Source: an uncultured Rhodobiaceae bacterium
GTDB taxonomy: Bacteria > Pseudomonadota > Alphaproteobacteria > RS24
Reading direction: 5' to 3'
Length of the DNA stretch: 52,994 nucleotides
Assembly: GCA_913051715.1 (NCBI GenBank)
Contig: CAJXCG010000003.1
Span: 1-52,994 of the forward strand
A program made the position numbers and the translations under genes. Below are positions 1 to 52,994 of the stretch, piece by piece. Positions within the stretch are counted from its first letter, which is position 1; every line of letters begins with the position of its first letter. Below the pieces are notes generated by a model, which was not told the DNA's origin, did no database searches, and saw only the letters and a program-made list of their open reading frames with translations.

Positions 1-137
1 CAGAAGCCCACAAAGCCGCCGTCACCGGCGACACCGTTGGCGACCCGTATAAGGATACGGCCGGCCCGGCGGTCAATCCGATGATTAAAATCACCAATAT
101 TGTGGCGCTTTTGATGCTGGCCGTTCTTGCCCATTAA
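1..137 (+). CDS. hppA: C-terminal end of membrane-bound proton-translocating pyrophosphatase (partial, 5' truncated)
   Basis: Frame from nt 3 reads [44 protein letters not shown]; the [23 protein letters not shown] motif is characteristic of HppA. Confidence 0.93.
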
Positions 138-153
138 AGCGTAACCGCGACAA

Positions 154-187
154 AGCCCCCGGCAGAGCACTCTGTCGGGGGTTTTTT
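154..187 (+). terminator. Rho-independent terminator downstream of hppA
   Basis: CCCCCGGCAGA-gcac-TCTGTCGGGGG hairpin (one G-T wobble) followed by TTTTTTG. Confidence 0.85.
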
Positions 188-205
188 GTTTTTCGCATTT
201 TGAAA

Positions 206-700
206 TTAGAAGTCGGCTATGCCGCCGTCGCCGGATTCAAACCGACCCAGATTGCCAAAAATCTGCTGCAGGAACGTCAGTTCGCGCCCTTGCGTTTCGG
301 TGGTGCGCGCGATGATGGTCACAACATTGCCGTCCTCAAGCGTGTAAAATCCGAGGTCGCGAATTTTTTTGTCGGCGTCGAAAAATATCGCCAGCACGCG
401 CCGTTCCGTCTCGCGCGGGGCACGATAGGATTCGGTGACAAATTTGCTGCTAATGTAATAATACGCTCCGCCATTCAGCGTCGACACGGTCGACGGCGAC
501 CCCATCAGACCAATGATGTCGGCTTCGCTTGTTGTGCCGACTTTGAGTTCGGGCAGCAGACTTTCGTCAAACACATAACCGCGATTGTCGATAACGGGCG
601 CACACGCCAAAAGTCCTGCCAGTGTCAGGCCTATCGCTGCGCCACGCAGGGCGCTTTTGCGTTTGTTTGAGGGACGGGAAATGCTTTTCACCTGCTTCAT
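206..700 (-). CDS. bamE: Outer membrane protein assembly factor BamE (SmpA/OmlA) lipoprotein
   Basis: Lipobox-like LAGLLAC; 'RGYVFDESLLPELKVGTTSEADIIGLMGSPSTVS' matches the BamE family; convergent with hppA. Confidence 0.88.
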   Translation of the reverse strand: MKQVKSISRPSNKRKSALRGAAIGLTLAGLLACAPVIDNRGYVFDESLLPELKVGTTSEADIIGLMGSPSTVSTLNGGAYYYISSKFVTESYRAPRETERRVLAIFFDADKKIRDLGFYTLEDGNVVTIIARTTETQGRELTFLQQIFGNLGRFESGDGGIADF

Positions 701-795
701 TTTAACTCTCTTAGCCGCGAAACCGTATAAATGACCTAAACAATCGTATATGGTGTTGCAACTGAATTCTTATATCCTTGTCGGAGATAAAACCC

Positions 796-1362
796 ATGGG
801 CTTGCTGGATTTCTTGAAACCGCGCGAAAAGACAGCGGGCGTGCACGAAGCATATTTGTCGATCGTGAAGCAAGCGCGTCGGCCCGAACTTTATGCGCCC
901 GGCTGTGCGCCGGATAATTTCGACGGGCGCTTCGATATGATGGCGCTTCATGTGCATCTGGTTTTGCGCCGCTTGCGCGCATTGGGTATGGGGCGCTCGC
1001 AAATCGGGCAAGATCTTTTCGACATGTTTTTCAAAGATATGGATCAGGCCATGCGCGAGGCCGGGGTCGGCGATATGGGCGTCGGGAAAAAAGTGCAGAA
1101 AATGGTTGAGGCGTTTTACGGGCGCGCAACGGCGTATGACGGCGTTCTCGATGCACAAGGGGAGATAAGCGGCATATACGATATTCTGGCCCGCAATCTA
1201 TACCCAGAAACCGCGCCATCGCCGCAACAAGAAGCCGGCTTGAACGCCTTATCAGGCTACGCGCTGGCATTGGAGAAACATTTGGCAGATGTCCCGCTTG
1301 AGGACATTTTGAACGGTCACAGTTTTACCAAAGCGCCAAACCTGAAGGTGACGCATGGATGA
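796..1362 (+). CDS. Ubiquinol-cytochrome c chaperone family protein (CBP3/UQCC-like)
   Basis: 'FDGRFDMMALHVHLVLRRLRALG...LFDMFFKDMDQAMREAGVGDMGVGKKVQKMVEAFYGR' is typical of the family; ORF open from 778, preferred ATG MGLLDFL at 796. Confidence 0.88.
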   Translation: MGLLDFLKPREKTAGVHEAYLSIVKQARRPELYAPGCAPDNFDGRFDMMALHVHLVLRRLRALGMGRSQIGQDLFDMFFKDMDQAMREAGVGDMGVGKKVQKMVEAFYGRATAYDGVLDAQGEISGIYDILARNLYPETAPSPQQEAGLNALSGYALALEKHLADVPLEDILNGHSFTKAPNLKVTHG

Positions 1363-1912
1363 TTGTGAACCGCGTTTTCGCGATGACATGACGCTCGATT
1401 ATGCCATCCGCGTTGAAGATGTCCCGCCAACGGGCCGCGAGGCACGCTTTGAACTGCCCGAACAAATACGCGCTGCCATGACCCGGAGGTTCGGGGTCAA
1501 TAATGTCGATGCCCTCAAAGTGGAAGCGCGTCTTGTCCCGCTGGACAAAGGCTGTCTGCACGTTACCGGCACCGTGCAGGGCCGTGTCGAACAAATTTGC
1601 GGTGTTACGCTTGAACCGATTTGGACGGACATATCGCAAAATTTTTCCGCCGAGTTTCAGCCTGAAAGCATGGTGGCGAAATTTGTCATTCCTGATGATG
1701 ATTTCGAGACCGACCCGCCGGAGGCATTGCAAGACGGTGCCGCCAATATTGGCGAACTTGCCATGCAGGTTTTTGCCATGGAAATACCGGCTTATCCGCG
1801 AAAAGAAGGCGTTGCGTTTGACGCTGGCGAGCTTGGCGGCGAAAAACCTGCCTCGCCCTTTTCGGTTTTGGTGGATTTTCACAAAACCGATGCCGACAAT
1901 GATGGCACTTGA
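1355..1912 (+). CDS. YceD/DUF177 family protein
   Basis: Sequence and position between the UQCC chaperone and plsX match the alphaproteobacterial DUF177 family; overlaps the upstream CDS. Confidence 0.82.
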   Translation: MDDCEPRFRDDMTLDYAIRVEDVPPTGREARFELPEQIRAAMTRRFGVNNVDALKVEARLVPLDKGCLHVTGTVQGRVEQICGVTLEPIWTDISQNFSAEFQPESMVAKFVIPDDDFETDPPEALQDGAANIGELAMQVFAMEIPAYPRKEGVAFDAGELGGEKPASPFSVLVDFHKTDADNDGT

Positions 1913-1974
1913 TATTCGTGGCGAACTGTCGCATCCATTACCGAGTTTGGATCTAACATTTGGTTAGAGGGAAT

Positions 1975-3018
1975 ATGACCGACCCCGTTATCTCTGTTGA
2001 CGTTATGGGCGGTGACCACGGCCCCGAAATTATAGTGGACGGGATTGACACCGCGCTCGCGCAGCGTGCTGGCGCACGGTTTCTTCTGTTCGGTGACGAG
2101 CAAATCGTCCGGCCCGCGCTGGCGCGCAAGCCCCGTGTTGAAAGCGCCAGCACATTGGTTCACTGCGAAATGTCTGTCGCCATGGACGCCAAGCCCAGCG
2201 TTGCTCTGCGGCAGGGGCGGAAGGTCAGCAGTATGTGGCAGGCCATTGAAGCGGTTAAATCCGGCGCGGCACAAGCGTGTATTTCGGCCGGCAATACCGG
2301 CGCTTTAATGGCGATGTCCAAGGTTGTTCTCCGCACCTTGCCGGGGATCGAACGCCCCGCCATTGTGGCTGTTTGGCCGACCGTCAGAGGGCGCAGTGTG
2401 GTGCTGGACGTTGGCGCGACGATAGGTGGGCCAGCCTCGCAATATGCCCAATTTGCGGTCATGGGGGCGGCGTATGTACGCACGATTTTTGGAAACCCCG
2501 ACCCGACCATTGGACTGTTGAATATTGGTGTTGAAGATGTGAAGGGCACTGACAGCGTGCGCGAGGCGGCTGAGTTATTGTCGCGCTCAGAGTTGAATTT
2601 TACCGGATTTATTGAAGGCGACGGCATCGGGCGCGGCGACGCTGATGTCATTGTCACGGATGGCTTTACGGGTAATATCGCGCTCAAAACAGCCGAAGGC
2701 ACCGCCCGTCAAATTGCCGAATATTTACGCCAAGCGATATCGGGCTCATTTTTTTCCAGGCTTGGCTATGTTTTTGCGCGTCCCGCCTTTCAAAGTTTGC
2801 GCCAGCGCATGGATCCCAATGCCGCCAATGGGGGCATGTTTCTGGGCCTCAACGGTATTGTTGTAAAAAGCCATGGCGGGGCCGATGCCAGCGGTTTTGC
2901 GTCTGCCGTCAATTTGGCGGTTGATGTGGCGAATGCCGATATCTCCCAAACCATTGCGGCTGATATTGAGAAAATGCAAGTATTACTTGATGATGCTTGG
3001 GCTCAAACACTGGACTAA
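1975..3018 (+). CDS. plsX: Phosphate acyltransferase PlsX
   Basis: MTDPVISVDVMGGDHGPEIIVDGI...; adjacent to fabH. Confidence 0.96.
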   Translation: MTDPVISVDVMGGDHGPEIIVDGIDTALAQRAGARFLLFGDEQIVRPALARKPRVESASTLVHCEMSVAMDAKPSVALRQGRKVSSMWQAIEAVKSGAAQACISAGNTGALMAMSKVVLRTLPGIERPAIVAVWPTVRGRSVVLDVGATIGGPASQYAQFAVMGAAYVRTIFGNPDPTIGLLNIGVEDVKGTDSVREAAELLSRSELNFTGFIEGDGIGRGDADVIVTDGFTGNIALKTAEGTARQIAEYLRQAISGSFFSRLGYVFARPAFQSLRQRMDPNAANGGMFLGLNGIVVKSHGGADASGFASAVNLAVDVANADISQTIAADIEKMQVLLDDAWAQTLD

Positions 3019-3021
3019 AAA

Positions 3022-3993
3022 ATGACAAGAAAAGCACAGGTTAAGGGTGTTGGTGGATATGTTCCTGAAAAGGTTCTGACAAATGACGACCTCAGTAAGA
3101 TTATGGATACCAGCGATGAATGGATTGTGTCGCGCTCGGGTATTCACCAACGCCATCAGGCAGATGTTGGCGTAAATTCGTCTGACCTTGGCGTTGCGGC
3201 GGCGAAAAAAGCGCTGGCGCATGCGGGTATGAGCATTGCCGATATTGATTTGATTATCGTTGCCACTTCGACACCCGATGCCGCGTTTCCGGCAACGGCG
3301 GCTTATGTGCAGCACAAGCTTGGCTCATCGCATGGCGCAGCGTTTGATGTTCAGGCGGCGTGTGCGGGGTTCGTCTATGGTCTGAGCCTTGCCACCGCAA
3401 TGATCGAAAGCGGGCAAACCAATCAGGCATTGGTGATCGGTGCTGAGGTGATGACGCGCCTGCTCGACTGGCAAGACCGCAGCACGGCGGTGCTGTTTGG
3501 CGATGGCGCCGGTGCTATTATTCTGGGTGCCGCAGATGTTGCCCCCGACGCGCCGCAGGTGATTAAAAATTATATTCGCTCCGAAGGTGCGTTTGCGGAT
3601 CTGCTATATGCAACGGGCGGCGCCACCGCGACCTCCACAGATTCCAAAATTCACATGCAAGGCCGCGAAGTTTACCGCCATGCGGTGACGAATATTGCCG
3701 AAGCCGTGTGTACGCTGCTTGATATGGCTGAGCTTGATGTGAGCGAGATTGACTGGTTTGTGCCGCATCAGGCCAACAGACGTATAATTGACGGCGTGGC
3801 GCGTAAAATCGGTTTGCCGCCCGAAAAAACTATTTTGACGGTTGACCACCACGCCAATACGTCTGCCGCCTCCATTCCGCTGGCCCTCAGCGAGGCGGTG
3901 CAAAATGGTCAAATCAAGCCCGGCGATTTGGTCATGACAGAGGCCATGGGCGGGGGATTGAGCTGGGGGGCAAATTTAATTCGGTGGTCATAG
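3022..3993 (+). CDS. fabH: 3-oxoacyl-[ACP] synthase III (FabH)
   Basis: 'DVQAACAGFVYGLSLA', 'WFVPHQANRRIID', 'HANTSAASIPLAL' catalytic Cys/His/Asn motifs. Confidence 0.97.
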   Translation: MTRKAQVKGVGGYVPEKVLTNDDLSKIMDTSDEWIVSRSGIHQRHQADVGVNSSDLGVAAAKKALAHAGMSIADIDLIIVATSTPDAAFPATAAYVQHKLGSSHGAAFDVQAACAGFVYGLSLATAMIESGQTNQALVIGAEVMTRLLDWQDRSTAVLFGDGAGAIILGAADVAPDAPQVIKNYIRSEGAFADLLYATGGATATSTDSKIHMQGREVYRHAVTNIAEAVCTLLDMAELDVSEIDWFVPHQANRRIIDGVARKIGLPPEKTILTVDHHANTSAASIPLALSEAVQNGQIKPGDLVMTEAMGGGLSWGANLIRWS

Positions 3994-4016
3994 AGCAAAA
4001 AACAGCCACTATTCGC

Positions 4017-4045
4017 TTGCACTAAATTATCTCTATGTGGTTATA
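4017..4045 (+). promoter_or_regulatory. Putative sigma70-type promoter for ihfA
   Basis: TTGCAC (4017-4022), 17-nt spacer, GTTATA (4040-4045), about 24 nt upstream of the preferred ihfA ATG. Confidence 0.45.
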
Positions 4046-4068
4046 TTTTGGAGATAAATGAGGGCAAG

Positions 4069-4377
4069 ATGACTGGTAAAACGGTAACGCGCGCAGATCT
4101 CAGTGAAGCGGTTTATAATGAGATTGGCTTGTCGCGGAGCGAATCCACACAGATCGTAGAAAGCGTAATTTCCGAAATTTCCGATGCGCTGGTGCGCGGC
4201 GAGGCCGTGAAACTGTCTTCATTCGGTTCGTTTATGGTGCGTCACAAAAATGGTCGCGTTGGACGTAACCCGAAAACCGGAGAGGAAGTGCCGATCGACC
4301 CGCGCCGCGTGCTTTCGTTTCGTGCCAGCCATGTGCTGAAATCAAAAATCAATAAAATGGCAGGCCTGTCTGACTGA
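4069..4377 (+). CDS. ihfA: Integration host factor subunit alpha
   Basis: [26 protein letters not shown]...[45 protein letters not shown]. Confidence 0.96.
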
Positions 4378-4400
4378 TATAATGCGTGGTCAGGTTTCAA

Positions 4401-4796
4401 ATGTCTGAAGAAAAATCAGAAACCGCTTACCGCAGCATCAGTGAAGTTGCCGGTTCATTGAATGTGGAAACACATGTCTTACGGTTTTGGGAAACCAAAT
4501 TCGACATCATACAGCCTTTGAAGCGCGCCGCGGGGCGGCGTTTTTATCGTCCCGAAGACGTGCAGCTCATTGCCGGTATTCAATGCCTTTTGCACGAAGA
4601 TGGATTGACGATAAAAGGTGTGCAAAAAATTATCCGTGACCATGGGGCTGATTATGTGCGCGCGCGCGCTGAAGGGGCTGATGCCATGCCGGGCGAGGGG
4701 GCCGGGCTAACAAAGCCGCAGCGCGATCAACTGACCAGCGCCCGCGACCAGCTCGGTGAGATTCGGCGTCGTCTGCTGGGCGAAAATGCGGGCTAA
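4401..4796 (+). CDS. MerR family transcriptional regulator
   Basis: '[70 protein letters not shown]'; conserved downstream of ihfA in alphaproteobacteria. Confidence 0.92.
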
Positions 4797-4842
4797 AGGC
4801 CAGCTTGCCAATACAACTGAAACCGCCTAAAACCGACAACGT

Positions 4843-4919
4843 CGGAGCGTAGCGCAGCCCGGTAGCGCACTTGTCTGGGGGACAAGGGGTCGTGGGTTCG
4901 AATCCCGCCGCTCCGACCA
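4843..4919 (+). tRNA. tRNA-Pro (anticodon GGG)
   Basis: Cloverleaf: CGGAGCG/CGCTCCG acceptor, anticodon arm CTTGT-CTGGGGG-ACAAG, GTGGG-TTCGAAT-CCCGC T arm, encoded ACCA. Confidence 0.95.
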
Positions 4920-4990
4920 TTTCGGCCTATGTGGGTGCTTGCAAATTGCCCGTGGAATGATAGTGTCGCGCGCAATGAAAGGAAATTTTC

Positions 4991-5071
4991 ATGACTTCGA
5001 TTCTGCCCATCGTTATTTTTGTCGTTGCCATTATTGCGCTGAACATCATTCAGTTCGGACGTCCCGACTAG
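4991..5071 (+). CDS. Putative 26-aa single-pass membrane microprotein
   Basis: AAAGGA-like RBS 6-7 nt upstream of ATG; MTSILPIVIFVVAIIALNIIQFGRPD*; below the supplied ORF size cutoff. Confidence 0.4.
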   Translation: MTSILPIVIFVVAIIALNIIQFGRPD

Positions 5072-5074
5072 GCG

Positions 5075-5299
5075 TTAATCCGGGCGCTGCATCCACCAGA
5101 TGATCAGCGCCGCCGGCGGTGTCCATGCCAGCCCCGTAATCAGATAGAAGAAAAACTCCGCTGCCCCCTCCTGCGGCACGCGCCCGCTGACAGCGATTGT
5201 CATGACGATCAGCGCATAAACAAACAGCAATAGCAGCAGCGCGATCAGGCCGATCAACTTGCGTACACGCATGGGGAAAAAAGGTTTGCCGCGTTCCAT
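5075..5299 (-). CDS. DUF2842-like small membrane protein
   Basis: 'RVRKLIGLIALLLLLFVYALIVMTIA...AAEFFFYLITGLAWTPPAALIIWWMQRPD' resembles the DUF2842 pattern; preferred start MERGK at 5299. Confidence 0.75.
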   Translation of the reverse strand: MERGKPFFPMRVRKLIGLIALLLLLFVYALIVMTIAVSGRVPQEGAAEFFFYLITGLAWTPPAALIIWWMQRPD

Positions 5300-5428
5300 G
5301 GCGTGTATATAGGCGGTTTTGTCAGCTGAGGCGAGGGATATTGCCGACAAACTGGCGCACGCGCACGCGCCGTTTGGTCGCGCCCGCAAGCGCTATCGCA
5401 AGTCGCGGCGCGGCGCTATATATAGCGC

Positions 5429-6481
5429 ATGGATAGTACCTCGTTTCCTGCGGCGCATCGGCGCCAACTGGCTTATTGGTTGTTTAGCGTTGCTGGCTTT
5501 GTTGTCATGATGGTGCTGGTGGGCGGGCTGACCCGGCTGACCGATAGCGGGCTTTCGATTACCGAATGGCAACCTATTTCCGGCGCCCTGCCGCCCCTAA
5601 GCGCCGTCGACTGGGAGATCGCCTTCGCAAAATACCGCGAGATCCCGGAATATCAGCTCATAAATGCCGGCATGAGCCTTGAGGCGTTCAAGGTGATTTA
5701 TTGGTGGGAATGGGGTCACCGCCAGTTGGGGCGTGTGGTCGGGCTGGTGTTTTTCCTGCCATTTGTCGTTTTTCTGTTGCAGCGCAAAATTCCCAAACGC
5801 GCGCTTGGCCCGCTTCTGGCTCTGTTTGCGCTGGGAGGTCTGCAAGGGTTTATGGGCTGGTACATGGTTCAAAGCGGACTTTCCGATCGGGTCGATGTCA
5901 GCCAGTATCGCCTTGCCATGCACCTTGGGCTGGCCCTGATCATCTTTTCGTGCTGCTTGTGGATGGCGCTGCATTTTTGGCGCGCTGCGCCGCTGCCGGC
6001 GGTTTCGGGGCCGGGGGTCGCGCTGAGTGGGGCTATTGCTGTTTTGGTGCTGGTTCAATCTCTGTTGGGCGCGTTGGTTGCCGGGCTTGATGCGGGCACC
6101 ACCTATATTGACTGGCCGTTTATGGATGGCGATATCATCCCTACAGGTCTGTTTGCCATGTCGCCCGCCGTCAGCAATTTGTTTGAAAGCCATCTGACCG
6201 TGCAATTCAATCACCGTCTGGTGGCTTATTTTCTGACGGGTGCGGTGATCTGGCATCTCTATCGGCTCACGCGCGCGCAAGCATCAAAGCCTGTTTTGGT
6301 GTCCGCTGCTCTGCTGGTTGCCGCCGTGCTGGGGCAGGGCGTGTTGGGCATTGTAACGCTTATGAATGCTGTGCCGCTGCCGCTGGGTGCGGCGCACCAA
6401 CTGGGCGCTGTGCTTGTATTGGGATTGGCCATCACGCATTTACATTATATGCGGTTTCCCAAGATGGTTACGCCGAGGTAA
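5429..6481 (+). CDS. ctaA: Heme A synthase (COX15/CtaA)
   Basis: 'VGGLTRLTDSGLSITEWQPISGALPPLS', 'WWEWGHRQLGR', 'DWPFMDG', 'QFNHRLVAY'. Confidence 0.95.
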   Translation: MDSTSFPAAHRRQLAYWLFSVAGFVVMMVLVGGLTRLTDSGLSITEWQPISGALPPLSAVDWEIAFAKYREIPEYQLINAGMSLEAFKVIYWWEWGHRQLGRVVGLVFFLPFVVFLLQRKIPKRALGPLLALFALGGLQGFMGWYMVQSGLSDRVDVSQYRLAMHLGLALIIFSCCLWMALHFWRAAPLPAVSGPGVALSGAIAVLVLVQSLLGALVAGLDAGTTYIDWPFMDGDIIPTGLFAMSPAVSNLFESHLTVQFNHRLVAYFLTGAVIWHLYRLTRAQASKPVLVSAALLVAAVLGQGVLGIVTLMNAVPLPLGAAHQLGAVLVLGLAITHLHYMRFPKMVTPR

Positions 6482-6547
6482 TTATTTACCTAATTTATAA
6501 GCTGCTGTTTTAATTCGGTAAATTTAACCTGTTTTTCATTGCAATCT

Positions 6548-6573
6548 GGGCGTCGTTTGGATACAAACTGCCC
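6548..6573 (+). promoter_or_regulatory. Candidate structured leader hairpin upstream of rplM
   Basis: GGGC-gtc-GTTTG-gata-CAAAC-t-GCCC foldback within the rplM 5' region. Confidence 0.35.
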
Positions 6574-6608
6574 TATCGCGCGCTAGGCGCATGAAACGGG
6601 GTTAAAAC

Positions 6609-7070
6609 ATGAAAACCTTTTCAGCAAAACCGTCAGATATCGACAAAAAATGGGTGTTGATTGACGCGGAAAATATGGTTGTTGGCCGTCTTGCGGCGGT
6701 GATTGCAACGCGGCTGCGGGGCAAGCATTTGCCGAGCTATACGCCGCACATGGATTGTGGCGACAATGTTATCGTGATTAACGCCGATAAGGTTGTGTTT
6801 ACGGGCAATAAGCGGTCGGACAAAACCTATTATCGCCACACCGGCTATCCGGGTGGCATTAAGGAAACGACACCGGAAAAACTGCTGGAAGGGCAGTTTC
6901 CTGAGCGCGTTTTGGAGCTTGCCGTCAAACGCATGCTGCCGCGCGGGCCGCTGGGTCGCCAGCAATTATCCAATATGCGCGTCTATGCTGGCGCTGAACA
7001 TCCGCACGCGGCACAAGCCCCTGAGGCGCTTGATGTTGCGGCGATGAACGCCAAGAATGTGAGGGGCTGA
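6609..7070 (+). CDS. rplM: 50S ribosomal protein L13
   Basis: '[54 protein letters not shown]'. Confidence 0.97.
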
Positions 7071-7072
7071 AC

Positions 7073-7532
7073 ATGTCTGAGACAAGTCTGGAAAATCTGG
7101 ATACGGCATTGGCCGATGAAGGTGTTGTGGTTGAACCGACTGCACCGGCGGAACCGCAAATCGACGCGCAAGGGCGCGCCTATGCCACGGGCAAACGCAA
7201 AAACGCGATTGCGCGGGTGTGGATCAAGCCGGGCAGCGGCGTTATCACCGTCAATGGCAGCGAAGAGACCAAATATTTTGCGCGGCCTGTTTTGCGGATG
7301 ATCGTGCGTCAGCCCTTGGTGGCTGCGGCACGCCCCGGTGAGTGGCGGCGGCCTGTCAGGCCAGGCCGGTGCTGTGCGCCATGGTCTTTCCAAGGCGCTG
7401 ACCTATTACGAGCCAGCCTTGCGCGGCACGCTGAAATCGGGCGGGTTCTTGACGCGCGATAGCCGTGTCGTGGAGCGAAAAAAATATGGTCGCGCGAAAG
7501 CCCGCCGCAGCTTCCAGTTCTCGAAACGCTAG
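7073..7532 (+). pseudogene. rpsI: 30S ribosomal protein S9, disrupted by an apparent frameshifting deletion near nt 7334-7338 (possible assembly error)
   Basis: Frame 7073.. gives ...[29 protein letters not shown]...[14 protein letters not shown] then leaves frame; the frame from 7338 resumes [64 protein letters not shown]. Confidence 0.88.
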
Positions 7533-7552
7533 CCTCTGTGCCTTTTCGGAAA

Positions 7553-7582
7553 AGAAAAAGGGGCTTTTCAGCCCCTTTTTTG
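7553..7582 (+). terminator. Rho-independent terminator after rpsI
   Basis: AAAAAGGGGC-ttttca-GCCCCTTTTTTG. Confidence 0.8.
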
Positions 7583-7617
7583 TTATTAATGACCAGTTTG
7601 ATTCATGGGAGAACAAG

Positions 7618-8088
7618 ATGACCGATTCGCTTCCCGGATCTTCAGTTACCATTCAAGAAATCTTTGATTTTTTGCCCCATCGCTACCCGTTTTTGCTCGT
7701 CGACCGTGTCGAAGAGATGCAGGGCGAGGAAACCGCCGTGGGTATCAAAAATGTAACTTACACTGAGCCTTGGTTTACCGGGCATTTTCCCGGGCGCCCG
7801 ATTTTTCCGGGCGTGCTGATCATTGAGGCGATTGCTCAAGTTTCCGCCATTTTGGTTATGCAAAACGCCAAATTAAAGGGTGAGCCGATTGTTGCCGACA
7901 GAATTTATTTCATGACTGTCGACAATGTGCGCTTCCGGCGGCCCGTCGTGCCGGGCGACCAGATGCGTATTCACGTGGAAAAAATCCGGCGGCGCGGCTT
8001 GGCCTATAAATTTCGCGGGCGGGTTTATGTTGGTGATGAACTTGCTGCCGAAGGCGAGATTATGGCTGTGAACCAGAACGACGACTGA
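7618..8088 (+). CDS. fabZ: 3-hydroxyacyl-ACP dehydratase FabZ
   Basis: 'IFDFLPHRYPFLLVDRV', 'GHFPGRPIFPGVLIIEAIAQVSAIL', 'RFRRPVVPGDQM'; GGGAGAACAAG RBS before the ATG. Confidence 0.95.
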   Translation: MTDSLPGSSVTIQEIFDFLPHRYPFLLVDRVEEMQGEETAVGIKNVTYTEPWFTGHFPGRPIFPGVLIIEAIAQVSAILVMQNAKLKGEPIVADRIYFMTVDNVRFRRPVVPGDQMRIHVEKIRRRGLAYKFRGRVYVGDELAAEGEIMAVNQNDD

Positions 8089-8103
8089 GGAAAAACAGCA
8101 AAA

Positions 8104-9150
8104 ATGGCCGTGTCGCAAATCAACGTCGCCATTATAGGCGCTTCCGGTTACACCGGCGCGGACGCTGTGCGGCTGCTGGCGGCGCATCCGCATGCGCGCA
8201 TTGCGGCACTGACCGGCAATGCCCATGCCGGACGCGCCTTGGCAGAGATTTATCCGCAATTCGCCGATATTGATGTGCCGCCGCTTACCCGCGCCGAAGA
8301 TGTCGACTGGACAGGAATTGACGCGGCGATTTGCGGCCTGCCACATTCGACCGCGCAGGATGTGATTGCCGAAATTCCCGAGCATGTACGGATTATCGAC
8401 ATGTCGGCCGATTTTCGGTTGCGCGACGCGAAGGTCTATAATGAATGGTACGGGCGCACGCATGATGCGCCAGATCTCTTGGCTGGGGCGGTTTACGGGC
8501 TGAGCGAACACTACCGCGCGCAAATCGCTGCCGCGCGCCTGGTGGCGTGCCCCGGATGTTACCCGACGGCGGCGTTGACGCTTTTACTGCCGCTCGTCAA
8601 GGCAGGGTTAGTCGACACGAGCGACCTGATTATTGATGCAAAATCCGGCGTAACCGGTGCTGGCCGCAGCCTCAAAGAGCAAAATCTGTTCTCCGAGGTG
8701 GCCGAGGCCATGCACGCTTACAGTGTCGGCGCGCACCGGCATGCGCCGGAGATTGAACAGGAAGTGTCACGTGCCGCAGGGCATGCGGTCATGGTCAGTT
8801 TTACACCCCACCTTGTGCCGATGAACCGGGGCGAGTATTTGTCGGTCTATGCAAAAGCGGCAGATGGGGTCAGCGCGCAGGATATGCGGGGCTGTTTGGA
8901 AGCGTGTTATGCCGATGCGCCCTTTGTGCGCTTGGCGCGCGACGGGCTGGTGCCAGCCACGCGGCATGTGCGCGGCTCCAATATTTGTGAGCTTGCCGCC
9001 TTTGAGGACAGGTTGCCGGGGCGGGTGATTTTATTCTCGGCGCTGGATAATCTGGTGAAGGGGTCAAGCGGGCAAGCCGTTCAGAATTTGAACATTATGT
9101 TCGGCTTTGACGAAACAGAAGGGCTGCAACAGCCGCCGCTATATCCGTAA
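8104..9150 (+). CDS. argC: N-acetyl-gamma-glutamyl-phosphate reductase
   Basis: 'VAIIGASGYTGADAVRLLAAHPHARIAALTGN', 'CPGCYPTAA', 'SGVTGAGRSLKE'. Confidence 0.95.
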   Translation: MAVSQINVAIIGASGYTGADAVRLLAAHPHARIAALTGNAHAGRALAEIYPQFADIDVPPLTRAEDVDWTGIDAAICGLPHSTAQDVIAEIPEHVRIIDMSADFRLRDAKVYNEWYGRTHDAPDLLAGAVYGLSEHYRAQIAAARLVACPGCYPTAALTLLLPLVKAGLVDTSDLIIDAKSGVTGAGRSLKEQNLFSEVAEAMHAYSVGAHRHAPEIEQEVSRAAGHAVMVSFTPHLVPMNRGEYLSVYAKAADGVSAQDMRGCLEACYADAPFVRLARDGLVPATRHVRGSNICELAAFEDRLPGRVILFSALDNLVKGSSGQAVQNLNIMFGFDETEGLQQPPLYP

Positions 9151-9230
9151 CGCCTTGCGACGATGCGCGGCCTTTAATTGGCCGCAATTCCGTGGCATAG
9201 ACGGGGCAGTAAAGAGGCAAAAGAAGACTT

Positions 9231-10433
9231 ATGGGACAGGACTTTCAGCGTATTCAGCGTTTGCCGCCTTATGTATTTGAGCAGGTTAATAAGCTGAAAG
9301 CGCAAGCGCGCGCGCAAGGCAAGGACATTATCGATTTCGGCATGGGCAATCCGGATTTGCCGACGCCTGAGCATATCGTCGAAAAGCTCGTCGAGACTGT
9401 TCGCAATCCGCGCACCCACCGATATTCGGCGTCGAAAGGTATTCCGGGGCTGCGAAAGGCACAGGCGCGCTATTACGAAAGGCGTTTCGGTGTGAAACTC
9501 GACCCGGAAACGGAAGTCATCGCCACGCTGGGGTCGAAAGAAGGTTTTGCGAATATGGCTCAAGCCATTACCGACCCGGGCGATGTTATCCTTGTGCCGA
9601 ACCCGACCTATCCCATCCATGCCTTCGGTTTCATTATATCCGGCGCCACCATTCGGCATTTGCCATTGGAAGAGGGCGGCGACTTTTTCTCTGTTCTTGA
9701 CCGTGCGGTCGCCAACAGCCACCCGACGCCAAAGGCGCTGGTGCTGAATTTCCCTGCCAATCCGACGGCAGAAGTCGTTGATCTGGAATTTTACAAAGAA
9801 GCGGTCGCCTATGCCAAAAAGCACGACATAATTCTTTTGTCTGACCTGGCCTATTCCGAGATTTATTTTGACGACGATAACCCGCCGCCGTCGATTTTGC
9901 AGATCGAGGGTGCAAAAGATGTGGCGGTTGAGTTCACGTCGCTGTCAAAGACATTTTCCATGCCCGGTTGGCGTATGGGGTTTGCGGTTGGCAATGCCCG
10001 GCTAATCGGCGCGTTGACGCGCATTAAATCCTATCTCGATTATGGGGCATTCACACCGATACAAGTGGCGGCATCTGCGGCGCTGGACAGCCCCGAAGAG
10101 GTTATCCGTGATATCCGCTATGTTTACAAAGAGCGCCGCGATGTTTTGATCGACGTGTTTTCGCGCGCCGGTTGGGATGTGCCCGCGCCGCAAGCTACCA
10201 TGTTCGCCTGGGGCCGAATTCCGGCATTATTTGAGGGCATGACCTCGCTCGAATTTTCTACCTTGCTGCTGCAAGAAGCCGATATTGCCGTGTCGCCGGG
10301 TATTGGTTTTGGCGAATATGGTGACAATCATGTACGCATTGCGCTGGTTGAAAACGAGCAGCGTATCCGCCAGGCGGGCAGAAACCTGCGGCGGTTTATG
10401 GAAGAACATTCGGAAAAACGGAAATCCGCATGA
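9231..10433 (+). CDS. alaC: LL-diaminopimelate/alanine-type class I aminotransferase (AlaC-like)
   Basis: 'IDFGMGNPDLPTPEHIVEKL', 'SLSKTFSMPGWRMGFAVGN' PLP-lysine motif; adjacent to hom. Confidence 0.85.
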   Translation: MGQDFQRIQRLPPYVFEQVNKLKAQARAQGKDIIDFGMGNPDLPTPEHIVEKLVETVRNPRTHRYSASKGIPGLRKAQARYYERRFGVKLDPETEVIATLGSKEGFANMAQAITDPGDVILVPNPTYPIHAFGFIISGATIRHLPLEEGGDFFSVLDRAVANSHPTPKALVLNFPANPTAEVVDLEFYKEAVAYAKKHDIILLSDLAYSEIYFDDDNPPPSILQIEGAKDVAVEFTSLSKTFSMPGWRMGFAVGNARLIGALTRIKSYLDYGAFTPIQVAASAALDSPEEVIRDIRYVYKERRDVLIDVFSRAGWDVPAPQATMFAWGRIPALFEGMTSLEFSTLLLQEADIAVSPGIGFGEYGDNHVRIALVENEQRIRQAGRNLRRFMEEHSEKRKSA

Positions 10434-11698
10434 ACGGGTCGTTGCGGATAGGTCTGGCCGGCCTCGGCACGGTCGGTGTCGAGGTGGCCGGTCGCTTGCT
10501 GGACGGGGCGGTGCCCGGGGTCACATTGACGGCGGTTTGCGCGCGCGACAAGGCGCGCGAGCGGGGGCTTGACCTGTCGGCGGTGCGCTGGGTTGACCAG
10601 CCTGTTGAATTGGCCGAGGCGGGCGATGTTGACCTTGTGGTCGAATTGATTGGCGGCACGGGCGCGCCGGCGGCGACGCTGATCGAAACCGCGCTGGCGG
10701 CGGGTAAATCCGTGGTCACGGCCAATAAAGCACTATTGGCTGACCGCGCCATGCAGCTGGCCGTGGTCAGCGAGGCGAGCGGGGCGTCACTGGCCTATGA
10801 AGCAGCCGTGGCGGGGGGTATTCCCGTCATCAAAACTTTGCGCGAGGCGCTGGCCGGCAATAAAATCAGCCGTGTCAGCGGCATTTTGAACGGCACGTGC
10901 AATTTCATATTGAGCCAGATGGAAAGTTCGGGCGTGTCGTTTGCGACGGCGTTGAAAGATGCCCAACAACGCGGCTTTGCTGAGGCCGAACCCGATCTCG
11001 ACATTAGCGGCATGGATGCCGCGCAAAAATTGGCATTGCTCGCAGGCTTGGCTTTTGGTGTTCAGCCCGATGTGGGGCAAATTTCCGTGACCGGCATTGA
11101 GGCAATTACCGATCAGGATATTTCCTTCGCAGATGAATTTGACAGCGTGATCCGCCTCATCGCCATAGCCGGTGAGACCCCGGACGGGCTGGTGCAATGC
11201 GTGGCCCCAATGCTGGTCGGGCGCGACCACGCGCTGGCGCAGGTTAAAAATGAACTGAACGCCGTTGCGCTTGAGGCAAGCCCGGTCGGGCAGCTTTTTT
11301 TGCAAGGGCCGGGCGCGGGAGGCGGCGCGACAGCCTCAGCGGTTCTGGCGGATATTGCCGACCTCGCGCAAGGTTTCGGACGGCCCATTTTCGGTACGGA
11401 TGCATTGAGCATGGAAGTTGCGAAAACGTCCGATCTGCCGCCGCAGGCGTGGTATCTCCGGCTGGCGCTGGCCGATGCGCCGGGCAGCATGGCGTCGGTG
11501 ACCCAAGTGCTCGCCCAAAGCGGTGTTTCGATTGAGGAAGTTGTGCAAAGATCCCGCAATGCGGATGACACGTATCTTCCTGTAGTGTTTATTACGCACA
11601 AGGTTGATGCGAAACACCTTCGGGCGGCCTTGAGCAGTCTTGCCAATCAGGACACAATACGCAACCAGGTGCTGGCTTTGCCCGTTTTTGAGGCATAG
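10430..11698 (+). CDS. hom: Homoserine dehydrogenase
   Basis: 'GLAGLGTVGVEVAGRLL', 'VTANKALLADRA', 'ISRVSGILNGTCNFILSQME', C-terminal ACT domain. Confidence 0.96.
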   Translation: MNGSLRIGLAGLGTVGVEVAGRLLDGAVPGVTLTAVCARDKARERGLDLSAVRWVDQPVELAEAGDVDLVVELIGGTGAPAATLIETALAAGKSVVTANKALLADRAMQLAVVSEASGASLAYEAAVAGGIPVIKTLREALAGNKISRVSGILNGTCNFILSQMESSGVSFATALKDAQQRGFAEAEPDLDISGMDAAQKLALLAGLAFGVQPDVGQISVTGIEAITDQDISFADEFDSVIRLIAIAGETPDGLVQCVAPMLVGRDHALAQVKNELNAVALEASPVGQLFLQGPGAGGGATASAVLADIADLAQGFGRPIFGTDALSMEVAKTSDLPPQAWYLRLALADAPGSMASVTQVLAQSGVSIEEVVQRSRNADDTYLPVVFITHKVDAKHLRAALSSLANQDTIRNQVLALPVFEA

Positions 11699-11713
11699 CT
11701 GATAGGAGAAGTT

Positions 11714-12694
11714 ATGAGTAAATCCAAGGGCATTAATCGGGTTCTGACACTGGAGCTTGCGCGTGTGACCGAGCGGGCTGCTGTTGCGGCGGCGCGTTTG
11801 ATTGGGCGTGGCGACGAAAAGGCGGCGGATCAGGCCGCGGTGGATGCCATGCGTCGGGAACTCAACGCTTTGGAGATTGATGGCGAGGTTGTGATTGGCG
11901 AAGGCGAACGCGACGAGGCGCCAATGCTTTATATCGGCGAAAAAGTCGGCAAGGGCAAAGGCCCCAAAGTCGATATTGCGCTGGATCCGCTGGAAGGCAC
12001 GACGCTGACGGCGAAGGGCATGCCAAATGCCCTGGCGGTGGTTGCCATGGCTGAGGCCGGCAGTCTGCTTAACGCGCCGGATGCCTATATGGATAAAATT
12101 GCGCTGGGCGGCAATTATCCCGACGACATTGTCGATCTGGATGCGACGCCGGAAGAAAATGTAAAAGCGGTTGCGGCGGCAAAAGGTGTCGAGGTCGAAC
12201 GGATTAATGTTTGTATTCTTGACCGCCCGCGCCATGCCGACATGATCGCGCAAGTGCGCGCGTGCGGCGCGCGCGTCACCCTCATCACCGATGGCGATAT
12301 TGCCGGTGTTATTCACACAACAGATCCCTCGACCGGCATTGACCTTTATATGGGCACGGGCGGTGCGCCTGAAGGCGTGTTGGCCGCAGCCGCCTTGCGC
12401 TGCACGGGCGGTCAAATGCAGGGACGCCTTGTGCTCAGCGATGACGACCAAAAAGCGCGTGCGCGCAAAATGGGCATTACCGATTTTGACCGCAAATACA
12501 AAGTCGATGAAATGGCGCAGGGCGATGTGGTGCTGTCGGCCACCGGGGTGACTTCGGGGTCGATGCTGTCGGGCATCTCGCATGACGGCGGGGTGATCTG
12601 GACAGAGACTTTGCTAATGCGTTCGTCCACCGGAACCATTCGCTGGATCAAAGCGTGCCATGCCAACAGGGAAAAATTCCACCTGAATGATTGA
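11714..12694 (+). CDS. glpX: Class II fructose-1,6-bisphosphatase
   Basis: 'VIGEGERDEAPMLYIGEKVG', 'DIALDPLEGTTLTAKGMPNALAV', 'GTGGAPEGVLAAAALRC'. Confidence 0.96.
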   Translation: MSKSKGINRVLTLELARVTERAAVAAARLIGRGDEKAADQAAVDAMRRELNALEIDGEVVIGEGERDEAPMLYIGEKVGKGKGPKVDIALDPLEGTTLTAKGMPNALAVVAMAEAGSLLNAPDAYMDKIALGGNYPDDIVDLDATPEENVKAVAAAKGVEVERINVCILDRPRHADMIAQVRACGARVTLITDGDIAGVIHTTDPSTGIDLYMGTGGAPEGVLAAAALRCTGGQMQGRLVLSDDDQKARARKMGITDFDRKYKVDEMAQGDVVLSATGVTSGSMLSGISHDGGVIWTETLLMRSSTGTIRWIKACHANREKFHLND

Positions 12695-14477
12695 GACGAC
12701 CAACCAGACAGCTTTAGGGGTTTCGCGTTCGGCGGCCGGGCAGGTCTGGAAATTTCGTCCAAGTGATGATCGTCTGGTATTGGCCATGTGCCAGCGTCAT
12801 GGCCTTCCGGATATTTTGGCGCGGCTGTTGGTGGCGCGCGGGGTCACGCTGGAAGATGTGCCAAACTATTTGGAACCGCGCTTGCGCGACCTGTTACCCG
12901 ACCCTTCCTGCCTGACGGATATGGATAAGGCGGCCGAGCGCCTTGCCCTTGCGGTCGAGCGCGACGAAAAAATTGCTGTCTTTGGTGATTATGATGTGGA
13001 TGGCGCGACGTCGTCTGCTGTGTTGTCGCGTTATTTTGGGGCGCTGGGCAAGCAGTTGCGGGTTTATATTCCCGACCGCCAGAAAGAAGGCTACGGGCCG
13101 AATATTGATGCTTTTCGTCAACTCCAAGACGAGGGCCATAATCTTATCGTGACCGTTGATTGCGGCACCATGGCGCATGAGACGCTCGGCGCGGCCCATG
13201 TCGCAGGCATTGATGTGATTGTTGCCGACCACCATCAAACGGGCGGCGGTTTGCCGACCTGTTTTGCGCTGGTCAATCCGCGCCGCGCCGATGATACCAG
13301 CGGCTTGGGACATCTTGCAGCCGTCGGCGTGACATTTTTGCTGGTGATTGCCGTCAATCGGGCCTTGCGGCGCAGCGGCTATTTCGACACGCGCGACGAA
13401 CCCGATGTGCTGGGGCTGCTGGATATGGTTGCGCTGGGCACGGTGTGTGATGTCGTGCCCCTGCAGGGCTTAAATCGCGCGCTTGTGCGTCAAGGTTTGA
13501 CCGTTGCTGCCCAAACCAGCAATGAGGGTATTCGCGCTTTGGCGCGCGTGTCGCGCGCGGCGGCACAAATGGGGACGTATGAATTCGGCTTTCAACTGGG
13601 GCCGCGCCTCAATGCGGGCGGGCGCGTCGGTGAGGCGTCGCTGGGCGTGCGTCTGCTGTCAACCGAAAGCAGCGAGGAAGCCAGTGGCTTTGCGATGCGG
13701 CTTGATGATTTGAACACCGAACGCCGGGCCATCGAAGCGGGGGTATTGTCTGAGGCCATGCATGACGCGGAAAATAAGATTCCGGCCCATAACGCCTCGC
13801 CGCCTTATTTTCTCACCGCCCGTGAGGGGTGGCATCCCGGCGTTATCGGCATTGTTGCGGGGCGCATAAAAGATAAGTTCCACCGGCCCAGTTTTGTCAT
13901 CGCGCTTGATGAAACCGGCCTTGGCAAAGGCTCGGCACGCTCGATTTCCGGCATTGATGTTGGTCGTCTTATCGCCGGCGCTGTTGATCGCGGCCTAATC
14001 GAAGCCGGTGGCGGGCACGCCATGGCCGCTGGCCTCACCTTGCGCGCCGACCAGATGGCGGGGTTCGAAGCCTATTTGACCGAAGAACTGGGCGGGTTGG
14101 CGCTGGATGGCCCGCGCGATCTCTGGCTTGATGCAAGCCTGTCGCCTGCGGCGGCCAATACCGATCTGCTTGAGCTGATTAATAAGGCCGGCCCGTTCGG
14201 CGCGGGCAATGCCGAGCCGCGCTTGGTTTTTCCTGCCGTGCGTGTGGTGCAATCAGATATTGTCGGCGACGGGCATGTGCGCTGTATTCTTGCCGGTCGA
14301 GAGGGTGGGCGGCTTAAAGCCATTGCATTTTCGAGCGTGCCCGAGGACGTGCGCGCGCTGCTCACCAAGCCGCCATCGCTATGTCATATTGCGGGTTTTT
14401 TGCGCGCCGACAACTGGAACGGACGCCATGATGTACAGCTAATGGTGCATGATGCCGCATATGCTGACAGTGCTTGA
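12687..14477 (+). CDS. recJ: Single-stranded-DNA-specific exonuclease RecJ
   Basis: 'FGDYDVDGATSSAVL', 'VTVDCGT', 'DHH', 'LGPRLNAGGRVG', 'GGGHAMAAGLT'. Confidence 0.96.
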   Translation: MIETTNQTALGVSRSAAGQVWKFRPSDDRLVLAMCQRHGLPDILARLLVARGVTLEDVPNYLEPRLRDLLPDPSCLTDMDKAAERLALAVERDEKIAVFGDYDVDGATSSAVLSRYFGALGKQLRVYIPDRQKEGYGPNIDAFRQLQDEGHNLIVTVDCGTMAHETLGAAHVAGIDVIVADHHQTGGGLPTCFALVNPRRADDTSGLGHLAAVGVTFLLVIAVNRALRRSGYFDTRDEPDVLGLLDMVALGTVCDVVPLQGLNRALVRQGLTVAAQTSNEGIRALARVSRAAAQMGTYEFGFQLGPRLNAGGRVGEASLGVRLLSTESSEEASGFAMRLDDLNTERRAIEAGVLSEAMHDAENKIPAHNASPPYFLTAREGWHPGVIGIVAGRIKDKFHRPSFVIALDETGLGKGSARSISGIDVGRLIAGAVDRGLIEAGGGHAMAAGLTLRADQMAGFEAYLTEELGGLALDGPRDLWLDASLSPAAANTDLLELINKAGPFGAGNAEPRLVFPAVRVVQSDIVGDGHVRCILAGREGGRLKAIAFSSVPEDVRALLTKPPSLCHIAGFLRADNWNGRHDVQLMVHDAAYADSA

Positions 14478-14523
14478 ATTCCGCCTGAAATGTGAGTATA
14501 TCAAGTTTTCTTAAAGCCATTAA

Positions 14524-14598
14524 GCGCCCTTCGTCTATCGGTTAGGACGCCAGGTTTTCAACCTGGAAAGAGGGGTTCGATTCCCCTAGGGCGTGCCA
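14524..14598 (+). tRNA. tRNA-Glu (anticodon TTC)
   Basis: GCGCCCT acceptor pairing with AGGGCGT, anticodon arm CCAGG-TTTTCAA-CCTGG, AGGGG-TTCGATT-CCCCT T arm, GCCA 3' end. Confidence 0.95.
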
Positions 14599-14620
14599 TG
14601 GCTTTGCCAATTTCCTGAAA

Positions 14621-15262
14621 TTATTGCGCTATTTGGTAGACGGTGTCGTCTCCGGCCCAGGTTTTCTCAATAAATTGATCGCGCCCCGAACGATAGCGGT
14701 AATATTTATATTTCAGCGAACTTTTCAGATAATAGTCCTGATGATAGGCCTCGGCTGGGTAAAAAGCGCCGGCCGGCTCAATCGCGGTTGCAATCGGCGT
14801 GTCAAATTTGCCCGACGCATCAAGGGCTTGCACGCCACCTTCGGCGAGCCGGCGTTGGGCGTCGTCGACATAATAAATCGCCGAACTGTATTGGCGGCCG
14901 CGATCGACAAAGCTGCCTGTTGCGTCTGAAGGGTCATGCATGCGCCAAAACGCGCTGAGAAGGTTTTGGTAGCTGACTTTTTGCGGATCAAAAACAACTT
15001 TGACGGTTTCGCGGTGTTGCGTGCGCCCACCGGCGACATCGCTGTAAGACGGGTTGGCTTTTTCGCCGCCCATAAAGCCGGAAATAACTTCCGACACACC
15101 GTCGATATTCTCAAAATCGGTTTCGGTACACCAAAAGCACCCGCCCGCGAAATAGGCGACCCGTTGTTCGGATTGGGCCATGGTCTCGGCGGCGGTGAGG
15201 GTTAGCAAAACAAGGCCCAAAAGAGCCAAGCGCGGGAATTTGTTTATTTGATTATTTTCCAT
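14621..15262 (-). CDS. msrA: Peptide-methionine (S)-S-oxide reductase MsrA, with signal peptide
   Basis: 'AYFAGGCFWCTETDFENIDGVSEVISGFMGG', 'FWRMHDPSDATGSFVDRGRQYSSAIYY', 'EAYHQDYY'; preferred start MENNQINKF at 15262 then a hydrophobic signal. Confidence 0.94.
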   Translation of the reverse strand: MENNQINKFPRLALLGLVLLTLTAAETMAQSEQRVAYFAGGCFWCTETDFENIDGVSEVISGFMGGEKANPSYSDVAGGRTQHRETVKVVFDPQKVSYQNLLSAFWRMHDPSDATGSFVDRGRQYSSAIYYVDDAQRRLAEGGVQALDASGKFDTPIATAIEPAGAFYPAEAYHQDYYLKSSLKYKYYRYRSGRDQFIEKTWAGDDTVYQIAQ

Positions 15263-15282
15263 GTTGTTTTTGTCGGCGATGT

Positions 15283-15948
15283 TTAAGGCTTTTTTGTGAC
15301 GGATGGAAAAATCGGCGTCCAACGGCGCGCGCGCTCCTTGCCGGCAAGCCAAGTTTCTCTGTCGAGCCGCGCTTCGAGCACGTCGATGGAGGCTTGCGCC
15401 AGAACCGCAGCGCCAAGGTTCAGCCGTGTTGGATTGGTCAGATACAGATGTGACCATTTGGCCGCCTCAACGGGGTCGCGGTCGGGGCCAAGATTGGCCG
15501 CGTATAGCGCAACCAGAATGCCTTGCGCTTTGAACCCACCGCTTTGTGCGGCGATCATAATCCAAGACAAGCCGCTTTGGAAATTATTTTTGTCAAAAAT
15601 CGTTTCGCGGGCAGGGGGCGGCGACCGATCATCGGGAAGACCCGCCAAACTCAGCAGACATTCGCCAAGCGCCGTTTGGGCTTCTTCATAGCCAAGCCCC
15701 AGCGCGGCAATGGGATAAAGTTTGCTGGCGGCGGCTTCGCAATTTCCTTCATATTTCAGAATAAAACCGTCCCAATAGGGGTCTTTTAACGCTTCGCGCG
15801 CGGCGCGGCGTGCGCGCAGGTCATCGCTGATTTGGCGGTCGCTTGACTGTGCTGCTGCATCGGACATGCTGGTCAACACCAACACGCAAACACCAGCCCA
15901 GCTTTTAAGTCGTGCTACCACGCGCCGATATTTTCCATGGATGCCCAT
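15283..15948 (-). CDS. Secreted SEL1-repeat-like hypothetical protein
   Basis: N-terminal signal-like segment ending DAAAQ; '[23 protein letters not shown]', '[37 protein letters not shown]' resemble SEL1/TPR-like units. Confidence 0.6.
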
Positions 15949-16334
15949 GGTTCGGCGGCTGGCAGCGGCGCGCCGGATTGCAGCAATTCGATCGACACAT
16001 TATCGGGCGAGCGCACAAATGCCATGCGCCCGTCGCGCGGGGGTCGGTTGATCACAATGCCGGCATCGGAAAGTTTCTGGCAGGTGGCATAGATATCTTC
16101 AACCTCGTAAGCGAGGTGTCCGAAATTGCGGCCCTCGCCGAGCGTTTCCGGGTCCCAATTATGGGTCAGTTCAATTTGTGCTTCCGGTTGGCCGGGCGGG
16201 GCCAGAAACACCAGCGTGAAGCGGCCCTCTTCGACATCGAAGCGCCCGACATTCTCAAGCCCCAAATGGGTGCAGTAAAATTCTAAAGACCGGTCGAGAT
16301 CGCTGACCCGGATCATGGTATGCAAATATTTCAT
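15915..16334 (-). CDS. gloA: Lactoylglutathione lyase / VOC-family glyoxalase I
   Basis: '[27 protein letters not shown]', 'IELTHNW', '[11 protein letters not shown]', 'IELLQ'. Confidence 0.92.
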
Positions 16335-16446
16335 GGCAAACTTCCTCAAATGAGCATTGCACAAAATCTGCCATACTATTTGGCGTTTGACTACATGCGT
16401 TGGGGCTTGCAATCTCTAGCAAACGGGCAATAGCGGAAATCGGCTT

Positions 16447-17337
16447 ATGCATCACGACGTTGAATTCAAGTCAGGCAATGACACATGCGCGGGGCGTTTA
16501 TATGTGCCGGAAGACAAACACCGCGCGCGCGTGATAATTCTCGCGCATGGGTTGTGCGGCACGGCCGATACCGGCCTTTATGAAATGGCCGATGGCTTTG
16601 CTCAAAACGGGTTTCACGCGCTGGCTTTTGATTATCGAAATTTCGGCAAAAGCGGCGGCAAAAAGCGGCAATATATCTCTGTCCCAATGCAACGAAACGA
16701 CTGGCAGGCGGCGGTCGATTTTGTGCGAAATCTGGAAGATATCGATGCAGAGCGCGTAGGGCTTTGGGGGTTTTCTTTTTCGGGCGGACACGTGCTTTAC
16801 ACTGCCTGCGAGAATGCGTGCGTCGGGGCCGTGGTTGCCCAGGCACCGATTATGGACGTGCATTTGTCTTTGGTGCTGGGCGATTTATGGCGCGGCGAAA
16901 AGGCCACGCTTGCTTTGCGTAAGCAAATTTCCGGAAAACTTTTGCGGTTTTTAACGGGCCGGAAAACGGGCTATATCGCAACCGTGCCCGAGGGCGACGC
17001 CTATCCGGTAATGCTTAACGCGCCCGAAGCCACTGAATATCTAGACCTCGCGGGCCCGAGTTTTGAAAACCGTATCTTGATTGACAGTTTTTTCTCGGGC
17101 CGCATCGAGAAAAACAATCCAACCGAATTGTCTGACGTGTTAACGACGCCGACCCTCATACAGATTGGTGAAAAAGACGAATTGTCGCCGCAAGAGCCGA
17201 TCGACACCTTCGTCCGGCGCACCAGCCCACGGATAAGTGCAGCTTCCTATAATTGTGGACATTTCGGCATGTTGTGCGGGCAGTTGCGTCGTCGTGCCCT
17301 TGCCGATGCAGTGAGCCATTTTGAGAGGTATTTGTGA
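16447..17337 (+). CDS. Alpha/beta hydrolase (serine hydrolase)
   Basis: 'VIILAHGLCGTADTGLYEMADGFAQNGFHALAFDYRNFGKSGG', nucleophile elbow GFSFSG, C-terminal 'NCGHFGM'. Confidence 0.85.
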   Translation: MHHDVEFKSGNDTCAGRLYVPEDKHRARVIILAHGLCGTADTGLYEMADGFAQNGFHALAFDYRNFGKSGGKKRQYISVPMQRNDWQAAVDFVRNLEDIDAERVGLWGFSFSGGHVLYTACENACVGAVVAQAPIMDVHLSLVLGDLWRGEKATLALRKQISGKLLRFLTGRKTGYIATVPEGDAYPVMLNAPEATEYLDLAGPSFENRILIDSFFSGRIEKNNPTELSDVLTTPTLIQIGEKDELSPQEPIDTFVRRTSPRISAASYNCGHFGMLCGQLRRRALADAVSHFERYL

Positions 17338-17339
17338 CG

Positions 17340-18089
17340 ATGGAAGTGACCTTGCGTCAATGGGTCGATGAAGCCGAGCGCGTGGTGGTTTTTACCGGCG
17401 CTGGCATGAGTACCGAAAGCGGCATACCGGATTTTCGCAGCCCGGGCGGGGTGTGGTCGCGTATGCAGCCAATCATGTTTCAGGATTTTCTTGCCAGCGA
17501 AGAAATGCGTGTCGAGGCGTGGCGGCGAAAATTTGCCGTCGATGTCGAAATAGGGGGCGCGCAACCCAATAGCGGGCATAAGGCCATCGCGCATTTGGTG
17601 GCACAAGGCAAAGTCACGCATGTGATTACCCAGAACATCGATAATTTGCACCAGCAGTCGGGAATCGAAGCCGACAAAATCATCGAATTGCACGGCAATG
17701 GCACCTATGCAAAATGTCTGGATTGTGGTTTTCGCCACGAATTGGAGCAGATCAAGGCAGCGTTTGTCGCCGGCGATGAAAAATCTGCGCCCGGATGTCA
17801 GTCGTGCGGCGGTATTGTGAAGTCAGCGACTATTTCTTTCGGCCAAGCGATGCCGGAAGACGAAATGCGCCGCGCCGAAGCAGCCACGCTGAGTTGCGAT
17901 TTGTTTATCGCCATTGGGTCGTCTTTACAGGTCATGCCAGCGGCAGGGTTCCCTGTGCTGGCGCGCCATAATGGTGCGCGTCTCGTCATCATCAATCGTG
18001 AGCCGACCGATATCGATAAAGCCGCCGATTTAGTTCTCAATGCAGAGATTGGCGCGGTTTTGTCCGGTTTGGTTGGGCTAAATAGCTGA
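17340..18089 (+). CDS. cobB: NAD-dependent protein deacylase, sirtuin family (CobB-like)
   Basis: 'VVVFTGAGMSTESGIPDFRSPGGVW', 'ITQNIDNLHQQSG', 'ELHGN', Cys-X2-Cys pairs CLDC...CQSC; overlaps the upstream hydrolase end if the GTG at 17334 is used. Confidence 0.93.
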   Translation: MEVTLRQWVDEAERVVVFTGAGMSTESGIPDFRSPGGVWSRMQPIMFQDFLASEEMRVEAWRRKFAVDVEIGGAQPNSGHKAIAHLVAQGKVTHVITQNIDNLHQQSGIEADKIIELHGNGTYAKCLDCGFRHELEQIKAAFVAGDEKSAPGCQSCGGIVKSATISFGQAMPEDEMRRAEAATLSCDLFIAIGSSLQVMPAAGFPVLARHNGARLVIINREPTDIDKAADLVLNAEIGAVLSGLVGLNS

Positions 18090-18151
18090 TATCCAACTGA
18101 AAGCATAAAGCAATTACCTAGGGTTAAGCATTTGTTAGGCTTATTGGGTGA

Positions 18152-18181
18152 TTGTTGGTTTACGGCGGTAATTTCTATGCT
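18152..18181 (+). promoter_or_regulatory. Weak candidate promoter for the cold-shock-domain gene
   Basis: TTGTTG - 18 nt - TATGCT upstream of the 18239 CDS, implying an untranslated leader of about 50 nt. Confidence 0.25.
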
Positions 18182-18238
18182 AGTCTGAAAGAGGTAAAGC
18201 GTAAAAACCGAATAATAAAAATAACGTAGAGGTTTTAC

Positions 18239-18835
18239 ATGTCTTCCGTAGATACCGCCGGAGAAGTGGCGGATGAAGCCGTTCCCGTAGACGGAACGGT
18301 CAAGTGGTTTGACCCCGTAAAGGGGTATGGAGTTGTGGTCCCCAAAGAAGGGGGCGTCGATATTCTGGTTCACCATTCAACCTTGCGCCGTGGCGGGCAC
18401 GATATTTTGTACCCCGGTGCCCGTATCAAATGCACCATTGTTGAACGCGCACAAGGATTACAAGCTGACCGCATTATCGCGGTCGACAATAGCGAGGCGC
18501 ATTTGCCGCATAATAACCCTCGGCCAACATCGCTGCTTTCTGAAATTTCCGAAGTCTCCGACTTTGAACGCGCCGTGGTGAAGTGGTTCAATCGGCTTCG
18601 TGGCTTTGGCTTCGTCAATACGGAGGAAAGCGGGCCGGATATTTTCGTGCACATGGAAGTGTTACGCAATGCCGGTATCGAAGTGCTTGTGCCCGGGCAA
18701 TTCATCATGGTGCGTTATGGGCGTGGGCCAAAGGGGTTGATGGCGGCGGATGTGAAACGCATTGACAGCGCCACCAGTGTTCAGATTGATGATCTGGACG
18801 CCGACGCCGAGGGAAATGGCTGCTCCCAGTCCTAG
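18239..18835 (+). CDS. Tandem (two) cold-shock-domain protein
   Basis: First CSD '[31 protein letters not shown]'; second CSD '[31 protein letters not shown]'. Confidence 0.93.
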
Positions 18836-18909
18836 GCTTCCGACAAGCATTAATTTCGTGTCCAAAGGCAGGGGTTGTGCCGCCCTGCGGCTTGTGGCAG
18901 TGATGGCGC

Positions 18910-19380
18910 ATGTCACAGACCGGATCAAAAACTGGGCAACAAGCCGAATTTGAAGCAAATCCGCCCGAGCCGTTCCGCTTGAGCGTCCGGCGTGGGCCGT
19001 TCACCACGCATAATGGGCCTTGGTACCATTGGGCCGAGGGCGAAACATTCAGGCAGGGTGTGCGTGTGCAGCGGCGCCATTGCAACAGCCGCGATATTTG
19101 TCATGGCGGGTTTTTATGTTCGCTTGCCGATGGTTTGGCGGCGACGGCTGTTTTCCGCAATCTCCAGCACAGTTCGGTAACGATGAAACTCAACACTGAG
19201 TTTTTGGGCTCGGCGCGGGCCGGTGATTGGCTGCAAGGTACGGGCTGGATTGTGCGCGCCACGCGGCGCATGGCATTTGTCGAGGCGCGTGGCTGGGTTG
19301 GCGAGGGCATCGACATGCCGGAGACAGATTTCGTGTTCACCGCCAGCGCGGTGTTTCGCTTGTTCGATCGGGTTGACTGA
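18910..19380 (+). CDS. PaaI-type hotdog-fold thioesterase
   Basis: 'HCNSRDICHGGFLCSLADGLAATAVF...VTMKLNTEFLGSARAGDWLQGTGWIVRATRRMAFVEARGWV'. Confidence 0.82.
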   Translation: MSQTGSKTGQQAEFEANPPEPFRLSVRRGPFTTHNGPWYHWAEGETFRQGVRVQRRHCNSRDICHGGFLCSLADGLAATAVFRNLQHSSVTMKLNTEFLGSARAGDWLQGTGWIVRATRRMAFVEARGWVGEGIDMPETDFVFTASAVFRLFDRVD

Positions 19381-19447
19381 ATTCACCGATATTCGTGATT
19401 TTTGTATGCTTGAAACGACACGCATTTCCTTGTATCGGTAATCGCGT

Positions 19448-19524
19448 CGGGGCATGGCGCAGTCTGGTAGCGCACCTGGTTTGGGACCAGGGGGTCGCAA
19501 GTTCGAATCTTGCTGCCCCGACCA
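19448..19524 (+). tRNA. tRNA-Pro (anticodon TGG)
   Basis: CGGGGCA/TGCCCCG acceptor, anticodon arm CCTGG-TTTGGGA-CCAGG, GCAAG-TTCGAAT-CTTGC T arm, encoded ACCA. Confidence 0.95.
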
Positions 19525-19528
19525 AGTT

Positions 19529-20077
19529 TCACTCTTTTGGTAAAAAACCGAGCGCGCGCAAATCATCTTCGCTGATGCGGTGTATGCCTTGTGCATAATT
19601 TTTTGCGTTGCGAACATAAAAGGCGGCGTTCATTGCATTGGCGGGGCCGCTATCACGGGTTTTAACGAACTTGGCCGGGCTGCCGGCAATGATGGAATTA
19701 TCCGGAAAGCTGCTGCCTTCGGTAACGATGGCGTGGCCGGCGACAATACTGTTATTACCGATTGTCGCGCCGTCCATAATCGTTGCATTAATGCCGATCA
19801 GGCATTTATCGCCAATCGTGCAGCCATGCACCGTAACGTGATGGGTGATCGAACAATCGTCACCGATAATTGTCGGGGTCGTCGCGCCGACATGGATCAT
19901 CACGAAATCCTGAATATTGGTGCGCGCGCCGATTTCGATGTGAAACATCTCCGAGCGCATGACAGCATGCGGCCAGACCGAACTGTCCGCGCCCACAGTA
20001 ATATTGCCGAATAAAAGCGCGGTTTCATGCACCCAGGCGGTTTCATCGATTTTGATATTTTCTTTTTGAGATGACAT
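19529..20077 (-). CDS. Gamma-class carbonic anhydrase family protein (hexapeptide repeat)
   Basis: 'VGADSSVWPHAVMRSEMFHIEIGARTNIQDFVMIHV...HHVTVHGCTIGDKCLIGINATIMDGATIGNNSIVAGHAIVTEGSSFPDNSIIAGSPAKFVKT'. Confidence 0.92.
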   Translation of the reverse strand: MSSQKENIKIDETAWVHETALLFGNITVGADSSVWPHAVMRSEMFHIEIGARTNIQDFVMIHVGATTPTIIGDDCSITHHVTVHGCTIGDKCLIGINATIMDGATIGNNSIVAGHAIVTEGSSFPDNSIIAGSPAKFVKTRDSGPANAMNAAFYVRNAKNYAQGIHRISEDDLRALGFLPKE

Positions 20078-20264
20078 TGATGTCCTCCGCTACCCAATAC
20101 GCACTGACCTCACGCAAACCATAAGCCGCGCGAAAACCGAAAGATAGGCAAAAACACCAACCCGCAGCGCGGCCGGGGAGCAGGCGGCGGGACAAAAAAA
20201 CCACCAAGGCGAACACGCGAACCGAAATATGCGTTAGGTTAGCCGATAACTTATAGGTGCACAG

Positions 20265-21242
20265 ATGAAAAACAGCATAAAAGCGATTGAAATAAAGGCT
20301 TTTGGTGGGCCGGAAAACATGCAGCTTGTCGACAAGCCGCTGCCCGTACCGGGGCCGGGCGAAGTGCGCGTAAGGCTGCGCGCGATCGGTGTCAATTTGA
20401 TCGACACCTATCACCGAACCGGGCTTTACCCGATCCCGCTGCCGAGTGGTCTGGGCGTTGAAGGTGCGGGCGAGGTTGAGGCGGTGGGCGATGGGATTGA
20501 TTTGCCCGTCGGCGCGCGCGTTGCGATGACCATGGCTTTGGGCGCTTATGCCGAAGCAATTATTCTGCCCGCCGCTGCGCTTATTACGCTGCCCGACGCG
20601 GTCAGTTTTGAACAAGCCGCCGCCATATTGTTGAAAGGCATGACGGTAGATTATTTGTTTCATGACACATTTCCCCTAACGGGTGGCGAAACCGTGTTGT
20701 TTCATGCCGCTGCTGGCGGGGTCGGGCTCATCGCGTGCCAATGGGCGCGCCATATTGGTGTCAATCTGGTCGGCACGGCCTCGACGGATGAAAAATGCGC
20801 CCTCGCTGAAACCCATGGCGCCCAGATCTGTGTTTTGTCCGGCGCGCAAAATTTGCCCGAGAAGCTAAAAGCGCTGGCACCCGAAGGCGGTTTTCCGGTG
20901 GTTTACGATTCCGTCGGCAAAGACACCTATCGCCTGGGGCTGGAAGTTTTGGCCCCGCTCGGCACTTTTGCCAGCTTCGGCAATGCATCGGGCGCGATTG
21001 AGGCCGTTGCGCCGCAAGATTTGGCGGCCCATGGCTCGTTGAATTTCACCCGTCCGACCTTGGCAACATATATGGCCAAACCCGGCTGGTTGCAGCAATC
21101 ATCGGCTAAGGTTTTGCAACTCGTCGAAGACGGTGTGCTGTCGGTGGAGATTAACCAGCGCTATCGGCTGGCGGAGGCACAGCGCGTGCACGAAGATTTG
21201 GAAGCACGCGCAACCACGGGGTGTTCCATCATCACGCCGTAA
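20265..21242 (+). CDS. NADPH:quinone oxidoreductase (MDR superfamily)
   Basis: 'GPENMQLVDKPLPVPGPGEVRVRLRAIGVNLIDTYHRTGLYPIPLPSGLGVEGAGEVEAVG', 'LFHAAAGGVGLIACQWARHIG'. Confidence 0.92.
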   Translation: MKNSIKAIEIKAFGGPENMQLVDKPLPVPGPGEVRVRLRAIGVNLIDTYHRTGLYPIPLPSGLGVEGAGEVEAVGDGIDLPVGARVAMTMALGAYAEAIILPAAALITLPDAVSFEQAAAILLKGMTVDYLFHDTFPLTGGETVLFHAAAGGVGLIACQWARHIGVNLVGTASTDEKCALAETHGAQICVLSGAQNLPEKLKALAPEGGFPVVYDSVGKDTYRLGLEVLAPLGTFASFGNASGAIEAVAPQDLAAHGSLNFTRPTLATYMAKPGWLQQSSAKVLQLVEDGVLSVEINQRYRLAEAQRVHEDLEARATTGCSIITP

Positions 21243-21355
21243 ATGCTTGCCCGCGCCTTATCGCCGAGCCCGCTTTGTCATATCTCCGTGCCTAGCCTGT
21301 TGACGCACTCCCGCTTGCTTGCCAATCTAAACGCTCTTGTTGTGGGGAGGGCGTT

Positions 21356-22891
21356 ATGGACAAGTGCATTATCAGTGGCGACCGCCAAAGGTCGCATGAA
21401 GAGATACTTCAAAATGCGGCGCGCGCCGCGCGCGGCTTGGAGGAATCGTTGGGGCTGAAACTCGCCGACAGTGTTGCGATTTTCATGCGTAATGATTTCG
21501 GGGTTTTTGAAATGTCGCTGGCGGCGGCGGCATTGGGCGTCTATTCGGTTCCGGTGAACTGGCACTACACGGCGGATGAGGCCAATTATGTGCTGGATAA
21601 TTGCGGTGCCAAGGCGTTGATCATTCACGCCGACCTGTTGCCGCAAATCGCGGCCGGCATACCGGAGAGCTGCAAGGTGCTGGTCGTTGAGACGCCGCCC
21701 GAACTATGCGCCGCCTATCAGATTTCGGCAGAAGCCGCGAAAGTGCCGGCGGATGCAACGGGCTGGTATGACTGGCTCGGGCAGTTTGAACCGCTCGCGC
21801 CGCGCGATGTCGCCTCGCCGGGCGCAATGATATACACATCCGGCACGACAGGGCGTCCCAAAGGCGTGCGGCGCAATGCCGGCACTCCGGCGGAAATGGA
21901 AAATCTCTATGCCACCATCAATGAGGCCTTTGACATCGGCCCGGGTCGGCGCACGATTATCCCGGCGCCACTTTATCACTCGGCGCCGAATACCTATGCC
22001 ATTTTATGCGTGGTTATGGGCATGGACGAAACCGTGTTGATGCCCCGCTTTGACCCCGAGGAATTGCTGCGCCTCATAGAAAAGCATAAGACAACGCATC
22101 TTCAGACCGTGCCGACCATGTTTATCCGTATGCTGAAACTGCCCGAGGAACAGCGGATGAAATATGACACGAGCAGCTTGCAGTTTGTGGTGCATGCCGC
22201 CGCGCCGTGCCCGCCGGATGTAAAGCAGCAAATGATTGATTGGTGGGGACCAATCATCAATGAGTATTACGGTGCCACGGAAGTTGGCTCAGTTTCTTTT
22301 TTGACGGCGGAGCAATGGCTCAACCATCGTGGCTCGGTCGGCAAGGCCATGGCGAATTGCGAGATTATTATTCTCGACGATGACGGCAAGCGCGTGGACG
22401 CCCATGAAATTGGTGATGTTTATTGCCGCAATATGGGCGGGCCGGATTTCACCTATCATCTGGATGACGCCAAACGCCAAAAGGCCGAAACGCAGGGCCT
22501 CATCTCGGTCGGTGACATTGGCTATCTGGACGAAGACGGCTTTCTTTATCTGTGCGACCGACGCAATGACATGGTCATTTCCGGCGGCGTCAACATTTAC
22601 CCGGCCGAGATTGAAGCGGTGTTGATCAGCCATCCGGCCATTGCCGATTGCGCCGTATTCGGAATTCCGGACGAAGATTTCGGAGAAAGCCTGTGCGCGT
22701 GCGTGCAGATCGAGAGCGGGCAAAGCGTCACTGAAGACGATGTGCGCGGGCATGTGCGCGAATTTATGGCCGGATACAAAGTGCCGAAAATTGTCGATAT
22801 TCGCAAAGATTTGCCGCGCGAGGACAGCGGCAAGATTTTCAAGCGGAAACTGCGTGAGCCTTATTGGGCAGAGCAGAACAGGTCAATCTAG
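21356..22891 (+). CDS. Acyl-CoA synthetase (AMP-dependent ligase)
   Basis: 'AMIYTSGTTGRPKGVRRNAG', 'INEYYGATE', 'GDIGYLDEDGFLYLCDRRNDMVISGGVNIYPAEIE', 'LPREDSGKIFKRKLREPYW'. Confidence 0.93.
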   Translation: MDKCIISGDRQRSHEEILQNAARAARGLEESLGLKLADSVAIFMRNDFGVFEMSLAAAALGVYSVPVNWHYTADEANYVLDNCGAKALIIHADLLPQIAAGIPESCKVLVVETPPELCAAYQISAEAAKVPADATGWYDWLGQFEPLAPRDVASPGAMIYTSGTTGRPKGVRRNAGTPAEMENLYATINEAFDIGPGRRTIIPAPLYHSAPNTYAILCVVMGMDETVLMPRFDPEELLRLIEKHKTTHLQTVPTMFIRMLKLPEEQRMKYDTSSLQFVVHAAAPCPPDVKQQMIDWWGPIINEYYGATEVGSVSFLTAEQWLNHRGSVGKAMANCEIIILDDDGKRVDAHEIGDVYCRNMGGPDFTYHLDDAKRQKAETQGLISVGDIGYLDEDGFLYLCDRRNDMVISGGVNIYPAEIEAVLISHPAIADCAVFGIPDEDFGESLCACVQIESGQSVTEDDVRGHVREFMAGYKVPKIVDIRKDLPREDSGKIFKRKLREPYWAEQNRSI

Positions 22892-22925
22892 GCTTGAAGT
22901 CGGCAGCTTCACGCGCGTCGGCTGT

Positions 22926-24152
22926 TCACTCGGCCGCCCGCGCGTCGATAAATGCCTTCAGCCCGTCGTAAAATGCGTGCGTCTGGTCGTCATGAACCGC
23001 TACCCAGTCTGCTTCCCACGCGCTGGCGCGGGCAACCACGAGGTCGCGTGCGGGGTCGATGTAAAGGCTCTGGCCGCGGCTTCCATCGGCTTGAAACGCG
23101 CCATCGGCAAATGTCCACCAATGCAAGCCATAACCTTTGCGCCAGTTTTTATCGACTTTGCCATGGGCCAGATGCGGCGCGCTTGTGGTGGTCGCACCGG
23201 AAATCCAGCTATCGGATAAAAGCTGCGTGCCGTTCCAGCGCCCCCCTTGGCTGATAAACAGGCCGAAGCGCGCCCAGTCGTCGAGCGCGGCATTAAAAAA
23301 AGCGCCACCAATCTCGCGCCCGTTTGGCCCCGGTCGGTCGATCACCCAAAACGCATCATGCGTCATGCCGAGCGGTTGCCAGATTTTGGCCGACATGAAA
23401 TCGGCGGCAGACATTTTTGTTACGCGGGTCAGCAATTCGAGAAGGATCTGCGTTTCGGCTGTATTATAGTTAAAAACCGTGCCGGGCCGCGCCGCGCGCG
23501 GGTGGGCATGTGCCGCTTCAAACGCCGTTTTATTGTTCAAAACAACAGCGTTGAGTATAAAATTAATCGTGTCTTGGCTGGAATTATTGGCGCGGTCGTC
23601 AAATTGGATGCCCGACGACATTTGTAGGGCGTGCTTTATGGTGACGCCTGCATAATCGGTTTGGGCAAGCTCGGGCAGATAGGTTTCCAGCGGGTCGTTT
23701 ATATCAGCAATGAAACCGTCTTCGACGGCAAAGCCGATCAATGTTGACACAAAGGATTTAACCAGCGAATAGCTGGTAAAATGACTGTGCGGCCCGCTAC
23801 CCGCAGCATAATTTTCATACACAATTTTGCCCTTATGCAGGACGATCAGGCCAAGCGTTTCCATGTCGCGCATCATATTGTCGAGCGTGCGCGTTTGGCC
23901 TTGGAAGCTGTATGCGAAGCCGTTCAGGAAATTCGGGTCGCGTTCAAGTCTGGCGCTTTGCGCGCCGCGCGCGACGACACGGGTGGGAAATAATTCGCTG
24001 GTATTTTTTGCTGTCCAGACAATCTGATCTGTGTCGGTCAGGGCAACATAGCGCGCGATCACATCATGCGGCGGTAAAAACCGTGCAGTCAGTCCGATAA
24101 TCGCCAGCGCACCCAAAATGGCGGCGAATAAAATTTGTGCGATGCGCTTCAT
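22926..24152 (-). CDS. Beta-lactamase-family serine hydrolase, N-terminal signal/anchor
   Basis: SxxK motif in 'FTSYSLVKSFVSTLIGFAVEDG', 'YNTAETQILLELLTRVT', 'GRSQSLYIDPARDLVVARAS'-like C-terminus. Confidence 0.88.
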   Translation of the reverse strand: MKRIAQILFAAILGALAIIGLTARFLPPHDVIARYVALTDTDQIVWTAKNTSELFPTRVVARGAQSARLERDPNFLNGFAYSFQGQTRTLDNMMRDMETLGLIVLHKGKIVYENYAAGSGPHSHFTSYSLVKSFVSTLIGFAVEDGFIADINDPLETYLPELAQTDYAGVTIKHALQMSSGIQFDDRANNSSQDTINFILNAVVLNNKTAFEAAHAHPRAARPGTVFNYNTAETQILLELLTRVTKMSAADFMSAKIWQPLGMTHDAFWVIDRPGPNGREIGGAFFNAALDDWARFGLFISQGGRWNGTQLLSDSWISGATTTSAPHLAHGKVDKNWRKGYGLHWWTFADGAFQADGSRGQSLYIDPARDLVVARASAWEADWVAVHDDQTHAFYDGLKAFIDARAAE

Positions 24153-24210
24153 GAAACCATCATTGCAGGCTTCGCGCGGCCTGTTAATCGCAATTTAAGG
24201 GAAAGCTTGC

Positions 24211-24240
24211 GGATCAGGGAGAGAACTCTCCCCCTGATCC
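24211..24240 (-). terminator. Hairpin downstream of the 24251 minus-strand CDS (possible terminator, no clear U-tract)
   Basis: GGATCAGGGAGAG-aa-CTCTCCCCCTGATCC near-perfect inverted repeat. Confidence 0.45.
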
Positions 24241-24250
24241 ATGCGCTTGT

Positions 24251-24982
24251 TTATTCGCTTATAAATTCAGCGACGTTTTCGGTGGAGCCAGCAGCAATAG
24301 CGCTTTGGCCCATAATTGCACCGAGTTGGGTGCCGGCGCGGTTCATTTTGTTCTGGAACTTTTTCCAGTCATCCGTGCGCGTGGCCTTTTCGATCCAATT
24401 TTCATATTCGGCACGGCTTTCGTAAAGCGCGACCAAAATATGGGTTACACCCGCAGGTGCCCCTGCGCGCGTTGCAGCCAAAAAGGCACTGCCGGGAGCC
24501 GTTTTCCCCGTCTCGGAGGCCCGCCATTCCTGCATGGCGCGTACGGCCAGCGCGGGATTGGTAATGTTGAAATTATACGCCGTCCATTTGTTCAAGCCTG
24601 AGGAGGCTTCCCCATAGGTGCCGATGATGGCGTAATAGGTTGAGCCGAGATACTGACCAACGCCATTGAGCTTGCCGACAAATTGGGCAAACGCTTGATC
24701 GTTCACGCGGGCGTCCATTGTAGCTTCGGCTGCCGACGCGTCTTTGTAAAACACGGCAAAGTCATGAGTGGCGGGCGAGGCATCCATTTGGAACTGGTTG
24801 ATGTAGACAGCACCCGGCTCCCCACCTTTAAACATGCTCGGCGTGTCATAGGCGTTGAACGCCTCAACGACTTGGGCTTCTTTGCCCGGCTCAAACGCCC
24901 ATTGGTGGGAGATAAGAACCGGCGTGGCCAGCGCGCTGGTGGCAGCAAGACAACCTGCGAATATGGCTGAAATAAGTTTCAT
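24251..24982 (-). CDS. Secreted uncharacterised protein, predicted tandem dimeric alpha/beta-barrel-like domains (paralogue of 27265..28002)
   Basis: Signal peptide MKLISAIFAGCLAATSALAT; halves share 'THDFAVFYKDASAAE..' and 'THILVALYESRAEYE..'. Confidence 0.65.
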   Translation of the reverse strand: MKLISAIFAGCLAATSALATPVLISHQWAFEPGKEAQVVEAFNAYDTPSMFKGGEPGAVYINQFQMDASPATHDFAVFYKDASAAEATMDARVNDQAFAQFVGKLNGVGQYLGSTYYAIIGTYGEASSGLNKWTAYNFNITNPALAVRAMQEWRASETGKTAPGSAFLAATRAGAPAGVTHILVALYESRAEYENWIEKATRTDDWKKFQNKMNRAGTQLGAIMGQSAIAAGSTENVAEFISE

Positions 24983-25149
24983 GTACTTTTCCTTCAAAGA
25001 TTTGGGTTACGGGCAAATGCTATGGAAACTATTGGAAGCGAAAAACTCCAAAAAAAATGCGATTGGTCGGCGCCTTAGTCCGTCCAATTTCTCTTACAGC
25101 GCATAGTCGGCGCTGACAGGGGCTTTTCTTTCTGGCGTTAAGCGCAAGC

Positions 25150-25578
25150 TTATTTGGCTATATACACATCATGCGTCAGCGTTCGGTTTGCTGCGTCAAA
25201 CACGATTTTATCCAGATTTTGTGTGCCGTCATTAATTCTGAACAAAACATGCATGACGAATTTTGTGCCGTTACGATAGTAAGAGCCGGCGCCCGAGCCT
25301 AATGCGAGCGTGCCATCTTTCAGCGCGCCGCGACCTTCGCCCATGACGAGGCCACCTTTGCCATTGGCATCCGGCGTTAAAATATAGGTGAGGTAAACCC
25401 GACCATATTCGCCCATTGACCCTTCGGCACTTATTGTGCCGCTGGTCGGGGTAAGGTTGACGGAGGTTATATTCATCGGTGTGCTGGCTTGGCGCTGCTT
25501 GAAGGTGATGGATGTGTCGTCGGCAAGCGCGGCGCCGGTCATGCAGGTTACGAACAAGGCGATGAGTAGGTGTTTCAT
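25150..25578 (-). CDS. Secreted hypothetical protein
   Basis: Signal peptide MKHLLIALFVTCMTGAALA; no recognised domain in 'SITFKQRQASTPMNITSVNLTPTSGTISAEGSMGEYGRVYLTYIL...'. Confidence 0.6.
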   Translation of the reverse strand: MKHLLIALFVTCMTGAALADDTSITFKQRQASTPMNITSVNLTPTSGTISAEGSMGEYGRVYLTYILTPDANGKGGLVMGEGRGALKDGTLALGSGAGSYYRNGTKFVMHVLFRINDGTQNLDKIVFDAANRTLTHDVYIAK

Positions 25579-25774
25579 AATTTTCTCCCGAGCTGTCTTG
25601 AAGCTGGGTTCAGCCTTGCTGTCTGACCCAATTTTGTTAAGCCCAAATAAATTGGGTTTGGCAAAAGTTCGGCCTCACCATGCGCGCTCGCGTGCGTTGG
25701 CGGCATGTAATTGGCTTGCCTCCGATGAAACACTGCGATTAACTAAACATGTAGTTTGCTGAGGGGAGGCAATC

Positions 25775-27178
25775 ATGGATTACAAGTTACTTATTAACGG
25801 GCGCCTTGTGGATGGCGCTGGTACAATGCCGGTTCTCAATCCGGCGACCGAAGAGGTTTTGGCCGCGTGCCCGACCGCATCGGAAGCGCAACTCGATGAG
25901 GCGGTGGAGGCTGCCCAGGCTGCGTTCACCAGTTGGAAAAATACCACCATTGAAGAACGCCGCGCCAAATTGGGTGAGATCGCGGATATTATTGATGCCA
26001 ATAGCGAAGAACTGGCCCGCACACTTACGCAGGAGCAGGGCAAGCCGCTGGCTGATGCTATGGGCGAAATTGCGGGCGCGGCTTTGTTCTTCCGCTATTT
26101 CCAATCGCTCGACTTGCCGGTTGAAGTGCTGGAAGACAGCGACACACAACGGGTCGAAATTCACCGCAACCCGCTGGGTGTGATCGGTGCAATCATTCCG
26201 TGGAATTTTCCAATCATTTTGCTGGCGTTCAAAATGCCCGCCGCGCTTCTGGCCGGCAATTCGATTGTCATTAAGCCGGCCCCGACAACGCCTTTGTCGG
26301 CTTTGCATTTGGGTAGGCTGATTGCCGATGCCCTGCCGCCCGGTGTGGTCAACATCATTGCTGACAATAATGATCTGGGTGACAAGATCACCACGCATAA
26401 GGGTATCAGCAAAATTTCGTTTACCGGATCCACCGCGACGGGTGCACGGGTTATGGCTTCGGCCGCCAGCACGCTGAAGCGCATTACGCTGGAATTGGGC
26501 GGCAATGATGCCGGTATTATTATGGATGATGTCGATGTGGAGGCGGTTGCGCCGCAAATTTTCGACGGTGCGTTCGGTAATAATGGTCAGATCTGCATCG
26601 CCATGAAGCGCGTTTACGCCCATGAGTCGATTTACGACAAGCTGGTCGAACAGCTTGCCAAGCTCGCTGAAGAAGCCATTGTCGGCAATGGTCTGGAGCA
26701 GGGCACGCAACTGGGGCCGCTGCAAAACAAAATGCAGTTTGAGAAAGTCAAAGACTATATCGAAGACGGTCGCGCCAATGGCACGATTGTCGCCGGTGGC
26801 GATGTGCCGGAAGGCAAGGGGTACTTCATTCCGCCTACGATTGTACGCGATATTGACGATGACAGCCGACTGGTCAAAGAAGAACAGTTTGGCCCGGTTC
26901 TGCCGGTCATCAAATATGATGATGTCGACGAGGTTATCGCCCGCGCCAATGATTCCGATTACGGTCTTGGCGGATCGGTTTGGTCTTCAGATATTGATCG
27001 TGCTTACGAGGTCGCCAAAAAAGTCGACAGCGGCACTATTTGGGTCAACAAACATGCCGATTTGCAGCCGCATGTGCCGTTTGGCGGTATCAAAACATCG
27101 GGGATTGGCACCGAACTTGGCGTGGATGGCTTGAACGAGTTCACCCAACGCAAAGTCATTAACGTCGCCAAAGGCTGA
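25775..27178 (+). CDS. NAD(P)-dependent aldehyde dehydrogenase
   Basis: 'ITLELGGNDAGIIMDDVD', 'GQICIAMKRVYAHESIYD', 'IPWNFPIILLAFKMPAALLAGN', 'EEQFGPVLPV'; GGGGAGG RBS. Confidence 0.94.
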   Translation: MDYKLLINGRLVDGAGTMPVLNPATEEVLAACPTASEAQLDEAVEAAQAAFTSWKNTTIEERRAKLGEIADIIDANSEELARTLTQEQGKPLADAMGEIAGAALFFRYFQSLDLPVEVLEDSDTQRVEIHRNPLGVIGAIIPWNFPIILLAFKMPAALLAGNSIVIKPAPTTPLSALHLGRLIADALPPGVVNIIADNNDLGDKITTHKGISKISFTGSTATGARVMASAASTLKRITLELGGNDAGIIMDDVDVEAVAPQIFDGAFGNNGQICIAMKRVYAHESIYDKLVEQLAKLAEEAIVGNGLEQGTQLGPLQNKMQFEKVKDYIEDGRANGTIVAGGDVPEGKGYFIPPTIVRDIDDDSRLVKEEQFGPVLPVIKYDDVDEVIARANDSDYGLGGSVWSSDIDRAYEVAKKVDSGTIWVNKHADLQPHVPFGGIKTSGIGTELGVDGLNEFTQRKVINVAKG

Positions 27179-27216
27179 GCGCGCAGCGTTAGGTTAAATA
27201 TTGTATCGAAAAATGT

Positions 27217-27249
27217 GAGACACCCGGTCGCCCGGGTGTCTCATTATTT
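27217..27249 (+). terminator. Rho-independent terminator after the aldehyde dehydrogenase (possibly bidirectional)
   Basis: GAGACACCCGG-tcg-CCCGGGTGTCTC stem followed by ATTATTTTT, between convergent genes. Confidence 0.8.
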
Positions 27250-27264
27250 TTGCTCAATTTTTTC

Positions 27265-28002
27265 TTAGCGCATGCTGCTTAAATCGGACGAACCAAATTT
27301 CACCGGGCTTCGTGTCCAGTTGGTTCCCAAAATTGTCCGGTACTCGGCCAAGGCCGAGAAATCACGAACAAAAGTGGGGTCTGAGGCTGATTGACGGTTG
27401 AAATTCATGCCTTCAGCAAAGCTGTCATTTGCGAAAACAACAATATGCGACGCGCCCGGAGGGCCACCGGCAACAACCTGCCAAATATCAAATCCGCCCG
27501 GCAGACCGGCCATGACATCATTTTGCATCAGCTTGTCGAGTGCGCCCAGATAACCTGCCGGATTGGAAACCGACATCAAGCTCACCTGATAAGTGTCCGT
27601 GTCCTTTGGGTGTTTCCCATAGCCTTTCACATGCGTGTAGACAACTTCCGCGAGAAGATCGCCGGACGCATTGAGGGCTTTGCGGAAACGATCAAACTCT
27701 TCCGAATTTGCGAGGATGGCGGAATTTGCATCGAAGTCCTCGGCTTTGTCGTAAACCACAGCAAAAGAATGTGTCGTGGGATTATCGCCATTTGCCGTAT
27801 GCACGACAAACCACATTTTTCCCGGAAACTTGCTGAATGTTTCCGATTGGGTGAATTTTTCGATCGCGGCGACAAATTTTTTCTCGTTTTGCGGTTCGAC
27901 ACGCCACGAATAGTCAATCCACATGACTTGGGCTTGAGCGGCGCCGACAAATAAAATGCACGACGCGAAAAAGGCCGAAATAATGGTCTTAAGTTTTGAC
28001 AT
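27265..28002 (-). CDS. Secreted uncharacterised protein, paralogue of 24251..24982
   Basis: Signal peptide MSKLKTIISAFFASCILFVGAAQA; 'NPTTHSFAVVYDKAEDFDAN...NSEEFDRFRKALNASGDLL' aligns with 'SPATHDFAVFYKDASAAEAT...NDQAFAQFVGKLNGVGQYL' of the paralogue. Confidence 0.65.
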   Translation of the reverse strand: MSKLKTIISAFFASCILFVGAAQAQVMWIDYSWRVEPQNEKKFVAAIEKFTQSETFSKFPGKMWFVVHTANGDNPTTHSFAVVYDKAEDFDANSAILANSEEFDRFRKALNASGDLLAEVVYTHVKGYGKHPKDTDTYQVSLMSVSNPAGYLGALDKLMQNDVMAGLPGGFDIWQVVAGGPPGASHIVVFANDSFAEGMNFNRQSASDPTFVRDFSALAEYRTILGTNWTRSPVKFGSSDLSSMR

Positions 28003-28173
28003 AGTCTTCTCCAGTTCTAGAACCCTCAAAGTGTTTGCAAAAAGCGCTGGAATTAAAAGACCAAAATATTTGATCTAGAAATCAAAAATTTCCTTCGATG
28101 CGTAAATACTTCTTTTTTTGTTCGCGCACCTCTGCCAGAGTTTAGCGGGTTAAATTTTATAGCGAGGTAGGTT

Positions 28174-28707
28174 ATGCGAGGACGAGTGCTTGCCATATTT
28201 GGCATGTTGATTGTGAGTGGTGTGGTTTTAACCGCGCCGAAAGAGGCCCATGCCCTGACAAATGATGAAAAGATAGCGTTGGCAAAATCAGCCGCGCCAA
28301 GTTTCATTAGCGACAAGGCTACGGTTTTGGATGAAGCGGGCAAGGTGTTGTCCAAAGGCAGCAATGGCTGGACGTGCAATCCGGGCGTGCCGCCCAAATA
28401 TGAAAATCCCATGTGTAATGATGCGATCTGGCAAGAACTAATGGCCGCGCTCAACGCCAAGAAACCGTTTAGTACGGATACGCTCGGGTTTTCATATATG
28501 CTGCAGGGCGATGCACCGATCGACAATGACGATCCGTATAACACGGATCAATCAAAGGGCTCGTGGGTCAAAGAAGGCCCGCATATTATGATTGTCGGGC
28601 CCAAGGGAAGCGTTGATAAAATCTCAAGCAGTTTCGAGAGCGGCGACCCTTACGTCATGTTCAGAGGCACTGACTACGAACACATTATGTTGCAAATCTC
28701 GCGGTGA
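28174..28707 (+). CDS. Secreted hypothetical protein
   Basis: Signal peptide ending APKEAHA; 'SKGSNGWTCNPGVPPKYENPMCNDAIWQELMAALNAKKP...GFSYMLQGDAPIDNDDPYNTDQSKGSWVKEGPHIMIVGP'. Confidence 0.65.
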   Translation: MRGRVLAIFGMLIVSGVVLTAPKEAHALTNDEKIALAKSAAPSFISDKATVLDEAGKVLSKGSNGWTCNPGVPPKYENPMCNDAIWQELMAALNAKKPFSTDTLGFSYMLQGDAPIDNDDPYNTDQSKGSWVKEGPHIMIVGPKGSVDKISSSFESGDPYVMFRGTDYEHIMLQISR

Positions 28708-28749
28708 AATTTGCCCTAGCGGCGAAGATTATCCGGAATTTCGGACATG

Positions 28750-28777
28750 GGCGGGGGCTTGCGCTCCCGCCTTTTGT
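28750..28777 (+). terminator. Rho-independent terminator after the 28174 CDS
   Basis: GGCGGGGGC-ttgc-GCTCCCGCC followed by TTTTGTT. Confidence 0.7.
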
Positions 28778-28934
28778 TCGCTGCATCAAATAGCTGTGAC
28801 GCATAGCCCCATCAAATAACAGTTGAAAATCTGCTGCGCTATCGGGTGAAATAAGGACGAATGAAACAATCGTGTGATACGGGCCGTGCGTAGAGCAATC
28901 TGGGCTAAATTTTGTCTGGCGGGCGAGGGGGGAA

Positions 28935-30494
28935 ATGCAGATGGATGATTATATTTTTATCGATGCGCTCGAGGCGCAAATGCAGGCGCAGGGCGACAAG
29001 GCGGCGCTAATATTTCAAGGCGAGGAAACCAGCTATAGCGACTTGGCGCGACGTTCCAACAAGGTCGCGCAAGCTCTGATTGACGAGGGCGTAAAGCCAC
29101 ATTCGCGCATTGCCTATATGGGCGCAAATTCGGCGATATATTTTGAATTGCTGCTCGGGGCGCAAAAGGCGCGCGCCGCGCTGGTCGGCGTCAACTCACG
29201 GCTGGCACCGCCCGAGGTCGCTTATGTTGTCAATGACGCAAAAGCTGAATTGATCTTTGTCGACCGCAATTTCGTGCCACTCATCGAAAAAATCATTACC
29301 GATTGCCCGCAAGTGCGTCGCGTCATTGCGATGGATGGTGACCATGCTGACTGGGTTGATTTCGCAAGCTGGCGCGACGCGCACAGCGACGCGCATCCGG
29401 GCGGTGATTATGACAAAGACGACGATATCATCCAGCTTTACACCTCCGGCACCACGGGCCATCCCAAAGGGGTTCAGCTTACCAACACCAATATGGGCAG
29501 CGCGCTGCATCAGTCCTCAGTCGACTGGGGTGGCTGGCAAAGCGATGATCATGTGCTGTTATGCATGCCGCTGTTTCATATCGCCGGTGTCAATGTCGGT
29601 CTTATCGGGCTGCATGCCGGCGCGACGGTCACGGTGTTGCCAGCCGTTGACCCTGTTGAAATTTTGCGACTGATCGAAGAAACAAAAGTCACCATTTTGT
29701 TCATGGTGCCCGCTGTGATTTTGTTCGTGATGCAGCAAAGCGAGAACGATGCGCGCGATGTGTCGAGCGTCCGGCAGGTTGTTTATGGCGCCTCGCCGAT
29801 TGCCGAAGACCTGCTGATCAGCGCCCAAAAAGTCTTCAAATGCGATTTTCTGCAAGTTTATGGGCTGACCGAGACAACCGGGTGCGCGACGCATCTGCCG
29901 GCGGCTGACCATGATCCGGCACGCGGAAAATTACGCTCCTGCGGCAAGGCGAATACCGGCGTCGAGATTAAAATTGTCGACGAAAATGACAATGAGGTTC
30001 CGGTCGGCGAAGTCGGTGAAATTCTCATCAAGGCAGCCACCAATATGAAAGGGTATTGGAACAATCCCGATGCGACGCAAGGCGCTGTGAAGCAGGGTTG
30101 GTTTTATTCCGGCGATGCCGGATTTACCGATGATGAGGGTTATATTTTCATCCATGACCGGGTGAAGGATATGATCGTTTCGGGGGGCGAGAACGTCTAT
30201 CCGGCGGAAGTCGAAAATGCCTTATTTTCGCATCCCGATATTGCGGACGTGGCAGTGATCGGCGTGCCCGACGAAAAATGGGGCGAAGCGGTCAAGGCTT
30301 GCGTGGTGGTGCGCCGGGGCGCGGCACTTTCGCAGGAAGATATCATTGCCTTTGCGCGTGAATTGGTGGCCGGGTATAAATTGCCCAAATCGGTCGATTT
30401 TGTTGAGGATTTGCCGCGCAATCCATCGGGCAAAATTTTGCGGCGCGAATTGCGCGAGCCTTATTGGGAAGGGCACGAGCGGCGTGTCGGCTAG
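28935..30494 (+). CDS. Acyl-CoA synthetase / long-chain fatty-acid-CoA ligase
   Basis: 'IIQLYTSGTTGHPKGVQLTNTN', 'VYGLTETTG', 'YSGDAGFTDDEGYIFIHDRVKDMIVSGGENVYPAEVE', 'PRNPSGKILRRELREPYW'. Confidence 0.95.
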   Translation: MQMDDYIFIDALEAQMQAQGDKAALIFQGEETSYSDLARRSNKVAQALIDEGVKPHSRIAYMGANSAIYFELLLGAQKARAALVGVNSRLAPPEVAYVVNDAKAELIFVDRNFVPLIEKIITDCPQVRRVIAMDGDHADWVDFASWRDAHSDAHPGGDYDKDDDIIQLYTSGTTGHPKGVQLTNTNMGSALHQSSVDWGGWQSDDHVLLCMPLFHIAGVNVGLIGLHAGATVTVLPAVDPVEILRLIEETKVTILFMVPAVILFVMQQSENDARDVSSVRQVVYGASPIAEDLLISAQKVFKCDFLQVYGLTETTGCATHLPAADHDPARGKLRSCGKANTGVEIKIVDENDNEVPVGEVGEILIKAATNMKGYWNNPDATQGAVKQGWFYSGDAGFTDDEGYIFIHDRVKDMIVSGGENVYPAEVENALFSHPDIADVAVIGVPDEKWGEAVKACVVVRRGAALSQEDIIAFARELVAGYKLPKSVDFVEDLPRNPSGKILRRELREPYWEGHERRVG

Positions 30495-30519
30495 CTATGT
30501 TGGACGGGGATTGAACGCG

Positions 30520-31677
30520 ATGAGTGATATGAGTTTGAGTGTTGATGTCGATGCGTTTGCCCCGTCTTGGCAAGCCGCGCAAAACGCTGCCGAGGCGACG
30601 GAAAGAAACCGAAAATTAGCGCCTGAACTGGCCCGCGATTTGGCCGCTGCCGGCATGTTCAAATTATTCGTTCCGTCTGAAATCGGTGGTCTCGAACTGT
30701 CACCGGTTGAGGGCAACCGACTGATTTATGAATTGGCGCGCCATGACGCCTCAAGCGCTTGGGTGTCGATGATCGGCAGCACGGCCGCTTTGGGAGCGGC
30801 GTTTATCGCGCCCGAGATCAGCGCCGATATGTTTGCGGCGCCCGCGCGCATTACGTGTGGCATTTTCGCGCCCAATGGACGCGCCGTAAAAAATGGTGAC
30901 ACCTACCGCGTTTCGGGTCGCTGGGCGTGGGCGTCGGGTTCGGCCAATGCCGATTATATCGGTTTGGGGTGTTTGGAGGTTGATGCTGCGGGTGCGCCGT
31001 TGCCTGAGCGTCCGCCGCGGCTTGTCATGGTGCCGCGCGAGGAGATTATATTTCACGACACCTGGCACACGATCGGGTTATGCGGCACATCGTCGGGCGA
31101 TGTCGAGCTGGACAATGTCGAAATTCCCGTCGCGCACAGCTATACAATCTCGGCGCAAAAACCTTGGTCGGACAGCGCTCTTTACAAAATGCCCTATTTC
31201 GGGTTTTTGGCGACCGGGGTGGCCGCCGTGGCTTTGGGCAATGCCCAAGCGGCCTTGCACGATATTCATGAATTGGCATTGCAGAAAACTCCGGCGGGTC
31301 ATTCGCGCGCCTTGGCGGAAAAAAGTTCGGTGCAGTCTGCTTTGGCCGAGGCCGAGGCGCAGTTGCGAAGCGCCGATGCGTTTTACTGGCAGGTGCTCGA
31401 AAATATCTGGCATGCGGTCACCCATGGTGCTGATATAACCCCCGCCGCGCGCGCCGATTTGCGCCTCATCTCGACATTTGCCGTGCGAACAAGTTTGCAG
31501 GTTATCAGAACCGCGCATGATATTGCCGGCGGGTCTTCGGTCTATAAAGACCTCCCGCTGCAACGCCGTCTCAGAGACGCTGAAACCATGAGCCAGCACA
31601 TGATTACCAACGCCGCGACCTTTGAACTGGTCGGGCGCGTCAAGCTTGGCGGGTTTCACCCCAAAATGCAGCTTTAA
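30520..31677 (+). CDS. Acyl-CoA-dehydrogenase-fold (group D) flavin-dependent monooxygenase-like protein
   Basis: 'KLAPELARDLAAAGMFKLFVPSEIGG', 'VSGRWAWASGSANADYIGLG', 'DTWHTIGLCGTSSGDVELDNVEIP', 'HDIAGGSSVYKDLPLQRRLRDAETMSQHMI' pattern of the HsaA/DszC-type family. Confidence 0.78.
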   Translation: MSDMSLSVDVDAFAPSWQAAQNAAEATERNRKLAPELARDLAAAGMFKLFVPSEIGGLELSPVEGNRLIYELARHDASSAWVSMIGSTAALGAAFIAPEISADMFAAPARITCGIFAPNGRAVKNGDTYRVSGRWAWASGSANADYIGLGCLEVDAAGAPLPERPPRLVMVPREEIIFHDTWHTIGLCGTSSGDVELDNVEIPVAHSYTISAQKPWSDSALYKMPYFGFLATGVAAVALGNAQAALHDIHELALQKTPAGHSRALAEKSSVQSALAEAEAQLRSADAFYWQVLENIWHAVTHGADITPAARADLRLISTFAVRTSLQVIRTAHDIAGGSSVYKDLPLQRRLRDAETMSQHMITNAATFELVGRVKLGGFHPKMQL

Positions 31678-31686
31678 CATTTGCGC

Positions 31687-32103
31687 CTAAAGGCCGGTTG
31701 GCACCAGTTTCACGGTTGAGGTGGCGCTGGCAATATGCGTGTCCTCGGCATATAGGTCAGCCGCCAAAAAACCGATCGAGCGGCCAAGTTTTACCACCCG
31801 CGCTGTGCATGCATGGTCGCCCACCGGACACGGCGCGATAAATGATGTGTTGATATCCAGCGATATCGGGTTCGATTTGGCATCGCTCAACGCCATAATC
31901 AGATGCGCCATGGTCATGTCCAGCATCGCTGTGACGAAGCCCCCTTGGATAATGGTGGCGTTTGTGTGGGCGAAATCGGTGGTGGTTTTGAACGTCATTG
32001 AAAGCGTTTTGGCTTCCGCGTCAAAGGCTACGGGCACACCGGAAAGTGTTTTTGTGACAGGCTGGGCAAGCGATTGCAGCAATGCGATGATGTCGGTTGT
32101 CAT
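31687..32103 (-). CDS. PaaI-family hotdog thioesterase
   Basis: 'NATIIQGGFVTAMLDMTMAHLIMALSDAKSNPISLDINTSFIAPCPVGDHACTARVVKLGRSIGFLAADLY'. Confidence 0.85.
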   Translation of the reverse strand: MTTDIIALLQSLAQPVTKTLSGVPVAFDAEAKTLSMTFKTTTDFAHTNATIIQGGFVTAMLDMTMAHLIMALSDAKSNPISLDINTSFIAPCPVGDHACTARVVKLGRSIGFLAADLYAEDTHIASATSTVKLVPTGL

Positions 32104-32283
32104 TTTTGCCTCGGTGTTTGAAGTGGCTGAGCCGAAATTGAAAGTCTGAATAAAACCGAGTACGGGCCAAGTTTCCAGTTCAAAATCAAAAAAAATATGT
32201 CAGTCTTGGACGACGCAGGCAAAATTAAGGTCGGCGTAGGGGAGGGCGGCTCGCGCACACGCGACCGAAAAAGGAGCGGAAAC

Positions 32284-33069
32284 ATGCTCGAACAAAGCAA
32301 TTACCAACGCATGATCATCGACCGGCGCGACAATGGTGTCGTCGTCGTGACGCTCAATCGGCCGGAAAAATCCAACGCCATCGACACGCGCATGCACCAT
32401 GAATTGATGACGTTCTCGAAAGATTTTTCTGACGACCCGGACTTAAAAGCGCTCGTGCTGGCAGGGGCTGGCAAGGCGTTTTGTTCGGGCGGTGACTTCA
32501 GCGCGGACACAGCGATAGCAATGCCGTCGCTCATGGAAGCGCGCCGCATTATCGACAATATTTTGGAGTGCGAAAAGCCGCTCATCGCCGCCGTTCAGGG
32601 CTACGCGCTGGGGTTGGGTGCAAATGTGCCGTTGCTTTTCGATGTTGTGGTTGCCGGGCCGGAGGCCAAATTTGGCGACACGCATGTCAAAATGGGCATT
32701 GGCGCGGGTGATGGTGGACAGCTTATCTGGCCGTTTTTAATTGGTGTGAACCGCGCAAAATATCATCTCATGACGGGCGACATTATTGGCGGCAAGGAAG
32801 CGGTCGAGATGGGGTTGGCAGGTTTTTTTGCCGAAAAAACCGAAGACGTATTGCCCAAAGCACTCGAGATAGCCGACAAGCTCGCCGCCGGTCCGCCGCT
32901 TGCCATTGCCGCGTCAAAGGCCGGTATCAACGCCTATTTGCAGCAGGTCGCCGCCGCCGTCATGCCGATCAGCCTTCAGGCGGAAGGGCTGACGATAAGG
33001 TCGCATGATTATAAAGAGGCGGTGGACGCCTTTCGTGAAAAAAGACCACCAAAGTTCAAAGGGAAGTAA
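32284..33069 (+). CDS. Enoyl-CoA hydratase/isomerase family protein
   Basis: 'VVVVTLNRPEKSNAIDTRMHHELM', 'VLAGAGKAFCSGGDFSAD', 'LIAAVQGYALGLGANVPLLFDVVVAGPEAKFGDTHVKMGI'. Confidence 0.93.
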   Translation: MLEQSNYQRMIIDRRDNGVVVVTLNRPEKSNAIDTRMHHELMTFSKDFSDDPDLKALVLAGAGKAFCSGGDFSADTAIAMPSLMEARRIIDNILECEKPLIAAVQGYALGLGANVPLLFDVVVAGPEAKFGDTHVKMGIGAGDGGQLIWPFLIGVNRAKYHLMTGDIIGGKEAVEMGLAGFFAEKTEDVLPKALEIADKLAAGPPLAIAASKAGINAYLQQVAAAVMPISLQAEGLTIRSHDYKEAVDAFREKRPPKFKGK

Positions 33070-34074
33070 ATGTCCGAGTATCGAAAATGGACGTTGGCAA
33101 GCCATCCTGTCGGGGTGCCGGATCGCGATTGTTTTGCGCTGGTGCCTTGCGCGTTTGACGATATCGAGGCTGGCGAGGTTTTAATCAAGGTCGACTATTT
33201 CTCGCTCGACCCCGGAATGCGCGGCCGTTTAAGCGGCGACAGCTATGCCGCCGGTTTGAAGATTGGCGACACAATCGAGTCTGCCGGTGTCGGCACCATC
33301 CTTGCGTCTAAATCGGAAAAATTCGCGCCCGGTGATGTCGTCAGTGGCGCGCTCGGCTGGAGCGAAGCTGTCGTGCACCGCGATCGTGGCCTGAAGAAAA
33401 TCGAACAGGGTTTGCTTTCCGAAAAACTGTCGGCCACAGCCTTTATCGGCGTGCTGGGTGTACCCGGGTTAACCGCCTGGTTCGGGCTGAATGATTTGGG
33501 CGCACCGACGCAAGGCGACACCTTGGTGATCTCGTCAGCCGCCGGGCCGGTCGGGGCCACGTGCGGTCAGCTTGGCAAGCATTTGGGCTTGCGGGTTGTG
33601 GGTATTGCGGGCGGGCCCAAAAAATGCGCCTATCTCAGCGATTTGGGCTTTGATGAGGCAATAGACCATAAGGCCGGCACCCCGCTCAATGCTGCTATTG
33701 CGGCAGCGTGCCCCGACGGGGTGAATATCTTTTTTGACAATGTCGGTGCCGAAACGCTTGATGCCGCGCTGGTAAATATGGCACCCAATGGCCGCATCGT
33801 CGTCTCCGGGCAAGTGGCAGAATATAATCGGGAAAATCCGATCGGCATCCGCGAGGTAACGCGTTTCATCACCCATCGTTTACGCATGGAGGGGTTGGTG
33901 GTTTATGATTATGCGCCGAAATTTTCCGACGCGATTAGCCAGATGGCGGCGCTGATAAATGCAGGTACGCTCAGCTATACCGAAGATATTATCGACGGTA
34001 TCGAAAACGCCCCGGACGCTTATGCGGGCTTGTTTGGTGGCGATAATTTTGGCCGCCGCCTGATTAAAACCTAA
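33070..34074 (+). CDS. NADP-dependent oxidoreductase (MDR; prostaglandin-reductase/curA-like)
   Basis: 'VDYFSLDPGMRGRLS', 'VLGVPGLTAWFGLNDLGAPTQGDTLVISSAAGPVGATCGQLGKHLGLRVVGIAGGPKKCAYL', 'GVNIFFDNVGAETLDAAL'. Confidence 0.93.
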   Translation: MSEYRKWTLASHPVGVPDRDCFALVPCAFDDIEAGEVLIKVDYFSLDPGMRGRLSGDSYAAGLKIGDTIESAGVGTILASKSEKFAPGDVVSGALGWSEAVVHRDRGLKKIEQGLLSEKLSATAFIGVLGVPGLTAWFGLNDLGAPTQGDTLVISSAAGPVGATCGQLGKHLGLRVVGIAGGPKKCAYLSDLGFDEAIDHKAGTPLNAAIAAACPDGVNIFFDNVGAETLDAALVNMAPNGRIVVSGQVAEYNRENPIGIREVTRFITHRLRMEGLVVYDYAPKFSDAISQMAALINAGTLSYTEDIIDGIENAPDAYAGLFGGDNFGRRLIKT

Positions 34075-34083
34075 GGCGCAGCA

Positions 34084-34482
34084 TCAGCGGCGCCAGATTT
34101 TTTTGATTTTGGTGCGCGAATTGTAGACAAAGGCGAAGGCGAAGAAGGCAATCGTCAAAAGCACCCACAACTCGTTCTTGAACTCTCCGGCGATGAAAAC
34201 CTTAAGCATGGCGACAAGCATTAAAACGCTCAGGCCGAGGGCGAGCACCTGCCCACCGGAAAATTTTTTCTCCGGCATGAGAAGATGGTGAAAAGAAAAA
34301 AACGCAAAGAGAGATAAAAAGGTTAGTCGGAAAGCTTCATATCTGTGGACCGGCGGAAACAAAGCGGCTTCCTGATTGATCGGCAAAAAGAGGAACGGCT
34401 CCCCCAGCAGGGAGATGGCAACCACGATAACCGACCAGACACCGCCACAAAAAATCACAACGCGAAAAAAACCCGTAAGCAT
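34084..34482 (-). CDS. Multi-pass membrane hypothetical protein
   Basis: Four hydrophobic segments in the 132-aa translation; no recognised family. Confidence 0.5.
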   Translation of the reverse strand: MLTGFFRVVIFCGGVWSVIVVAISLLGEPFLFLPINQEAALFPPVHRYEAFRLTFLSLFAFFSFHHLLMPEKKFSGGQVLALGLSVLMLVAMLKVFIAGEFKNELWVLLTIAFFAFAFVYNSRTKIKKIWRR

Positions 34483-34609
34483 GGTTAAAACCTAATGAAA
34501 ACATTTGAATAGTCAAATCCTGGCGTGATTTAAGTGTCCGCGGACTTGCCGAAACCATGGCGATAGTGTTTGCTTAAATTCTGAGTGTTTTGAGACCGGA
34601 AACTTCGAC

Positions 34610-35098
34610 ATGCCGCGTTTATGGTTCATTTTTGCTTTGTTGTTTGCTGCGCCCGCCGCGGCGGAGTCCTTGGGTAATCTTGCCCAATATCCGCCGTCGA
34701 AAATTGACCTGACGATAACCACGGCCGACGACGCGATGCCCAAAATCGAGCCGGCGGAGATTAAGCTGCTGAGCGGACGATATTACCGCTTGACCATTAA
34801 TTGCCCTGATGTGCGCGACGACCTCTCAGGCTGGCGCATTGAAATGCGGCAATTATTGAATAATTCCCATCTGCGACTGGTCACGGTGGGCGACATTGAA
34901 GTCCACTTGCAGGGGCTCAGTTTTAACGCCATCGAATGTGACGAGATCGGCGCCGCGCATGTGAGCTTTGTGCCTATTAAGCCCGGCACATTTCCGTTTT
35001 ATGTTGGCAATGTGCCGCTTGCCGTAGGTCGGCCAATCGGCGAAAGCGGCGTGCAAGCCAAAGGCAAATCCGTGTTCGGCAAGTTTGTCGTTCAGTAG
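34610..35098 (+). CDS. Secreted cupredoxin-like hypothetical protein
   Basis: Signal peptide ending APAAAE; 'PAEIKLLSGRYYRLTINC...LSFNAIECDEIGAAHVSFVPIKPGTFPFYVGN' resembles a cupredoxin core. Confidence 0.55.
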   Translation: MPRLWFIFALLFAAPAAAESLGNLAQYPPSKIDLTITTADDAMPKIEPAEIKLLSGRYYRLTINCPDVRDDLSGWRIEMRQLLNNSHLRLVTVGDIEVHLQGLSFNAIECDEIGAAHVSFVPIKPGTFPFYVGNVPLAVGRPIGESGVQAKGKSVFGKFVVQ

Positions 35099-35619
35099 CT
35101 CGGCCCGCGGGCATCCAGCAGGCTGCGGCCTTTTTCATCCATGAGTTTTTCGGCGGCGCTCCAGCTCAACGGCAACTGGTCGACGCTGACACTGGCTGTA
35201 AACGAGCGACCATCGGCTACCGAATTCATCGCCTCCATAATTGCCGTGTCGTGAACATCGCCGAAAATAAACTGGCTTAAAGCCACGCGGTCTTCCCAGA
35301 CCGTCATCGTCCACGCTTCGCCGGAAAACAGCCGAAGCCGCAATTTATGTCCCAGATATCCTTTATTTTCCGCCAGCGTGTCGACCACGCGCTGGTTGTA
35401 ATCCCAGAAGCGTTGCGCTTGGGCGCGATCTTTTTGCAGCACTACATGGGTGACGCTGACAATGACGCTTTGCTCGGCGGGCAGGGCTTTCAGCGCATCA
35501 GATTTGGTGAAGGGCTGGCTGACATAAATGCAGCCGCTCAACCACACGCCCAGCGCGACGACAAACATTGTCCGGCATACTGTGTGCCGCTTCCGCCTAT
35601 GATAAACGCAACCACTCAT
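35092..35619 (-). CDS. Putative lipoprotein with a predicted antibiotic-biosynthesis-monooxygenase-like alpha/beta domain
   Basis: Lipobox-like 'ALGVWLSGC'; 'ENKGYLGHKLRLRLFSGEAWTMTVWEDRVALSQFIFGDVHDTAIMEAM' resembles ABM-type domains. Confidence 0.5.
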   Translation of the reverse strand: MSGCVYHRRKRHTVCRTMFVVALGVWLSGCIYVSQPFTKSDALKALPAEQSVIVSVTHVVLQKDRAQAQRFWDYNQRVVDTLAENKGYLGHKLRLRLFSGEAWTMTVWEDRVALSQFIFGDVHDTAIMEAMNSVADGRSFTASVSVDQLPLSWSAAEKLMDEKGRSLLDARGPSY

Positions 35620-35723
35620 TGACCTTCCATATAGACCAGTTCATTGGTCGGGCAACATGGCTGCGGCTTGCTCAATTATTCTTTTTCGAGATAGGCTGGA
35701 AGGTGTAAGCGAGGGAGAAAATT

Positions 35724-36566
35724 ATGCCTGAATGGATGTCACCACAGCGCACCGCGGTGGTAACGGGTGCTGCCGGAGGGATTGGGTTTGAAATCGCGCG
35801 CCGTTGCGTGCGCGCCGGTATGCAGGTCGCGATTGCCGACATTAAAGAAACGCTGAGCGCGGCGCATGACCAGCTTGCCGATGAAGCGGCGGATGCCAAC
35901 AATGTGTTTTCGCAAAAGTGCGATGTATCCGACCGCGCGCAAATGGAAGCGTTCAAGGAAGATGTCGGCGCACGCTTCGGTAATGTTCATTGCCTTGTCA
36001 ATAATGCCGGAATTGCAAAACGTGGCACGCCGCCATGGGAGGGGTTGGACGCGCTCGACACGATTATGGGCATTAATTTCAAGGGTGTGGTGCATGGCTG
36101 TCATGCGTTTATTCCCGGCATGTTGGCGCATGGTGAGGTGGGGGCTGTAATTAATACAGGCTCGAAACAGGGCATAACCCGCCCGCCGGGAAATTACGCC
36201 TATAATCTCTCCAAAGCTGCGGTGGTTGGCTATACCGAGGCCGTTTCGCATGGCTTTGTGACGCAGGAAAATTGCCACCTTACCGCGCATTTGCTGGTGC
36301 CCGGTTTCGTCTATACCCCCATGATCTCAGCCTTTGTTCCACAAAAGCCTGAGATTGCCGCTACGCCCGAGGAAACCGTTGACTATCTCTTGGCGCAGCT
36401 TGAAAAAGGTGCGTTTTACATAATTTGTCCGGATGGCGAGACCAGCCGCCCGATTGATGAAAAGCGTATTCAATGGGCGGCCGACGATATCATCAAAAAC
36501 CGTTCGGCCATGTCGCGTTGGCATCCCGATTACAAAGAGGCGTTTGAGGCGTTTATGGCGTCGTAA
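35724..36566 (+). CDS. Short-chain dehydrogenase/reductase (SDR)
   Basis: 'AVVTGAAGGIGFEIARRCVRAGMQVAIADI', 'LVNNAGI', 'YAYNLSKAAVVGYTEAVSHGF'. Confidence 0.93.
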   Translation: MPEWMSPQRTAVVTGAAGGIGFEIARRCVRAGMQVAIADIKETLSAAHDQLADEAADANNVFSQKCDVSDRAQMEAFKEDVGARFGNVHCLVNNAGIAKRGTPPWEGLDALDTIMGINFKGVVHGCHAFIPGMLAHGEVGAVINTGSKQGITRPPGNYAYNLSKAAVVGYTEAVSHGFVTQENCHLTAHLLVPGFVYTPMISAFVPQKPEIAATPEETVDYLLAQLEKGAFYIICPDGETSRPIDEKRIQWAADDIIKNRSAMSRWHPDYKEAFEAFMAS

Positions 36567-36592
36567 GCGGGGGGCGGCTGCATTTTTGGCAA

Positions 36593-36611
36593 ACCCCAAA
36601 TTCTTTGGGGT
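36593..36611. other. Perfect intergenic inverted repeat (hairpin)
   Basis: ACCCCAAA-TTC-TTTGGGGT between the SDR and cupin genes. Confidence 0.6.
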
Positions 36612-36670
36612 ATCATTCATATTCTACAAAACTATCGTGGGGTTATCACACATATTAAAAGGGGGATGTG

Positions 36671-37123
36671 ATGAACTTGGCTAATTTTGATGAAGCGTCC
36701 GTTAATTGGCAATCGCTGCCGGGGCCGGATGGTGAGCCGGCGGATCATATTTGGATGTCGATTGTGAACGTCGATGATGACGCGAAAATTGTCGATGTTC
36801 TTTTCAAGTTTGCGGCAAATGAAAAGATTGTGCTGCATCGCCATACGGCAAATTTCAATACATTCGTCGTGCAGGGTGAGCACAGAATTTATACACCCGA
36901 AGGGGATTTGAAAGAAACCCGTCCGGTGGGAACCTATAAGGCTGGTAAGCCGGATGCGGAACCACATTCGGAAGGCGGCGGCGACGAAGATGTCGTTATT
37001 CTTTTTAGCCTGCGGCCCTATTCGGCGACAAAACCGATTTATGAGATTCTCGACGATGATCAGCAGGTTGCCTCGGTGATGACTTTTGATGATCTGAAAG
37101 AGATTTACGAAACTGTAAACTGA
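36671..37123 (+). CDS. Cupin-fold protein (2,4'-dihydroxyacetophenone dioxygenase/ChrR-like)
   Basis: 'VLFKFAANEKIVLHRHTANFNTFVVQGEHRIYTPEGDLKETRPVGTYKAGKPDAEPHSEGGGDEDVVILFSL' with cupin metal-site motif HRH... Confidence 0.75.
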   Translation: MNLANFDEASVNWQSLPGPDGEPADHIWMSIVNVDDDAKIVDVLFKFAANEKIVLHRHTANFNTFVVQGEHRIYTPEGDLKETRPVGTYKAGKPDAEPHSEGGGDEDVVILFSLRPYSATKPIYEILDDDQQVASVMTFDDLKEIYETVN

Positions 37124-37125
37124 TC

Positions 37126-37812
37126 TTGGTTTTGCTCTTCAAGGCTCTGATCGGCGTCGGCTTTCAGCTTGTGCTGTTTGGCACGCTTTTGCTTGCGCCG
37201 ATCGGTACTTTGAACTGGCCGCACGCGGTCAGTTGGCTGTTGGTTTATGCTGCGCTTAGTTTTGCGAGTTGCGTCTTTCTCGCACTGTTTCGTCCCAAAG
37301 CATTGGAGGCGCGTTTGCGCGCAGGCCGACAAGAACAAGCGCAAGGCGATCGCCCAGCTTTTTTATATTTTGCAAGCGCTTTGTGTTTGTCGTTTATCCT
37401 GCCCGGACTTGATGTGCATTATTGGTCGGTGTTTCCCGAAGTCGATGATCCGGTGAGAGGCGTCGGGTTAGTCATTTTTTTGCTGGGATATATTTTCGTT
37501 CTGCTTTCCATGCTTGCCAATGAGTTTGCCGCGCCAACCGTGCACATGCAGACCGATGCCGGCCACGCCTTGGCAGATCGGGGTGTCTACCGTCTGATGC
37601 GTCACCCAATGTATTTCGGCTTTCTTTTGTTTTGTGCCGGCAGCGCGCTTTGGCTTGGAAGTTATTTCTCCGCTCTTGCCTCTATCATATTGTTAATGTT
37701 GGCAACTATATATCGTATTCGGATTGAAGAGGCTTTTTTGGTTGAAAACTTATCCGGCTATGCGGACTATATGGCGCGCGTGAAAACCCGTTTTTTGCCG
37801 CTGATTTATTGA
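37126..37812 (+). CDS. Isoprenylcysteine carboxyl methyltransferase/PEMT-like membrane methyltransferase
   Basis: 'GVYRLMRHPMYFGFLLFCAGSALWLGSYFSAL...RIRIEEAFLVENLSGYADYMARVKTRFLPLIY'; TTG start assumed. Confidence 0.82.
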   Translation: MVLLFKALIGVGFQLVLFGTLLLAPIGTLNWPHAVSWLLVYAALSFASCVFLALFRPKALEARLRAGRQEQAQGDRPAFLYFASALCLSFILPGLDVHYWSVFPEVDDPVRGVGLVIFLLGYIFVLLSMLANEFAAPTVHMQTDAGHALADRGVYRLMRHPMYFGFLLFCAGSALWLGSYFSALASIILLMLATIYRIRIEEAFLVENLSGYADYMARVKTRFLPLIY

Positions 37813-37820
37813 CAAAGTTC

Positions 37821-38237
37821 ATGCCCGACAAACTGATCAAACACGGATTTATCCTAATCTTTCTGGCGCTGGTGACGGGTTTTGCCATTCCCCAAGCTCA
37901 AAGCCCGCGCCTGGCTTTGTCGGCACATACAATCGGCCTGTTGAGCGGCATATTATTACTTGCGGTTGCGGGCATTTGGGAAAGACTGCGCTTGTCGGAG
38001 CGTCAGTTGCGCGTCACCTATTGGGGCTGGGTTTATTCGGGGTATGCGAATTGGGCGGGCATTCTTTTTGGTTCCATGACGGGCGCAGGTCGCATGACGC
38101 CGCTGGCAGCGAACGGGGCGACCGGTGGCGACCTACCCGAAATGATTGTCGGTTTTTTGCTGATTTCGCTCAGCCTCGCGGCGCTTGGTGCCGCGGGTCT
38201 TTCGATTTGGGGCATGCGCGCCAAGCCGCAAGTCTAA
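37821..38237 (+). CDS. Hydroxylaminobenzene mutase (HabA)-like membrane protein
   Basis: 'GFILIFLALVTGFAIPQAQSPRLALSAHTIGLLSGILLLAVAGIWERLRLS', 'GYANWAGILFGSMTGAGRMTPLA' match remembered HabA-family patterns. Confidence 0.62.
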   Translation: MPDKLIKHGFILIFLALVTGFAIPQAQSPRLALSAHTIGLLSGILLLAVAGIWERLRLSERQLRVTYWGWVYSGYANWAGILFGSMTGAGRMTPLAANGATGGDLPEMIVGFLLISLSLAALGAAGLSIWGMRAKPQV

Positions 38238-38245
38238 GGGTTTTC

Positions 38246-38263
38246 GACCAGCGCGCGCTGGTC
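38246..38263. other. Perfect 18-nt palindrome, candidate operator or cruciform
   Basis: GACCAGCGCGCGCTGGTC is identical to its reverse complement; located in the habA/DUF3604 intergenic gap. Confidence 0.5.
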
Positions 38264-38311
38264 AAGCTGGTAATGTGCGGCTAACCTCGTAGGACGAGGG
38301 AGAACCAAGCA

Positions 38312-40141
38312 ATGAAAAAGTATATTGTCGCCGCTTTAGGCGTCTCGAGTTTATGTTGCATTTCCGTTTTTGGCCTAAGCGCAAATGCTGGCGACGCTGC
38401 TGATCGCAATGTCTATTTTGGCGAAACACATTTGCACACTGCGCTGTCCTTCGACAGCTATGTTTTTGGCAATCGCAATTCACCCGATGACGCCTATCGT
38501 TATGCACGCGGCGAGACCATTCGGCATCCGGCAGGGTTCAAGATGAAAATTGACCGGCCGCTCGATTTCCAGTCCGTGACCGATCACGCGATTTATCTGG
38601 GCATGCTGCCCGCCATGCACGAGCCGCGCCTCGAAGTGTCAAAACATCCGATTTCCCTCGAAATCCGCAAAGCCAAATCACCGGCGGAGCGGCTGCTGGC
38701 ATTTCAAAAGCTGTTTCCGCGCCTCAACAAACTGCCCGAAGGCGAGACGGATGATCTGGTTGACGAAAATGTCATGAAGTCGGCGTGGCAGGAAATCATT
38801 ACGACGGCAAACAAATATTACGAGCCGGGCACCTTCACGACCTTGATCGGATATGAATACACTTCCGGGCCGGAGCGTCAAAACCTGCACCGCAATGTAT
38901 TTTTTCGAGGTGATACCGCCCCCGCCTTGCCGTTCAGCCGCATCATGTCGCCCAATCCTGAAGACCTCTGGGCGTGGATGGATGCGTTGCGCGCCAAGGG
39001 CGTCGACACCATCGCCGTGCCGCATAATTCCAACGGCTCGAACGGGCTGATGTTCGACACGGCCAGTTTTTCCGGCGCGCCGCTGGACGCGGCCTATGCC
39101 GAAACCCGCATGCGTAACGAACCGATTGTGGAGGTGACGCAAGTCAAAGGCGACAGCGAGACGCATCCCGCATTATCGCCAAATGACGAATGGGCCAATT
39201 TTGAGATTATGCCGTTTCGCATTGGCGACTGGACCCCCAGCAAAGCCGACGGGTCTTATGTGCGCCAAGCCTATTTGCGCGGTCTCGAACTGGCCGCCCA
39301 AGGCAACGGAAACCCGTATCGCTTCGGTCTTATTGGTGCGTCCGATACGCATGTGGCAGCCGGGGCTTATGAGGAGAAAAACTATTGGTCGAAGGTCGGT
39401 CTGGTCGACTCAACGCCGACCTTGCGCGGGTCGGTGCCCTTGAAAAAGCCGCGCGACGATGGCGGCAAATACAACGCCAATAATTTTCAAACTTGGGGTG
39501 CTTCGGGTCTGGCGGCGGTGTGGGCCGATGCCAATACGCGCGAGGGCATATTCGATGCCATGCGGCGCAAAGAGACCTATGCGACGACGGGCCCGCGGAT
39601 AAAATTGCGGTTTTTTGCCGGCACGAATTTTGATGCCGCGCTTATCGATAAAGCCGATCTCGTGCACCGTGCCTATGCTGACGGCGTGTCGATGGGTGGC
39701 GATTTGGATTTGGCGGCAGGCCAGTCTCCGGCTTTTCTTGCCTGGGCGTTGCGCGACCCGAATTCTTACGCCCTGCAACGGCTGCAAATCATCAAAGGCT
39801 GGGTCGAGCCGTCCGGTGAAAAGCAGGAAAAGGTTTTCGATATTGCCTGCGCGGGCGGCAAAAAACCTGATGCCCGCCATCGCTGCCCCGATAATGGTGC
39901 ATCGGTTGATTTGAAAACCTGCTCGGTCAGCGCGCGTCATGGCGCCGACGAATTGAAAACCGTGTGGCGCGACCCCGAATATACGCCGGACGTGCAGGCA
40001 TTTTATTATGTGCGCGTGCTGGAAAACCCAAGCTGTCGTTGGTCAAGCTGGGATGCGCTGCGCGCTGGCGTTGCACCGCGACCCAATATTCCGGCAACCA
40101 TACAAGAGCGCGCCTATTCGTCGCCCATTTGGGTGAACTGA
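38312..40141 (+). CDS. DUF3604 domain-containing secreted protein (PHP-like)
   Basis: Signal peptide; 'NVYFGETHLHTALSFDSYVFGN', 'SVTDHAIYLG', 'GYEYTSGPERQNLHRNVFF', 'GLIGASDTHVAAGAYEE'. Confidence 0.88.
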   Translation: MKKYIVAALGVSSLCCISVFGLSANAGDAADRNVYFGETHLHTALSFDSYVFGNRNSPDDAYRYARGETIRHPAGFKMKIDRPLDFQSVTDHAIYLGMLPAMHEPRLEVSKHPISLEIRKAKSPAERLLAFQKLFPRLNKLPEGETDDLVDENVMKSAWQEIITTANKYYEPGTFTTLIGYEYTSGPERQNLHRNVFFRGDTAPALPFSRIMSPNPEDLWAWMDALRAKGVDTIAVPHNSNGSNGLMFDTASFSGAPLDAAYAETRMRNEPIVEVTQVKGDSETHPALSPNDEWANFEIMPFRIGDWTPSKADGSYVRQAYLRGLELAAQGNGNPYRFGLIGASDTHVAAGAYEEKNYWSKVGLVDSTPTLRGSVPLKKPRDDGGKYNANNFQTWGASGLAAVWADANTREGIFDAMRRKETYATTGPRIKLRFFAGTNFDAALIDKADLVHRAYADGVSMGGDLDLAAGQSPAFLAWALRDPNSYALQRLQIIKGWVEPSGEKQEKVFDIACAGGKKPDARHRCPDNGASVDLKTCSVSARHGADELKTVWRDPEYTPDVQAFYYVRVLENPSCRWSSWDALRAGVAPRPNIPATIQERAYSSPIWVN

Positions 40142-40171
40142 GACGGTATATCCGGTACAGGAGAGAAAATC

Positions 40172-40375
40172 ATGCCGATGATCAATGTGAAGATCACCCG
40201 TGAGGGAGCCACCGCCGAACAGAAAAAACAGGTGATGGCCGAAATGACAGAGGTGCTGGCGCGGGTGCTGGGCAAAAATCCCGAGACCACCATCGTGATT
40301 ATCGAAGAGGTGGAAACCGAAAACTGGGGCATTGCGGGCCAACCGGTTTCCGAGCGGCGCAAGCAAACACCGTAA
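40172..40375 (+). CDS. 4-oxalocrotonate tautomerase family protein
   Basis: 'MPMINVKITREGATAEQKKQVMAEMTEVLARVLGKNPETTIVIIEEVETENWGIAG', Pro-1 after Met. Confidence 0.9.
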   Translation: MPMINVKITREGATAEQKKQVMAEMTEVLARVLGKNPETTIVIIEEVETENWGIAGQPVSERRKQTP

Positions 40376-40445
40376 TCAAGCGCGACACGCGCGTCGGAAT
40401 CGCCTTAGCCTTGCCGCACGCGAGATACAAAAAAGGAGACCAGTC

Positions 40446-40865
40446 ATGTTGGAAGTTTATGCAACCGCGCTTACGGGGCTTTGGCTGGTGCTGGTAACGA
40501 TTACGTTACAGGCTGTTATTGCCACGGGTGCCCATCGTCGTCAGAGTAAAATGATACCCGGTATTGTTGATCCGGCGCTCGGGCATGACAGTTTTGTGTT
40601 TCGTTCCGACCGGACGTTTCGGAATTCTCTGGAAAACATCGCGCCGTTTTTCGGGTTGAGCGTGCTGGCTATGCTTGCTGGTTTCAGCCCCGACCGGCTG
40701 GCTGTCGTGGTTTGGGTTTATGCCTTGGCGCGTTTGTTACACATGATTTTATATTATCGGATTGCGACCGAGAAAAACCCCAGCCCGCGCAGCTATTTTT
40801 ACATGATCGCGCTGCTGGCAACATTTTATCTCATTGGAGATTTGGGACAGTTTCTAATTTTGTAA
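40446..40865 (+). CDS. MAPEG family membrane protein
   Basis: 'RTFRNSLENIAPFFGLSVLAMLAGFSPDRLAVVVWVYALARLLHMILYY' MAPEG signature; AAAAAGGAGAC RBS. Confidence 0.86.
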   Translation: MLEVYATALTGLWLVLVTITLQAVIATGAHRRQSKMIPGIVDPALGHDSFVFRSDRTFRNSLENIAPFFGLSVLAMLAGFSPDRLAVVVWVYALARLLHMILYYRIATEKNPSPRSYFYMIALLATFYLIGDLGQFLIL

Positions 40866-40887
40866 TCAGAAATTTAGAGGTCGCGTA

Positions 40888-42117
40888 ATGACAAGTGAGA
40901 ATACCGTGCCACAAGAAACGTCTGTGAACGAATTTGCCCGCGGGTGGTCGGTTTTGCTTGCCGCGTTTGTCGGTATTGGCGTGAGCCTTACCTCCATGGT
41001 TTATTACGCCACAGGTATATGGGTGCGCCCGTGGCAGGAGGAGTTTGGCTGGACGCGTGCCGAAATCGGCGCCCAACAATCTATCTCCGTTCTGGTTTTG
41101 ATGTTGCTGGCGACATTTGCCGGACGCCTGATTGACCGCTATGGCCTCCGGCGCGTGACCTGTATCTCACTGTTTGGCTATGGCTTTATGCTTTTGGGAT
41201 TCACCCAGATGACGGGCGATTTATGGATGCTCTACGCATTGTCGGCTGCTTATGCGGTGTTTGGTGTGGCCTCCACCGCTTTGGCCTTCACCCGCGCGGT
41301 CAACGCGTTTTTTGTGAAATATCGCGGGCTGGCATTGGGCATTAGCCTGACCTCTGCGGGGTTTATGGCCTATCTGATGCCGCGCTTCATGACGCCCTTT
41401 GTGGCCGAAAATGGCTGGCGGGCCGGATATGTCGTTATGTTTCTCATCGTTATGGCGGCGCTGCCCGTGGTTTATTTGCTCATCCGCGATGCCCCTGATG
41501 ATGATGGGTCCGATGATGCGGCCTTCGCCCAGATGCAGACAGGGCTTTCCCTCGGTGATGCCTTACGCACAGTGTTGTTTTGGAAGGTTGCCGGAATTTT
41601 CTTTTTGGTCTCGGTGGCTGTTTTGGGCTTGGTGCCGGCTTTTATTCCACTTTTGCAAGACGCAGGTATGACGGCGACCGAGGCGGGAGGCTTGGCTGCT
41701 GTTTTGGGCATTTCGGTTATGGTCGGACGACTTTTAGTCGGTTTCCTTATTGACCGTATTTTCGCGCCGTATCTCACAGCAGTTGTCTTTGCTGTGGTGG
41801 GAATAGGGTGTTTGTCGTTGGCTTTGGGTGGGGTGGATTATGCGATGGTCGCTGCCATAGCCTTGGGCTTTGCGGTGGGCGCAGAAGTTGACCTCATCGG
41901 ATATTACACCGCACGGTATTTCGGCCTGGCCCATTACGGCGCAATTTACGGGCTGCAATATTCGATTTTTATTTTAGGTGCAGGGGTCAGCCCGATTTTG
42001 ATTGGACACATTTGGGATGTGACCGGCAATTATGACTTTGGTTTGATGCTGGCTGCCGTTCTTATGTTGCCGGTTATGGCAATATCGTTAACCTTGCCGA
42101 GATTCACACATAAATAG
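40888..42117 (+). CDS. MFS transporter
   Basis: 12-TM-like hydrophobicity; 'AGRLIDRYGLRRVTCISLFGYGFMLLG', 'VGRLLVGFLIDRIFAPYLTAVVF', 'GAIYGLQYSIFILGAGVSPILIGHIWDVTGNY'. Confidence 0.93.
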   Translation: MTSENTVPQETSVNEFARGWSVLLAAFVGIGVSLTSMVYYATGIWVRPWQEEFGWTRAEIGAQQSISVLVLMLLATFAGRLIDRYGLRRVTCISLFGYGFMLLGFTQMTGDLWMLYALSAAYAVFGVASTALAFTRAVNAFFVKYRGLALGISLTSAGFMAYLMPRFMTPFVAENGWRAGYVVMFLIVMAALPVVYLLIRDAPDDDGSDDAAFAQMQTGLSLGDALRTVLFWKVAGIFFLVSVAVLGLVPAFIPLLQDAGMTATEAGGLAAVLGISVMVGRLLVGFLIDRIFAPYLTAVVFAVVGIGCLSLALGGVDYAMVAAIALGFAVGAEVDLIGYYTARYFGLAHYGAIYGLQYSIFILGAGVSPILIGHIWDVTGNYDFGLMLAAVLMLPVMAISLTLPRFTHK

Positions 42118-42155
42118 GATATTGGCGTGTGGCCCCCACGATAAAAATAAAACTA

Positions 42156-43169
42156 ATGTCGAAAAACCCGATGCAGGTTTTTCAATTCACGGAATTGCCG
42201 CAATTTTATCCGCATGTTGAGTTTGTGCTGGATCCGCTGGCAAAAGATTTTGACTGGCTGGTTGTGTATGACGACTTGCCAAAAACGGGCAATGAGCGTC
42301 TGCCGCTGCGTTCCGAAGAGGTGATGTGCGGCAAGGCGCGCACGGCGCTGATTACCTATGAGCCGTCGTCCATCAAATTTTTCGGGCGCGACTATACAGA
42401 CCAGTTCGGCATGATTATGACCAGCCATGACGCCGCCGCGCTGGTGCACCCGAACCGCCGCGATATGCCGCCTGTCGGCTTTTGGTATTATGGTGGGCCC
42501 GAGCAGGTCAACGCGCATCCGAAAGCTCCAAATAAGACAGGTATTCTGTCGGTGTTTGGCTCAAAAAAGCGGCAAAAACACAGCCTGCATTTGCGCCGCT
42601 TTGAATTTTTGAACGAAGCGATGCACGAGCTTGAGGATTTGATTTCGGTTTACGGCAACGGATTTCGTCCGGTAGAGCACAAGGCCGAGGCGTTGGATGG
42701 CTACAAATATCACCTGGCGGTGGAAAACCATATCGGCCCGCATCACTGGACGGAAAAACTTTCCGATGCGTTCCTCGGCTACACGCTGCCGTTCTATGTG
42801 GGTTGCCCGAATGCGGCTGCGTATTTTCCCGAAGATGCATTTATTCCAATCGACATACGCGACCCGCAACGGGCGTTTGCAACCATTCGTGAAGCGATTG
42901 CCGATAATGCCTATGAAAAGCGACTGCCGGCCATTATCGAGGCGCGTCGCCGCGTGATCGAAGACTATAATCTGGGCAATATGATCGCCAAGCACATCAT
43001 TGAAGAAGACGCAAAGCTTTCGGCAAGCCCGCGCACACCGACGCGTATTCAAAGCCGACACACGCTCATGCGGTCAGAGCTGATTGTTTTTCTGCGCTAC
43101 GCTTTGGGCAAACTGCGCGCGCGGGCGCGTAATAGGCGTTACTGGAAAGATTATCTGGACGGGGGCTAG
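42156..43169 (+). CDS. Glycosyltransferase family 10 (fucosyltransferase-like)
   Basis: 'YKYHLAVENHIGPHHWTEKLSDAFLGYTLPFYVGCPNAAAYFPEDAFIPIDIRDP' matches the alpha-1,3-fucosyltransferase motif; upstream GTG at 42129 possible. Confidence 0.86.
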   Translation: MSKNPMQVFQFTELPQFYPHVEFVLDPLAKDFDWLVVYDDLPKTGNERLPLRSEEVMCGKARTALITYEPSSIKFFGRDYTDQFGMIMTSHDAAALVHPNRRDMPPVGFWYYGGPEQVNAHPKAPNKTGILSVFGSKKRQKHSLHLRRFEFLNEAMHELEDLISVYGNGFRPVEHKAEALDGYKYHLAVENHIGPHHWTEKLSDAFLGYTLPFYVGCPNAAAYFPEDAFIPIDIRDPQRAFATIREAIADNAYEKRLPAIIEARRRVIEDYNLGNMIAKHIIEEDAKLSASPRTPTRIQSRHTLMRSELIVFLRYALGKLRARARNRRYWKDYLDGG

Positions 43170-43170
43170 G

Positions 43171-44049
43171 CTAATCGCGCCAGCGGTCATGCACCCAGAA
43201 CCATTCGGCGGGTCGGTCGGAAATCCAGGCTTCAAAACGGGCATAAATATGCGCCATGGCGCGGTCGGTATCGGCTTGGCGGTCATCGCTCTGCTTGACG
43301 TTGAAGGGGGCCTCGACATGCACGTCGAAATAGGCTGTGTCGGGCATATTTGCGCGGCGGCACACGCGCACGGGCAGCACCATCAAGTCAAACCGATGGG
43401 CCAGCTTGACGGCTGCTGACGGGGCGCGTGTTGGACGCCCGAAAAAGGAGATCGGGTCGCCCGTGTTCAGGCGCTGATCAATGAGCGCGCCCAGCGTGAC
43501 GCCATCTTTCAAAAGCCGGATCATCTGTTTTGAGCCTTCGGCACCTTTGGGAATCTGGTGCGGCATATAACCCGCGCGCTGATCGACGATCCATTTGTCC
43601 ATAATAGGGTTGTTGGATCGGCGGTAAATCGCACCTGCTTCAAAGCCCATTTGTTCCAGCAGCACCATATTGATTTCCCAATTTCCGGTATGAGCAGAAA
43701 CCAAGATAAACGGCTTGCCGCTGGCTTTGAGTGCGTGCAAATGTTCGCGCCCATGCACATGCAGGCGCTGGTCGGCCTGCGCGGCAATGCGCTTCATATG
43801 CGCCATCTCAGCCAGTACATGACCGATATTGCGCCACATATTGCGAAGCGCGGTTTTTCGCTGCTGCGGCGTCATGTCGGGCAGGGCGGCGGACATATTG
43901 GCCTCTGCCAGCTTGTGTTCGCGCGTGCGCCGACCAAGCGCCAGCAGCGCGGCGCCGGCCAATTTGGCACCAAAGCGCAAGCCCAGCGCTTTTAAGACCC
44001 AGATAAGCGACAGCGCCAAACCGGCTTGAATATAGTTTTTGTACGACAC
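43171..44049 (-). CDS. Lysophospholipid/lauroyl acyltransferase (LpxL/HtrB family)
   Basis: 'PFILVSAHTGNWEINMVLLEQMG', 'AIYRRSNNPIMDKWI', 'GVTLGALIDQRLNTGDPISFFGRPTRAP', 'PAEWFWVHDRWRD'. Confidence 0.93.
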   Translation of the reverse strand: MSYKNYIQAGLALSLIWVLKALGLRFGAKLAGAALLALGRRTREHKLAEANMSAALPDMTPQQRKTALRNMWRNIGHVLAEMAHMKRIAAQADQRLHVHGREHLHALKASGKPFILVSAHTGNWEINMVLLEQMGFEAGAIYRRSNNPIMDKWIVDQRAGYMPHQIPKGAEGSKQMIRLLKDGVTLGALIDQRLNTGDPISFFGRPTRAPSAAVKLAHRFDLMVLPVRVCRRANMPDTAYFDVHVEAPFNVKQSDDRQADTDRAMAHIYARFEAWISDRPAEWFWVHDRWRD

Positions 44050-44136
44050 GCCGCGTAATTAATCAGACAATAATGGTGAACTCAACTGTTTACCTTGCAG
44101 CGGGGTCGGGGCTAAAATTCATCAATAATCAGGGAG

Positions 44137-45072
44137 GTGGTTATGCGTTTATTGGTTAAAATTTGTTTGCCCATGCTGTTGGCGGCGTGGCCCGCGCTGG
44201 CAGATGACTGGTTTGTCTCGAAATTTGGCAAGGACGACACGCTGGGGGCTATCAATCATATCAATGCCGACAAAACCAAAAACGCTGCCGGGCTGGTCAA
44301 ACAGGGCAAAACCATTTCGCTGGGCATGGTGACCGCAGCCGACACACCTGCCTATGGCCCACGCAAATTTCAGATGATTGTGCATCAGCTCAATGACGGT
44401 TCCGGCGCAACCATGGGCAGCGGCAAAACCGTTGGCAATGATGACACGGTGATTACATCCGTTGGTATCGGCTCACAACTGGACGGGCTGGGGCATATCG
44501 GGCGCGACCATGTGTATTACAATAATCGCAAATCGGTCGATGTGGTGGCCCCTGACGGTCTGTTGTCTTTCGGTACACACGCGCTGCCCGGCATTGTGAC
44601 CCGCGGCGTCGTGCTGGATATGACCAAAATACACGGCCAAGACCCGGTGCCAACCGGCACGGTTTTCACCGAGGCTGACATTAAGCGTGCGGCGCGCGAG
44701 CAGGGCATCGAAATTGCCGCCGGCGATGTTGTGCTGTTTCATTCCGGGTTTTTGAAAGCCACCGAAGGCCAGGCGCAACTGCCACCGGGTCTGCCCGGTC
44801 TTGGTGTTAGCGGGGCGCATTACCTTGCCGGGCTGGGCGTAGCCGCCATTGGAGCGGATACGTGGGGCTTGGAGGTTTTACCCAGCGAAGACCAGACGGA
44901 TGCGTTTCCGGTGCACCGCATTCTGCTTGCCAAATATGGAGTTTATATTCTGGAAAATATGACCACGCACAAGCTGGTCGATGTCGGCATTGACGAGTTC
45001 ATGTTTACTTTGGGCGTGCCGCGTCTGAAGGGGGCGGTTCAGGCGATCATTAATCCGCTGGCGATATACTAG
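44137..45072 (+). CDS. Cyclase family protein (kynurenine formamidase/isatin hydrolase-like), secreted
   Basis: Signal peptide LLAAWPALA; 'SQLDGLGHIGRDHVYYNN' resembles the HxGTHxD-type motif region of the family; 'GDVVLFHSGFLKA'. Confidence 0.78.
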   Translation: MVMRLLVKICLPMLLAAWPALADDWFVSKFGKDDTLGAINHINADKTKNAAGLVKQGKTISLGMVTAADTPAYGPRKFQMIVHQLNDGSGATMGSGKTVGNDDTVITSVGIGSQLDGLGHIGRDHVYYNNRKSVDVVAPDGLLSFGTHALPGIVTRGVVLDMTKIHGQDPVPTGTVFTEADIKRAAREQGIEIAAGDVVLFHSGFLKATEGQAQLPPGLPGLGVSGAHYLAGLGVAAIGADTWGLEVLPSEDQTDAFPVHRILLAKYGVYILENMTTHKLVDVGIDEFMFTLGVPRLKGAVQAIINPLAIY

Positions 45073-45144
45073 CGGGTTGCATTGCGGCGCAAATTTGGCG
45101 ATACAAAACTGTTGGATTTCGACCGACGATAAATTGAGGAAATT

Positions 45145-45450
45145 ATGAGCGCGCGCATCTATCAACCGGCTAAAACCGCCATGTCATCGGGAACAGCCAA
45201 AACCAAAAGCTGGGTGCTGGAGTTTGTGCCGGAAAAACCTTCCGTCAAAGATCCGTTCACCGGATGGAACGGCGCCAGCGAGACGCGGTCGCAAATCAAG
45301 CTGAAGTTTTCGACATTGGAAGAAGCGCAAAACTACGCCGCCGCCCACGGTCTTGCCGCGCGGGTTGGACGCCCGCGCACGCGCAAAAAAACGCATAAAT
45401 CTTACGCCGATAATTTTCGCTATGACCGTATCTCACCTTGGTCGCATTAG
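45145..45450 (+). CDS. NADH dehydrogenase complex I accessory subunit, NDUFS4/18 kDa (ETC complex I subunit family)
   Basis: 'ARIYQPAKTAMSSGTAKTKSWVLEFVPEKPSVKDPFTGWNGASETRSQIKLKFSTLEEAQNYAAAHG...KSYADNFRYDRISPWSH'. Confidence 0.93.
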   Translation: MSARIYQPAKTAMSSGTAKTKSWVLEFVPEKPSVKDPFTGWNGASETRSQIKLKFSTLEEAQNYAAAHGLAARVGRPRTRKKTHKSYADNFRYDRISPWSH

Positions 45451-45559
45451 CCGCGCAACATATATGTGATGAGATGTCGGGTCTTGGATAAAGACTTTGC
45501 CCCGTCCGGTGGCGGTGTATCATCAATGTATTGAGGGCAGGCGCTCGGGGGAGGTTTAC

Positions 45560-46258
45560 ATGATCACGCTCTATCAATTTAAAACGTCGCCTTTCACGGA
45601 AAAAGTGCGCCGCGCCATGAATTATAAAAATATTGCGTTTGAGGTGGTCGAGGTCGAGCGTGCAAAAGTCGGTGAAGGTAAATATGCCGACGTGTCGCCA
45701 ACCGGCAAATTTCCCTGCATCAAGGACGGCGATCAGGCTGTTTGGGACAGTACCGACCTTATTCTTCACATCGAAAAAATGGGTGACAATCAGCTCGTGC
45801 CGAGCGACCCGCGCGCGGCGGCTTTGGCGCATGCGCTTGAAGACTGGGCGGATGAAAGCCTGTATTTTTACGAAATGACCATGCGGCTGGCGTGGGAGCA
45901 TAATCTCGATTTGGCGCTGGACGAGTTCGCGGCCACTTTGCCGGGGGTGCCCAAAGACCAGGTCAAGGAAATGGTGTTGGCGGGTGTCGGTCAAATTGTG
46001 CAAGCCCAAGGTTTGGGGCGCAAACCGCAGGCGCAAATTGTGGCGGATGCCGAGCGCCATATTGGGGCTATTGAGGCCATGCTGGCGGGGCGCGACTGGC
46101 TGGTCGGCACGGCCCTGAGCTACGCTGATTTGGCGGTCATCGCGCAGCTTAACGCGCTGCTTTATGCCCAAGAAGCAAAAGCCGCGATTGACAAAACAGA
46201 AAACATCAAGCCGTGGATGGCGCGCATTGACGCCATCGCGCCGCGCGATAAGGGCTGA
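45560..46258 (+). CDS. Glutathione S-transferase family protein
   Basis: 'MITLYQFKTSPFTEKVRRAMNYKNIAFEVVEV', 'PTGKFPCIKDGDQAVWDSTDLILHIEKM'. Confidence 0.9.
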   Translation: MITLYQFKTSPFTEKVRRAMNYKNIAFEVVEVERAKVGEGKYADVSPTGKFPCIKDGDQAVWDSTDLILHIEKMGDNQLVPSDPRAAALAHALEDWADESLYFYEMTMRLAWEHNLDLALDEFAATLPGVPKDQVKEMVLAGVGQIVQAQGLGRKPQAQIVADAERHIGAIEAMLAGRDWLVGTALSYADLAVIAQLNALLYAQEAKAAIDKTENIKPWMARIDAIAPRDKG

Positions 46259-46275
46259 GCAGCACCGGTCGATTT

Positions 46276-48264
46276 TTAAGGCGTCGCGCGCGGTTGCGCC
46301 AATGATGCCAATACTTCGTCATTATGCTCGCCGACGCGCGGCGAATTGGCGTAAATCGTCATCGGCTGTCGAACATATTGAAACGCAAAGCCCTTAACGA
46401 TGGCGCCATCTGCGCTTTTTTGCCAAATTTGCTTGTCCCAGAGCGTTGTGTCGTCCAGCAAATCTTGACCGCTGGCAACTTTTCGCAAACCGCCGCCCTG
46501 CGCGCGCAGCAGGGCTTCGGCATCGGCCCGGTGCATTGTGGCTACTGTTTCTGGCGCGCCGCTGACCGCATACCAATCGCCGTCGGCCAGTTTAACAATG
46601 CAACATTGTGCCTCGCCCGAGGGTTTCGCGCCGGCTGCGACCAGATCGCCGATCTGATAGATAGCGCAATCGCGTTGCGAAATGTCGATATGGCAACCGC
46701 CGCCGCCGGCTTGTGCCTCAGCGATGGCCGCGCAAATCACACCGCCCCCGACAAGGCAGACGATCTGGTCGGGATAATTGAGGTTGCGCCCCGATATGAC
46801 GGGCACGCCATCATCATAATGAGTGAGGGCGGCAAAGCCGGAGCTTGCTTCCAGCGTCGAGCCAAATGTCGTGTGGTTTGCCCCCGGCCCGTCAGTGCCT
46901 TGGCTGGAGATTGAGGCCAGCACAATGGCCGGGTTAACCTGTTTGAGCGCGTCAAAGCCGATGCCCAGCCGCTCGACCACGCCGCGCCGGAAGTTTTCAA
47001 GCACGATATCGCTGGTTTCGACGAGCTTCATAAATTGCGCCAAACCGTCTTGCGTTTTTAGATCCAGTGCCAGCCCCAACTTGTTGCGATTATTGGATTT
47101 AAACACCGGCGCGTCGCCGTCTTCGCCTTTATGGCCGGGCCAGATGCGAAACGGGTCGGGGCGTTCATGCGTTTCGATTTTGATGACCTCAGCACCCATA
47201 TCAGCCAGCATGGCCGAGACCCCGGCCCCGGCGGTGATCATGCCGAGATCAAGCACACGCACGCCGGTCAGCGGCAATTTCTCCGAAGCCTCTGATGGGC
47301 GTGAGCGCGGTGTCGTCGCGGGGCTGCGTGCCTCGATGCGATAGGGCGCACGCACGAGATTGATGCCGTTGCGGGTGCGAATTGTGCCGCGATGGGCGAT
47401 GAGCGGGTCGCCGGGCAGATCAGCCAGATCGACAACAGGGAAAGAGGGGATTGACCGGTTTATAAATTCGTCGCGCAGTGCGTCTTTGGTTTTGTCGGCG
47501 AAATAGGCGCGCGCCAAATCGAGATAGATGGCAGCGTTTTTCATACGGCCTTCAAAACTGTCGAATTTTTCCGACCGCAATTCGTCATCATCGATCATCT
47601 CGACGACCTGTGCCCAGTCACGAATATTGTAAACAAAAGCCACAAATCCGTCTTTGACAGCAGCGACAGGCCATTCGGCGAGTTTTCCCTGACGACAAAT
47701 ATGTTCGCCAAAGGCGGCGTTGACGGTGGCTTTCCAGTTAATCCACGCAAGCGCCGAGACCCCGTCCAGACGCGCGCAATCAGTGGTGTCAAAGCGTTGC
47801 CATTTCACGTAAATGCCCACCAAAGCGGCAAAGACGGCATAGCCCAGCGTGTGCGCGGCAAAAGCCCCGCGCGGCACCAGTGGTGCGCGTTCCGGGTCAC
47901 CCAGCAAATGCGCCAGACCGGAGCCGGCAAACAAAGTGGTTTCGGTTTCCCAATCCGGCATGGTGAGTGCCACTCCGGCCATGTCTGCATCATGCTTTTC
48001 TGTTGCACTGTTCGCATTATCGGCGCGCAACACCAATCGGCAGCTTTGCAGCTTTTGCGCTTGCCATTGAGAAGATGCAACATCGACCAGTGTTTCATCA
48101 GCGATGTCGTAAAACCCGTGCCCCAAATCGGCGGGCGAGGGGCCTGCACGGTAGATTTTTGCACCCATCTCGGCGGCCAGCAAAGCGGCAAGGCGGATGG
48201 CGCGTTTGGCCGGCTCTGCCATGTGCGGGGTGTAGAGTTGCAGAATTTCCAGCTTTTCGAGCAT
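46276..48264 (-). CDS. Double-length family III (CaiB/BaiF) CoA-transferase, 662 aa
   Basis: C-terminal half 'LPLTGVRVLDLGMITAGAGVSAMLADMGAEVIKIETHERPDPFR', 'LGLALDLKTQDGLAQFMKLVETSDIVLENFRRGVVERLG'; N-terminal half is a second, divergent CaiB-like region. Confidence 0.9.
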   Translation of the reverse strand: MLEKLEILQLYTPHMAEPAKRAIRLAALLAAEMGAKIYRAGPSPADLGHGFYDIADETLVDVASSQWQAQKLQSCRLVLRADNANSATEKHDADMAGVALTMPDWETETTLFAGSGLAHLLGDPERAPLVPRGAFAAHTLGYAVFAALVGIYVKWQRFDTTDCARLDGVSALAWINWKATVNAAFGEHICRQGKLAEWPVAAVKDGFVAFVYNIRDWAQVVEMIDDDELRSEKFDSFEGRMKNAAIYLDLARAYFADKTKDALRDEFINRSIPSFPVVDLADLPGDPLIAHRGTIRTRNGINLVRAPYRIEARSPATTPRSRPSEASEKLPLTGVRVLDLGMITAGAGVSAMLADMGAEVIKIETHERPDPFRIWPGHKGEDGDAPVFKSNNRNKLGLALDLKTQDGLAQFMKLVETSDIVLENFRRGVVERLGIGFDALKQVNPAIVLASISSQGTDGPGANHTTFGSTLEASSGFAALTHYDDGVPVISGRNLNYPDQIVCLVGGGVICAAIAEAQAGGGGCHIDISQRDCAIYQIGDLVAAGAKPSGEAQCCIVKLADGDWYAVSGAPETVATMHRADAEALLRAQGGGLRKVASGQDLLDDTTLWDKQIWQKSADGAIVKGFAFQYVRQPMTIYANSPRVGEHNDEVLASLAQPRATP

Positions 48265-49199
48265 CAGGCGGATAATGCTGTTTTGGCGTGCTGGTATTCG
48301 CTTTTAAGTTGGGCGCATAAATCGAGGGCGCTCTCGACCTTTTTGACCATGCCGACACCGTGCCCTGCCGACAAGACGTGCGAGTAGCGTTTATCGACTT
48401 TGCCACTATCAACAATTTCGCCCGGTATGGTGGTTGCGAGTTTGTTCAAGTCAACGCCGGCCTCAAGCAAAGTCGGCACGACCCAGTTGGCGGGGGCACC
48501 ATCAAGCGCTGCGGAAAAGAAAATATCTTTGGACGTACACGCGATTAATGTTTGCGCGTAACGCTCATTCGCCAAGGTTTCTTCGCAAGCGATAAACCGC
48601 GTGCCCATATAGGCGTAGGTTGCGCCCATGGCTTGGGCGGCATAAATATCACGCCCGGTGCTCATGCCGCCGGACAAAATAATCGGCTTGTCGGTGACTT
48701 CGCGAATTTCATTGACCAGCGCAAACGGATTGATCGTGCCGCAGTGCCCGCCCGCGCCGCCGCAAACGGCGATGAGGGCGTCGGCACCAGCCTCAACCGC
48801 CTTTTCGGCGTGGCGCGCGGACGCAACATCGTGAAATGCAATGCCGCCCCAATCATGGATGCGGGCAAAGGCGTCTTTCGGCGCACCTTTGGAGGTCAGC
48901 ACAATCGGCACCCTATATGCCTCGCACAAATCCATATCACCCGGCATACGCTTATTGGTGGGATGCACCACCAGATTGACCGCGTAGGGGGCGGGGTTAT
49001 CAAGTTCGGCAATACCGGCTTCCATTTCGTCCAGCCAGTCTTTGAAAATCTCGCGCGTGCGCGTGGCATGTGCCGGAAAGCTGCCAATCACGCCTTGCGA
49101 GATAGCAGCCAAAGTCAGCGCCGGATTGGATACAAGAAACATTGGTGCCACGATCAGCGGCAGTTTCACGCGCCCTTCAAATGTCGGATCAAAGCCCAT
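48264..49199 (-). CDS. Nitronate monooxygenase / 2-nitropropane dioxygenase-like FMN protein
   Basis: 'LPLIVAPMFLVSNPALTLAAISQGVIGSFPA', 'GADALIAVCGGAGGHCG', 'PIILSGGMSTGRDIYAAQAMGATYAYMGTRFIA'. Confidence 0.92.
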   Translation of the reverse strand: MGFDPTFEGRVKLPLIVAPMFLVSNPALTLAAISQGVIGSFPAHATRTREIFKDWLDEMEAGIAELDNPAPYAVNLVVHPTNKRMPGDMDLCEAYRVPIVLTSKGAPKDAFARIHDWGGIAFHDVASARHAEKAVEAGADALIAVCGGAGGHCGTINPFALVNEIREVTDKPIILSGGMSTGRDIYAAQAMGATYAYMGTRFIACEETLANERYAQTLIACTSKDIFFSAALDGAPANWVVPTLLEAGVDLNKLATTIPGEIVDSGKVDKRYSHVLSAGHGVGMVKKVESALDLCAQLKSEYQHAKTALSA

Positions 49200-49358
49200 C
49201 TCAAGCTCCCTTGTTCCTAACTGTCTTAATTCATGTGCCCGCCAGTGGAAACCGGATGCGCCGCCATATCGGATATGTGATGAAATGCGTCTGCGACATG
49301 ACGGATCACTAACTGCGTGTGCATTTTGCTAAGATTGAACACCTAAGGAGAGAGATCA

Positions 49359-50270
49359 ATGTCAAAAAAGCCAATGCGCCTGCGCCGCTCACAACTGGCG
49401 GTGCCCGGTGTCAGTGAGAAAATGCTGACCAAAGCTGCTGCGTCAGCCGCCGACCATGTGTTTTGCGATTTGGAAGATGCGGTTGCCCCGTCGGCCAAAG
49501 CCGGCGCGCGCGATACGATTGCCGATGCGCTGAACAATCTCGATTGGGGCAATACGGTGCGTTGTGTGCGCGTCAATGATGTCGGCACCGAATGGTGTTA
49601 CGAGGATATTATTAGCGTCGTCGAAAAGGCCGGTAAAAATCTCGATACGATTATGCTGCCCAAGCCCATGAATGCGAGCGACGTGCAATTCGCCGACAAG
49701 CTGCTCAACCAGCTTGAAATGAAATTGGGGCTGGAACGCAAAATTGGCCTCGAAGTGCTGATCGAAGAAGTTGAGGCGATGCAGAATGTCGTCGAAATCG
49801 CCAATAGCTGCGAAAGGCTGGAATGTATGATTTTCGGCATGGGCGATTATGCTGCCAGCCAAGGGCTGGTTGTCAAAAACATTGGTCGCACGGATGGCTA
49901 TCCGGGCGATATTTTTCATTACCCGCGCTACCACATGACAATCGCGGCGCGGGCGGCGGGCATTGATGCCGTTGACGGCCCGTTTGCCGATTTCAAAAAT
50001 GACGAGGCGTATCGGGTTGAGTGCCAGCGCGCACTGACGCTTGGCATGGTCGGCAAATGGGCGATCCACCCGGCGCAAATTGACCCGGCGTTGGAAATAT
50101 TTTCGCCGAGCCAAAATGATGTGGATTTCGCGCGCGAAATCATCGAGGTATATGAAAAGGCGGCGTCTGAGGGCCTTGGCTCAGTGGGCCATAAGGGGGT
50201 CATGGTTGACGCCGCGTCCGCCCGATTGTTCCAGAACACAGTCAATCGCGCCGATTTGATAGGCATGTAG
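49359..50270 (+). CDS. HpcH/HpaI aldolase/citrate lyase-family CoA lyase (malyl-CoA/citramalyl-CoA lyase-like)
   Basis: 'RLRRSQLAVPGVSEKMLTKAAASAADHVFCDLEDAVAPSAKAGAR', 'IMLPKPMNASDV', 'LEVLIEEVEAMQNVVEIA', 'GKWAIHPAQID'. Confidence 0.9.
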   Translation: MSKKPMRLRRSQLAVPGVSEKMLTKAAASAADHVFCDLEDAVAPSAKAGARDTIADALNNLDWGNTVRCVRVNDVGTEWCYEDIISVVEKAGKNLDTIMLPKPMNASDVQFADKLLNQLEMKLGLERKIGLEVLIEEVEAMQNVVEIANSCERLECMIFGMGDYAASQGLVVKNIGRTDGYPGDIFHYPRYHMTIAARAAGIDAVDGPFADFKNDEAYRVECQRALTLGMVGKWAIHPAQIDPALEIFSPSQNDVDFAREIIEVYEKAASEGLGSVGHKGVMVDAASARLFQNTVNRADLIGM

Positions 50271-50281
50271 GGAGAAATACA

Positions 50282-51475
50282 ATGTCCGCAGCAGAAATGA
50301 TTGAAACCGCACAAACCATCTCCGGCTATTGGACGGATGAGCGCATTATGATCCGTGACACGGCGCGCGAGTTCACGCTGAACGAAGTTCTGCCGATTGC
50401 CAATAGGCTTGATCCCGAAAAGGGAGATATTCCCGATGAGCTGATCGAGAAGATGGGCGAGATGGGATATTTCGGAATTCTGATCCCGGAAAATCTGGGC
50501 GGCTTGGGGCTAGGCTATTTTGAATATTGCGTGGTCGCCGAACAACTCGCACGCGGTTGGATGAGTGTTTCCTCCATCATCGCCCGCGGCAATCATTTCT
50601 ATCGGTCGATTCCGGCGGCCACTGACGAAGAGCGCGCCGAAAAAACCCGCCTGATGGCGCAAGGTAAATATCTGGGCGCGTTCTCCATGTCGGAACCCAG
50701 TGTCGGCTCCGACGTTGCGGCGATTGCATGTCGTGCCGTCGAAGACGGCGATGATTGGGTGGTGACGGGCAATAAATACTGGTGCACATTTGCCGACCGC
50801 GCTGACTTTCTGCATGTGATTTGCCGCACCGACACAGACCCGGATACACCGCGCTGGCAAGGTCTGACAGGGGTGGCGTTTGAAAAGCCGCGCGGTGAAT
50901 TTCCCGAAGGCTGCTCCGGCGCGCCGATACCCAAAATCGGCTATCATGGCTGGCGCACTTATGAATTGGCATTCGACAATGCGCGGACGCCGAAATACGC
51001 CTCGGTGGGTAAACAGGGCGGCGCGTTCAAATCGGTTGCCTCAGCATTGGAAGGCGCGCGCGCACACACCGCAGCGCGCTCGATCGGCTTGGCGCAAGGC
51101 GCACTGGAAGACGCCATGGCCTACGCCAAAGAGCGCGAACAATTTGGTCGCGCCATCGAAAAATTTCAGTCGATCCGATTTAAAATCGCCACCATGGCGA
51201 CCGAAATCGAAGCGGCGCGGCAGTTGCTTTATCATGTATGCAACGAAATCGACAGCGGGCGCCGCTGCGATACCGAAGCTGCCATGGTGAAATATTATGC
51301 CGCTGAAATGGCCGAGCGCGTCACCTCTGAAGCCTTGCAAATTCTCGGTGGGGCAGGGTACACGACGCTGCATGCCGTCGAGCGCTATTGGCGCGATGCG
51401 CGGCTGACCAAGATTTTTGAAGGCAGTTCAGAAATTCAGCAGCGCATTATTTCCGACAGTCTGCTCGGCAAATAA
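50282..51475 (+). CDS. Acyl-CoA dehydrogenase
   Basis: 'GAFSMSEPSVGSDVAAIACRAVEDGDDWVVTGNKYWCTFADRADFLHVICRTD', 'GGAGYTTLHAVERYWRDARLTKIFEGSSEIQQRIISDSLLGK'. Confidence 0.94.
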   Translation: MSAAEMIETAQTISGYWTDERIMIRDTAREFTLNEVLPIANRLDPEKGDIPDELIEKMGEMGYFGILIPENLGGLGLGYFEYCVVAEQLARGWMSVSSIIARGNHFYRSIPAATDEERAEKTRLMAQGKYLGAFSMSEPSVGSDVAAIACRAVEDGDDWVVTGNKYWCTFADRADFLHVICRTDTDPDTPRWQGLTGVAFEKPRGEFPEGCSGAPIPKIGYHGWRTYELAFDNARTPKYASVGKQGGAFKSVASALEGARAHTAARSIGLAQGALEDAMAYAKEREQFGRAIEKFQSIRFKIATMATEIEAARQLLYHVCNEIDSGRRCDTEAAMVKYYAAEMAERVTSEALQILGGAGYTTLHAVERYWRDARLTKIFEGSSEIQQRIISDSLLGK

Positions 51476-51487
51476 TGCAGAGGTCGG

Positions 51488-52840
51488 CTAGGCCGGCACC
51501 GCCAAACGCATCAATTCGTGCACATGCGCGCTTTCTTTGATGTTTTTGACGGCCTGTTTTAGCGCGTTTGCGGCGTCGCCGAGGATGGGTGTCGCCAGCG
51601 CATCATATTTCTCTTCCAGCCGAATTTGCTGGTTGGCGAGGTCGTCATTTGGGTGACCTGTATGGCGGTAAAATTCCAGCGTCTCGGATTTGGTATTGAT
51701 CACCAGCTTGGCGCTCATAATGCCGTGTTCGTCTTCAAAGCCGCCCACCACACGCATTTTATCCCGTAAGCCGGCAAGTCGCGGATTGGCTGCCATCTCG
51801 GCGGAGTAATTATCAAGGCTGGAGGTGTCAATTCCGGCGAGAACCATTGCCACAGTATGGTGCATGCTGAACTTACATTCGAGCGGCGAGGTTGGCGTTT
51901 CGATATCGCACATGCCCACGGTCATGGTGCCGACATGGATTTCTATCGTTTCAATATCGTCCGGGTCGTGTGCGGCAAGAAAATCGCGCGCGGCCTCAAT
52001 CGGCGCATGCGTGCCATAGCACGCAGCATGATATTTGAACAATGTACCGCAAATCTGGGTACCGAATTTTGTGACATCAATCGCGGCACCCGCCTCCAGA
52101 CCGGCCAGCACGGGGCCGGCGCCTTGCGCGTTTTCCAGCCCGTCTTCAATGGCGTCGAACCCGCGCGCCACAAGGCGCGCTGCCAGCAGCCCGTCAGCGG
52201 CTGCGCGCCCGGCATGCATGGGCTTGCCCATTGAGCCGAAGAGCGATTTCAAGCCCGAGGCCTGGGTCGCGGCAAGCGACAGCGCTCGCGCGGTCTGATG
52301 CGCGTCCAGCCCCAGCAATAATGAGGCGGCCGCCGCCGCTCCAAAGGCACCGATCGTGCCCGTTGCGTGATAGCCACGCGCGTAATGGTCAGGCCCAAAA
52401 TATCCGCCAATGGCACACTCGGCTTCGTATCCTGCCAAAAACGCGCGCAAGGTCTGTTCGCCGCTCGCATCCAATTCGGCGGCCAAGGCCAGCACGGTCG
52501 GTGCCACTGGCACGGTGGCGTGGCCCAAAGAGGCGGGAATGGCGTCGTCATAATCCAGTGCGTGGCCGATGGTGCCATTGATCAGCGCTGCGTCGATGAG
52601 GCTGGCTTTTTCGCGTCGCCCAATAATGCTGTGCGTGCCCTCATTACCGCGCGTCAATTCACTGGTCATAATGTCGGCGACCGGCTCTTGCGCCCCTTGA
52701 ACGGCGACGCCAAACCAGTCGAGCAAACACTGTTTGGCGACGGTTTCAGCTTCCGCGTTCAACGGCGCGTCGCGTAAGGCGACAATTTTCTCAGCCAGCT
52801 GCAAAGTGGCAGACAAGTTGGCGGACAAAGTGGCGGACAT
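51488..52840 (-). CDS. MmgE/PrpD family protein
   Basis: 'AKQCLLDWFGVAVQGAQEPVADIM', 'ALINGTIGHALDYDDAIPASLGHATVPVAPTVLALAAELDASGEQTLRAFLAGYEAE', 'SLFGSMGKPMHAGRAAADGLLAARLVARGF'. Confidence 0.92.
   Translation of the reverse strand: MSATLSANLSATLQLAEKIVALRDAPLNAEAETVAKQCLLDWFGVAVQGAQEPVADIMTSELTRGNEGTHSIIGRREKASLIDAALINGTIGHALDYDDAIPASLGHATVPVAPTVLALAAELDASGEQTLRAFLAGYEAECAIGGYFGPDHYARGYHATGTIGAFGAAAAASLLLGLDAHQTARALSLAATQASGLKSLFGSMGKPMHAGRAAADGLLAARLVARGFDAIEDGLENAQGAGPVLAGLEAGAAIDVTKFGTQICGTLFKYHAACYGTHAPIEAARDFLAAHDPDDIETIEIHVGTMTVGMCDIETPTSPLECKFSMHHTVAMVLAGIDTSSLDNYSAEMAANPRLAGLRDKMRVVGGFEDEHGIMSAKLVINTKSETLEFYRHTGHPNDDLANQQIRLEEKYDALATPILGDAANALKQAVKNIKESAHVHELMRLAVPA
52803..52838. 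repeat. Three tandem 12-nt repeats at the N-terminus of the MmgE/PrpD CDS
   Basis: aaagtggcagac / aagttggcggac / aaagtggcggac, encoding the (S)ATL/ANL/ATL tetrapeptide repeat in MSATLSANLSATL. Confidence 0.6.
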
Positions 52841-52994
52841 GGGCACTCTCCTCAATGTGGAAATTCATAATGCCAAAAAAAACGCGGGTCTAAACCCTGT
52901 TGCCCGCCTTATCAAGTCTGTGATGAATCCATTTTTCGCCCTTGCATCTCGCCCGCCTATGGCATTTCATATTCGGGGGCATAAATGAGCGAAA

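Follow-up and report, generated by a model that had tools for sequence, protein, structure and literature searches.

Two predicted tandem alpha+beta barrel proteins of an uncultured Rhodobiaceae bacterium represent a lineage-restricted family of probably exported proteins

The locus considered here raises the question of what two similar, apparently secreted proteins encoded 2.3 kb from each other in a catabolic neighbourhood are, how they arose and what they might do. Both genes lie within a stretch of 52,994 nucleotides of an uncultured marine Rhodobiaceae bacterium of the PS1 clade (contig CAJXCG010000003.1), hereafter the window. They are not adjacent, being separated by two other genes, and a third copy of the family is present in the same genome on a different contig. 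The initial annotation gave the coordinates of both genes correctly but left their minus strand unstated; the plus strand is broken by stops at both positions. All of the motifs that it quoted were found in the translations of the two proteins, P0001 and P0002, whose features are as follows:

24251..24982 (stop codon included), minus strand: gene 1, encoding P0001 (243 aa), predicted exported tandem alpha+beta barrel protein (sequence, homologues, model)
24926..24982, minus strand: probable signal peptide of P0001, residues 1-19 (..TSALA|TPVL), by inspection; AxA kept in relatives
24605..24925, minus strand: predicted N-terminal ferredoxin-like half of P0001, residues 20-126 (E22-30 H35-44 E58-61 E73-79 H82-108 E109-123; model and profile match)
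24254..24604, minus strand: predicted C-terminal ferredoxin-like half of P0001, residues 127-243 (E132-140 H143-155 E164-173 E181-187 H190-216 E217-224), with the family-invariant His181 (model, alignment and profile match)
27265..28002 (stop codon included), minus strand: gene 2, encoding P0002 (245 aa), predicted exported tandem alpha+beta barrel protein (sequence, homologues, model)
27931..28002, minus strand: probable signal peptide of P0002, residues 1-24 (..GAAQA|QVMW), by inspection; A22 and A24 invariant in closer relatives
27610..27930, minus strand: predicted N-terminal ferredoxin-like half of P0002, residues 25-131 (E27-34 H37-51 E62-69 E78-84 H87-113 E115-129; model and profile match)
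27268..27609, minus strand: predicted C-terminal ferredoxin-like half of P0002, residues 132-245 (E137-145 H148-159 E169-178 E186-192 H195-220 E222-236), with the invariant His186 (model, alignment and profile match)

Inspection of the N-termini revealed in each protein a hydrophobic stretch with an A-x-A cleavage motif at its end, a motif that is conserved in relatives. This agrees with the signal peptides originally proposed and suggests, from sequence features, that P0001 and P0002 are exported via a Sec-type signal peptide.

The two proteins had been described as alignable over most of their length, and BLASTP bears this out (238 aligned columns, 26% identity, E 5e-21). The internal repeat that had been proposed for each of them was less apparent from single sequences: the halves of P0001 matched each other weakly (E 4.5e-4), those of P0002 did not match significantly (E 0.53), and the best values obtained in this way among some family members ranged from 3e-4 to 4.5e-4. 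When profiles of the N-terminal and C-terminal halves of the family were compared, a colinear match of 102 columns was found (E 2.4e-12, score 68.9). None of the controls produced a match (the best of 40 column-permuted profiles scored 16.7 and the reversed control 12.7), and the repeat is visible in the structural models described below, which together uphold the original proposal.

The N-terminal halves of the two subfamilies matched each other with an E-value of 1.6e-20 and the C-terminal halves with one of 2.2e-17. Both values are better than that of the N-terminal versus C-terminal comparison, which indicates that the internal duplication predates the split of the paralogues. The profile comparisons therefore support the order of events suggested initially, i.e. 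duplication within the gene followed by duplication of the gene. In the phylogenetic tree, P0002 clusters with members from three genera (g1, g3 and g4). P0001 and the third copy are placed in separate deep clades, some of the branches being weak or long. Moreover, in the nearest relative that carries both genes (G002), the orthologues of P0001 and P0002 are located on different contigs and have different neighbours. The gene duplication is thus old and dispersed, and the paralogues are old copies subject to differential loss rather than products of a fresh local duplication.

The opposite explanation, that an ordinary secreted protein was recently duplicated in place and that the repeat is a low-complexity or chance artefact, might be prompted by the short distance between the two genes and by the weakness of the half-to-half matches in single sequences. 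We consider it hardly credible, since it is ruled out by the failure of the permuted and reversed profile controls and by the deep separation of P0001 and P0002 in the tree; the repeat seen in both models and the location of the G002 orthologues on different contigs also speak against it.

AlphaFold2 models were built from an alignment of the window proteins and related loci. According to DSSP, each model is composed of two beta-alpha-beta-beta-alpha-beta halves, both in P0001 (mean pLDDT 74.8, pTM 0.75) and in P0002 (mean pLDDT 82.3, pTM 0.78). The top Foldseek match for both was PDB entry 2PGC (TM 0.80-0.82 by target length, E about 1e-10), which superposes with an rmsd of about 3.1 A over about 210 columns at about 9% identity. 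Other matches were likewise tandem ferredoxin-like proteins, putative monooxygenases among them: 3MCS, 3F44, CT0912, the anthrone oxidase-like 5F9P, PenE, sulfur oxygenase reductase and chlorite dismutase/HemQ. Judged from these models, P0001 and P0002 almost certainly belong to the alpha+beta barrel (ferredoxin-like) superfamily and adopt its tandem-fused fold, as the initial annotation had predicted; a single non-repeated domain is not what the models show. Superposition on 2PGC and other structures implies that the two predicted halves may close into one 8-strand barrel per chain (type 1 or type 2 packing). Barrels made of two fused domains have been documented before (PMC4835899), and the architecture as such is already known; what is new is the probably exported, lineage-restricted family.

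His186 of P0002 alone is invariant throughout the wider alignment, whose 19 members extend down to 15% identity. Well-conserved His columns occur only in predicted strands (H78, H124 and H186 of P0002), and no helix contains one. The polar residues D30, H124 and D172 of P0002 are conserved in most members but missing from the P0001 subgroup, and a catalytic site shared by the whole family is therefore unsupported by conservation.

These residues also bear on the possibility that the family consists of exported haem proteins related to chlorite dismutase, HemQ, DyP peroxidase or the IsdG-type haem oxygenases. Chlorite dismutase, HemQ and DyP have in common with P0001 and P0002 the same tandem architecture of two fused ferredoxin-like domains (PMC4835899), and chlorite dismutase and HemQ chains were frequent among the Foldseek matches (E 1e-7 to 1e-5). 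However, their fit to the models is only moderate (TM about 0.45-0.60 and rmsd 5-9 A, compared with about 0.8 by target length and 3.1 A for 2PGC). In the chlorite dismutase, HemQ, DyP and IsdG-type haem barrels the axial His is located within a helix (PMC4835899, Table 2), whereas the family has no conserved helix His, its conserved His residues being placed in predicted strands. Membership in the haem barrels, which we regard as improbable, was rejected because this His is missing.

How widely the family occurs was assessed in several genome samples. In the order to which the window belongs it was found in 14 of 28 genomes, with 1-5 copies in each. The class sample yielded three further matching genomes, two of which fall into a second alphaproteobacterial order, where 12 of 18 genomes (small, about 1.0-1.4 Mb) contain the family, while the third is the sole carrier in its own order (1/5). 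In the phylum sample (399 genomes) the family was not found beyond the window's own genome, and no relative was detected in viral contigs. A profile scan with a narrower alignment retrieved ten named loci labelled PS1 clade, Rhodobiaceae, Phyllobacteriaceae or plain Alphaproteobacteria, several of them PS1 clade or Rhodobiaceae. As sampled, the family is restricted to a small number of alphaproteobacterial lineages whose genomes are mostly small.

The surroundings of the two genes in the window are devoted mostly to CoA-dependent and oxidative catabolism; acyl-CoA ligases, an aldehyde dehydrogenase, an acyl-CoA dehydrogenase and an enoyl-CoA hydratase were named by inspection. The closest neighbours are the following:

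22926..24152, minus strand: membrane-anchored serine hydrolase, Beta-lactamase (PF00144, Pfam E 5.9e-35), 98 bp downstream of gene 1
25150-25578, minus strand: small secreted protein matching no Pfam family, between gene 1 and gene 2
25775-27178, plus strand: aldehyde-dehydrogenase-like gene, between gene 1 and gene 2

A further small protein without a Pfam family, exported or membrane-anchored, is encoded at 28174-28707 (plus strand), and its gene is kept beside the P0002 orthologue in G002 (locus L078).

The PF00144 hydrolase is a possible operon partner of gene 1, and the third family copy also has a PF00144 gene beside it, which it follows (G000:C112, 442-1632, plus strand). One might accordingly regard the barrel protein as an accessory partner of the neighbouring serine hydrolase. 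Only four PF00144 genes were found in the genome (assembly of 1.67 Mb, 93% complete). Of the three family genes, two have one of these four as their direct neighbour, in both cases on the same strand and about 100 bp away; every genus member that has the third paralogue (four in all) retains the pairing there. We nevertheless think a dedicated partnership quite unlikely. The G002 orthologue of gene 1 has no PF00144 neighbour, the hydrolase orthologue being located on another contig, and no such pairing was seen around P0002 or in genera g3 and g4. In addition, the two hydrolases are of different types, one membrane-anchored and the other without an obvious signal, and the pattern was spotted post hoc.

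In other genera, a TauD/TfdA dioxygenase gene is located near the family gene in three loci of g3 and one of g4, and in g4 genes for Liv-type ABC transport and acyl-CoA ligases are found nearby as well. Several g4 loci (L086, L091-L093) also have the family gene flanked by a cupin and a 139-aa membrane protein without a Pfam family, beside the Liv-type ABC genes.

A more regular arrangement was observed in the second order (loci L112-L117, L120-L122 and L090). In all of the loci whose neighbours were read, the family gene is located directly upstream of a same-strand MFS transporter gene, and it is usually preceded, with short gaps, by 1-4 copies of a gene for a second secreted protein. Within the same 20 kb there are genes for a TonB receptor, a Rieske ring-hydroxylating oxygenase, a cupin and a glyoxalase-type protein, sometimes accompanied by an amidohydrolase or a limonene-epoxide-hydrolase-like protein. 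This gene order could have been kept by recent common descent, as the genomes that provided the cluster are related members of a single family, and the TonB/MFS/Rieske cluster is absent from the window. At both ends of one contig (G779:C13; loci L118 and L119) the same family gene and the start of the MFS gene are found, which suggests an assembly overlap or a circular contig rather than two copies.

The second secreted protein ('CKLNEG..', 'WNWC..') has no match in Pfam or NCBIfam. Its homology to the P0001/P0002 family is unsupported (profile E 0.043, probability 1.2%). An internal repeat in it is weakly supported (E 1.3e-4, 33 columns), and it may be another tandem barrel.

Taking the fold class together with the transporter and oxygenase context, we tentatively propose that the family takes part, in the periplasm, in the uptake and catabolism of organic solutes, either by binding small molecules or as cofactor-free enzymes, a reading that we place somewhat short of an even chance. 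Relatives of this fold carry out isomerisation, oxygenation or hydrolysis. On the proposed model, mature P0001 and P0002 would act in the periplasm after removal of the signal peptide, and the barrel or its clefts would hold a small organic molecule. This molecule might (i) be received from uptake across the outer membrane and handed on to a carrier in the inner membrane, or (ii) undergo one cofactor-free step (by analogy, isomerisation, oxygenation or hydrolysis), whose product would feed the surrounding catabolic genes. The divergent copies, of which a genome has 1-5, would then differ in ligand. For the two window proteins themselves, we infer the periplasmic site, the handling of a ligand and the link to catabolism. 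The variation of the family's neighbourhood between genera counts against this interpretation, as do the lack of the second-order cluster in the window and the possible common descent of that gene order.

The non-catalytic half of our preferred reading may also stand on its own: the proteins could be pure periplasmic carriers devoid of enzymatic activity, e.g. for a hydrophobic or aromatic solute beside TonB and MFS transport. A carrier would be in keeping with the in-line position of the family and MFS transporter genes in the second order, with the presence of several divergent copies (up to five) in one genome and with the lack of a catalytic residue set conserved across subfamilies. On the other hand, His186 is invariant in 19/19 aligned members and would be unneeded for a mere hydrophobic cavity. 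We consider a pure carrier possible, though rather unlikely.

Alpha+beta barrels are usually cytoplasmic dimeric enzymes. We speculate, with considerable reserve, that marine alphaproteobacteria with small genomes employ the secreted tandem barrels as a dedicated periplasmic component of organic-solute acquisition. The system of one order would comprise a TonB receptor, an MFS carrier, a Rieske oxygenase and as many as five secreted proteins (one family member plus 1-4 of the second type, possibly tandem-barrel), with barrels replacing the usual extracytoplasmic solute-binding proteins. A family without a Pfam or NCBIfam name is maintained at 1-5 copies in genomes that are under pressure towards reduction, and its conserved placement between transporter and oxygenases in one order offers a testable case for the recruitment of alpha+beta barrels to periplasmic solute handling in marine bacteria. 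The most interesting lead lies outside the window, in the cluster of TonB, secreted-protein, MFS and Rieske genes of the second order.

The absence of a named family, as claimed at the outset, holds: P0001 and P0002 gave nothing above the cut-off in Pfam or NCBIfam, and searches of Pfam, NCBIfam and PDB sequences with single proteins and family profiles returned no confident family. A search of the literature on the P0001/P0002 family, 2PGC or DUF6854 found nothing. The label 'ABM/EthD-like' does not apply at the family level, as neither ABM (PF03992) nor EthD (PF07110), which share the superfamily fold with P0001 and P0002, appeared in the Pfam scan of the two proteins up to E 10.

Across 21 family members, the sole sub-threshold Pfam signals of this fold were NIPSNAP (PF07978), matched weakly in six members (best E 0.0021) and in neither P0001 nor P0002, and DUF6854 (PF21614), matched weakly in nine (best E 0.0056). 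For the latter, whose cut-off is 27 bits, P0001 scored 15.5 bits and P0002 gave no match. Both signals fall into the same strand-helix motif region, with scores, where given, below the curated cut-offs. The two Pfam models span about 100 positions, i.e. one domain, in contrast to the tandem-fused and probably exported proteins described here.

Two other proteins gave signals of a similar kind. One, encoded beside a G002 family member (L075, 7760-8401, minus strand), is apparently two-domain, with sub-threshold matches to DUF6854 (E 7e-4) and NIPSNAP. The other, encoded in the window (35092-35619, minus strand), combines an N-terminus resembling that of lipoproteins with a weak match to DUF3291 (E 0.0036); it may consist of one alpha+beta barrel domain and could be a further exported superfamily member.

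The closest known structure remains 2PGC, a protein released in 2007 whose record title gives no function. Family profiles reached no relevant solved structure among the PDB sequences and did not retrieve 2PGC at E up to 10, and the link is therefore purely structural. The single chain of 2PGC covers both halves of both models, and this protein originates from a marine metagenome (jcvi_pep_1096685590403), the family to which P0001 and P0002 belong being marine as well.
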